Of a stretch of 38,860 nucleotides of DNA, positions 1 to 38,860 are shown one piece after another. Positions within the stretch are counted from its first letter, which is position 1; each line of letters starts with the position of its first letter. The stretch spans positions 1 through 38,860 of the forward strand of contig WOYV01000044.1 in NCBI GenBank assembly GCA_011620585.1, written 5' to 3'. A model generated the notes under the pieces. That model was not told the origin of the DNA. It saw only the letters and a list, made by a program, of their open reading frames with translations, and searched no databases. Origin of the DNA: Draconibacterium sp. Lineage in GTDB: Bacteria; Bacteroidota; Bacteroidia; Bacteroidales; Prolixibacteraceae. The translations under genes and the position numbers were made by a program.

Positions 1-133
1 AAGATTGATTTTCGATGCCAAATTAAAAGTTTTTTTTATTTTTTTTATAAAAGGGGGGTTACCTTTTTCGCTTTTACGGAATATATAGGTGAATGTGTAT
101 TTATAAAGTTTAACGAATTTAATCTATATTACG

Positions 134-280
134 ATGAAAAAGGTACAGGGACAAGCAACAGAAAATACTTTTAGTTTTGATTTCGAAGTTTTAAGCAACG
201 AAGAAATGAATATGCTTAAAGGTGGTGCTGAACCAGTAAAATCTCGTGATAGAGACGTTTTTGACTTAGAAGAAAATTAA
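134..280 (+). CDS. Double-glycine leader peptide, putative RiPP/secreted peptide precursor (48 aa)
   Basis: This short ORF runs from ATG 134 to TAA 280. It has a lysine-rich start (MKK), a middle segment LSNEEMNMLKGG ending at Gly30-Gly31, and a 17-residue acidic tail beginning AEPVK and ending DLEEN. The L-S-x-E-E-M-x-x-L/I-K-G-G pattern is the hallmark of the Bacteroidota GG-leader natural-product precursor family (TIGR04149-like), whose leaders are expected to be cut after GG by C39-peptidase ABC exporters. The putative core has no Cys, one Ser and no Thr, so a lanthipeptide or sactipeptide is unlikely; Lys, Ser and several Asp/Glu would allow ATP-grasp crosslinks, but that is speculation. 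No maturase or exporter is visible because the window begins 133 bases upstream and the next gene is convergent and unrelated. No clear ribosome binding site is seen, which is usual here. Confidence 0.72.
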   Translation: MKKVQGQATENTFSFDFEVLSNEEMNMLKGGAEPVKSRDRDVFDLEEN

Positions 281-367
281 GCCTATATACAGAACCAATT
301 AAGTTGTTAATACAGGGGGTTAAGGCGGGACGCGTTTTAATTCCCTTTTGTGTTTCTTAAGGCATTT
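281..367. other. Convergent intergenic gap
   Basis: This is the spacer between the GG-leader peptide and the convergent methyltransferase gene. It holds G-rich then T-rich sequence with only a weak stem (GGGA near 327, TCCC near 342). A terminator could be here but the pairing is too short to call. Confidence 0.3.
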
Positions 368-1510
368 TTATTTTTTCTCCATTTTTCCATCAAAAATCTG
401 ATACTGGTTGAATTTGCATTTTAATGCACCGTTCATCAGTTCTATTTTAGTATTTGGTTTTAATCCAACAAATTTCATACTATCTGCTGCTGCACTGAGT
501 ATCCAGGCGTCGTTTCCTGTATATTGGTGTTTTAGGCGTTCGCCTATCATCTGATACAATCCGTCTAAATTTGCTTCTATTAAACGTTCTCCGTAAGGAG
601 GGTTAGTTATAATTGTGCCATTTCTGAAGTCTATTTGTAAATCCTTAAAATCGGCTTTTTGAAATTTAATTTTATTAAATACAAGCGCCCTGCGTGCATT
701 GGTTTGCGCATTTAAAAGATTACCTGATGAAATATCTGATGCATAAATGGTATGGCGGAATTCTCTTCTGGGAGTGGGTTCGATAACTTTGTCCCAAAGA
801 AGGGTATCAAAGTCGTGCCATTTCTGAAATGCAAACTCCTTTCTTAATTTTGCAGCCGGAATATTATGAGCGATCATAGCCGCTTCGATTGGCAGCGTTC
901 CGGATCCGCACATGGGGTCCATAAAATCGGAATTACCATACCAGCCGGCAAGCATTATCATTCCGGCGGCCAAAACTTCATTTAACGGGGCCTCGCCTTG
1001 TTTTATCCGGTAGCCACGCTTATGAAGCGACTCACCTGAACTGTCGATTGATAATGTACAACTGTTTTCGAAAATGTGGACATTAATGATAATGTCTGGT
1101 TCATCGGTATTTACATCGGGCCTCTTTCCGGTCTTTTCTCTAAAGTAATCGGCAATTGCATCTTTTACTTTCAACGAGGCAAACATCGAGTTCCTGAAAT
1201 CATTGGAATTGATTACCACACTATCGATGCGAAAGTTTTCTTCGATGGATAAATATTTCGACCAGTCGATGTTTTTTGATTTCAGGTAGAACTGGTCCAC
1301 GTTCTTAAACTGAAAATATTCTATTTCTTTTAAAACCCGAAGTGCAGTGCGAAGCTGGTAGTTTGATTTGTAGATCAACTCCAGATCACCTTCGTAGTAT
1401 ACGGCACGGTTTCCGCGACGGACATTTTTTCCTCCAATATTTTTTATTTCCCGGGCCAGAACATCTTCAAGTCCGGCAAGTGTTTTTGCAATAAGCTTAA
1501 AATCTTTCAA
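368..1510 (-). CDS. rlmL: THUMP-domain class I SAM-dependent RNA methyltransferase, RlmL-like
   Basis: This 380-residue protein likely methylates a guanine N2 of 23S rRNA, as the RlmL half of E. coli RlmKL does at G2445. An N-terminal ferredoxin-like/THUMP region (about residues 1-160) for RNA binding is followed by a Rossmann methyltransferase domain. SAM motif I is DPMCGSGT (198-205) and the catalytic motif is NPPY (303-306), typical of exocyclic amine methylation of G or A. The length fits the stand-alone Bacillota/Bacteroidota family (YpsC-like), not the fused E. coli enzyme. It begins 17 bases after the epsC stop, so the two are probably cotranscribed. The exact target base is inferred from family membership; older annotations call such proteins N6-adenine DNA methylases, which the THUMP region argues against. 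Confidence 0.82.
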   Translation of the reverse strand: MKDFKLIAKTLAGLEDVLAREIKNIGGKNVRRGNRAVYYEGDLELIYKSNYQLRTALRVLKEIEYFQFKNVDQFYLKSKNIDWSKYLSIEENFRIDSVVINSNDFRNSMFASLKVKDAIADYFREKTGKRPDVNTDEPDIIINVHIFENSCTLSIDSSGESLHKRGYRIKQGEAPLNEVLAAGMIMLAGWYGNSDFMDPMCGSGTLPIEAAMIAHNIPAAKLRKEFAFQKWHDFDTLLWDKVIEPTPRREFRHTIYASDISSGNLLNAQTNARRALVFNKIKFQKADFKDLQIDFRNGTIITNPPYGERLIEANLDGLYQMIGERLKHQYTGNDAWILSAAADSMKFVGLKPNTKIELMNGALKCKFNQYQIFDGKMEKK

Positions 1511-1527
1511 TTCCTTTATGATTATGA

Positions 1528-2454
1528 TTAAATTCCGGCACCGTCGGTAAACGGAACATCTTTAGCTCTTTTTTGTACAACCCAGGAATTGGGAGGCAGG
1601 TCTTTAGTTACCCAAACATTACCTCCGATTACAGATCCTTTTCCAATGGTAATTCTTCCCAGGATAGTGGCCCCAGCATAAATCACCACATCGTCTTCAA
1701 CGATCGGATGACGAGGAATGCCTTTGATGGGGTTGCCGAGTTCGTCGAGCGGAAAACTTTTCGCACCCAATGTTACTCCCTGGTAAATCTTTACGTCATT
1801 TCCTATAACAGATGTTGACCCAATGACAACGCCAGTTCCATGGTCGATTGTAAATCGTTCTCCAATTTGCGCACGTGGATGAATATCGATTCCGGTTTCG
1901 CTGTGTGCCATTTCAGAAATAATGCGTGGAATGAGTGGGACCTGAAGTTGTAATAATTTGTGGGCCAAACGATAATTGGTAATTGCACGAATACCGGGAT
2001 AGCTATAAATTACTTCCCCAAAATTGCGGGCGGCCGGGTCGTTTAAAAATGTGGCCTCAACATCGGCTACCAACTGCCTACGCAACTCGGGGAGATATTC
2101 GATAAACTCGATGGTGTTATTTTCGGCGCGTTTCGTATGCTTCCCTACTTTGCTTACAGAATCATCTTCGCATTCAAAACACATTCCTGCAAGTATCTCC
2201 CCACTTAAAACGGGATAAAGTTCATCGACATAAACTCCCATGTAATGCCGGGTGGTTCCGCCACGCAAGGTGGTGGTGCCAAAATAACCAGGAAAAAGAA
2301 TCTCGCGCACAAGTTCGATAATCTGCGCAATATTCTTATTCGAAGGCATTGGTTCGCCTTTCAAATGTTCGTGGCAAACCAATTTGTACGAGTCAGGTTC
2401 ACTCAACCTGTCGATTGTATTATTTATCCGCTTATCAATATCCTGTGTTACCAT
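1528..2454 (-). CDS. epsC: Serine O-acetyltransferase, EpsC type
   Basis: It transfers acetyl from acetyl-CoA to L-serine, giving O-acetylserine for cysteine synthesis in the cytoplasm. An alpha-helical N-terminal domain (to about 180) precedes a left-handed beta-helix of hexapeptide repeats (about 185-295). The family active-site region is visible: HSETGIDIHP (184-193), Asp204-His205 in IDHGTGVVIG, and VKIYQGVTLGAKSF (221-234). Its 308 residues match the longer EpsC proteins of Bacteroidota rather than the ~270-residue enteric CysE. A -7 promoter match lies just upstream (2472-2479) and rlmL follows 17 bases downstream. No cysteine synthase gene is adjacent. Family assignment is firm. Confidence 0.93.
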   Translation of the reverse strand: MVTQDIDKRINNTIDRLSEPDSYKLVCHEHLKGEPMPSNKNIAQIIELVREILFPGYFGTTTLRGGTTRHYMGVYVDELYPVLSGEILAGMCFECEDDSVSKVGKHTKRAENNTIEFIEYLPELRRQLVADVEATFLNDPAARNFGEVIYSYPGIRAITNYRLAHKLLQLQVPLIPRIISEMAHSETGIDIHPRAQIGERFTIDHGTGVVIGSTSVIGNDVKIYQGVTLGAKSFPLDELGNPIKGIPRHPIVEDDVVIYAGATILGRITIGKGSVIGGNVWVTKDLPPNSWVVQKRAKDVPFTDGAGI

Positions 2455-2471
2455 GTTAATGTTATCTGTTG

Positions 2472-2497
2472 CAAAGCTAAGTAGTATCGTTTAACAA
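2472..2497 (-). promoter_or_regulatory. Probable promoter of epsC
   Basis: Read on the minus strand, TAGCTTTG at 2479-2472 matches the Bacteroidota -7 consensus TAnnTTTG. A TTG lies 15 bases upstream (2497-2495), shorter than the usual spacing of about 19, so the -33 part is weak. The element sits 17 bases before the epsC start. Confidence 0.4.
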
Positions 2498-2520
2498 TAC
2501 ATGTTTACAACAGCATTATT

Positions 2521-3063
2521 TCAAATTTGTTGATTTTTAAGAAGCCGATTGTCGATGATTTCGATAGCCGACTGAGTTCGATGTGTCCCATTACCCTGAA
2601 TCAATCGATAGGTAAAATTATATTTCTGAATTTCGTCGAGGTATTTTTGTTGCAGTTTATTACGGTTTTCACCACCGTTTTCCCGAACATCGTCGGCTTC
2701 CCATGGCAAGTCAATGTCGCAAACCAAAAAGAGGTCGATATTCAGTTTCCCGATGTTTTCCTCCAGCCAGCCAGGAATATGATTATACACGACTTCGAAC
2801 CAAACTTTTGTAATCAGGAGCCAGGTATCTAAAATGATTACAGGATAGTTTCCGCTTAAAAGCTGCGTGTATTGTTCAACTTGTTTTCGCGCAATAAATT
2901 CTATATCCTCAAAGGTATAATGGCGATGCAATTCCAAAATATATGCACGTGCAAATTCCGGGACAAATGGAACACTGTAATGTTTTGACAGTGCTTCTGC
3001 CAGTGTGCTTTTCCCGGTCGATTCGGCTCCGGTTATGGCAACAATCAATGGCTTATTTTTCAT
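2521..3063 (-). CDS. NadR-like nicotinamide riboside kinase (P-loop)
   Basis: This 180-residue P-loop protein resembles the C-terminal ribosylnicotinamide kinase domain of NadR, which phosphorylates nicotinamide riboside to NMN. The Walker A motif is GAESTGKST (12-20). PEFAR (35-39) and ILDTWLL are typical of the NadR kinase domain, followed by a DIDLPWEADDVREN segment. The DNA-binding and adenylyltransferase domains of full-length NadR are absent, so NMN adenylylation must rest on another enzyme such as NadD. Its start overlaps the 3' end of pnuC by 11 bases, so transport and kinase are translationally linked; this pairing is the main reason to favour nicotinamide riboside as substrate. It may be annotated only as AAA ATPase. 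Confidence 0.82.
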   Translation of the reverse strand: MKNKPLIVAITGAESTGKSTLAEALSKHYSVPFVPEFARAYILELHRHYTFEDIEFIARKQVEQYTQLLSGNYPVIILDTWLLITKVWFEVVYNHIPGWLEENIGKLNIDLFLVCDIDLPWEADDVRENGGENRNKLQQKYLDEIQKYNFTYRLIQGNGTHRTQSAIEIIDNRLLKNQQI

Positions 3064-3661
3064 TTGGTTGAAGTTCCATATCTTTTTTCCATTCGATATA
3101 ACCTAAAACGGCCATTACGGTATAAATTGCAAAAAGTATTACCGTTGGCCACAATTCTTTGTAAATATATAAACCAGCCGAAACTGCATCCACAAAAATC
3201 CAGACCAGCCAATGCCCAATGTATTTTTTTGCCAGCATCCAGGTTGCAACAATACTAAGCGCTGTGGTTAGCGTATCCATATATGGAACATCGGAATCAG
3301 TATAATTTAATAGAATATAGAGAATGATCAGGTATAAAACAACAGAAGAACCGAACAGGATTACCTGAAGTTTGCGATTGGTAACGCGTACAGGAACTTG
3401 TGGCTTATCCTTTGGTTTTCTGCCTCTTACCCAAAAATACCACCCATAAATGCTAATAAATACGTAATAGACTTGTAGGCCCATATCGGCATAAAATTTT
3501 GCCTGAAAAAAAACGATCACGTACAATACAGACGTAAGCAAACCCGTGGGCCAGGTTAGAATATTCTGCCGGATGGAAAAGAAAATATACAGTATACCAA
3601 GAATGGCCCCCAGTAATTCTATTTTGTTACTCAAGAGCCATTCTCCTATCATTTCGATCAT
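3053..3661 (-). CDS. pnuC: PnuC-family nicotinamide riboside transporter
   Basis: This 202-residue integral membrane protein takes up an uncharged vitamin precursor by facilitated diffusion, trapping it by later phosphorylation. It shows about seven hydrophobic segments and the family signature features: NILTWPTGLLTSVLYV (33-48), FYADMGLQVYYVFISIYGWY (56-75), a cytoplasmic WVRGRK loop, and the late WIFVDAVSAGLYIYKEL segment. PnuC relatives can instead carry thiamine (PnuT) or riboflavin (PnuX); here the overlapping downstream NadR-like kinase, rather than a thiamine kinase or TonB-dependent thiamine receptor, points to nicotinamide riboside. It begins only 6 bases after the S41 peptidase stop, so it probably shares that transcript. 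Confidence 0.88.
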   Translation of the reverse strand: MIEMIGEWLLSNKIELLGAILGILYIFFSIRQNILTWPTGLLTSVLYVIVFFQAKFYADMGLQVYYVFISIYGWYFWVRGRKPKDKPQVPVRVTNRKLQVILFGSSVVLYLIILYILLNYTDSDVPYMDTLTTALSIVATWMLAKKYIGHWLVWIFVDAVSAGLYIYKELWPTVILFAIYTVMAVLGYIEWKKDMELQPNEK

Positions 3662-3667
3662 ATTTGT

Positions 3668-5290
3668 TTACTGGGTTGAAACAAGCAGGTTGTTGTATTG
3701 ATTTTGGTTTTCAAGTACCTCAAGAGCCTTTAAAATGGCTTCATCGTCGCGATTCAGTATTTTGTACATATCGTTTCGCGAAAACATATCTCTGGCAATA
3801 TAGGCTTTTAGTTCTTTTTTCAGATTATCCTTTGTGAATTCAAGGCTTTCTTCGTTTTTCTCAATGCCTTCTTTTTCTCCCCGTTCCACAATATCTGCAA
3901 TCGCATCATCTCCAATTTTAAAATTTGAATTGAACGACTCAAAATCCTTGTACTTTGATTTTAGTTTGTCACGGTTTGCATCCACAAAATCAAGAACATA
4001 ATTATAGGTTACATTTTTGCGACGCAATTGATTCAAATAACTGTAATGGTGTGAAGTATCGAGTGGAATAAAGATATCAGGCATTATGCCGCCGCCGCCG
4101 TATACATTTCTGCCACTTTTTAGCGTTTTGTGTTTTAGTTTATCGTCGAAATGTATGCTGTCGGCGCTAAACATTTCTCCGTTACTCATTCGGTTTATAT
4201 AGTCTTTCCTGTATTCGCCAACACCGTCTTCGTAGGGTTTTTGGATACAACGTCCGCTGGGCGTATAATAATGGGCCGTAGTTAAACGCACCATCGAACC
4301 ATCAGTCAGGAAAAAGGGTTTTTGAACGAGTCCCTTGCCAAACGAACGACGACCAATTACTAACCCGCGATCCCAGTCCTGAATGGCACCGGTAACAATT
4401 TCGCTCGCCGAAGCCGAACCTTCGTCAACCAGTACTACCACGTTCCCGTTTTCAAATTCACCTGTCGAAGATGCATTGTAATCGCGTTTCGGATCGTTTA
4501 ACCCACTGGTATAAACTACCAGTTTGCCATTGCTTAAAAACTGGTCGGAAATTTCGATGGCTGATTTTAAGTAACCACCGCCATTTCCACGAAGATCGAG
4601 AATAAGATTTTCGATTCCATCTTGCTTTAGTTCTTTAATGGCAGTTTCGAATTCTTCGTTGGTAGTTGCTGCAAATTTATTTAGTTTGATGTAGCCTGTT
4701 GACTGATCAAGCATGTATGAGGCATCGAGACTGAAAATCGGGATTTTATCGCGTATGATCTTAAAATCGAGAAGCCCAGGTTCACTTTTTCTGTAAATCT
4801 TTAGATTTACTTCGGTCCCTTTTTCCCCCCTTAACAGATCAAAAACATCGGAATTCTTTAAGCCGGTACCTGCAATGTTTTTGCCGTCCACATCTACAAT
4901 CCGGTCGCCTTCCCGTAATCCAACTTTTTCCGATGGGCCGCCGGCAATGATCGTGGTTACCAGTAAAGTATCTTTATAAATGTTGAACGAAATTCCAATC
5001 CCCTCGAAGTTTCCTTTGAGGGGTTCATTCATTTTATCAACTTCATCTTTTGAAATATATGTAGAGTGTGGGTCGAGTTCGCCCAACAAATTAACAATAG
5101 CGTCTTCGGTAAGTTTGGTAACATTCGCGGTGTCAACATAATAGCTTTCCACCAGGCGCAGCAAACGTGCAAATTTCAACTGGTTATCCTGCACCGATTC
5201 CTGTGCATTGGTAAAGGCAGGCAATAAAAATGCTGCCAAAAGAAGGCCGGTTCCCAAGCCTTTTATTTTTCTATTAAATTTACTTTTCAT
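3668..5290 (-). CDS. Exported S41-family C-terminal processing peptidase (CtpA/Prc type)
   Basis: This 540-residue serine protease is predicted to act in the periplasm. A signal peptide (about 1-29, ending FTNAQ) is followed by a short helical region, a PDZ domain (about 90-175) and the S41 catalytic core. Spacing relative to E. coli Prc identifies the nucleophile as Ser294 in GSASASEI, the general-base Lys319 in SFGKG and Asp305 between them. LDLRGNGGG (231-239) is another family hallmark. The roughly 150-residue tail after the core is common in Bacteroidota tail-specific proteases. Bacteroidota genomes often carry several S41 paralogues, so the substrate cannot be read from sequence. The gene lies between guaA (56-base gap) and pnuC (6-base gap), probably a transcriptional rather than functional association. 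Confidence 0.92.
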   Translation of the reverse strand: MKSKFNRKIKGLGTGLLLAAFLLPAFTNAQESVQDNQLKFARLLRLVESYYVDTANVTKLTEDAIVNLLGELDPHSTYISKDEVDKMNEPLKGNFEGIGISFNIYKDTLLVTTIIAGGPSEKVGLREGDRIVDVDGKNIAGTGLKNSDVFDLLRGEKGTEVNLKIYRKSEPGLLDFKIIRDKIPIFSLDASYMLDQSTGYIKLNKFAATTNEEFETAIKELKQDGIENLILDLRGNGGGYLKSAIEISDQFLSNGKLVVYTSGLNDPKRDYNASSTGEFENGNVVVLVDEGSASASEIVTGAIQDWDRGLVIGRRSFGKGLVQKPFFLTDGSMVRLTTAHYYTPSGRCIQKPYEDGVGEYRKDYINRMSNGEMFSADSIHFDDKLKHKTLKSGRNVYGGGGIMPDIFIPLDTSHHYSYLNQLRRKNVTYNYVLDFVDANRDKLKSKYKDFESFNSNFKIGDDAIADIVERGEKEGIEKNEESLEFTKDNLKKELKAYIARDMFSRNDMYKILNRDDEAILKALEVLENQNQYNNLLVSTQ

Positions 5291-5346
5291 GATTTCTAAT
5301 TTACCCGGTTCACCATTTTATCAGCAAACAACCTTAACTTTAACGT

Positions 5347-6876
5347 TTATTCCCACTCGATTGTTGCCGGTGGTTTTGAACTGATATCGTAAACAACGCG
5401 ATTAATGCCGCGTACCTTATTTATAATCTCGTTCGACATTTTAGCCAGAAAATCATAGGGAAGGTGTACCCAGTCCGCAGTCATTCCGTCGGTAGAAGTT
5501 ACTGCGCGCAGTGCCACCGTATTTTCATAGGTTCTTTCGTCACCCATCACACCTACCGATTGAACCGGGAGCAGCATTACGCCTGCTTGCCAAACTTCGT
5601 CGTAAAGTTCCCATTTTTTAAGCCCATTGATAAAAATGGCATCGGCTTCCTGCAGAATCCGTACTTTCTCGGGGGTTACATCTCCCAGTATCCGTATTCC
5701 CAAACCTGGCCCCGGGAAAGGATGGCGGCCAAGCAATTCTTTCTTAATATCCAGCGCCGATCCCACACGACGGACTTCATCTTTAAAAAGCAGTTTCAAA
5801 GGTTCCACCACTTTTAGTTTCATTTTTTCGGGAAGTCCCCCCACATTGTGGTGCGATTTAATCGTAGCCGAAGGGCCATTTACCGAAACCGATTCAATTA
5901 CATCGGGATAAATTGTACCCTGAGCGAGCCATTTCACATCCTGTATTTTATGCGCTTCATCGTCAAAAACCTCGATAAAGTTACGGCCAATAATCTTTCT
6001 TTTATGTTCCGGGTCGGTCACTCCGGCCAGATCCTCCCAGAATTTCTGACGAGCATCGACCCCGATAACATTTAAGCCCATATCCTGGTAAGAATGCAGG
6101 ACGTCTTCGAACTCGTTCTTCCGCAAGAGTCCGTTATCTACAAAAATACAGGTGAGGTTTTTACCAATTGCTTTATTCAACAAAACCCCGGCCACCGAAG
6201 AATCAACCCCACCCGAAAGTCCGAGCACTACTTTGTCGTTGCCCAGTTTTTCCTTTAATTCATTCACGGTTGTTTCGATAAATGAATCAGGAGTCCAGTT
6301 CTGGTTGCAACCGCAAATATCAGATACAAAATTTTCGAGCAGTTGTTTTCCTTCGCTGGTGTGATATACCTCGGGGTGGAACTGGATAGCCCAGGTATTT
6401 TCATCGTCCACTTTATAAGCGGCATAATTCACATCTTCGGTTGAAGCGATCACTTTATAGTTCGATGGCAGGGTTACGATGGTATCACCGTGTGACATCC
6501 AAACCTGGCTGTGAAGTTTTATATTTTTAAAGAGCAGTGCATCGTGATCGATAAATCCCAGGTTGGCACGACCGTACTCCCGCGAATTTGATGGGGCAAC
6601 TTCGCCACCATAAAAATGTGCCAGGTATTGTGCCCCGTAGCATATTCCCAGTACCGGAAGTTTTCCTTTTATCCCGCTCAGGTCGGGGCGGGGGGCATCG
6701 GTATCGCGCACTGAATACGGACTGCCCGATAGTACCACCCCTTTCACACTTTCGTCGATCGCGGGAAAGTGGTTGTACGGATGAATTTCGCAATAAACAT
6801 TCAACTCGCGAATCTTCCGTCCGATAAGCTGGGTATATTGAGAACCAAAATCCAGGATCAAAATCTTTTCTTGCAT
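5347..6876 (-). CDS. guaA: GMP synthase (glutamine-hydrolysing)
   Basis: It converts XMP to GMP using ATP and glutamine. The 509 residues comprise a class I glutamine amidotransferase domain (about 1-190) with nucleophile Cys79 in GICYGAQ and His167/Glu169 in FHPE, then an ATP-pyrophosphatase domain with the PP-loop SGGVDSS (221-227), and the C-terminal dimerisation/XMP-binding domain ending [12 protein letters not shown], the invariant family ending. All catalytic residues are present and the length is standard. It is divergently oriented from the LysM-PBP1 gene, and a -7 promoter match lies 28 bases upstream of its start. The purine pathway neighbours are not in this window. Confidence 0.98.
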
Positions 6877-6903
6877 CTGAATTGCTTTATTTTAGTGAAT
6901 GCA

Positions 6904-6911
6904 CAAAAGTA
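6904..6911 (-). promoter_or_regulatory. Probable -7 promoter element of guaA
   Basis: On the minus strand TACTTTTG matches the Bacteroidota -7 consensus TAnnTTTG. Transcription would start about 20 bases before the guaA ATG. The -33 box is not convincing: the nearest TTTG is only 12 bases upstream. Confidence 0.4.
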
Positions 6912-6957
6912 TAAATATCAACTCAAAACACGTGTTTTTCGCTTGTAAAATGACCTC

Positions 6958-6972
6958 CTTGTTAACAACAAG
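6958..6972. repeat. Inverted repeat between guaA and the LysM gene
   Basis: CTTGTT and AACAAG flank a three-base centre (AAC), making a perfect 6-base dyad. CTTGT also occurs at 6942 and as its complement ACAAG near 6985. It could be an operator for either divergent gene, but no regulator is identified. Confidence 0.35.
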
Positions 6973-7033
6973 CCAACTTATCGACAAGCTTTTCAGATTT
7001 AGCAAAATTAACTTGAAAATGCTGCGTTTACCT

Positions 7034-7062
7034 TTTGTGTTGGGTAATATTTGTTATTTTTG
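7034..7062 (+). promoter_or_regulatory. Probable promoter of the LysM-PBP1 gene
   Basis: TTTG (7034-7037), a 17-base spacer and TATTTTTG (7055-7062) match the Bacteroidota -33/-7 pattern, with a spacer slightly shorter than usual. Transcription would begin near 7069, so translation must start at ATG 7089 and not at the upstream TTG at 7035. Confidence 0.55.
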
Positions 7063-7088
7063 AACCGTTTAAATATAGCAGTATATCA

Positions 7089-9515
7089 ATGAGGTACATT
7101 CTGAACATTCTGTTTTTTTCCCTGCTTTTTATTCTGACAGAAACTACGTTAGCACAAAACGACCGCGATAAAATTATTCGTGAAAATGGTGAACAGTTTA
7201 TTCTACACCAGATTCGTACCGGTGAAACCATATATTCTCTCACCAAAAAATACAATATCGATCGGGCCGAACTCGAGAAACTAAATCCATTGATTGTAAA
7301 CGGGCCAAGTATTGGTGATAAAATAAAAATTCCTTTTAGAGGGCAGCTTGTACCTTCAGAATCTGTTGATCAAAAACGCGGGGCCCCAGATGGCTTTATC
7401 AATTATAAAATTAAATCGAATAGAGAAACGGCCTATTTTATTGCCAAAGAACACGGCATTACGGTTGAAGATTTATACAATTACAATCCTAACCTAAAAC
7501 GGCTCAAAAAGGGGAAAACGCTCCAGGTCCCTTTCTGGAAAAAGGAGGCGTTGGCAGAAAATCGGGAGACTACGGAAGGTGAAACCGCACAAAAGCCGGA
7601 GAGCGACAATATAATAGAGCACAGGGTAGCTTCGGGCGAAACGCTTTTTTCACTATCAAAACGATATAATATTGCCGAAGACGAAATTCTTCACCTGAAT
7701 CCCGATGCGGTAAATCTTAAAGCCGGGCAGGTGTTACGTATTCCGCAAAAAAATAACCATACATTAACCGCGGTAGCTGCCCCAAAAGCCGAATTCAGCG
7801 GAAAATATTTCGAACATATCATCGAGTCGGGCGAAACCTTGTGGGGAACTACCCGGCGTTTTGGTGTTTCGGAAGAGGGACTAAAAGCGCTTAACCCGAT
7901 ACTGAATACAGGTTTTCCGGCCGGAGCAGTTATTAAAATCCCGTTGAAAGAAGAAGAAACGGCACAAGCCAACCCGATATACAACGATGCCTTTGATAAG
8001 CATTTTGTACAAAAAGGTGAGACTTTGTATGGCATTTCACGCGAATTTGGAGTAAGCATTCTGGAACTAAAAAAATACAATCCGGTTTTGGATCATCGCA
8101 ACCTGGTGTATGGCGAAACCATCCTTATCCCTATTTTGCCAAAAGAAGAAATTACCGAAACCGAAAAGCCTGAAGTTTCCAGGCCAGAATCGGTAAATGA
8201 ATGGAAAAACGATTTTTATAGAGTGGAAGTTCCGTTGGAGATTCCTGCAAGTTGCCAACCCGACCGAAGCGGGATGTACAAATACCATACTTACAATGTT
8301 GTGTTGTTTCTGCCGTTGTACCTTGAGGCTAACGATACTTTGAACCGTGAGGACGCGTTGATAGACACAATGTTAACAGCCGGAGTTGATGCCCACCTGC
8401 TTAACGATTTGCAGGACACCAACATTGAAGTGGAACGAAAAGAGTTGTTCAAGAAGTTTTACGGAAACTCAGAGAACTTTCTGCAGTTTTACGAAGGCGT
8501 TTTGTTATCCATGGAAGATATGGCAAAAAGGGGGGTGAATGTAAAACTGCACGTATTTGATACCCAGCACAATGCCGATTCAATTCGTCAGTATATCTTC
8601 GACCCTGAATTTCTGCAAACCGATCTGGTCATTGGCCCAATCTATCCCGATGTTCAGAAGGAAGTATCGCAAATTGCGGCCAAAAACCGGATTCCTTTGG
8701 TATCGCCGTTGGCTTCGCAATCGTATTTAATAAACAGCAATCCTTATTATTTCCAGGTAAATCCAACTCGCGACTACCTCGCGGCTGAAACCGCCGAAAT
8801 GGTTGCCGAAGAATATTATAACAGCAATTTTATTATTCTGAAAACTCAGGATTATACCAGTATCCCGGAAGGACGGCTGGTGGAACTGTTTCAGGAGAAA
8901 TTTGTTAATGCCGGTTTAATGAGCGAAGATGATGGTGTGAACTTTACTATTTATGATTTTAAAGCAGAAGGTCCTTTTGGGTTACGCCGCATCATGTCGA
9001 AGACAAAGGAAAACGTGGTATATATTCCATCGTCGGATGAAGGGAGCCTGAGTATTGCGGTCTCAAATGTAAACAACCTGGCCAGCGAATATTCAATTAC
9101 TTTGATTGGTAACAACCGATATCCGAATTACCAGAGTATTCAGGTCGATCACTTTCATAACCTCAAATTAAGGTTTATTGCACCTTACTGGGTTGATTAT
9201 GATTCACCTGCGAGTGTGCGTTTTATCGAACGGTTTAAAACCGCCTATGGCACCGAGCCCGATAATTTTGGGATGCAGGGCTACGACGTTAGCTCTTATT
9301 TTATGAAGGCTTTACTGGCTTACGGATCTGATTTTGCTTCATGTCTTAGTTATTTTCATGTGCCGCTTATCCAGGGAAATTACCATTTCGAGAAGTACTC
9401 ACAGTTTGGCGGTTATATGAACCAGGGAGTTTCAGTGGTTGAATACACCCGGGATTACAGGGTTAAACGCAACCGGGTAAAAGGTGTTCCGAGGATTGTG
9501 GTAGCAGAGAAATAG
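7089..9515 (+). CDS. Exported protein with five LysM repeats and a PBP1-like ligand-binding domain
   Basis: This 808-residue envelope protein has a signal peptide (about 1-23) and five LysM peptidoglycan-binding repeats at roughly 38-83, 104-149, 177-219, 241-286 and 304-349. Repeats 1, 3, 4 and 5 carry the typical TGET/SGET/KGET start and all end in (I/V)P; repeat 2 (NRETAYFIAK) is more divergent. Residues about 385-795 look like a type I periplasmic-binding fold (PBP1, ABC substrate-binding or LpoA-like): DLVIGPIYPDVQKEVSQIA, IPLVSPLASQS and an ending with GYDVSSYFMKAL. LysM-PBP1 proteins occur in Bacteroidota, but I know of no assigned role; a cell-wall-anchored sensor or a synthase activator like LpoA is inference. 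It stands alone, divergent from guaA. Start chosen at ATG 7089 because of the promoter and signal peptide. Confidence 0.85.
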   Translation: MRYILNILFFSLLFILTETTLAQNDRDKIIRENGEQFILHQIRTGETIYSLTKKYNIDRAELEKLNPLIVNGPSIGDKIKIPFRGQLVPSESVDQKRGAPDGFINYKIKSNRETAYFIAKEHGITVEDLYNYNPNLKRLKKGKTLQVPFWKKEALAENRETTEGETAQKPESDNIIEHRVASGETLFSLSKRYNIAEDEILHLNPDAVNLKAGQVLRIPQKNNHTLTAVAAPKAEFSGKYFEHIIESGETLWGTTRRFGVSEEGLKALNPILNTGFPAGAVIKIPLKEEETAQANPIYNDAFDKHFVQKGETLYGISREFGVSILELKKYNPVLDHRNLVYGETILIPILPKEEITETEKPEVSRPESVNEWKNDFYRVEVPLEIPASCQPDRSGMYKYHTYNVVLFLPLYLEANDTLNREDALIDTMLTAGVDAHLLNDLQDTNIEVERKELFKKFYGNSENFLQFYEGVLLSMEDMAKRGVNVKLHVFDTQHNADSIRQYIFDPEFLQTDLVIGPIYPDVQKEVSQIAAKNRIPLVSPLASQSYLINSNPYYFQVNPTRDYLAAETAEMVAEEYYNSNFIILKTQDYTSIPEGRLVELFQEKFVNAGLMSEDDGVNFTIYDFKAEGPFGLRRIMSKTKENVVYIPSSDEGSLSIAVSNVNNLASEYSITLIGNNRYPNYQSIQVDHFHNLKLRFIAPYWVDYDSPASVRFIERFKTAYGTEPDNFGMQGYDVSSYFMKALLAYGSDFASCLSYFHVPLIQGNYHFEKYSQFGGYMNQGVSVVEYTRDYRVKRNRVKGVPRIVVAEK

Positions 9516-9550
9516 AGTTTCAGCCTGGAGAAATTTTTAATCAGATCTCA

Positions 9551-9607
9551 TTAATTCAACACGGCAGAGTTGCAAACAACCTCATACTTGATGTTCTCCA
9601 AATCCTA
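9551..9607 (-). other. In-frame continuation of the VOC gene beyond a TAG codon
   Basis: After the TAG at 9607-9605 the same frame continues for 17 codons to a TAA at 9553-9551, reading DLENIKYEVVCN followed by SAVLN. This is the expected final strand of VOC proteins, which normally run YYAVFF-E/K-D-x-E-x-IKYE-hydrophobic. The TAG sits where the family has Glu or Lys, one base from GAG or AAG. The lost Glu of KYE is the usual last-strand metal ligand. Confidence 0.8.
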
Positions 9608-9985
9608 AAAATAAACCGCATAATAGTTCTCCCCGTATTCAGGATGAAATTTTGGTTCTGAAACAATTACAGCGCCAATCTCAAGTAACTGCCGGTAGGC
9701 GATATCGACCTCATCGCGTGTTTCGGCTTTAAAAGCCAGGTGATGCAGCGTACCTGGTTTTCTGTGGTGTACGACGTCTTTTTTGAATGCCTCGCGAGGC
9801 GACGTGATCGCAACGGACAGCAAATTGTGCGTGTACCCGATCACACGAAAATCATGCTCCTCGATGAAAGCTTCCACTTTTGGTTGAATGTCAAAACCTA
9901 AAATTGGCAAGAAACGGTCGTAAAAAGCTTCTGCCACTTTCATATCATTTAAAGTAATTTGAATATGATCGATAACGGGGTGCAT
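9605..9985 (-). CDS. VOC (glyoxalase/bleomycin-resistance fold) protein, truncated by an in-frame TAG
   Basis: This 126-residue cytoplasmic protein has paired beta-alpha-beta-beta-beta units of the vicinal oxygen chelate fold. It opens with HPVIDHIQITLNDMKVAEAFYD, giving the first metal-ligand His (His7), and later has KPGTLHHLAFKAETRDEVD with a second His pair. The family is common in Bacteroidota but has no fixed substrate. The reading frame stops at YYAVYF, before the last strand; the missing strand is encoded intact right after the stop (see 9551-9607). The gene follows gntP by 13 bases and is probably last in a nif3-like/gntP/VOC operon. It could be a recent pseudogene, a sequencing error or a stop read through at some rate. 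Protein function as called is doubtful. Confidence 0.72.
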   Translation of the reverse strand: MHPVIDHIQITLNDMKVAEAFYDRFLPILGFDIQPKVEAFIEEHDFRVIGYTHNLLSVAITSPREAFKKDVVHHRKPGTLHHLAFKAETRDEVDIAYRQLLEIGAVIVSEPKFHPEYGENYYAVYF

Positions 9986-9998
9986 TCTGAATAGAAAT

Positions 9999-11345
9999 TT
10001 ACAATATAACTAAAGTGAGTAAATAAATAAAAACCATGCTCACCGTGCCCTGTAACAGCGTTGCCGTGGTGTGTGCGCGGTAGCCTGTTTTTACATCCAT
10101 CCCTGAGAACTGTGTAACTACCCAGAAAAAGCTGTCGTTGGCGTGCGAAATGGTCATGGCCCCCGCGCCTGTGGCCATCACCGCCAGCACTTTCCCGTTT
10201 AGCGAATCGAGACCAATGCTTGTCAGCAGCGGAGCGATCAGCGCCGAGGTAGCCACCAGCGCCACCGTAGAAGAACCCTGCGCGGTTTTAAACGCTGCTG
10301 CTATCAGGAAGGGCAGAAAAATGCCCAGTTGATAATCGGCCAGCAGGTTTCCGAGTGTTTCGCCAATGTGTGTTTCTTTCAGGATACTGCCAAAAGCGCC
10401 ACCCGCCCCGGTGATCAGCAAAATGGGAGCTGCAGCAGTAATTCCTTCACCAATCCAGCCAGTGAGTGTTTCGCGATCAAATTTGGGGAAAAGCAAAAAG
10501 GCCAGAAAAAGACCAATCAGCAAAGCATTTATCGGTTGTCCGGCAAAATTCAGAACGATATAAATTGAACCGGTACCCAGCGGCTCAGAAGGATAGGTTG
10601 CCACCGACCGGAGAGCGATAAGAATAATCGGCACCAGGATGGGAGAGAGCGCTTTCACGCCCGAAGGAAGAACAAGGTCATCGCTTATGTTCTCTAAGAT
10701 CTCTTCGTTGTCTTCGTCCGAGGTAAAATGTTTTCCTGCAAAAGCCGCCCAAAAATACCCTGTGAACATGGCAACTAAGGCAACACCGAGCCCGAATAAA
10801 ATAACCAGCCCTAATTGGTTTTCAAGCCCCAGGTTTCCGGCAGCAGCGATCGGCCCCGGCGTGGGTGGGACAAAGGTGTGTGTGGCGTACAATCCGGTTG
10901 CCAGTGCGATCGAAAGCGCTACCGAAGGTTTGCCTGTTTTTTGCCTGATCGATTTTTTTAGCGACGAAAGAATAATGTAAGCCGAATCGCAAAATACGGG
11001 AATCGAAACAAGGTATCCGATTATTGACATTGCGAGCCCGGGGAAGCGTTTTCCTACTAATTTCAGTACTATTTCTGCCAGTTTTAGTGCAGCGTTCGAT
11101 TTCTCGAGGATGGTCCCGATGATCGTTCCGAGGATGATTACGATCCCGATGTAAGCCATAATATCTCCGAAACCTGTTGCTATGGTTGTAGCGATATCAG
11201 AAAGCGGAAGCCCGGCTAGCGCCCCTGTCAGGTATGAAGCCAGCAACAACACCAAAAAAGGGTGTATTTTAAATTTGGTGGTTCCAAGTATGATGAAGAC
11301 CACAGAAATCAGGAGAACTATGATCAGACTTACAGTTCCGGCCAT
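9999..11345 (-). CDS. GntP-family permease (gluconate/organic acid:H+ symporter)
   Basis: This 448-residue inner-membrane protein has about 12-14 hydrophobic segments with the GntP family pattern: an N-terminal LISVVFIILGTTKFKIHPFL, then KLVGKRFPGLAMSIIGYL, SIPVFCDSAYIIL, and the diagnostic TGLYATHTFVPPTPGPIAAA in the middle, with SHANDSFFWVVTQF near the C-terminus. Characterised members import gluconate, fructuronate, idonate or glycerate with protons. No gluconate kinase or sugar-acid dehydrogenase is nearby, so the substrate is unknown. It lies 11 bases after the exported NIF3-like gene and 13 bases before the VOC gene, an operon layout. Family assignment is firm. Confidence 0.93.
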   Translation of the reverse strand: MAGTVSLIIVLLISVVFIILGTTKFKIHPFLVLLLASYLTGALAGLPLSDIATTIATGFGDIMAYIGIVIILGTIIGTILEKSNAALKLAEIVLKLVGKRFPGLAMSIIGYLVSIPVFCDSAYIILSSLKKSIRQKTGKPSVALSIALATGLYATHTFVPPTPGPIAAAGNLGLENQLGLVILFGLGVALVAMFTGYFWAAFAGKHFTSDEDNEEILENISDDLVLPSGVKALSPILVPIILIALRSVATYPSEPLGTGSIYIVLNFAGQPINALLIGLFLAFLLFPKFDRETLTGWIGEGITAAAPILLITGAGGAFGSILKETHIGETLGNLLADYQLGIFLPFLIAAAFKTAQGSSTVALVATSALIAPLLTSIGLDSLNGKVLAVMATGAGAMTISHANDSFFWVVTQFSGMDVKTGYRAHTTATLLQGTVSMVFIYLLTLVIL

Positions 11346-11356
11346 AAGCCACTTTT

Positions 11357-12208
11357 TTATAGGGTTGAGAAGTTGGCCTGGTTTTTAATAAAATGGATCG
11401 GAGTTCCTGGAATAAAACCTGTCAGCCACTTGGCACAGTAGTCCATCCCTGCTTCTTCCGATTTAACGTGTCCCACAAAAATCACCGCCTTATTCTTGCC
11501 TTGATAAGCCGCATCGTTTACATATAAATAGGTTTCCCATTCATTAGCTTCACCTGCAACCATCACTTCCACGTCGTCGCTACTTAGCATTTGAAGGTGG
11601 CGCGACCCTCCCGGAGCTCCCACAGCCAGTCCCATTTTTGTGAATTCCATATTCGGATTACCGACCACACGGACCGTTTCAAGACCGAGTTTTTCTTTTA
11701 AGGTTTCGGCATAGTTTTTTACGCTTTGTTTTGGAAGTTCGTAGTTGGTTGGCGAACCGTTTACCGAATAGTTTCTGATGCCCAGTTTTTCTATCATTCC
11801 TTCATAAATCCCATCGGGTTTGGTCATGTGAATGTGGTCGTGGAAACGGAAAACTACCAGCTTGTTTTTCTGAATAAAATCCATTTTTTGCTGAAAAACA
11901 GGGTCGTCCTGCAGGTTCTCGGTTCCGTCGAGATGACTGTAAAAAATCGGTTCGTGTGTGATAATAAAATTGCATCCCAGTTCCACCGCCTTTTCGAGAG
12001 TAGGCATATCGGCAAACATGCACACTGCAATTCCTTTAAGGGGCGTTTGTGGATCGCCGGCTTTGTATACATCCACGGTTTCGCTGAGCCAATCACAGGT
12101 AAGGTGTTTTTTCATTTGTTCAACTACCTCGTCGGGAGTATTGGGTGTGACTTTTTGAGCGAAAGAAAAGAAGGGTATCACCAGAAGAATAAGAATGACT
12201 ACTTTCAT
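11357..12208 (-). CDS. NIF3-like dinuclear-metal protein with a signal peptide
   Basis: The 283-residue product begins with a clear signal peptide (about 1-18, ending FFSFAQ) and continues as a NIF3/YbgI-like domain. Metal-site motifs are visible: FIITHEPIFYSH (81-92), HDHIHM (113-118) and a late FVGHVKSEEAG, where His plus the Glu four residues on matches the His215/Glu219 pair of E. coli YbgI. In most NIF3 proteins the first motif is HH; here the second position is Glu86. NIF3 proteins are usually cytoplasmic hexamers of uncertain activity, so an exported copy is unusual. It is probably first in an operon with gntP and the VOC gene, which suggests periplasmic handling of a compound taken up by GntP, though this is inference only. 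Confidence 0.82.
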   Translation of the reverse strand: MKVVILILLVIPFFSFAQKVTPNTPDEVVEQMKKHLTCDWLSETVDVYKAGDPQTPLKGIAVCMFADMPTLEKAVELGCNFIITHEPIFYSHLDGTENLQDDPVFQQKMDFIQKNKLVVFRFHDHIHMTKPDGIYEGMIEKLGIRNYSVNGSPTNYELPKQSVKNYAETLKEKLGLETVRVVGNPNMEFTKMGLAVGAPGGSRHLQMLSSDDVEVMVAGEANEWETYLYVNDAAYQGKNKAVIFVGHVKSEEAGMDYCAKWLTGFIPGTPIHFIKNQANFSTL

Positions 12209-12387
12209 TTTTGTAGGTTTTAGTTATTGCCACTAAAAATAGTTGTTCTGAAATTAGTTTCCTAAAAATTGACTTAATCAAATAATAAAAGGTCTTCAAT
12301 TAAAAGTAATTTGAATAATCCCCGCCCTAAGAACGGGGTAACTCATGATCTTTCAAGATAGAAATGATTTTACTCCAGATGCCGCAG
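12209..12387. other. Intergenic region between the NIF3-like gene and the yeeE operon
   Basis: This 179-base stretch upstream of the NIF3-like gene holds a GC hairpin (12320-12338) and a small AT dyad ATCTT-TC-AAGAT (12348-12359). TATTTTTA on the minus strand near 12230 resembles a -7 box with one mismatch and may be the promoter of the NIF3-like gene. No other gene is seen. Confidence 0.4.
12320..12338 (-). terminator. Possible terminator after the yeeE/56-aa ORF pair
   Basis: CCCCG (12320-12324) pairs with CGGGG (12334-12338) around a nine-base loop. On the minus strand it is followed by ATTATTCAAATT, T-rich but without a clean U-tract. It lies 50 bases after the small ORF stop. Confidence 0.4.
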
Positions 12388-12558
12388 TCAAAAACCAACG
12401 ATTGTATCACGATTATTTCGATAGGCTTGCCAAACCGAGGCACACCATTTTATGATCATTTCATCACGCACAATCCCGGGCGTTTTATTCATTACTTCTT
12501 TAATTGTAATCGTACCCCGGTCAGCAGGAAGAATCACAATACTCTCCGAAGCATTCAT
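12388..12558 (-). CDS. Unrecognised 56-aa protein, start overlaps the yeeE stop (ATGA)
   Basis: The ATG at 12558-12556 shares bases with the TGA of the YeeE/YedE gene (12557-12555), the ATGA arrangement of translationally coupled genes. The ORF runs 56 codons to TGA at 12390-12388. The product begins MNASESIVILPADRG and ends NNRDTIVGF; it has one Cys (39) and two Trp (38, 43), a short beta-like start and a likely helical middle (about 30-48), with no signal peptide or membrane segment. I do not recognise the family. YeeE/YedE transporters often pair with a small TusA-like sulfur carrier, but the TusA CPxP motif is absent, so this is not TusA. It could be a real small partner, or the remnant of a longer gene. 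Confidence 0.55.
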   Translation of the reverse strand: MNASESIVILPADRGTITIKEVMNKTPGIVRDEMIIKWCASVWQAYRNNRDTIVGF

Positions 12559-13559
12559 TTTCTGTAAAAGAATTTCCCGGTTATCAACAGGCTGGCAAAC
12601 ACCACAACAGCAAACAAAAGACTGCTAAATGCCAGTTGCATTCCACCCGAAAGAACATGTCCGCTGGTACATCCTCCTGCCATACGTGCTCCAAATAACA
12701 AAATAAAGCCTCCTGCAAAAGCCCAGGCTGCCCGTTTAACAGCTGAAGTTCCTTTGTATTTCTCCCAGTTTTCGTGTACCAGTTTAATGCTGAAATCCTT
12801 TTTTACCAGCGATCCGATCAGACCAGCCAGAAATGCTCCTGCAAGAAAAATAAGTTCCCAGCGCCCTGGTTCCTGAATCTTGGTGAAGTACTCATTTTGA
12901 GTTGTTCCGGTTACCAAATCCGCAACATATGGATAAGTAGTGGAGGCGCCAATCACACGGTCGGTTACCCCATGAGAAAAGACTATTGTGTTGAGTATAG
13001 CCAGTGCTATCCCTGCATATAACCACCTATTATTGCTTGTTTTTTCTTTTTTGTTCATCCAGAAAGCCAGCGCAATAAAAGCGGCTCCCGCAATAAAAAC
13101 AAGGATATAGAATGGAATCTTACTTTCCACTGCTGTTTGTAATGAAATGGCTCCAAGATCCGGTCCCAGAATACCTTTAACCGAAGGAAGCATTAGGGTA
13201 TAAACCAGTCCGCCTAAAAGTGCTCCAACAATCCCGACCAAAGCATCGAGTGAGCCTTCTCCAAACGATATGGCCAGCGTTCCCGGGCAATAACCTAAAA
13301 TCGCCATACCGGCTCCAAAAAGGATGCCTCCAAAAATAATTCCACCTAAAATCAAGGGTTTTACATGGTAAGAAGCTATCCCAAAGCCAATTTCAAGGTT
13401 TATTAAAATGGCACCTAACCCAACTGCTACTGCAATGGCTTTGGCAACAGTCAGGTTTTCGAGAGTGGCCATGCCACTGATTACATTGTATTTATTCAGG
13501 CTTGCATACTGAAGAGTCAGTCCGAATAAAATTCCCAGAATTAAAATTACTACAGTCAT
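12555..13559 (-). CDS. YeeE/YedE family transporter (TsuA-like, thiosulfate/sulfur uptake)
   Basis: This 334-residue inner-membrane protein has about nine or ten hydrophobic segments arranged as two related halves. The conserved Cys motifs of the family are present: Cys91 in LGYCPGTL, aligning by position with Cys91 of the thiosulfate transporter TsuA, and Cys297 in MAGGCTSGH. In TsuA these cysteines relay the thiosulfate ion across the membrane. Many Bacteroidota encode the two halves as separate genes, so this fused full-length form is worth noting. Its stop overlaps the start of a 56-codon ORF. No sulfurtransferase or rhodanese gene is adjacent. Thiosulfate as substrate is inferred from family and cysteines. 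Confidence 0.88.
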   Translation of the reverse strand: MTVVILILGILFGLTLQYASLNKYNVISGMATLENLTVAKAIAVAVGLGAILINLEIGFGIASYHVKPLILGGIIFGGILFGAGMAILGYCPGTLAISFGEGSLDALVGIVGALLGGLVYTLMLPSVKGILGPDLGAISLQTAVESKIPFYILVFIAGAAFIALAFWMNKKEKTSNNRWLYAGIALAILNTIVFSHGVTDRVIGASTTYPYVADLVTGTTQNEYFTKIQEPGRWELIFLAGAFLAGLIGSLVKKDFSIKLVHENWEKYKGTSAVKRAAWAFAGGFILLFGARMAGGCTSGHVLSGGMQLAFSSLLFAVVVFASLLITGKFFYRK

Positions 13560-13700
13560 TTTTTAAGATTTTAATATCGGGCTATAAAGGCCGGAAAAGT
13601 TGATTAGGTTAAGAAACGTAAAGGTAAACTGTATTTAGAAAAAATGTTCACATACAATGTTAAGATATCTGATATTTTAGGTTATGGTAAAATTGGCTTC
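13560..13700. other. Intergenic region upstream of the YeeE/YedE gene
   Basis: This AT-rich spacer follows aguB and precedes the transporter on the minus strand. TACCTTTA (13626-13619) is one base off the -7 consensus and could be its promoter. A GATATCTGATAT near-palindrome lies near 13665. No terminator is seen after aguB. Confidence 0.3.
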
Positions 13701-14585
13701 TTAATCCCGGTACCTCTTTAACAAATCGCCATAGGCATCGATCCGCCGGTCGCGAAGGAAAGGCCATATCCGGCGCACATCTTCGGTACGTTGCCGGTCG
13801 ATCGCTACTACTTCAATTTCTTCTTTGTTGGCAGAAAGTAGTTTTACTATTTCACCCTGAGGTCCGGCTACAAAGGAATTACCCCAGAAATCAACTCCGC
13901 GGCCAACTCCTGTAGGATCGGCTTCAAAACCGGTGCGGTTTACACTAATGACTGGTAATCCGTTAGCCACGGCGTGACCGCGCTGCGAAATGGTCCAGGC
14001 ATCCAATTGGCGTTTCTTTTCCACATCATCATCGGCAGGGTCCCAGCCAATGGCAGTGGGGTAGATAAGCATTTCGGCGCCGGCCAGCGTCATCAGCCGG
14101 GCAGCTTCGGGATACCACTGATCCCAGCAAATCAGAACGCCAAGTTTTCCCACTGAGGTTTTTATCGGTTCAAAACCCAGATCGCCGGGAGTGAAATAGA
14201 ATTTTTCATAGAAAGCCGGATCATCGGGGATGTGCATCTTTCTGTATTTTCCGGCTATTAAGCCATCTTTTTCAAAAACAACCGCAGTGTTGTGATACAG
14301 TCCCGGTGCACGTTTCTCGAACAGTGAGGCCACCAATACCACGCCGGCATCTTTGGCCGCTTGAGCAAATATTTCAGAATCAGGCCCGGGAACCGGTTCG
14401 GCAAGATCGAACAGGCCAACATCTTCAACCTGGCAGAAATATAAACTGGCATGCAATTCCTGCAGTACCACAAGTTCTGCGCCCAATGCAGCACATGTTT
14501 GGATAGCTTCCACACTTTTTTGGATGTTCCCGGCTTTACTGTCCGATCGTTTCTGCTGTACTATTCCGACTTTCAATTTGCTCAT
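13701..14585 (-). CDS. aguB: N-carbamoylputrescine amidase
   Basis: It hydrolyses N-carbamoylputrescine to putrescine, ammonia and CO2. The 294 residues form a single nitrilase-superfamily domain with catalytic Glu43 (LQELH), Lys116 (KYRKMHIP) and Cys153 (ICWDQWYPE). The DDPAFYEKFYFTPGD segment after the Lys and the GRGVDFWGNSFVAGPQGEI stretch are characteristic of AguB within the superfamily. The gene follows aguA by 7 bases, which confirms the assignment, and the two enzymes complete putrescine synthesis from agmatine. An arginine decarboxylase (speA) to supply agmatine is not in the window. Confidence 0.96.
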   Translation of the reverse strand: MSKLKVGIVQQKRSDSKAGNIQKSVEAIQTCAALGAELVVLQELHASLYFCQVEDVGLFDLAEPVPGPDSEIFAQAAKDAGVVLVASLFEKRAPGLYHNTAVVFEKDGLIAGKYRKMHIPDDPAFYEKFYFTPGDLGFEPIKTSVGKLGVLICWDQWYPEAARLMTLAGAEMLIYPTAIGWDPADDDVEKKRQLDAWTISQRGHAVANGLPVISVNRTGFEADPTGVGRGVDFWGNSFVAGPQGEIVKLLSANKEEIEVVAIDRQRTEDVRRIWPFLRDRRIDAYGDLLKRYRD

Positions 14586-14592
14586 TCCTTTG

Positions 14593-15630
14593 TTATTTCA
14601 AATTCAACTTTACCGGTTCCGGATATTGCATCGTTACACAATGCAACGAACCGTGTTCTTCGATCAATACCCTGCAATTTACCGGAATTATTTCTCTTTC
14701 GGGAAAACATTCTTTTAAAATTTCTACAGCTGCAGTGTCCTGAGGAAGGCCGTAAACGGGCACTAAAACCGCGCGGTTGATGATGGTAAAATTGGCGTAG
14801 GTAGCAGGCAAACGGTTCCCTTCGTCGTCGTAACAAGCATCAGGCAATGGAAGTTCCACCAAACGGTAAGGTTCTCCGGTAATTTTGGTGAACTGTTTTA
14901 ACTGGTTTTTCATTTGCCGTAGTGCTTCGAAATGTTCGTCTTCCGGATCGTGGCAACCCACATACGCAATTGTATTCTCGTCGCAAAAGCGGGCCAGCGT
15001 ATCGATATGCGAATCGGTATCGTCGCCTGCCAGGGAACCGTAATCAAGCCATAATACCTTTTGGGCGCCAAAATTTTCTTTTACAAGATTCTCGATTTCC
15101 AATTTTGAATACTGCGGATTCCGGTTTTTTTCAAGAAGGCATTCGCTAGTTGTCAGGATGGTTCCCCGGCCATCGCTTTCAATCGAACCACCTTCCAAAA
15201 CCAAATCAAAGCTTTCCAGTTCACAATTCTGAAGAACACCTTTTTCAAAGAGTGTCAGGGTGATTTGATTATCAAGGCCGGCTTCAAATTTTTTCCCCCA
15301 ACCATTAAAAATGTAATTCTGAACCAGGGCTTTCCCGTTTTCGATTATGGTAATTCCTCCGTGGTCGCGTGCCCAGGTATCGTTCGAAAGCGCTTCAACG
15401 AAATGAATGTTTCGCGTATTTTCGAAATACGAATTCACCCGGGTTATATCGTCGCAAACGACCAACACTGGTTGAAAATGTGCGGCTGCATTTGCAATAT
15501 CAACAAAACAAGCGGTGGCTTCTTCCAGCAAATAATCCCAGTCGCTGTTGGAATGCGGAAAAGTGAGCTGCATGAACGATTGTAGTTCCCACTCTGCAGG
15601 AAGTCGTTTTATATTTTGAATTTTATTCAT
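14593..15630 (-). CDS. aguA: Agmatine deiminase
   Basis: It converts agmatine to N-carbamoylputrescine and ammonia. This 345-residue member of the guanidine-modifying superfamily shows NDTWARDHGGI, LEGGSIESDGRGT, GDDTDSHIDTLARF and the C-terminal EEHGSLHCVTMQYP with the nucleophile Cys331. An in-frame ATG six codons upstream (15648) would give 351 residues, but the promoter -7 box at 15665-15658 would put the RNA start almost on that codon, and MNKIQNIKRLPAEW is the typical family start, so ATG 15630 is preferred. It is the first gene of an aguA-aguB operon. Confidence 0.95.
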   Translation of the reverse strand: MNKIQNIKRLPAEWELQSFMQLTFPHSNSDWDYLLEEATACFVDIANAAAHFQPVLVVCDDITRVNSYFENTRNIHFVEALSNDTWARDHGGITIIENGKALVQNYIFNGWGKKFEAGLDNQITLTLFEKGVLQNCELESFDLVLEGGSIESDGRGTILTTSECLLEKNRNPQYSKLEIENLVKENFGAQKVLWLDYGSLAGDDTDSHIDTLARFCDENTIAYVGCHDPEDEHFEALRQMKNQLKQFTKITGEPYRLVELPLPDACYDDEGNRLPATYANFTIINRAVLVPVYGLPQDTAAVEILKECFPEREIIPVNCRVLIEEHGSLHCVTMQYPEPVKLNLK

Positions 15631-15657
15631 AAAAGAGCATTCAGCCATTTATTACGA

Positions 15658-15689
15658 CAAAAATACAATAAAGCGATCGATTCCTGCAA
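15658..15689 (-). promoter_or_regulatory. Probable promoter of aguAB
   Basis: On the minus strand TTG (15689-15687), a 21-base spacer and TATTTTTG (15665-15658) match the Bacteroidota promoter pattern. Transcription would begin near 15651, giving a leader of about 20 bases before ATG 15630. Confidence 0.5.
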
Positions 15690-15704
15690 CCCGATATAAT
15701 CTAC

Positions 15705-15730
15705 AAAAAAGGGCCTGCATTTGCAGGCCC
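15705..15730 (-). terminator. Intrinsic terminator of rocD
   Basis: GGGCCTGCA (15711-15719) and TGCAGGCCC (15722-15730) form a perfect GC-rich stem of eight to nine pairs. On the minus strand it is followed at once by TTTTTT (15710-15705). It begins 8 bases after the rocD stop and separates rocD from the aguAB promoter. Confidence 0.92.
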
Positions 15731-15737
15731 TGTATTT

Positions 15738-16961
15738 TTATGCTTCAAACTCTTTGATTGTCTTTTTAATAATACCGATGGCTTCCATCATTTGCTCTTC
15801 GGTAATAACCAGCGGCGGAGTGAAACGGATAATGTGCTCGTGCGTTGGTTTGGCAATCAGTCCGTTTTCTTTTAATGCCAGACAAACATCCCAGGCAGTT
15901 TTCCCGTTTGTGGGTTTTATGACAACGGCATTTAGCAAGCCTTTTCCACGAACGATCTCAATCATGTTGGATTTGATCGCGCGCATTTCGTCGCGGAAGA
16001 TTTTACCCAGGCGTTCTGAATTTTCAACCAGTTTTTCGTCCTGCAAAACGTCGAGCGCTGCCATGGCTACTTTTGCAGCAATTGGATTTCCTCCGTAGGT
16101 GCTACCGTGTTCGCCGGGCTTAATGGTAAGCATCACCTCGTCGTCGGCTAATACACACGAAACCGGGTACATACCTCCCGAAACAGCTTTGCCAAGAACC
16201 AGGATATCGGGCCTCACGTTTTCATGATCGCAGGCCAGCATTTTCCCGGTACGGGCCAACCCGGTCTGTACCTCGTCGGCAACAAACAAAACGTTGTATT
16301 TTTCACACAGCTCCGAAGCTTTTTTCAGGTAACCATCTTCCGGTACATAAACGCCTGCTTCGGCCTGGATAGGTTCAACAAGGAACCCTGCCACATTTGG
16401 ATCTTTCAATTCAGCTTCCAAACGTTCGAGGTCGTTGTATGGAATATTTACAAAACCCGGCGTATAAGGCCCGTAATGGTTGTAGGCATCCGGATCAGAC
16501 GACATCGAAATAATAGTGATGGTACGTCCGTGAAAGTTACCGTCGCATACCACAATCTTGGCTTCGTTAGTAGGAATTCCTTTTACTTTGTAAGCCCATT
16601 TTCTGATGAGTTTTAGTGCTGTTTCGTCGGCTTCGGCACCCGAGTTCATAGGCAACATACGGTCGTATCCAAATAGTTTGGTCATGTATTCTTCCCAGTC
16701 GCCCAGCACGTTGTTGTAAAAAGCGCGCGAGGTAAGCGCCAGTGTTTGAGCCTGGTCGGTGAGCGCTTTTACAATTTTGGGGTGACAGTGTCCCTGGTTT
16801 ACAGCTGAATATGCCGCCAGAAAGTCGAAATATTTTTTCCCTTCCACGTCCCAGACAAAAACGCCTTCGCCTTTTGCCAGCACTACCGGAAGCGGGTGAT
16901 AGTTATGTGCGCCAAATTTATCTTCTTTGGCCATGTAATCCTTCGAGGTCAATTGTGTCAT
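15738..16961 (-). CDS. rocD: Ornithine--oxo-acid aminotransferase
   Basis: This PLP enzyme moves the delta-amino group of ornithine to 2-oxoglutarate, giving glutamate 5-semialdehyde, which links arginine/ornithine catabolism to proline and glutamate. The 407 residues belong to class III aminotransferases. The PLP lysine is Lys258 in [25 protein letters not shown] (226-240) supplies the PLP aspartate, and [17 protein letters not shown] binds phosphate. [13 protein letters not shown] (51-63) is typical of ornithine aminotransferase rather than acetylornithine aminotransferase. It is transcribed alone, ended by a strong terminator, and sits next to the agmatine pathway genes. Confidence 0.95.
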
Positions 16962-17125
16962 TTTACTCTGAGTTTAAAATTTATGCAGAATTACAATTTT
17001 TAGGATGAAAAAACAATGACAGATTTGGTGTTTCAAAGCAGTGAGAAAAATATTAGGTGTTGCGGGTTACGCGTTTCATGTTGTAATCGAAATAATATCG
17101 AGAATCAAATAACAGGTGTCAGGAA
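16962..17125. other. Intergenic region upstream of rocD
   Basis: This 164-base stretch lies between the BatA-like gene and rocD, both on the minus strand. TAAATTTT on the minus strand near 16982 is one mismatch from the -7 consensus and may be the rocD promoter. No clear terminator or small gene is seen. Confidence 0.3.
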
Positions 17126-19183
17126 TCATTTCCAAAAACGGGCAATCAATACTTCCGCAAGAATAAAAAGAAGGGCCAGAAAAACGAAGAGTTTCCAGAG
17201 TTGTTTTCCGTTTTGAAGTTCGTCGAATATCTCGGAGAAATTGCGTTCGGCTTCGTCAACTACCGTGGCATTTTTGAGTGAATTATCTTCCAGTTTATTT
17301 TCAATTTCAGCCTTATCCAGGTAACGAAGGTCTGATTCTTTCCGGTCGTAATTAAATGCCATCGATGCCACGATGTTGCCGTCGTTTTCAACCAGGTATT
17401 GTCCGTCGGCACTGATTTGGTCGCCAAATTCGATGCGGGTTTCACGGCCGATCACTGTATTGCCGGGCACTATCTTTTCGCTCGTTTTCAGGTTTTCGAT
17501 CTCAAAATTTGAATTCAAATTAAAACGAATATTTCGAGGAAGAGTATAAAAAGTATTTTTTCCGACTATAAAAGCCATCTCATGATTTGGCAAACTGTTC
17601 AGAACAAAATTATACAGTGTGGGTACAAAAAGAATGTCGCGGGCAAATGCATCGTTGTCCGAAGTGAGTCCGAAACTGAATACCCAAACTTTTCCTTCGC
17701 CAAATGCGATTTGCGAAAGTGCCTTGTCTCCGTTCTGAAAAGAAAGCAGGGTGGCTTCGTCGCTGCGGGTTTGCTCATTAAAACGAAGGTGGCCTTTTAT
17801 CACGGGCAATATCGGATTCTGCTCCCTTTTTTTGAATACATTTTTATAGAAATCATTATCAAATTCGATATTGGATATTTCCTGTGTGGTAGAGTCGGCG
17901 CCGATTACCTGCCTGGCTTCGAAACGTATTAAAAGGTTGTTTACCAACGCCGGGTTCGAAATGTTGGGGAAAAGTACCACCGAGGTTCCGTTTTCTACCA
18001 CGTTTTCAAGCTCATTTAAAAAGCCGCTCGATAAATTTCCGGGATTCAACAAAAATATCGTGTTGTATTCGTTCAGTCGGTTTACCTGCAAACCTTGCTC
18101 GTTCATTTCGTCGAGCAATACATAACCGTCGTTTTCGAACAGCGCTTTTACGTAGGCCAGTCCTTCTTTCGATGCTTCGGAGTTGTTAAAAATTGCGAGG
18201 GCTTTCAGGTTTTGTTCCACTTTGTAGCCAATGTACCACTGGTTGTCGTGGGTAAATGGGTAATCCGATATTTCGATTCGGCCAAGTTGTAATCCACTCG
18301 AATTGTTGTTGTAACTCAACCGGGCCACTATTTCGTTTTGTTCTTCAACCGAAAAATTGGTGATCGATTTTAGCGAATCATTCAGGAACAGTTTGAGCGG
18401 GAGGTTCTGATAGTGCTGGTTCGAACTGTTTCGAATGCGTACAAATATTGTTTCTTCCTGGCCAAGCCGGTGCGCAGGTTCTTCCACCCAGCACGAATCA
18501 ATATACAGGTTGGCAATTTCGTTGGGTACCAGTGGCAAATAGTAGCTAAAAATATCCTGATCTTCAAAATTTTCTATATCGCTTATCGTTCGCTGAAAAT
18601 CGGAAATGAAATATATGTTTTTATCCGTGTTTTGAGAATCTCCTGGCTTTTCGCTGGCATAACGGTTGTAGATCAACGAGAGCGGGACCACCTTGGGAGA
18701 AGTTTGAATTTCGGAAACCTGCCGGATAAATTGCTCCCGGTTAAGAATGTGTTGGTGTTTTGGCAGCAGATCGTTGGTGAAAAGTCGAAACCGGGTACCG
18801 CCTGGGTAGGCCAAACATATTTCGAGAGCTTTATTACGGGCCACTTCCATCAGTTGGCCTTGTTCTGACAGCGCATTCATACTGAATGAATTATCTACGT
18901 AAACAGCCACCAGTTGATTCGCTTGTTTCTGTGCATCGCCATTGTTTGGAATATATGGCTGTGAGAATGCGAAAACCAGGGAAATAATGGTCAGGATGCG
19001 TGCCGCCAAAATCAATAGCTGCTTTAAACGCGACTGTTTTCTTGATTCTTTCTTAATATCTTTCAGAAATTCAACATTGCTGAAATAAACAGTTTTATGC
19101 CGTTTAAAACTAAACAAGTGAATAATCACCGGAATAGCAATCGCCAGGAGGGCAAATAAAAAGGCTGGAAAGAGAAACTTCAT
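17126..19183 (-). CDS. BatA-domain, VWA-like membrane protein
   Basis: This 685-residue protein has the BatA N-terminal domain (TIGR02226-like): two membrane helices (about 4-24 and 56-75) flanking a KRHKTVYFSNVEFLKDI segment. A von Willebrand A-like domain follows with the MIDAS motif D97-N-S-F-S101 in VYVDNSFSM, then beta-rich domains and a glutamine-amidotransferase-like region (about 340-460), and a C-terminal helix (about 665-682). Most of the chain would face the periplasm. Such proteins are widespread in Bacteroidota, often beside MoxR/BatB-E genes; none is here, so a link to aerotolerance is not supported locally. It follows the exported isoaspartyl peptidase by 50 bases. Exact function is unknown. 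Confidence 0.85.
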   Translation of the reverse strand: MKFLFPAFLFALLAIAIPVIIHLFSFKRHKTVYFSNVEFLKDIKKESRKQSRLKQLLILAARILTIISLVFAFSQPYIPNNGDAQKQANQLVAVYVDNSFSMNALSEQGQLMEVARNKALEICLAYPGGTRFRLFTNDLLPKHQHILNREQFIRQVSEIQTSPKVVPLSLIYNRYASEKPGDSQNTDKNIYFISDFQRTISDIENFEDQDIFSYYLPLVPNEIANLYIDSCWVEEPAHRLGQEETIFVRIRNSSNQHYQNLPLKLFLNDSLKSITNFSVEEQNEIVARLSYNNNSSGLQLGRIEISDYPFTHDNQWYIGYKVEQNLKALAIFNNSEASKEGLAYVKALFENDGYVLLDEMNEQGLQVNRLNEYNTIFLLNPGNLSSGFLNELENVVENGTSVVLFPNISNPALVNNLLIRFEARQVIGADSTTQEISNIEFDNDFYKNVFKKREQNPILPVIKGHLRFNEQTRSDEATLLSFQNGDKALSQIAFGEGKVWVFSFGLTSDNDAFARDILFVPTLYNFVLNSLPNHEMAFIVGKNTFYTLPRNIRFNLNSNFEIENLKTSEKIVPGNTVIGRETRIEFGDQISADGQYLVENDGNIVASMAFNYDRKESDLRYLDKAEIENKLEDNSLKNATVVDEAERNFSEIFDELQNGKQLWKLFVFLALLFILAEVLIARFWK

Positions 19184-19233
19184 AATGTTAAGCCGGAAGA
19201 CCGGGTAATGTACCCAAAGTCATTATCCTTTAA

Positions 19234-20217
19234 TTAATTATCATCTTTAAAAATAGCAATGTCTTTTTTCCCCGAAGCTGTTATATATCCCCGGAACATG
19301 CCGCTGGTGTTAAATTCAAGCGCAATGTTTCCTTCTGCATCAACAGCAATTACTCCACCGGTGCCATCCATTGCCGAGAGTTTATTGATTTCTTCCCGGC
19401 AGGCTTCATCAACGCTTAACCCTTTGTATTCCATCATGGCCGAAATATCGCGGGCAAACCCCAACCGAATGTAGTATTCACCATGACCGGTGCATGAAAC
19501 CGCACAGGTAAGATTATTGGCATAGGTTCCGGCACCAATAATAGGAGCATCTCCAATGCGGCCATATTTCTTGTTGGTCATTCCGCCAGTTGAAGTTCCG
19601 GCACAAAGGTTTCCTTCGGTGTCGAGCACTACACAACCCACAGTCCCCATATTATCCTTTTTCTCACGCTCACGTTCCTGTTTCAGCAATTGTTGTAAAG
19701 ACTGGTAACGACTTTCGGTGTAAAAATATTTATTGGGCACAATTTCGAGGCCTTGCTGCTTGGCAAATTCAGAAGCGCCAATTCCGCTCAACATAACGTG
19801 TTCCGATTTATCCATTACTGCCCGGGCCGCACTGATTGGATTTTTTATATCGCGCACACCGGCCACCGCTCCGGCATTTAGGGTTTTTCCTTCCATTATC
19901 GATGCGTCGAGTTCATTAACTCCGTCATGCGTAAAAACAGCGCCTTTCCCGGCGTTGAAAAGAGGGGAGTCTTCCAAAATATTAATCACTTTTACCACCA
20001 CGTCGGTGGCAGCGGCTCCATTTTTTAACATATCTTCTCCCAATAACAGGGCTTCATTTAGCTTTGCTTTGTATTCGATACGTTGTTCCTCGCTCATGCG
20101 CTCTTTTGACATCACACCAGCACCTCCATGAATCACAATTACATACTTCTCACGTGCATGACCTAAAAAGCTTCCCAAAACAAAAGCTAAAAGAAAAAGG
20201 AATGATTTTGTTTTCAT
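19234..20217 (-). CDS. Exported isoaspartyl peptidase/L-asparaginase (Ntn hydrolase)
   Basis: This 327-residue plant-type asparaginase family member cleaves itself to expose an N-terminal threonine, then hydrolyses asparagine or beta-aspartyl dipeptides. The nucleophile is Thr192 in DNMGTVGCVVLD, and the substrate-pocket motifs VIHGGAG (28-34), FNAGKGAVFT and GAGTYANN are present. A signal peptide (about 1-21, ending LGHA) directs it to the periplasm; many family members are cytoplasmic, but exported ones are common in Bacteroidota. It likely salvages damaged peptides or asparagine from outside. It follows a small two-helix membrane protein and precedes the BatA-like gene on the same strand. 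Confidence 0.93.
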   Translation of the reverse strand: MKTKSFLFLLAFVLGSFLGHAREKYVIVIHGGAGVMSKERMSEEQRIEYKAKLNEALLLGEDMLKNGAAATDVVVKVINILEDSPLFNAGKGAVFTHDGVNELDASIMEGKTLNAGAVAGVRDIKNPISAARAVMDKSEHVMLSGIGASEFAKQQGLEIVPNKYFYTESRYQSLQQLLKQEREREKKDNMGTVGCVVLDTEGNLCAGTSTGGMTNKKYGRIGDAPIIGAGTYANNLTCAVSCTGHGEYYIRLGFARDISAMMEYKGLSVDEACREEINKLSAMDGTGGVIAVDAEGNIALEFNTSGMFRGYITASGKKDIAIFKDDN

Positions 20218-20345
20218 GTGTTATAAATTGTTCTTGCAAAAATGAAAATATAAAACCGATAATGAAACAAACAGCTACAATAATAAGTTGCAGCCATGCG
20301 GTTTTATTGAAAAAAGATGAAGACGGAATAGTCGAAGGATGAAAA
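20218..20345. other. Intergenic region upstream of the isoaspartyl peptidase
   Basis: This AT-rich spacer of 128 bases separates two minus-strand genes. A hydrophobic reading frame crosses it but starts at TTG and enters the peptidase gene out of frame; it is not called. No strict promoter match is seen. Confidence 0.3.
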
Positions 20346-20558
20346 TTATCGATCAACTACATGGTTTTGTTTACCTGTCCCAAAAACGTGAACTTTGACC
20401 AGGAATAAGAGTAGGATAATAACCACAGCAATTGAGGCCAAAATAACAGCTTTGTAAAGCTCTTTATCATTAGATGCAACCGGGAAAAACAAAACTGCCA
20501 ATACACAACACAGAAGTATGGCCACAATGGCCCATATATTATATTTTGGATATTTCAT
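20346..20558 (-). CDS. Small two-helix membrane protein, hypothetical
   Basis: The ATG at 20558 gives a 70-residue protein with two strong hydrophobic helices (about 8-26 and 35-56) and a short basic/polar tail ending NHVVDR. An upstream in-frame ATG (20666) would add 36 residues, but that extension has the composition of noncoding DNA and runs through two inverted repeats, so the shorter form is chosen. No family is recognised. It lies between a lipoprotein gene and an exported peptidase on the same strand. Coding status rests on the clean hydrophobic pattern and is moderate. Confidence 0.55.
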   Translation of the reverse strand: MKYPKYNIWAIVAILLCCVLAVLFFPVASNDKELYKAVILASIAVVIILLLFLVKVHVFGTGKQNHVVDR

Positions 20559-20617
20559 AAACAAACTGTCCCCACTCTTTTTGTTGAAACTACAATTTAC
20601 AAAATGTGTTTGTGCGA

Positions 20618-20633
20618 CACAATAGGTATTGTG
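20618..20633. repeat. Perfect inverted repeat, possible operator
   Basis: CACAAT and ATTGTG flank a four-base centre AGGT, 60 bases upstream of the small membrane protein start. It could be a regulator site or a small RNA hairpin. Confidence 0.45.
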
Positions 20634-20637
20634 CTGA

Positions 20638-20666
20638 TTGTTAATTAATAATTGGGTTATTAACAA
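20638..20666 (-). repeat. AT-rich inverted repeat, possible weak terminator
   Basis: TTGTTAAT (20638-20645) pairs with ATTAACAA (20659-20666), an eight-base stem with a 13-base loop. It lies 55 bases after the lipoprotein gene stop on the minus strand. It has no U-tract, so terminator function is doubtful. Confidence 0.35.
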
Positions 20667-20720
20667 TTTTAAAAAGTTTGATAAGACTCAGCATTATTTG
20701 AATTTACTGTGGAAAGACAA

Positions 20721-21227
20721 TTATTTTCTACTGGGGCTTAGGTTTGTCATTCCCGGCGACAGTGTTATTTTCTTTATATCAGAGGTAAAAATCTCAAGTA
20801 ATTCGTCATCGTCGTCTTGCAGAGTGGTGCTGAAATACAGATGATAATTTGCATTGATGGGGACCATAACCTTGCCTGTCATTTTGGGAGGAATCCGGAT
20901 GTCCATAAAATCGCAGTAATTATTTTCGTCCCAAGCCAAATCAGTCAGCATATTTACGTACATCGTATCTTTTGTTGGGTTTAGTAGATTTAGTTTTTTG
21001 AAAGCTTGTTCGTGTGGTTCAAAATAAATATCCGATTCGAGCGCGGCAGACACGCAAACGGTTGAAACTCCTATCAAAATATCGGAAAAAACATTTGCTG
21101 AACGAGTATTCCGCAGTTCCTTTTGGCGTTTGAGGCTTGATGGATCGTGGAAATATTGGGGTGCCGAACAAGAAAAGAAAACTGTGATTAGCAAAGAAAA
21201 TATGGTAAGGCAGGAGAGTTGTTTCAT
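20721..21227 (-). CDS. Putative lipoprotein, hypothetical
   Basis: The 168-residue product starts with a type II signal peptide: a hydrophobic run to residue 19 and a lipobox-like FFSC with Cys20, so the mature protein would be lipid-anchored. The following SAPQYFHDPSS is typical of Bacteroidota lipoproteins. The middle has a helical hydrophobic patch (about 45-64), then a beta-rich region (MYVNML, DFMDIRIPP, KVMVPINANYHLYFSTTL) and an acidic cluster DDDDE. I do not recognise a family. It is divergent from a PorT-like barrel gene and upstream of the small membrane protein. Confidence 0.75.
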   Translation of the reverse strand: MKQLSCLTIFSLLITVFFSCSAPQYFHDPSSLKRQKELRNTRSANVFSDILIGVSTVCVSAALESDIYFEPHEQAFKKLNLLNPTKDTMYVNMLTDLAWDENNYCDFMDIRIPPKMTGKVMVPINANYHLYFSTTLQDDDDELLEIFTSDIKKITLSPGMTNLSPSRK

Positions 21228-21243
21228 GACTGTTTGTTTCGGT

Positions 21244-21251
21244 CAAAATTA
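21244..21251 (-). promoter_or_regulatory. Probable -7 element of the lipoprotein gene
   Basis: TAATTTTG on the minus strand matches TAnnTTTG, 17 bases before the lipoprotein ATG. No matching -33 box is seen at the usual distance. Confidence 0.35.
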
Positions 21252-21348
21252 CAATTTACATGCCTGAATTGCTAATAAAAATCTTTAACTTGATAACTGT
21301 TTAACATACTTAATTAGCTGAATAAACGTTAGTACAAAAAACAGAACT

Positions 21349-21927
21349 ATGAAAAAAATCCTATTTCTCGCGGTATTTTTCACCTTTGCAGCAGCAATTT
21401 CTGCACAACCGGTGATCGATATTGGTTTAAAAGGTGGTATTAATACCTCCAAAATCAGTGTAAATCTCGACGATTACAATTCAGAGAACATTACAAAAAT
21501 GCATTTCGGTGCATTTGGGCGTATTGGCTGGAACAAGATTTACCTGCAACCAGAAGTGTATTTTTCCAAAAAAGGTGGAGAATTTTCATACAACCCTATG
21601 AACTTTTTTGGAGAGTTTGACTACAGTTCTGTGGACGTTCCGGTTTTATTGGGTTTCAGGCTGCTTGATGCTAAGGTTGTGGATCTTCACCTGACTGCCG
21701 GACCCGTATTTGGCTTTATAACGGAAAGTAGTGTAGATGGTGATAACGATCTCGACGCACAGTATTTCAAAGATCGTTACGTTGGGCTTCAGTACGGAGC
21801 AGGTGTTGATGTTCTTTTCCTTACCATCGACTTACGAATGGAACACAGCGGAACCGTGTACGATCATCCCGACTTTGACGGAAAGAACACCTCTTTTATG
21901 GTGACTGTTGGTTTTAAGATTTTATAA
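21349..21927 (+). CDS. Outer-membrane beta-barrel protein, PorT-like
   Basis: This 192-residue protein has a signal peptide (about 1-19, ending AISAQ) and then alternating polar/hydrophobic strands of an eight-strand barrel. IDIGLKGGINTSKI at the mature start and IYLQPEVYFSKKGGEF are the family pattern of the Bacteroidota porin-like/PorT domain (about 150-220 residues). The C-terminal strand ends FMVTVGFKIL, suitable for BAM insertion although the last residue is not Phe. The substrate or role is unknown; the similarity is to the fold, not to the type IX secretion PorT gene specifically. It is transcribed alone, convergent with the WbqC-like gene. Confidence 0.83.
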   Translation: MKKILFLAVFFTFAAAISAQPVIDIGLKGGINTSKISVNLDDYNSENITKMHFGAFGRIGWNKIYLQPEVYFSKKGGEFSYNPMNFFGEFDYSSVDVPVLLGFRLLDAKVVDLHLTAGPVFGFITESSVDGDNDLDAQYFKDRYVGLQYGAGVDVLFLTIDLRMEHSGTVYDHPDFDGKNTSFMVTVGFKIL

Positions 21928-21961
21928 CAAAGAAATTTTATTTGCCGGTTCTGTTTTTCTT

Positions 21962-22609
21962 TCATGATTTGCCGTCCGTTTTTAAGCTTTTTAAAAGTAT
22001 GGTGTAGGCGTTCGGTCCTTGGTTGAATAACAAATCGAGGATGCTGAGGTCCGGAATGAAATCAAATTTTTCTTCGAATACCTGTGTATATCGAACCGGC
22101 TCAAATTTATCATCCGGGTTTATGGTGTTCTTGGGAGAAATCATTTCCCTGTAATTCAACGTTCCTGGCGCTGTTTTTTCAAAATCCCCGGTTAAAATAC
22201 TTTCGTCGGTTATTTCAAGAAAATCACAAAGTACACGATGAATCTGCGAATTAAAATCGAGCAAAAATGTAAATTTCTTTTCAAAAAAGGGTTGAAGCTC
22301 ATCCTGGTAATATTCAAAATACGGCGACGAATTGTAGGCTGAAACAATGGTTTGCCAATGGTTCCGTTGCCACTCGGTATCGTACGAAATCTGAATATCT
22401 TTAATCAATGTCTTTGGGCCACGGCCTTTAACTACGGGAACTACAAGTGTAATGGGGCCGTTTCCGCCCAAAATCACACAACGGTTACGATAGGTTTGTT
22501 TCGTGAAATTTTCGTATTGCTCGATATAGACCTGTCGATGGTGCAGGTATCGCGCATAAAAGTGTACGGGTGCAAAATAAGAAGTACTGAGTAAAACGGC
22601 TTGTTCCAT
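21962..22609 (-). CDS. WbqC-like family protein
   Basis: The 215-residue product opens MEQAVLLSTSYFAPVHFYARYL, the characteristic start of Bacteroidota WbqC-like proteins, and continues with YIEQYENFTKQTYRNRCVI, ITLVVPVVKGRGPKTLIKDI and WQRNHWQTIVSAYNSSPYF. WbqC proteins occur in O-antigen and glycopeptide loci and are thought to act in transfer of amino groups or amino acids to sugars, but in Bacteroidota this conserved copy sits in the dapB/lepB neighbourhood and its role is unknown. A start 11 codons upstream is possible, but it would overlap the lapA-like gene and lacks the family alignment; with ATG 22609 the gap to lapA is one base. Confidence 0.85.
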   Translation of the reverse strand: MEQAVLLSTSYFAPVHFYARYLHHRQVYIEQYENFTKQTYRNRCVILGGNGPITLVVPVVKGRGPKTLIKDIQISYDTEWQRNHWQTIVSAYNSSPYFEYYQDELQPFFEKKFTFLLDFNSQIHRVLCDFLEITDESILTGDFEKTAPGTLNYREMISPKNTINPDDKFEPVRYTQVFEEKFDFIPDLSILDLLFNQGPNAYTILLKSLKTDGKS

Positions 22610-22610
22610 A

Positions 22611-22958
22611 TTAATCTTTAAAAAACGAGGAGTCTTCGTCATCCAGCTCGATTCCTTCCGGATCGGTAATTTCTTTTGTTTTTTCGTTCACCGGATGATC
22701 TAAATCGTGGAGTTTTTTTAGTTCTTCGTTGAAGCGAACCAGGGTTTTTAATTTTCTTTTCGATTTCCAGAGTTTGGGATATATTACCAGGCTTGCCAAT
22801 AAATAACCGATTACCAGACAAACAATCATAACCAAAACCAGCGGTGCATCTTTTATTTCCCAGAAGAACAACTGAATGCTGACTTCCAAATGATTTTGCA
22901 GCGTGAAAATCACGACCAGAACTGCCAAAATAAGTAAGAGGATGATAACTGCCTGCAT
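22611..22958 (-). CDS. LapA-domain (DUF1049) membrane protein
   Basis: The 115-residue protein has two transmembrane helices (about 2-20 and 38-62) separated by the family motif FTLQNHLEVSIQLFFWEI, followed by a basic coiled segment (KSKRKLKTLVRFNEELKKL) and an acidic tail. LapA/YciS in enterobacteria helps LPS assembly together with LapB; here there is no LapB. Together with the WbqC-like gene one base downstream it forms a small unit below the signal peptidase terminator. The family call is good, the function only inferred. Confidence 0.8.
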   Translation of the reverse strand: MQAVIILLLILAVLVVIFTLQNHLEVSIQLFFWEIKDAPLVLVMIVCLVIGYLLASLVIYPKLWKSKRKLKTLVRFNEELKKLHDLDHPVNEKTKEITDPEGIELDDEDSSFFKD

Positions 22959-22980
22959 ACCACTTCTTTTTGGTAAAGAT

Positions 22981-23013
22981 AAAAAAAGGATGACAGCAAA
23001 ACCGTCATCCTTT
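22981..23013 (-). terminator. Intrinsic terminator of dapB-lepB
   Basis: AAAGGATGAC (22985-22994) pairs with GTCATCCTTT (23004-23013), a ten-base stem with a nine-base loop. On the minus strand it runs into a T tract of seven (22987-22981). It lies 44 bases after the lepB stop. Confidence 0.9.
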
Positions 23014-23057
23014 AAACGAATATTTTTGATCGGATTGTGAAACCCGTGAATTTCAAT

Positions 23058-24398
23058 CTATTTCACACCTTTGAAGAAGCGGTTGAAACGAATGTTCGAT
23101 GGGAAACCTTTGTCTTTGTCGAGCGATAACCAGATAAATTTGGCTTTTCCCACCACATGGTCTTCGGGAACAAAACCCCAATAACGCGAGTCGGCTGAAT
23201 TATGGCGATTATCGCCCATCATCCAGTAGTAGTCCATTTTAAAAGTATAGCTGGTAGCCACTTCTCCATTAATCTTAATTACCTCACCATTTACTTCCAG
23301 ATCGTTGTCCTCGTAAACATCAATGATGCGAAGATAGAGCGGCAGGTTGTCAACAGTTAATTGCACTGTACTTCCTTTTGATGGAATTGTAAGTGGGCCA
23401 TAGTTGTCGACATTCCAGGGATAAGCTTTATCGGAGGGAAAAATTGCTGGTTCCCATTTTCCAGGGTCTTCCAGGGTTTTGGTAAGCGATTCAACATTGG
23501 CAAAAGTTTTAAGTTGAGCCGCTGCATCATCGGTTAAAGGGAATAAGTAGCGTTCGCTCGAAAAAACGCCTCGGTCGGCTTCCGAAATATGTAATTTATC
23601 AAGCGCCTTTGGATTGATTGATGTTCCGTTGGTTTGAACAATATAATCGTATTGAATCCCCTGGAAATGTTGCTGCGCCTTTCCGTTTACAAACAACTGT
23701 CCTTTCTCGATTTTGATTTCGTCGCCAGGAATACCCACACAACGTTTAATGTAATTCTCGCGTTTATCTACCGGTCGCGAAATGATCTCGCCAAAGTTGC
23801 GTTTATCGCTCCAAACCCTGGCCCGGCCATAAGCTCTTATTAACTGATAATAACTCTGGGATGGCATACCAAGGGCAACGGTGTCGCCTTCGGGGAAATG
23901 GAAAACCACCACATCGTTATTCTTCACTTTTCCAAATCCTGCCATACGATGGTAGGGCCGTTGGATGGCCTCGGAATATGATTTGCCACCAATAATTGGC
24001 ATGGTGTTGTGTACAAACGGAAACGAGAGCGGTGTATTTGGCGTTTTGGGTCCGTAAGCCGTTTTACTCACAAACAGGTAATCGCCCACCAACATCGATT
24101 TTTCCATCGACGAAGTAGGAATGGTGTATGCTTCAATAAAAAACATACGGATAAAAGTGGCCGCTATCACTGCAAAAATGATCGCATCAACCCATTCAAC
24201 AACCTTGGTTTGCTTCCCGTTTGGCGGGTTTTTCTTTTTCCAGAACGACCAGTGAACTTTTTGAGTGATATAAATATCGAAGATCACAGCAAGTCCCAGA
24301 AGCCAGATATAATTTCCGAGCCAAAGCACCCATAGGAAATAGAGTAAGCCAACGGTGATGAATTTAAACCACTTGTTAGATAAAATGGTATTTAACAT
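23058..24398 (-). CDS. lepB: Signal peptidase I
   Basis: It removes signal peptides from exported proteins at the outer face of the inner membrane. The 446 residues begin with two or three hydrophobic helices (about 12-45 and 68-88), then the catalytic domain. Nucleophile Ser97 lies in YTIPTSSMEKSM and general-base Lys218 in YIKRCVGIPGDEI; the late GDNRHNSADSRYWGFVPEDHVVGKA is signature box E. Relative to E. coli LepB there are large insertions before Lys218 (about 115-210) and between 245 and 370, which is common in Bacteroidota. It follows dapB by 11 bases, a conserved neighbourhood in the phylum. Confidence 0.97.
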   Translation of the reverse strand: MLNTILSNKWFKFITVGLLYFLWVLWLGNYIWLLGLAVIFDIYITQKVHWSFWKKKNPPNGKQTKVVEWVDAIIFAVIAATFIRMFFIEAYTIPTSSMEKSMLVGDYLFVSKTAYGPKTPNTPLSFPFVHNTMPIIGGKSYSEAIQRPYHRMAGFGKVKNNDVVVFHFPEGDTVALGMPSQSYYQLIRAYGRARVWSDKRNFGEIISRPVDKRENYIKRCVGIPGDEIKIEKGQLFVNGKAQQHFQGIQYDYIVQTNGTSINPKALDKLHISEADRGVFSSERYLFPLTDDAAAQLKTFANVESLTKTLEDPGKWEPAIFPSDKAYPWNVDNYGPLTIPSKGSTVQLTVDNLPLYLRIIDVYEDNDLEVNGEVIKINGEVATSYTFKMDYYWMMGDNRHNSADSRYWGFVPEDHVVGKAKFIWLSLDKDKGFPSNIRFNRFFKGVK

Positions 24399-24409
24399 TT
24401 ATTTAGTTT

Positions 24410-25126
24410 TTAAATTTTCAATAAGTCTTTCATGGTAAGAATACCCTTGTTCCCGCGACAAAATTCGGCAGCCAAAACAGCCCCAAATGCGAAACCTACA
24501 CGGCTTTTCGCGCTGTGTGTAATCTCTATAAAATCAACATCCGATTCGTATCGAATCGTGTGTATCCCGGGTACCAGGCCAACACGTTCCGATTTTATTT
24601 TGATTTCATCGTTTGCTGCAATCTTATCGTTTACCCATTTATTTTTTCCAGGCAGAATTTCGAGTATGTCTTCTGCCAAACTAATCGCAGTTCCGCTGGG
24701 GGCATCCAGTTTCTGGGTGTGATGCACTTCTGTCATTTCAACACCGTATTCTTCGCGAGGCGACATCAACTCAGCCAGTTTTTTGTTCAATTCAAAGAAC
24801 AAATTTACACCTACCGAGAAATTGCTGCCATAGAAAAATGTTCCATTCTCTTCGATACATTTTGCATACACTTCGTCTTTTCTGTCAAGCCATCCGGTGG
24901 TACCGCTAACAACCGGAATCCCAGCTTCAAAACACGCGAAGTAATTTGAAATGGCTGATTTTGGAATCGTAAATTCGATGGCGACATCGCAGGTTTTTAA
25001 ATTTGCAACGCTAAGATCGTTCTGATTGTCGACATCGATTTTAAGGGCTATTTCGTGGCCACGTTCAAGGGCAATCTTTTCAATTTCTTTACCCATTCTT
25101 CCGTAGCCAAGCAGTGCAATTTTCAT
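24410..25126 (-). CDS. dapB: 4-hydroxy-tetrahydrodipicolinate reductase
   Basis: It reduces dehydrated hydroxy-tetrahydrodipicolinate with NAD(P)H in the lysine/diaminopimelate pathway. The 238 residues hold an N-terminal Rossmann fold with LLGYGRMGKEI (5-15) and a C-terminal catalytic domain with EVHHTQKLDAPSGTA (133-147), which contains the His pair and the catalytic Lys139. VSGTTGW (73-79) is also typical. It is first in a dapB-lepB operon that ends at a strong terminator, and has a -7 match upstream. Confidence 0.97.
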   Translation of the reverse strand: MKIALLGYGRMGKEIEKIALERGHEIALKIDVDNQNDLSVANLKTCDVAIEFTIPKSAISNYFACFEAGIPVVSGTTGWLDRKDEVYAKCIEENGTFFYGSNFSVGVNLFFELNKKLAELMSPREEYGVEMTEVHHTQKLDAPSGTAISLAEDILEILPGKNKWVNDKIAANDEIKIKSERVGLVPGIHTIRYESDVDFIEITHSAKSRVGFAFGAVLAAEFCRGNKGILTMKDLLKI

Positions 25127-25159
25127 TTTTTATTTGTTGTTGGTAATAAAAACAAGCCA

Positions 25160-25167
25160 CAAAGATA
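25160..25167 (-). promoter_or_regulatory. Probable -7 promoter element of dapB-lepB
   Basis: TATCTTTG on the minus strand matches TAnnTTTG and lies 33 bases before the dapB start. The -33 region has no strong TTTG; a TGG lies about 19 bases upstream. Confidence 0.42.
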
Positions 25168-25322
25168 AAATATTAGTTAAATCTAACCAGTAAGCTGCGA
25201 AACTTAAAAAGTTTTCGACGAACGTGATTTCAAAGCAGGCAAACAATCCATACTATTATCCCATTTGTTCTGTCTCTTTTGCAGGATATTTCTATAACTT
25301 TACGCTTCCTGAAACAAAAAAA

Positions 25323-26156
25323 ATGAAGAAAGTTAAATTGGTGGCCACCGACCTCGACGGGACTTTTCTGCGAAACGACAGAAGTATAAGTAAAGCCAAC
25401 CTGCTTGCCCTCGACGAACTGGGCAAAAAAGGAATACTTCGCGTGGTAGCCACCGGGCGCAATCTTCGGAAAGCCAAGGAAGTTCTGGGCGATGATATTC
25501 CTTTCGACTATGTCGTTTTTTCTTCGGGAGCAGGTGTTTTTAACTGGAAAACCAAGCAACATATTTACCATCAGAATATTATCGAAAGTTCGGCGCAAAA
25601 ACTTTTGTCACATTTTATCCGCAAAGGAGAAAGTTTTCATGCATTCTTTCCGGTGCCTGAAAACCACCAGCATTATTATTACCGGGGAACAGAACCTTCC
25701 GAAGAGTTTGAACGCTATTTTACTTTTAACCAATATTTTGCTGAAGAACTAAATACCGATGCATTGCCTCAAACCGAATTATGCCAGTTCCTGGTGATTA
25801 TAAAAGAGAATGAAAAGCATTTCAATGAGCTGAAAACAGAAATAGAGGCTTTGTGCCCCGAGATACGTGTTGTCCGTACTTCTTCTCCAATCACTAAAGG
25901 ATACATTTGGATCGAAGTGTTTCATCGTTTGGTTTCGAAAGGAAATGGAGTTCTCGAGGTTTGCAGGCGCCACAATATTGATCCCAAACAAACAATGGCA
26001 ATTGGAAACGACTACAACGATTTCGATTTGCTCGCTTTCGCCCGGCACTCGTTTCTTACGGCAAACGCACCGCACGAAATAAAGAATAGATTTCCGCTAC
26101 TGCCAAGCAACGAAGAAGATGCATTTGCCAGGGCCGTGGAACTTTTACAGGAGTAA
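25323..26156 (+). CDS. Cof-type HAD-IIB phosphatase
   Basis: The 277-residue cytoplasmic protein is a haloacid dehalogenase-superfamily hydrolase that dephosphorylates small molecules such as sugar phosphates or flavin nucleotides. Motif I is VATDLDGTFL with nucleophile Asp10 and acid/base Asp12; motif II is VVATGRNL; motif IV is GNDYNDFDLL (228-237) with metal ligands. A C2-type cap lies between about 85 and 190. The frame extends upstream to 25224, but MKKVKLVATDLDGT is the standard family start, so ATG 25323 is chosen. Substrate cannot be predicted. It may be cotranscribed with the M16 protease 50 bases downstream. Confidence 0.92.
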   Translation: MKKVKLVATDLDGTFLRNDRSISKANLLALDELGKKGILRVVATGRNLRKAKEVLGDDIPFDYVVFSSGAGVFNWKTKQHIYHQNIIESSAQKLLSHFIRKGESFHAFFPVPENHQHYYYRGTEPSEEFERYFTFNQYFAEELNTDALPQTELCQFLVIIKENEKHFNELKTEIEALCPEIRVVRTSSPITKGYIWIEVFHRLVSKGNGVLEVCRRHNIDPKQTMAIGNDYNDFDLLAFARHSFLTANAPHEIKNRFPLLPSNEEDAFARAVELLQE

Positions 26157-26206
26157 AATGTTGTAATAATCGCAAATAATTCAGACACATTAATAAAAAA
26201 CACAAA

Positions 26207-29011
26207 ATGATGAAATTATTTTTAAGCACGATTTTTATGTTGAGCAGCTTGTTGTTAAGCGCTCAGGATCAACCTGGTTTAAACAGTAAGATTCCCGAAG
26301 ATCCGGCAGTCAGTAAAGGGGTACTTCCGAATGGCATGACATATTATGTACGTGCAAACAGCGAACCCGAAAACCGTGCAGAACTAATGTTGGTTGTAAA
26401 AACCGGTTCGGTAGATGAAGACAATGATCAACAGGGATTGGCGCATTTCTGTGAACACATGTCGTTTAACGGGACAAAAAATTTCCCAAAACACGAACTG
26501 ATCAATTATTTTGAATCGATCGGGATGGAATTTGGCCCTGAAATCAACGCTTATACCGGTTTCGATGAAACCGTTTACATGTTAAAAGTTCCGCTGGATA
26601 ATCCCGAATTTATGGAAAAAGGGCTACAGGTTTTGTACGATTGGGCCTGCCAGGTAACTGATTCGGACGAAGAAGTTAACGCCGAACGGGGAGTTATCTT
26701 AGAAGAAGAACGATTGGGAAGAGGGGCTAACGACCGAATGATGAAAGAATGGTTGCCTGTACTTCTCAAAGATTCGAAATATGCAGAAAGGTTACCAATT
26801 GGGAAAGTTGGCCTGCTACAAAGTTTCGACCCATCGGTGTTGCGCAGGTATCGAAGCGACTGGTACCGCCCCGACCTGCAAGCCGTAATTGTTGTGGGTG
26901 ATTTCGATCAAAACGAAATGGTGGAAACGATCAAGGAAAAATTCTCAGCCATCCCGGCGCGCCAAAACGAACGCGAAAAAAAATACTTCGATATACCGGA
27001 TCATAAAGAAACACTGGTTAGTGTAACTACCGACAAAGAAGCACAATACCCAATTGCGTATGTGTATTATAAACACGATCTGGAGGTGTCAAAAACAGTG
27101 GCCGATTTCCGCGAAATGATCATGGAAAATCTCTACACAGGAATGATCAATAATCGGTTGGCGGAAAAAACTCAGCAAGCTGATCCTCCGTTTTTGTTGG
27201 GGCAATCAGTTTATTCTCATCAATTCGGACCTTTAAGCACTTACATGTCGGTAGCCGTTACGCAAGGCGATAAAATTGAGACCGGTTTAAAAGAAGTACT
27301 GCTCGAAAACGAACGCGTCAAGAAATTTGGTTTTACCGAAACCGAGCTTGAGCGGCAGAAGACGGCGGTGCTCAACAACATGGAAAAAGCATACAAAGAG
27401 CGCAACAAAACTAAATCGGTGAATTATGCCAACGAATACATTCGTAACTTTTTGGTAACCAAAGAGCCCTTCCCGGGAATGGAAAACGAGTATGCCTATT
27501 ATACGGAATTTGTTCCCGGAATATCAGTGGAAGAGATTAATGCACTGGCAAAAAAATGGGTGACAAACGAAAACCGCGTGGTGATTATTACTGCCCCCGA
27601 AAACGATAAAACAATTGTTCCAACCAAAGAGCAAGTGCTTGCCTTGCTCGACAAAGTGGAAAACACCGAAATAGAACCGTATGTGGATGCCGTTTCGAAT
27701 GTGCCTTTGCTGGCCGACGAACCTTTTGGGAGCAAAGTCAGTTCGGAAAATGAACTCGAAAAAGTGGATGCAGTAGAATGGAAACTTGCCAATGGTGCCA
27801 CTATCGTAGTGAAAAAAACCGATTTCAAAGACGATGAAGTTCTTTTCAGCGCCTGGAGTTTAGGCGGAAGTTCTCTGTACTCAGCCGATTACGACGTCTC
27901 AGCTGATCTCACAACCGATGTGATGAGCGAAAGCGGAATCGCTGATTTTGATGAAATTACCCTGGATAAAATGCTTTCGGACAAGGTATTTAGTGTTTCT
28001 CCATACATCAGTCAGTTGCGCGAGGGTTTTAACGGAAACTCATCGGTAAAAGATGTGGAAACCTTGTTGCAAATGGTTTACCTGTATTTTACAGAGCCGC
28101 GTTTTGATGAGGTTAGTTATCAATCGTTGATGAAACAATATGCTACAGTACTCGAAAACAAAGCCAATTCGCCCGAAGCTAATTTTAGCGATACCTTAAG
28201 TGTAACTATAAATAATTATAATCCGCGTGCAATGCCTTTGACTGCGGATCGTTTGCAGGATGCTTCATTTGATCAGATTAAAAAAATCGGGAAAGAGCGT
28301 TTCAAAAATGCTTCCGATTTTAAATTCTTTTTTGTAGGCAACATCGATCCCGAAAGCTTTAAACCGCTGGTTGAAAAATATATTGGTGGGATTCCAACGC
28401 TGGATAGCCGGGAAAACTGGGTGGATCTTGGCATCGAAAAACCCGAAGGGGTGGTAGAAAAAGTGGTTTACAAAGGGCAGGAAGATAAAAGCATGCAATA
28501 CATTGTGTTCCATGGCAATTTTGATTACAATGCTCAGGACCAGGTTCAGTTGAATGCTGTGAATAAAATTATTGAAGCTAAATTGAACGAAGTAATACGC
28601 GAAGAAATGAGTAGCGTATATAGTCCGGGAGCATCGGCATCAACTGCAAAATTCCCTGATTCAGAGTATACTTTCTCGATCTATTATGGAACGGCTCCCG
28701 ACAGGTTAGATGAAGTGAAGCAGGCAGTATTTGAAATCATTAAAGATTATGCGAAAAACGGGCCCACAGAAAAGGAAATTGCCACCGCTAAAGAAAAACT
28801 ACTTCGCGAACGTGAAATTCAGATGCGCGAGAACTCGTTCTGGCTGAATATTCTGAGCAACACGTATTACATAAAGAACGGCGATTTTTCGCAGTTTGGA
28901 AACTATAACCAACTGGTTGAAAATCTAAGTGTTGATTCGACAAAAAAAGCGTTTAGCAATTATTTCGATTTCAACAATTACATTGGAGTGGCCCTGGCCC
29001 CTGCCAGATAA
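26207..29011 (+). CDS. Exported M16-family zinc metalloprotease
   Basis: This 934-residue pitrilysin/insulinase-like protein has a signal peptide (about 1-19, ending LLLSAQ) and two M16 halves. The inverted zinc motif is HFCEH (His80, Glu83, His84), and the third ligand is Glu160 in EEVNAERGVILEEE, 76 residues on, as in pitrilysin. The second half (about 510-930) lacks the zinc site, as expected for the inactive partner half. It probably degrades peptides in the periplasm; Bacteroidota carry several such proteins. ATG 26207 or 26210 could be the start. The gene ends at a strong terminator. Confidence 0.95.
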   Translation: MMKLFLSTIFMLSSLLLSAQDQPGLNSKIPEDPAVSKGVLPNGMTYYVRANSEPENRAELMLVVKTGSVDEDNDQQGLAHFCEHMSFNGTKNFPKHELINYFESIGMEFGPEINAYTGFDETVYMLKVPLDNPEFMEKGLQVLYDWACQVTDSDEEVNAERGVILEEERLGRGANDRMMKEWLPVLLKDSKYAERLPIGKVGLLQSFDPSVLRRYRSDWYRPDLQAVIVVGDFDQNEMVETIKEKFSAIPARQNEREKKYFDIPDHKETLVSVTTDKEAQYPIAYVYYKHDLEVSKTVADFREMIMENLYTGMINNRLAEKTQQADPPFLLGQSVYSHQFGPLSTYMSVAVTQGDKIETGLKEVLLENERVKKFGFTETELERQKTAVLNNMEKAYKERNKTKSVNYANEYIRNFLVTKEPFPGMENEYAYYTEFVPGISVEEINALAKKWVTNENRVVIITAPENDKTIVPTKEQVLALLDKVENTEIEPYVDAVSNVPLLADEPFGSKVSSENELEKVDAVEWKLANGATIVVKKTDFKDDEVLFSAWSLGGSSLYSADYDVSADLTTDVMSESGIADFDEITLDKMLSDKVFSVSPYISQLREGFNGNSSVKDVETLLQMVYLYFTEPRFDEVSYQSLMKQYATVLENKANSPEANFSDTLSVTINNYNPRAMPLTADRLQDASFDQIKKIGKERFKNASDFKFFFVGNIDPESFKPLVEKYIGGIPTLDSRENWVDLGIEKPEGVVEKVVYKGQEDKSMQYIVFHGNFDYNAQDQVQLNAVNKIIEAKLNEVIREEMSSVYSPGASASTAKFPDSEYTFSIYYGTAPDRLDEVKQAVFEIIKDYAKNGPTEKEIATAKEKLLREREIQMRENSFWLNILSNTYYIKNGDFSQFGNYNQLVENLSVDSTKKAFSNYFDFNNYIGVALAPAR

Positions 29012-29030
29012 AATACTGTATTGGAAAACG

Positions 29031-29063
29031 AATGCCGGAGTTTCTAAAAGCTTCGGCATTTTT
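29031..29063 (+). terminator. Intrinsic terminator of the M16 protease gene
   Basis: AATGCCGGAG (29031-29040) pairs with CTTCGGCATT (29051-29060) with one G-U pair, around a ten-base loop. The stem is followed by a run of Ts. It begins 20 bases after the protease stop. Confidence 0.9.
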
Positions 29064-29104
29064 ATACTTCAAAAAGTTTAATTTAGTTGCTCAAAATCGA
29101 AGGT

Positions 29105-29713
29105 ATGAAGATCTATTCGCCGCTGTTTATAATTCTGCGAATTCTCGCTTACGGACTGCTTTTTTTTGGCATTGCCCAGGGAATATTTTTCGATGCAGCT
29201 CATCCGATGGAAGAAGGTTATTTTGGAGAACTTACTTTTACTGAGATTGGACAGGAAACTATCCTTTTTATCCTCTTTCTTTTTTATCTTTTTATTGGAA
29301 AGAAATGGAAGGAAATAGGGGTGATTAGCAATTTTGTAGCCTTGTTTTTTCTAATGGCTTTTATCCGCGAATTCAACTTTCTGATCGATAAATGGATTTA
29401 CCCGGTTTTGGTGATTTTTGTGCTGATGATCTGGCTTTTTTTCCGCGATTTTAAGAAGATAAAACAAGCCGGCATTCGATTCTTTAGCATACCTGCATCG
29501 CAATGGCTTTTAGCAGGTTTACTGGTTACCATGGTTTTTAGCCGATTGTTTGGCCGGTCTAAATTCTGGCGCATTCTTTATCCCGGTGAGAGTTACCGGC
29601 TGGCCAAGGCAGCTACCGAAGAAGGAATCGAATTATTGGGCAACACCGTGATGCTTATTTCAGCTATCGAATTTTTGCTATATTACTTCTTTGTTTATAA
29701 GAAAGACGATTAA
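29105..29713 (+). CDS. Six-helix membrane protein of unknown function
   Basis: The 202-residue protein has six predicted transmembrane helices (about 7-28, 50-66, 72-92, 97-113, 133-148, 180-197). Charged residues at helix borders that may be conserved include FIREFNFLID (87-96) and an acidic TEEGIELLGN (171-180) before the last helix. I do not recognise the family. A TTG start six codons upstream is possible, but ATG 29105 gives the standard short N-terminus. Its stop overlaps the next start (TAATG), so it is translationally coupled to a glycosyltransferase; a role in lipid-linked or surface glycan handling is possible but only inferred from that coupling. Confidence 0.75.
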   Translation: MKIYSPLFIILRILAYGLLFFGIAQGIFFDAAHPMEEGYFGELTFTEIGQETILFILFLFYLFIGKKWKEIGVISNFVALFFLMAFIREFNFLIDKWIYPVLVIFVLMIWLFFRDFKKIKQAGIRFFSIPASQWLLAGLLVTMVFSRLFGRSKFWRILYPGESYRLAKAATEEGIELLGNTVMLISAIEFLLYYFFVYKKDD

Positions 29714-30591
29714 TGAAAGTTTGTGGATTCACCTTTATCCGAAATGCGGTAAAATTTGATTTTCCGGTGGTAGAAGCCATCACTTCAGTTTTACCGCTTT
29801 GTGATTATTTTGTGGCCGCTGTTGGAAAATCAGCAGATCAAACCAGGCAGTTGATTGAATCTATTGTGCCGGGAAAAATTAAAGTGATCGACACAGTTTG
29901 GGATGAGACAAAAAAACAGGGTGGCCAGGTTTATGCCCACGAAACGAATAAAGCTTTTGATGCGGTTCCCGAAGAATTTGATTGGTGTTTTTATATTCAG
30001 GGCGACGAAGTGTTGCACGAAAAATACCTTCCGCTTGTTAAACAAGCGATGTTGGAAAATCTGAATCGAAAGAACGTGGACGGGCTTTTGTTTGATTTCA
30101 AGCACTTTTACGGATCGTATGATTATGTGGGCGACTGCCGCCACTGGTACCAAAAAGAAATTCGGGTGATCAGGAACGATAAAAATATCAGGTCGTACAA
30201 AGATGCACAGGGTTTTCGAAAGCTGGGAGAGAAATTGCAGGTAGTACCCGTCGAAGCCGAGATTTATCACTATGGCTGGGTGCGGCATCCCGTGTACATG
30301 CAACAAAAACTTGATGCGGTAAAAGCATTTTACGGTGGAATTTCGGAAGAAGAAGCCCGGGAAAAAACATTGGCGCGGGAGTTTGATTACAAGGCCGAAT
30401 ACGATGCACTGGCCCGTTTTGAAGGGTCTCACCCCTTAGTGATGCAAAAGCGGATTGAACGCCTCAACTGGCATTTTGACGCCGATTTGTCGAAAGTAAA
30501 TATGAAATGGAAATACCGCTGGTTGTACAGGATTGAGAAATGGACCGGTGTGCGTTTATTTGAATATCGGAACTACAGGCTATTAAAATGA
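29713..30591 (+). CDS. Glycosyltransferase, GT2-like
   Basis: The 292-residue protein resembles GT-A fold glycosyltransferases: an N-terminal VCGFTFIRNAVKFDFPVVEAI nucleotide-binding start, then FYIQGDEVLHE (93-103), where Asp98 and Glu99 take the place of the metal/acidic motif of family 2 enzymes. EIRVIRNDKNIRSYKDAQGFR and IYHYGWVRHP are also typical of this Bacteroidota subgroup. It has no membrane helix and is probably cytosolic or membrane-associated. Donor and acceptor are unknown. ATG 29713 overlaps the TAA of the six-helix membrane protein, a strong sign of joint expression; a nucleotidyltransferase gene converges from the other side. Confidence 0.82.
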   Translation: MKVCGFTFIRNAVKFDFPVVEAITSVLPLCDYFVAAVGKSADQTRQLIESIVPGKIKVIDTVWDETKKQGGQVYAHETNKAFDAVPEEFDWCFYIQGDEVLHEKYLPLVKQAMLENLNRKNVDGLLFDFKHFYGSYDYVGDCRHWYQKEIRVIRNDKNIRSYKDAQGFRKLGEKLQVVPVEAEIYHYGWVRHPVYMQQKLDAVKAFYGGISEEEAREKTLAREFDYKAEYDALARFEGSHPLVMQKRIERLNWHFDADLSKVNMKWKYRWLYRIEKWTGVRLFEYRNYRLLK

Positions 30592-30603
30592 AAAGGTAGC
30601 AAC

Positions 30604-31332
30604 CTATTCAGTATTGCGAAATAAACGGCGGGCTGCTTCCAATTCATCCGGTTTCCCGACATCCATCCAGAGTTCAGAATTGTCGATCAATCCTTTTATC
30701 GTTTTTGTTTTTGCCAGTTCGAGGTACAGTTTCACAATCGAAAAACGATTTTCGGCAGGCATATATTCAAAGATATCAGGATTTACGATATGAATACCGC
30801 TAAAGGCAAGTTCTTTTGCATTGTCAAAGTTTTCAGGCCTCGAAATTTTCTTTTCTCCATTTTGTTTATTGATCCAGCCAACCAGTTGCATGTTATCGTC
30901 GAATTTAAAGTAGCGCTGCGTATTTCTGTTTCGCACAATCAGTGTCGCCAGTGCATTGGACGACAAGTGTTTTTCAAGCACTTTTCTTAAATCGAGACCA
31001 CAGAGGATATCCACATTATAGAGGAGAATTGGTTCATTTCGTGAGAAAAGCAGTGCAGCTTTTTTAAGTCCCCCGCCCGTTTCGAGCAAAAGCCCCGATT
31101 CGTTGGATACCATCACCGGAACTCCCCAGTTGTGAGCATGAATAAATTCAATGATTTTTTCGGAAAAATGATGAACATTGACAACAACACGGGAAGCGCC
31201 AGCAGCTCTAACTTTCAGGATGGCATGTTCAAGCAGGGTTTTTCCTCCCGCCTTAACCAGAGCCTTGGGTTTGTCAGCTGTTTCGTTTTCCAGACGGGTT
31301 CCAAGCCCCGCCGCAAAAATCATGGCTTCCAT
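30604..31332 (-). CDS. Sugar-1-phosphate nucleotidyltransferase, MurU-like
   Basis: This 242-residue enzyme transfers a nucleotidyl group to a sugar-1-phosphate. MIFAAGLGTRLENETADKPKALV carries the GxGTRL phosphate loop and the Lys of KPKAL; LLLETGGGLKKAA and YNVDILCGLDL (metal Asp) follow, and a final segment SELWMDVGKPDELE is the typical closing motif. Similarity is to MurU (N-acetylmuramate-1-phosphate uridylyltransferase) and to mannose/heptose-1-phosphate nucleotidyltransferases; without the usual kinase neighbour (AmgK) the substrate stays open. It converges on the glycosyltransferase, with 12 bases between the stops. Confidence 0.85.
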   Translation of the reverse strand: MEAMIFAAGLGTRLENETADKPKALVKAGGKTLLEHAILKVRAAGASRVVVNVHHFSEKIIEFIHAHNWGVPVMVSNESGLLLETGGGLKKAALLFSRNEPILLYNVDILCGLDLRKVLEKHLSSNALATLIVRNRNTQRYFKFDDNMQLVGWINKQNGEKKISRPENFDNAKELAFSGIHIVNPDIFEYMPAENRFSIVKLYLELAKTKTIKGLIDNSELWMDVGKPDELEAARRLFRNTE

Positions 31333-31368
31333 CTATTTATTTTAGGAAGATGCAAATGAGCATCTCAT

Positions 31369-31812
31369 TTAGCGTATCCTGTTCAGGCTCCTGACCAGCG
31401 CTTCGTCTTTTCCAATAGCGCGGATGGCGAGCCAATCGAGAACAACAGCAATTATCGGGAAGACTATTGGGATTTTAAACGCAACTTTGGCCCCGTCGAA
31501 TCCGGCGTAGGTAAAATAAAAAAACATCCCGAAAAGCCCGATCAACAGAATAATGGTAAACACCAGCATCCTGATCTGTACAATCCGTTTTTTGTACATA
31601 AAAATTACGACCAGGTGCAGCACCGTAATAATTCCGGTAAAGATAAGCAGCGGTAATCCGTTAAAAACCAATGTTTCGGCTTTGTAAATACCTTTGCCCA
31701 CCAGTTCCATCAACTCGCCATCTACCGAAATATCGGCCAGTTTGAGTTTAAAAAGTGTTGCAACCAGCAGGCCCGCAATTAAAATATAAATGGTTTGAAT
31801 TCTTTGGATCAT
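31369..31812 (-). CDS. DUF4293 membrane protein
   Basis: The 147-residue protein has four transmembrane helices and starts MIQRIQTIYILIAGLL, the signature of DUF4293, a family nearly confined to Bacteroidota. Helices lie at about 6-23, 51-72, 80-102 and 112-132, followed by a basic tail (VRSLNRIR). Function is unknown. The gene has its own good promoter (31829-31858), divergent from sucA, and is 36 bases upstream of the nucleotidyltransferase on the same strand, so the two may share a transcript. Confidence 0.88.
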   Translation of the reverse strand: MIQRIQTIYILIAGLLVATLFKLKLADISVDGELMELVGKGIYKAETLVFNGLPLLIFTGIITVLHLVVIFMYKKRIVQIRMLVFTIILLIGLFGMFFYFTYAGFDGAKVAFKIPIVFPIIAVVLDWLAIRAIGKDEALVRSLNRIR

Positions 31813-31828
31813 CGTGTTAAATTTTTAG

Positions 31829-31858
31829 CAAAAATAGCCAATCAAAATCTTTCTCAAA
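31829..31858 (-). promoter_or_regulatory. Promoter of the DUF4293 gene
   Basis: On the minus strand TTTG (31858-31855), an 18-base spacer and TATTTTTG (31836-31829) match the Bacteroidota -33/-7 consensus. The RNA would start about 10 bases before ATG 31812. Confidence 0.6.
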
Positions 31859-31877
31859 ATCAAAAGTTAAGGGCATG

Positions 31878-31907
31878 TTCAAAAAAGCAAAGAAACCTTT
31901 ACTTTTG
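31878..31907 (+). promoter_or_regulatory. Probable promoter of sucAB
   Basis: TACTTTTG (31900-31907) matches TAnnTTTG, with TTC (31878-31880) 19 bases upstream in the -33 position, one base off TTG. The leader before ATG 31993 would be about 80 bases. Confidence 0.5.
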
Positions 31908-31992
31908 CAGTAGAAAATAAGCATTCTGATAAACAATAGATACCATGCTTTGTTTTTTCAGTATTATTTAAAAAGTAACTTAAAAATCAACA

Positions 31993-34725
31993 ATGGATAA
32001 GTTTTCATCAGTGGGCAATCAGGAGTTAAAGGCCATCGAAGACCTTTATCAATCGTATCTTGAGAACCCGGAGTCGGTTGACCAAAGCTGGCAGCAGTTT
32101 TTTGCCGGTTTCGAACTGGCCAGTACTTTTTATCCGGAAAAGCCTTCCGCAGTTAAACTCGATAATATCGACAAGGAATTTGCAATCCTTAACCTGATCC
32201 ACGGTTACCGTCAACGCGGGCATTTGTTCACAAAAACCAATCCGGTCCGCGCCCGGCGTACTTATACACCAACTTTGGCGATTGAAACTTTTGGGCTCGA
32301 AGCAAAGGATCTCGAAACCACTTTTCAGGCTGGTAGCGAAATTGGTATCGGTCCGGCAAAATTGAAAGATATTGTTGCCCATCTCGAAGATACGTATTGC
32401 CGATCGGTGGGAGTGGAGTACATGTACATGCGCCATCCCGAAGTGCTGCAATGGTTGCGCCGGCGGATGGAAAGTACCAAAAACTCGGAAGCGTTTAGCG
32501 ATGAAAAACGCAAATACTTTTTCTATCACCTTAAGTTGGCTGTGGGATTCGAGAACTTTATCCACAAGAAATTTGTAGGACAGAAGCGCTTTTCGCTCGA
32601 AGGGGCAGAAGCCATGATTCCGGCGCTTGATGCAGTAATTGAAAGAGGGGCAGAGCTGGGCCTCGAAGAATTTATTATTGGAATGGCACACCGTGGCCGA
32701 TTGAATGTGCTCGCGAATATTCTTGAAAAACCGTACCAAAATATTTTTAAGGAATTTGTAGGAAAAGAATACGAAGACGATATTTCACAAGGCGATGTTA
32801 AATACCATCTGGGTTACGAAAACGAAATAATGACCGACTTTAAAAAGAAAGTCAAGCTGAAATTGCTCCCGAACCCATCGCACCTTGAAACGGTAGGGCC
32901 GATTGCAGAAGGAATGGTTCGTGCGCAAATCGACGCCGCATACGATGGTGATTATAAGAAAGCTGCTGCGATTATTATTCATGGCGATGCAGCCATTGCC
33001 GCACAAGGCGTGGTCTACGAAACAATTCAGATGTCGCAACTGCCTGGTTACAAAACAGGCGGAACCATTCATTTGGTAATTAACAACCAGGTAGGTTTCA
33101 CAACACCGTACCTCGAAGCACGTTCGAGTACTTATTGTACCGATGTCGCCAAGGTAACCCGTTCGCCCGTTTTTCATGTGAATGGCGACGATGTGGAAGC
33201 GCTGATCTACACAATAAAACTGGCCATGGAATTTCGCCAGAAGTTTCATGCCGATGTTTTTATTGATATCCTGTGTTACCGGAAATACGGACATAACGAA
33301 GGGGACGAACCGCGTTTTACACAGCCTTTATTATACAAGGCTATCGAGAACCATAAAAACCCGCGCGACATTTATGCCGACAAACTGAATGCACTTGGCG
33401 TAATGAGCTACGATGAATCGAAAGCGGAAGTTATGGCTTTCGACAAGTTTCTGGAAGGGAAATATACGGAGTCGGAGAAGATCGAAAAACTAAAAATACG
33501 TAAGTTTCTTTTAAAAGAATACGAAAATTACGAGATGCCATCGAAGGTAATATTTAACAAATTGGTTGAAACCGGTGTCAAAAAGGAAACCTTGTTAATG
33601 GTTGCCGATAAACTAACTCATCTTCCCGCGGATTTACCTTTCTTTAAGAAAGTGGACCGTATTATTTCTGACCGGAAAATGATGATCCACGACGACAAAC
33701 TGGATTGGGCAATGGGTGAGTTACTCGCATACGGAACACTCGTAAATGAAGGCCATGCCGTTCGTTTGAGCGGGCAAGATAGCGAACGCGGTACGTTTGC
33801 TCACCGCCATGCAGCTTTTGTAATTGAAGGTACCGAAGAAAAATATTACCCACTAAAACATGTATCCGACAAACAGGCACCTTTTTCAGTTTATAACTCG
33901 TTACTATCCGAATACGGAGTGCTTGGTTTTGAATATGGTTACTCGCTTTCGCAACCAAACTCGCTGATAATTTGGGAAGCACAATTTGGCGATTTCCTCA
34001 ATGTGGCACAGGTAATAGTCGATCAATACATTAGCTCGGCTTTCGAAAAGTGGGGGGTAATGAACGGTTTGGTTTTAATGCTTCCTCACGGTTTCGAGGG
34101 ACAGGGGCCCGAACATTCGAGTGCCCGAATCGAACGTTTTCTTCAACTGGCTGCCAACAATAATATGCAGGTGGCAATCCCAACCACGCCGGCAAACCTG
34201 TTTCATCTGCTTCGCCGCCAGGTTAAAATGAATACGCGTTTGCCACTGGTTATTTTTACACCAAAGAGTTTGCTCCGTCACCCGATGGTACAATCACAAC
34301 TCGACGATTTTACAAGTGGAGGCTTCCTCGAAGTAATTGACGATAACAAGGCCGAAGTAGCTTTGGTAGAGAAAGTTGTGTTCACTTCAGGAAGATTATA
34401 TTACGACCTGGCAAAATACAAGTTGGAGCAAGGATTGGCTGAAGTGGCAATTGTTCGGCTCGAGCAGCTTTACCCGGTGCCAAAAGAGGCAATAAACGAC
34501 ATTCTGAAAAAATACAACAAGGCAGAAGATGTGGTCTGGGCACAGGATGAACCAGAGAACATGGGAGCCTGGCCATTCTTTAGTAAAAAACTGAACGACT
34601 TAAATCTGAGGATGGTAGCCCGGCCCGAGAGTGCAAGCCCGGCTGTTGGTTTGATGGAAAAGCACCGGCAAGGACTTGAAAAAATGATAGAGTCGATATT
34701 CAGCAAAAAAGAAATTACCGTTTAA
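31993..34725 (+). CDS. sucA: 2-oxoglutarate dehydrogenase E1 component
   Basis: This thiamine diphosphate enzyme decarboxylates 2-oxoglutarate and transfers succinyl to the lipoyl group of E2 in the citric acid cycle. The 910 residues show the short N-terminal LYQSYLENPESVDQSWQQFF segment that binds the complex core, then HGYRQRGH, GMAHRGRLNVLANI, the substrate/cofactor region HGDAAIAAQGVVYE, and RKYGHNEGDEPRFTQP, all diagnostic of E1o rather than pyruvate dehydrogenase. HAAFVIEGTEEKYYPLKH and the C-terminal transketolase region complete it. It is followed by sucB after 99 bases on the same transcript; the E3 gene (lpd) is elsewhere. Confidence 0.98.
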   Translation: MDKFSSVGNQELKAIEDLYQSYLENPESVDQSWQQFFAGFELASTFYPEKPSAVKLDNIDKEFAILNLIHGYRQRGHLFTKTNPVRARRTYTPTLAIETFGLEAKDLETTFQAGSEIGIGPAKLKDIVAHLEDTYCRSVGVEYMYMRHPEVLQWLRRRMESTKNSEAFSDEKRKYFFYHLKLAVGFENFIHKKFVGQKRFSLEGAEAMIPALDAVIERGAELGLEEFIIGMAHRGRLNVLANILEKPYQNIFKEFVGKEYEDDISQGDVKYHLGYENEIMTDFKKKVKLKLLPNPSHLETVGPIAEGMVRAQIDAAYDGDYKKAAAIIIHGDAAIAAQGVVYETIQMSQLPGYKTGGTIHLVINNQVGFTTPYLEARSSTYCTDVAKVTRSPVFHVNGDDVEALIYTIKLAMEFRQKFHADVFIDILCYRKYGHNEGDEPRFTQPLLYKAIENHKNPRDIYADKLNALGVMSYDESKAEVMAFDKFLEGKYTESEKIEKLKIRKFLLKEYENYEMPSKVIFNKLVETGVKKETLLMVADKLTHLPADLPFFKKVDRIISDRKMMIHDDKLDWAMGELLAYGTLVNEGHAVRLSGQDSERGTFAHRHAAFVIEGTEEKYYPLKHVSDKQAPFSVYNSLLSEYGVLGFEYGYSLSQPNSLIIWEAQFGDFLNVAQVIVDQYISSAFEKWGVMNGLVLMLPHGFEGQGPEHSSARIERFLQLAANNNMQVAIPTTPANLFHLLRRQVKMNTRLPLVIFTPKSLLRHPMVQSQLDDFTSGGFLEVIDDNKAEVALVEKVVFTSGRLYYDLAKYKLEQGLAEVAIVRLEQLYPVPKEAINDILKKYNKAEDVVWAQDEPENMGAWPFFSKKLNDLNLRMVARPESASPAVGLMEKHRQGLEKMIESIFSKKEITV

Positions 34726-34824
34726 AATAGATGGAATCGATAAGGGTTAGGACGTTTCAGTTTCAAAAATCCAATATTAATTCCAAGATTTGAAGCATAA
34801 TCAGCGAAAGCAAAAAATAACACC
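34726..34824. other. Gap between sucA and sucB
   Basis: This 99-base spacer inside the operon holds no gene, no strict promoter and no terminator. It is longer than most spacings in the window. Confidence 0.4.
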
Positions 34825-36063
34825 ATGATAGTTGAAATTAAAGTTCCCAGTCCCGGAGAATCGATTACCGAAGTTGAAATTGGTAGTTGGCTTGTTGAAG
34901 ATGGGGCAGTGGTATCAAAAAACCAGGAAATAGCTGAAGTTGAATCAGACAAGGCAACACTAACCATTGTAGCCGGCCAAGCTGGTAAAATTGAAATTAA
35001 GGCTGCCGAAGGCGAAACCATCGAGGTGGGAGCGGTAGTTTGTACCATCGATACCAGTGTGGCGCCACCGCAAACAGAAACTAACCCCAAAGTTTCGTCC
35101 GAAGAAAAAGAAGCAAAAGCCGGGGCGAAGGAAACACCCGCTCCGACGAAGGAACTAAAGGCTTCTGAAACTTACGATAAGGTAAAAGTAAGTCCGGTAG
35201 CGAAAGAAATGATGAAGGAAAACGACTTGTCGGTCGACGATGTGATTAGCGGACTAAAACGTTTAGGCAAAAAGGAGGTGGAAGCCGTATTAAGCTCACC
35301 TCGGACAGTTGTTGTTCAACCGCGCGAAGCCAACCGCGACGAAGACCGCGAAAAAATGTCGAGCCTGCGCCGGAAACTGAGCGCTCGTTTGGTTTCGGTG
35401 AAAAACGAAACGGCCATGCTCACTACTTTCAACGAAATTGATATGAGTTTTGTAATGGACATGCGTAAAAATTATCAACAGAAATTCATCGATAAACATG
35501 GCTTTAAACTTGGTTTTATGTCGTTTTTTACCAAGGCAGTGGCAGTGGCTGCCGAATTTCACCCGATGGTAAATGCTCAGATTGATGGCGATGAAATAGT
35601 GCTGCCAAAGTTTGTGGATGTGGGAATTGCCGTTTCTACACCCAAAGGTTTAATGGTGCCGATCGTACGCAATGCTGAAAGCAAATCGGTTCCTGAAATT
35701 GAACTCGAAATAAAAGAACTGGCCGAAAAAGCCCGTAGCAAAAAAATATCAGTCGAAGAATTAAGTGGCGGGACTATTACCATTACCAATGGAGGTGTTT
35801 TCGGATCGCTGCTTTCTACCCCAATCATCAATCCGCCGCAATCGGCTATTTTGGGGATGCACAACATTGTGGAGCGTCCGGTGGCAGTAAACGGCCAGGT
35901 GGTAATTCGCCCGATGATGTATGTAGCGCTTTCATACGACCACCGGGTAATCGACGGAAAAGACTCGGTTGGATTTTTGGTGAAAGTAAAAGAGATGATC
36001 GAAAATCCGGAGAGGATGTTTACCAACGGGAAAGATGCCGGCGAATTGTTGCTCGGGATTTAA
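34825..36063 (+). CDS. sucB: Dihydrolipoyllysine succinyltransferase, E2 of 2-oxoglutarate dehydrogenase
   Basis: It passes the succinyl group from lipoamide to CoA. The 412 residues have one lipoyl domain (about 1-77) with the lipoylated Lys43 in EVESDKATL, an Ala/Pro/Glu/Lys-rich linker, a peripheral-subunit binding domain (about 121-155, [20 protein letters not shown]) and the acyltransferase domain. The catalytic pair is His373 and Asp377 in [11 protein letters not shown], matching E. coli His375 and Asp379. The single lipoyl domain and the partner sucA identify it as the 2-oxoglutarate rather than the pyruvate enzyme. A strong terminator follows 25 bases after the stop. Confidence 0.97.
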
Positions 36064-36088
36064 AGGATATTTGTTTTAAGAATTGAGG

Positions 36089-36118
36089 ACCGTTCCTTTT
36101 TTGAGGGAACGGTTTTTT
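36089..36118 (+). terminator. Intrinsic terminator of sucAB
   Basis: ACCGTTCC (36089-36096) pairs with GGAACGGT (36106-36113), followed by TTTTTT (36113-36118). It begins 25 bases after the sucB stop. Confidence 0.92.
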
Positions 36119-36189
36119 GTTTATAAAAACCATGGCATATTTTTTTGAGTAGCTTTCGAATTATCGTAAATTCAAAACAAATTCAAAGC

Positions 36190-37419
36190 ATGCTTATCAT
36201 GGACGATACATTAAAGACAAAAATCAAAGCGTTTGTTTTAGAAGGAGTAGAAGAAGAAAAAGTAAGTGCAAAAGCCGATCCGTTTTGGCAAAGCCTGCGC
36301 GAAGCAGGCACCGAACTGTGGCTCGACACAGGCGACATGGAAGAAGCCGCAAAAAACTGGTCGGCCGAAATGACCGCCCTCACTACCAACAACACGCTGG
36401 TAAATAAAGAAATCCAAAAAGGGATTTACGACGATTTTATTGCGCAAACACGCACCATTGTGCAGGATTTGCCGGTGGACGAACAAATTGTAGAAATCGC
36501 ATTTATATTGAATGCCCGCCATGGAATGCGCCTGGCAAAAAAGTTTGGCGGATTTGTAAGCGTAGAGTTACACACCAATACGGCACATAATTTCGACGCA
36601 ATTGTAGATTACGGACTGCGTTATCATGCTATTAATCCGGAACAGTTTATCGTGAAAGTGCCTTATACGGCGGTAGGTTTGCTCGGAGCGAGAAGACTGC
36701 GGGAGCTTGGTGTTCGTATCAATTTTACACTCGAATTTTCGGCGCGGCAGAATGCGCTTGTTACCGCTGTTACCAAACCCAATTATTGTAATGTATTTTT
36801 GGGAAGAATTGGCGCCTACATAAAAGATAACGCCTTGGGAAGTGGCGAAGGCGCCGGCGAAAGGACCGTTATTTCGACTCAAAATACAGTCAGCCAGTTA
36901 TCCAAAAATAACCCTGAACCTACAAAACTGATTGCCGCCAGTTTACGGGGTTATCAGCAGTTGGAAGATTTAGCCGGAACCGATGTGTACACCATGCCTA
37001 CCAAAGTGGCTGCCGATGGAAGACAACAGTTGAGTGGCCAGTTTTCATCAAAAAAAGAAGTAGTGTATCCGGTTGATCTTACCGAAGATGCAGGGAAGTA
37101 TTTCCCTGAAAAACTATGGGAGGTTAGCGAAAAGGAAATTGCACTTGCGCTGGCGCTCGATAAAGATTGTCCGAAAGACGGCAACGAACTCATCGACCGG
37201 GTACACGAAGCTGGTTGTGGCGATTTGTTTCCGTACCTGAGTGAACGCGATCTGAAATTCATTTCCGACGATGGGAAAATACCGAATCATGAACGATGGG
37301 CTACCCGAATAGAAAGCGGCGAGTTGGCGATCGATACCTTGCTGAATTTAGCGGGGTTGGCAAGTTTCACTGCCGATCAGGCCGCTCTTGACGACCGGAT
37401 CAGAAGAATAATTGCCTAG
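36190..37419 (+). CDS. Transaldolase, long (about 400-residue) form
   Basis: This 409-residue TIM-barrel protein transfers dihydroxyacetone units in the pentose phosphate pathway. LTTNNTLVNKEI (near 64-75) replaces the usual TNPS/T motif region, the Schiff-base lysine is Lys156 in FIVKVPYTAVGL, and INFTLEFSARQN is the following strand. It is longer than the ~220-residue (TalC) or ~315-residue (TalB) forms because of a C-terminal extension of about 150 residues with no motif I recognise. The frame opens at TTG 36145, but ATG 36190 (or 36199) agrees better with the family start. It is followed by a cupin gene 27 bases on. Confidence 0.85.
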   Translation: MLIMDDTLKTKIKAFVLEGVEEEKVSAKADPFWQSLREAGTELWLDTGDMEEAAKNWSAEMTALTTNNTLVNKEIQKGIYDDFIAQTRTIVQDLPVDEQIVEIAFILNARHGMRLAKKFGGFVSVELHTNTAHNFDAIVDYGLRYHAINPEQFIVKVPYTAVGLLGARRLRELGVRINFTLEFSARQNALVTAVTKPNYCNVFLGRIGAYIKDNALGSGEGAGERTVISTQNTVSQLSKNNPEPTKLIAASLRGYQQLEDLAGTDVYTMPTKVAADGRQQLSGQFSSKKEVVYPVDLTEDAGKYFPEKLWEVSEKEIALALALDKDCPKDGNELIDRVHEAGCGDLFPYLSERDLKFISDDGKIPNHERWATRIESGELAIDTLLNLAGLASFTADQAALDDRIRRIIA

Positions 37420-37446
37420 TTGATAAGTAAAAAAAAAGTAAAATTT

Positions 37447-37788
37447 ATGTCGGTACTGAAATTTGATGAGGTGGACTACGAAGTAGTGAATGAACGCTTA
37501 AAACGTAAAATAATCTATACCGATAATTTGATGTCAGTGTTGGCCGATTTTCAGGGAGGCCCCTGGCCCGGGCAGGATCCGCCGCATAATCATCCGCACG
37601 AACAAACCAGTTATGTAGCTGATGGTGAAGTTGTTTTTTATTGCGAAGGCGAACCCGAACAGTATTTAAAGGCAGGCGATTTTTTTGCCGTTCCGCCTTA
37701 TAAAATGCATGCCATTAAGTTACTAAGCAGCACCGCACGTATTATCGATAATTTTACACCGGTGCGTGAAGATTTCCTGAAGAAATAA
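37447..37788 (+). CDS. Single-domain cupin protein
   Basis: The 113-residue protein forms one small beta-barrel. The metal-binding cupin motif 1 is PPHNHPHEQTSYVADGEV with two His spaced as HxH and a later Glu/Gln; motif 2 is FFAVPPYKMHAI with the final His. It resembles KdgF-type and other sugar-acid cupins, so a role near uronate or pentose metabolism beside the transaldolase is possible but not shown. A TTG upstream (37420) would add nine residues; ATG 37447 (MSVLKFDEVDY) is preferred. Confidence 0.82.
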   Translation: MSVLKFDEVDYEVVNERLKRKIIYTDNLMSVLADFQGGPWPGQDPPHNHPHEQTSYVADGEVVFYCEGEPEQYLKAGDFFAVPPYKMHAIKLLSSTARIIDNFTPVREDFLKK

Positions 37789-37945
37789 GGCGAAGGATAG
37801 GAGAACTTCAGCAGAAAGAGTTTGAAGTTAGCGTGGTAGAAGATTGGAGGTCGTTCAGAATCAGTTATTATATACAGGAGTTTGCACACGTAAATCGTTA
37901 ATCATCATTCATCAATCATTTGATTTTAAAAGTTCAACGCTCATT
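37789..37945. other. Convergent intergenic gap
   Basis: This 157-base spacer lies between the cupin and PAP2 genes. No hairpin with a T tract and no ORF of interest was found. Confidence 0.4.
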
Positions 37946-38752
37946 TTAAAAAGTATAAACCAGCGTTAGTCCTTTTTGTTGCCCGAAAGAAAAAGGAAAG
38001 ATATCGAAGTTTTTCACGTGTCCCCAGTCCCATTTATACTGGTGTGTAAGGTAAACCAATTCGGTGGCCAGCATCCCGATTCCGGCGCCAACCATCACAT
38101 CGGAAGCCCAGTGCGCTCCCTTTGCCATTCTCATAAACCCAACAGTTGCAGCACTAGAGTATGCACCTACGCTGTACCAGATACTTTGCCCGCCAAACTC
38201 GTGGTGGACGATTTGCGCCATAGCAAAAACCACTGAAGTATGTCCCGACGGAAAGGAGTGTGGATCGCCATTCGGACGCTCTGAATCGACGCTTCTTTTT
38301 AGGGTGTAAGTCAACATATCGTTTAGCAGGAAGCTTTTTACTGCAATGGCGGTAACGTTTCCGAAATTATTTTTCCCTTTAATACCCAAGGCATTGAGAC
38401 CGTATACCGCTGCCAGGGGAGCAAAGCGCAAATAATCGTCGGCATTTCCCGAATATGAAAACTTTTCCCCGATCCAATCATTCAAATCATGTTTGGCATC
38501 CGAAAAATGGAAGGCCGTTCCGCTTGCAACCAGAATGACAGGGGCAATAAATGGTTTCAAACCCCTTTCCCGGTCAGCATACCTGAAATTCAATTGATGA
38601 ATGGAATCGTTATGAAAATAAATTCGTTTAGAAAATGTTGTGTTCCGCAGATTTTCTGGATTCTTTTCGGGCCAGGCTGCTAAAGCGCTTGCTTCACTAA
38701 AAAAAGCAAAAAGAGTGATTATAAATACCAGCCGGAAAGAAAGATTCTTCAT
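37946..38752 (-). CDS. Exported PAP2-family phosphatase
   Basis: The 268-residue protein has an N-terminal signal or anchor (about 1-24), then hydrophobic helices and the three PAP2 motifs: KRSVDSERP (142-150), SFPSGHTS (166-173) and RMAKGAHWASD (208-218) with His171 and His214 as the catalytic pair. The active site faces the periplasm in this family, and substrates are lipid phosphates such as phosphatidic acid, undecaprenyl pyrophosphate or lipid A. The C-terminal end is FGQQKGLTLVYTF, an aromatic end like that of outer-membrane strands. The frame extends to 38800, but a consensus promoter lies inside that stretch, so ATG 38752 is the start. Confidence 0.9.
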   Translation of the reverse strand: MKNLSFRLVFIITLFAFFSEASALAAWPEKNPENLRNTTFSKRIYFHNDSIHQLNFRYADRERGLKPFIAPVILVASGTAFHFSDAKHDLNDWIGEKFSYSGNADDYLRFAPLAAVYGLNALGIKGKNNFGNVTAIAVKSFLLNDMLTYTLKRSVDSERPNGDPHSFPSGHTSVVFAMAQIVHHEFGGQSIWYSVGAYSSAATVGFMRMAKGAHWASDVMVGAGIGMLATELVYLTHQYKWDWGHVKNFDIFPFSFGQQKGLTLVYTF

Positions 38753-38764
38753 GCAATAAAAGTA

Positions 38765-38795
38765 CAAAAATACCCCATGTAAAAATTTACACAAA
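38765..38795 (-). promoter_or_regulatory. Promoter of the PAP2 gene
   Basis: On the minus strand TTTG (38795-38792), a 19-base spacer and TATTTTTG (38772-38765) are a full match to the Bacteroidota promoter. The RNA would begin near 38758, six bases before ATG 38752. Confidence 0.68.
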
Positions 38796-38860
38796 CACAA
38801 TTTGCTTTTTATTCCAACTGAAAAACTCTCGTGAAATATCGTTATCTTGGCTTTGGATTA

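Follow-up and report, generated by a model that had tools for sequence, protein, structure and literature searches.

A conserved double-glycine peptide gene of Draconibacterium shares a promoter box with an ECF sigma factor/TPR-CHAT module: a candidate peptide signalling circuit in Bacteroidales

The open reading frame at the left edge of the Draconibacterium sp. DNA analysed here (a stretch of 38,860 nucleotides, hereafter the window) raises the question of what a small double-glycine (GG) leader peptide is made for in this organism and with which genes it works. The ORF (134-280, forward strand) comprises 48 codons and is translated as MKKVQGQATENTFSFDFEVLSNEEMNMLKGGAEPVKSRDRDVFDLEEN, in which a leader (residues 1-31) is followed by the 17-residue core AEPVKSRDRDVFDLEEN, which contains neither Cys nor Thr, exactly as the initial annotation had described it. 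That annotation had also taken the product for a peptide matured and exported after a double-glycine cut, had considered the Cys-free core unsuited to lanthionine or thioether chemistry, and had proposed an undescribed RiPP or signalling locus in case modifying and export genes should lie upstream. The objection to lanthionine and thioether chemistry holds, and so does the double-glycine leader, with maturation by a C39 exporter being probable. As to the proposed locus, signalling is our best reading, whereas no RiPP maturase was recognised beside the peptide. Since the first base of the window is also the first base of its contig (C76) and the assembly holds no DNA to the left, the left neighbourhood was taken from related genomes.

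The leader is of the LSxxEMxxLxGG type on a short peptide, as in C39-exported double-glycine peptides. Curated models recognised the leader alone: TIGR04149, which the initial annotation had suggested running on the ORF, scored 18 bits (16.6 when the whole genome was searched), below its cut-off of 25, so that by the curated rule the peptide falls outside that family, and the Pfam Mersacidin model gave 14.8 bits against a cut-off of 27.6, again over the leader only. Conservation in related genomes, on which the initial annotation had made its reading depend, is evident. Among 37 genomes of the genus group (Draconibacterium/Maribellus), homologues were found in 30 at E<=1 and in 25 at E<=1e-3; the five weakest matches proved to be GG peptides on reading, and in G022 a diverged copy that the peptide search had missed stands behind the same promoter box. 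Other families of the order gave a single match in 24 genomes, at E 0.6, which is probably due to chance. Of named species, the genome collection includes Draconibacterium aestuarii, D. orientale, D. mangrovi, D. sediminis and Maribellus maritimus, which together with uncultured kin account for 8 loci in total. Searches with the peptide itself and with TIGR04149 revealed no other GG peptide in the genome from which the window derives, which carries only one copy of the gene. Downstream, a hairpin at 314-346 (forward strand) resembles a terminator; it is the one such structure found, where shuffles give 0.5, and its folding (z -2.7, with 4 of 200 shuffles equally good) constitutes fair evidence for that function. 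The conserved right neighbour, an RlmK/L-type methyltransferase gene (368-1510, reverse strand), lies outside the system and anchors the synteny.

Loci in which the gene is multiplied bear on the core itself. The peptide is single in 9 of the 20 genus loci fetched and present in three tandem copies in the other 11, and tandem copies within one genome have unlike leaders and nearly identical cores, for example GTPKSRDKDIFDFEEE. In within-genome pairs from the 11 three-copy loci (core pairs of unequal length dropped; two near-identical loci, L035 and L036, both included), the cores differed by 107 synonymous and 41 amino-acid changes in 508 codons, and the leaders by 110 synonymous and 205 amino-acid changes in 528 codons. 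Because synonymous differences are as frequent in the core as in the leader, selection at the protein level best explains the likeness of the cores, and gene conversion as its cause is disfavoured on the same count. The GG and one Arg are invariant among 20 aligned peptides, while in the diverged G022 core the sole Arg stands at another place, early in the sequence, and lacks the SRD context. In further copies from three loci (L028, L029 and L030, in G023, G016 and G035), the core is followed by a C-terminal extension (..EEALNWVEWLKNWLGKSK or similar). On these comparisons ORF 134-280 is a real and conserved gene for a double-glycine peptide.

What lies to its left is alike throughout the genus. 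In all 20 fetched loci a TPR-CHAT gene on the reverse strand diverges from the peptide, its start being 132-139 bp away on the upstream side, which by synteny places this start at or just outside the window edge (position 1, reverse strand). Beyond it, 19 of these loci have an anti-sigma-like gene and 17 have a gene for an ECF sigma factor, the remaining ones being those whose fetched stretch ends too early. In the window's own genome, contig C123 holds the sigma gene (G000:C123:20158-20742, 92% identical to the query), an anti-sigma-like gene and the 3' half of the CHAT gene (G000:C123:22366-24033), inside which the contig ends. This end, taken together with the synteny of the relatives, most likely reflects an assembly gap between C123 and C76 that spans CHAT codons 1 to about 394, that is, the signal region and the TPR part. 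In another genome of the genus (G029:C402) the same gene breaks at residue 398, and the two breaks may come from a TPR part that varies between strains in the source samples. The CHAT gene was matched in two pieces in G035 (C165:9560-12134) and has one in-frame stop in G028 (C95:10171-13014), the sister genomes being intact in both cases. Presence of peptide and CHAT agreed in 34 of the 37 genus genomes (29 with both, 5 with neither), and in the three discordant ones (G016, G023, G029) the contigs are short or end near the gene. An ECF sigma/anti-sigma/TPR-CHAT module thus appears to be what the contig end concealed.

The peptide and this module are connected by a promoter box. Upstream of the ORF, an ECF-type box at 56-86 (forward strand), consisting of GGGTTACCTTTTT (56-68), a spacer of 10 bases and GAATATAT (79-86), is common to the peptide and the sigma factor gene of the module. 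It is followed by GAATGTGT at 91-98 on the same strand, which is invariant across 21 aligned upstream regions and probably lies near the 5' end of the transcript; these regions have in common GGGTTACCTTTT, the spacer, GAATATAT and then GAATGTGT. The box precedes the start of the sigma gene by about 40 nt in the window's own genome and in the 17 genus loci that reach it. A search with the box pattern yielded 73 sites in the 37 genus genomes, of which 32 had a site and 20 had exactly two, compared to 1 site for the reversed pattern as a control. The two sites per genome in the fetched loci belong to the sigma gene and the peptide, and in G029 one of the two sites belongs to another gene. The weakest peptide matches of the genus also have the box upstream (G028, G016, G035) or a one-base variant of it (G001), the upstream stretch of G023 being too short to reach its position. 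Among 12 loci with a GG peptide in other families of the order, which are described below, the box was found at both genes in 7: unaltered in L146, L149, L150, L151 and L155, with one base changed at the sigma gene in L154, and in the same altered form, GGGGATATTTTTCA, at sigma gene and peptide in L185. It was not found at both genes in the other five (L161, L169, L181, L183, L184). A sigma factor gene and a target with a common promoter box are characteristic of an ECF sigma regulon, and the pattern is what an autoregulated ECF sigma factor with one main target would look like.

The box also occurs elsewhere. In six loci (L126, L131, L132, L135, L136, L138) it precedes genes for a conserved protein of 120-133 aa that begins MKxxAKLIHQTxxSYLPTAFPAHYYGMPNGKI... 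and is a candidate output gene of the sigma factor; an NCBIfam scan of the L131 member gave no match. In L132 (G027:C36) an ATP-grasp gene (Pfam) lies about 1.9 kb downstream of the extra box, not beside a GG peptide, and a gene resembling PLP-dependent decarboxylases (by reading) is also found downstream of this site. Behind the box sites of L124, L125 and L127 stand GGAAGGACGC and a conserved stretch with no clear ORF nearby, possibly a small RNA or leader.

The proteins of the module suggest how such a regulon might be controlled. In the genus the TPR-CHAT protein has 929-964 aa with TPRs and a CHAT domain (Pfam PF12770, E 7e-62 and 2.5e-57, plus TPR_12), and a His and a Cys, which we take to be the CHAT catalytic dyad, are invariant in 8 of 8 sequences. 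The combination of TPR repeats with a CHAT domain carrying the His-Cys dyad is that of a TPR-CHAT protease, its activity being predicted. A signal-like N-terminus and a C-terminal TM-like helix, both read from the sequence, suggest that the protein is membrane-anchored and periplasmic. The sigma factor scored above the cut-offs for Pfam Sigma70_r2 and for sigma70-ECF. Its putative anti-sigma partner, a protein of roughly 500 aa with one TM-like helix and a TPR tail, owes this designation to gene order, the TM-like helix and a weak match to NF052375 (E 0.0046). The AlphaFold model of the anti-sigma-like protein had a mean pLDDT of 43.7, with a poor N-terminus and a usable TPR tail, and that of TPR-CHAT was confident for the TPR solenoid only (residues 31-320, block means 73-95), with the CHAT domain modelled poorly. 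A Foldseek search with the latter pointed to a likeness with peptide-binding TPRs, with LGN/Pins near the top and RapI at rank 50 (E 5.7e-6); since only the solenoid was modelled confidently, these matches concern the TPR and are unspecific. The TPR part is the least conserved portion of the protein, with a mean identity per 40-residue block of 0.36-0.51 at 41-400, compared to 0.54-0.83 in the CHAT half. Across 17 loci core identity tracked TPR identity when CHAT and sigma were controlled for (partial Mantel r 0.43, permutation p 0.0006), while the partial r between core and CHAT domain was -0.09. With more control genes the core-TPR value was 0.33 (15 loci), and the leader, taken as a control, gave 0.39 with the TPR and 0.54 with a PnuC-like neighbour. 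Because the leader tracks the TPR likewise in this wider control, we give the comparison little weight, and the signal for coevolution of core and TPR is weak.

A peptide of this kind would be expected to depend on a C39 exporter. The C39 domain (PF03412) was found in 36 of the 37 genus genomes. The window's own genome has two such exporters, one at G000:C51:9051-11240 with an HlyD-like gene at 12040, and the other at G000:C16:903-3116 beside a thioredoxin-like gene (by reading), and a pattern search found no GG peptide beside either. The C51 exporter is 58-66% identical to exporters linked to the sigma loci of other families, compared to 25-28% for the C16 exporter, and the C51 type is present in 34 of the 37 genus genomes (best match per genome at least 62% identical). 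Of 14 genus genomes with a single C39 match, 12 have the C51 type and 11 of these also the peptide; the two others (G024, G026) have neither the C51 type nor peptide nor CHAT. In G015 and G019, which are 70% and 93% complete and fragmented, the C51-type exporter is present and neither peptide nor CHAT was found. The exporter is thus not linked to the peptide in the genus, while it stands right beside it in eight loci of other families, so that an exporter of the kind sought by the initial annotation is found next to the peptide in those eight loci and elsewhere in the genome in this genus, while modifying genes were not recognised beside the peptide. The initial annotation would have given up its reading if no exporter lay within 15 kb, and in this genus none lies beside the peptide; this rule was too strict, because the peptide gene is conserved in the genus despite the distant exporter. 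Overall, the evidence linking exporter and peptide is circumstantial but good.

The locus-linked exporters emerged from the order at large. Homologues of the sigma factor (E<=1e-25) were present in 73 of 247 genomes of the order, and the 40 sigma loci fetched (4.9 to 16.5 kb each) contained CHAT-TPR in 32, an anti-sigma homologue in 39, a C39 exporter in 10 and an HlyD-like protein in 7. In 12 of the 32 CHAT loci, from eight families, a GG peptide adjoins the CHAT 5' end, its nearest copy within about 300 bp; it is divergent from CHAT in 11 of them and on the same strand in L149, and L161 has four tandem GG peptides with an identical core tail. The GG pattern occurred 13 times in 16.8 strand-kb within 600 nt of CHAT on the divergent strand, and 22 times, some of them true copies, in the other 1123 strand-kb of these loci; a mononucleotide shuffle of the 40 loci gave 12 matches compared to 35 real ones in 1140 strand-kb. 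A C39 exporter was found in 8 of the 12 GG loci and in 0 of the 20 other CHAT loci (Fisher p 4.7e-5, a value that ignores kinship and compares stretches of unequal length, four CHAT loci being cut at the relevant end). An exporter is therefore present both within the genome in the genus and at the locus in most GG loci of other families. Five GG loci also carry a HisKA gene (L169 and L181 by reading; L161, L183 and L184 by Pfam), lined up in four cases with a second anti-sigma-like gene; LytTR proteins are encoded in two of the five.

The peptide is apparently not the only partner that the protease can have. No GG peptide was recognised in 20 of the 32 CHAT loci of the order, four of which are cut at that end. 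In four inspected loci without it (L153, L157, L159, L168) a secreted-looking protein of 409-441 aa is encoded beside CHAT, preceded by the box in three of the four. The two members scanned with Pfam, those of L157 and L159, contain a T9SS sorting domain. This arrangement suggests that the CHAT partner may be any secreted product, as if GG peptide and secreted protein were alternatives. Two loci with exporter, sigma and anti-sigma and without CHAT (L173, L178) showed no convincing GG peptide. Beyond the order, CHAT was matched at E<=1e-50 in 16 of 198 genomes of the phylum, the window's own included, and the absence of a GG peptide at the 17 CHAT loci outside the order (15 genomes) indicates that the protease works without one. 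In a CHAT tree the 12 GG rows of other genera are scattered and form no single clade; the well-supported branches force 3 or more changes in GG presence, in a bootstrap that had not yet converged.

Taken together, these observations lead us to favour, tentatively and with a little less than even confidence, an exported GG peptide signal in a positive-feedback loop that runs through TPR-CHAT and the anti-sigma/sigma pair. Acting at the common box, the ECF sigma factor would transcribe the GG-peptide gene as well as its own operon (sigma and the TPR-tailed membrane anti-sigma). Cleavage after the GG and export would fall to a C39 ABC exporter, in the window's own genome presumably the C51 exporter with its HlyD-like partner. 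The mature product, acidic and probably unmodified, would act back on TPR-CHAT, taken to be a membrane-anchored protease of the periplasm and encoded divergently from the peptide, by way of the TPR solenoid. The protease would then cleave or otherwise relieve the anti-sigma protein, and the sigma factor so freed would produce more peptide, closing the loop. For the first step, the box, and for the gene content the sequence evidence is direct, and synteny, core constraint and exporter linkage in other families emerge from the comparison of genomes; periplasmic location, the pairing of exporter and substrate and the feedback are deduced from these, and peptide sensing by the TPR and protease action on the anti-sigma would follow by analogy. 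A more far-reaching proposal would see here quorum sensing of a new class among the Gram-negative Bacteroidota, with a C39-exported unmodified GG peptide, a periplasmic TPR-CHAT reader, anti-sigma cutting, sigma release and co-diversification of core and TPR between species; it is on balance doubtful.

The strongest of the rival explanations, unlikely and still to be reckoned with, holds that the peptide, instead of activating the CHAT protease as its ligand, serves it as a substrate or inhibits it, so that the core would be cut (e.g. at the conserved Arg) or would block the active site, tuning a periplasmic protease. In clan CD, to which CHAT belongs, cleavage after Arg or Lys is common, and both the invariance of one core Arg together with the GG in the 20 aligned peptides and the immediate divergent pairing of the two genes would suit such a role. 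However, the G022 core keeps its single Arg only early and outside the SRD context, the cores of other families have no common Arg motif, and core identity follows the TPR rather than the CHAT domain, the last of these arguments being a weak one.

It is improbable that the peptide is a class II-like bacteriocin or microcin, itself unmodified, whose export is governed by an envelope-stress sigma factor, with the CHAT module as a stress circuit. A GG leader with a C39 exporter is common to class II bacteriocins, and the leader gave weak, subthreshold matches to bacteriocin and pheromone models. Moreover, Bacteroidales antimicrobials are reported to induce a sigma/anti-sigma regulon (PMC9308784). 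The core, however, is short and strongly acidic, the tandem copies keep one core instead of diversifying, and no immunity gene was recognised among the genes read.

We give still less credence to a graspetide-like RiPP in which Ser/Thr/Lys and Asp/Glu side chains of the core are joined by an enzyme encoded elsewhere. Conserved Lys-Ser/Thr and Asp/Glu in the core, the weak matches to GG leaders of modified peptides (TIGR04149, TIGR04194) and the ATP-grasp gene downstream of the extra box in G027, away from the GG peptide, could be read in its favour. Yet neither the reading of translations nor Pfam/NCBIfam scans of selected genes, which leave aside 29 ORFs confined to a single genus locus each, revealed an ATP-grasp, LanM or dedicated radical SAM gene next to the peptide, in the genus loci or in the 12 GG loci of other families. 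When ORFs of at least 200 aa were scanned for CxxxCxxC, neither the 20 genus loci nor the initial 14 kb of the window gave a match. The 12 GG loci gave two: in L185 a HemN-type radical SAM gene, which lies beyond the sigma gene and away from the peptide, and in L181 an integrase (by reading). The genus neighbours are ordinary, namely the RlmK/L-type methyltransferase, a hexapeptide transferase, an NMN transporter and an AAA protein. In the loci examined there is neither an ATP-grasp ligase beside the peptide nor a core motif common to the families, as a graspetide would have, and the cores of other families have no common pattern. Finally, a chance ORF or a decayed leader without function, as might be suspected from a short frame at a contig edge that is single in its own genome, is excluded by the conservation, the core constraint and the conserved promoter box.

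The favoured signalling loop has relatives among known systems. Gram-positive GG pheromones such as ComC/BlpC work with a C39 exporter, a histidine kinase and a LytTR regulator. The present system resembles them in its GG leader, C39 exporter, short Cys-free species-specific core and a promoter common with the regulator, and some loci of the order carry HisKA and LytTR genes; unlike them, it has a conserved relay of ECF sigma, anti-sigma and TPR-CHAT in Gram-negative Bacteroidota, and the genus loci examined showed no histidine kinase. As in the RRNPP receptors RapI and its kin, the modelled TPR solenoid may serve as a peptide receptor; those receptors sit in the cytosol and respond to re-imported peptides, whereas here the solenoid is fused to a protease that presumably lies outside the cytoplasm, and LGN/Pins TPRs match better. 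The leader resembles, at 18 bits, those of the TIGR04149 radical SAM-modified GG peptides of Bacteroidota, unlike which our peptide is below the cut-off of 25, has a Cys-free core and no recognised radical SAM maturase. Craspase/CASP (type III-E CRISPR Csx29 TPR-CHAT, Csx30, CASP-sigma) likewise couples a TPR-CHAT protease with an ECF-type sigma factor and its inhibitor, and in CASP the protease is reported to cleave the inhibitor (PMC10028731). Unlike in Craspase, the protease here is, by reading, signal-like at its N-terminus and carries a TM-like helix at the C-terminus, the anti-sigma-like protein is a TM-TPR protein and the partner is a GG peptide. The genes read included none that was noticed as a Cas gene. 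An unusual ECF sigma factor with an envelope-spanning anti-sigma is also known from the BcpT-responsive pair of Bacteroidales; that anti-sigma has an outer-membrane barrel, and the portion of the paper at hand describes no CHAT protease or GG peptide (PMC9308784). Among the matches listed in full-text literature searches, whose coverage leaves aside most subscription papers and preprints, none showed a GG peptide signal coupled to an ECF sigma factor or a GG peptide next to a TPR-CHAT protease. The parts are of known kinds, and it is their coupling that appears to be undescribed.

In summary, a caspase-like protease, anti-sigma control and the export of a peptide come together in a compact module found in eight families of one order. 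A test bed with a predicted ligand, receptor and exporter is available in named species, Draconibacterium orientale and its kin, and the box can serve there as a reporter. The common box at the peptide and the sigma factor gene suggests that Bacteroidota have a chemical signalling circuit that has apparently not been described before.
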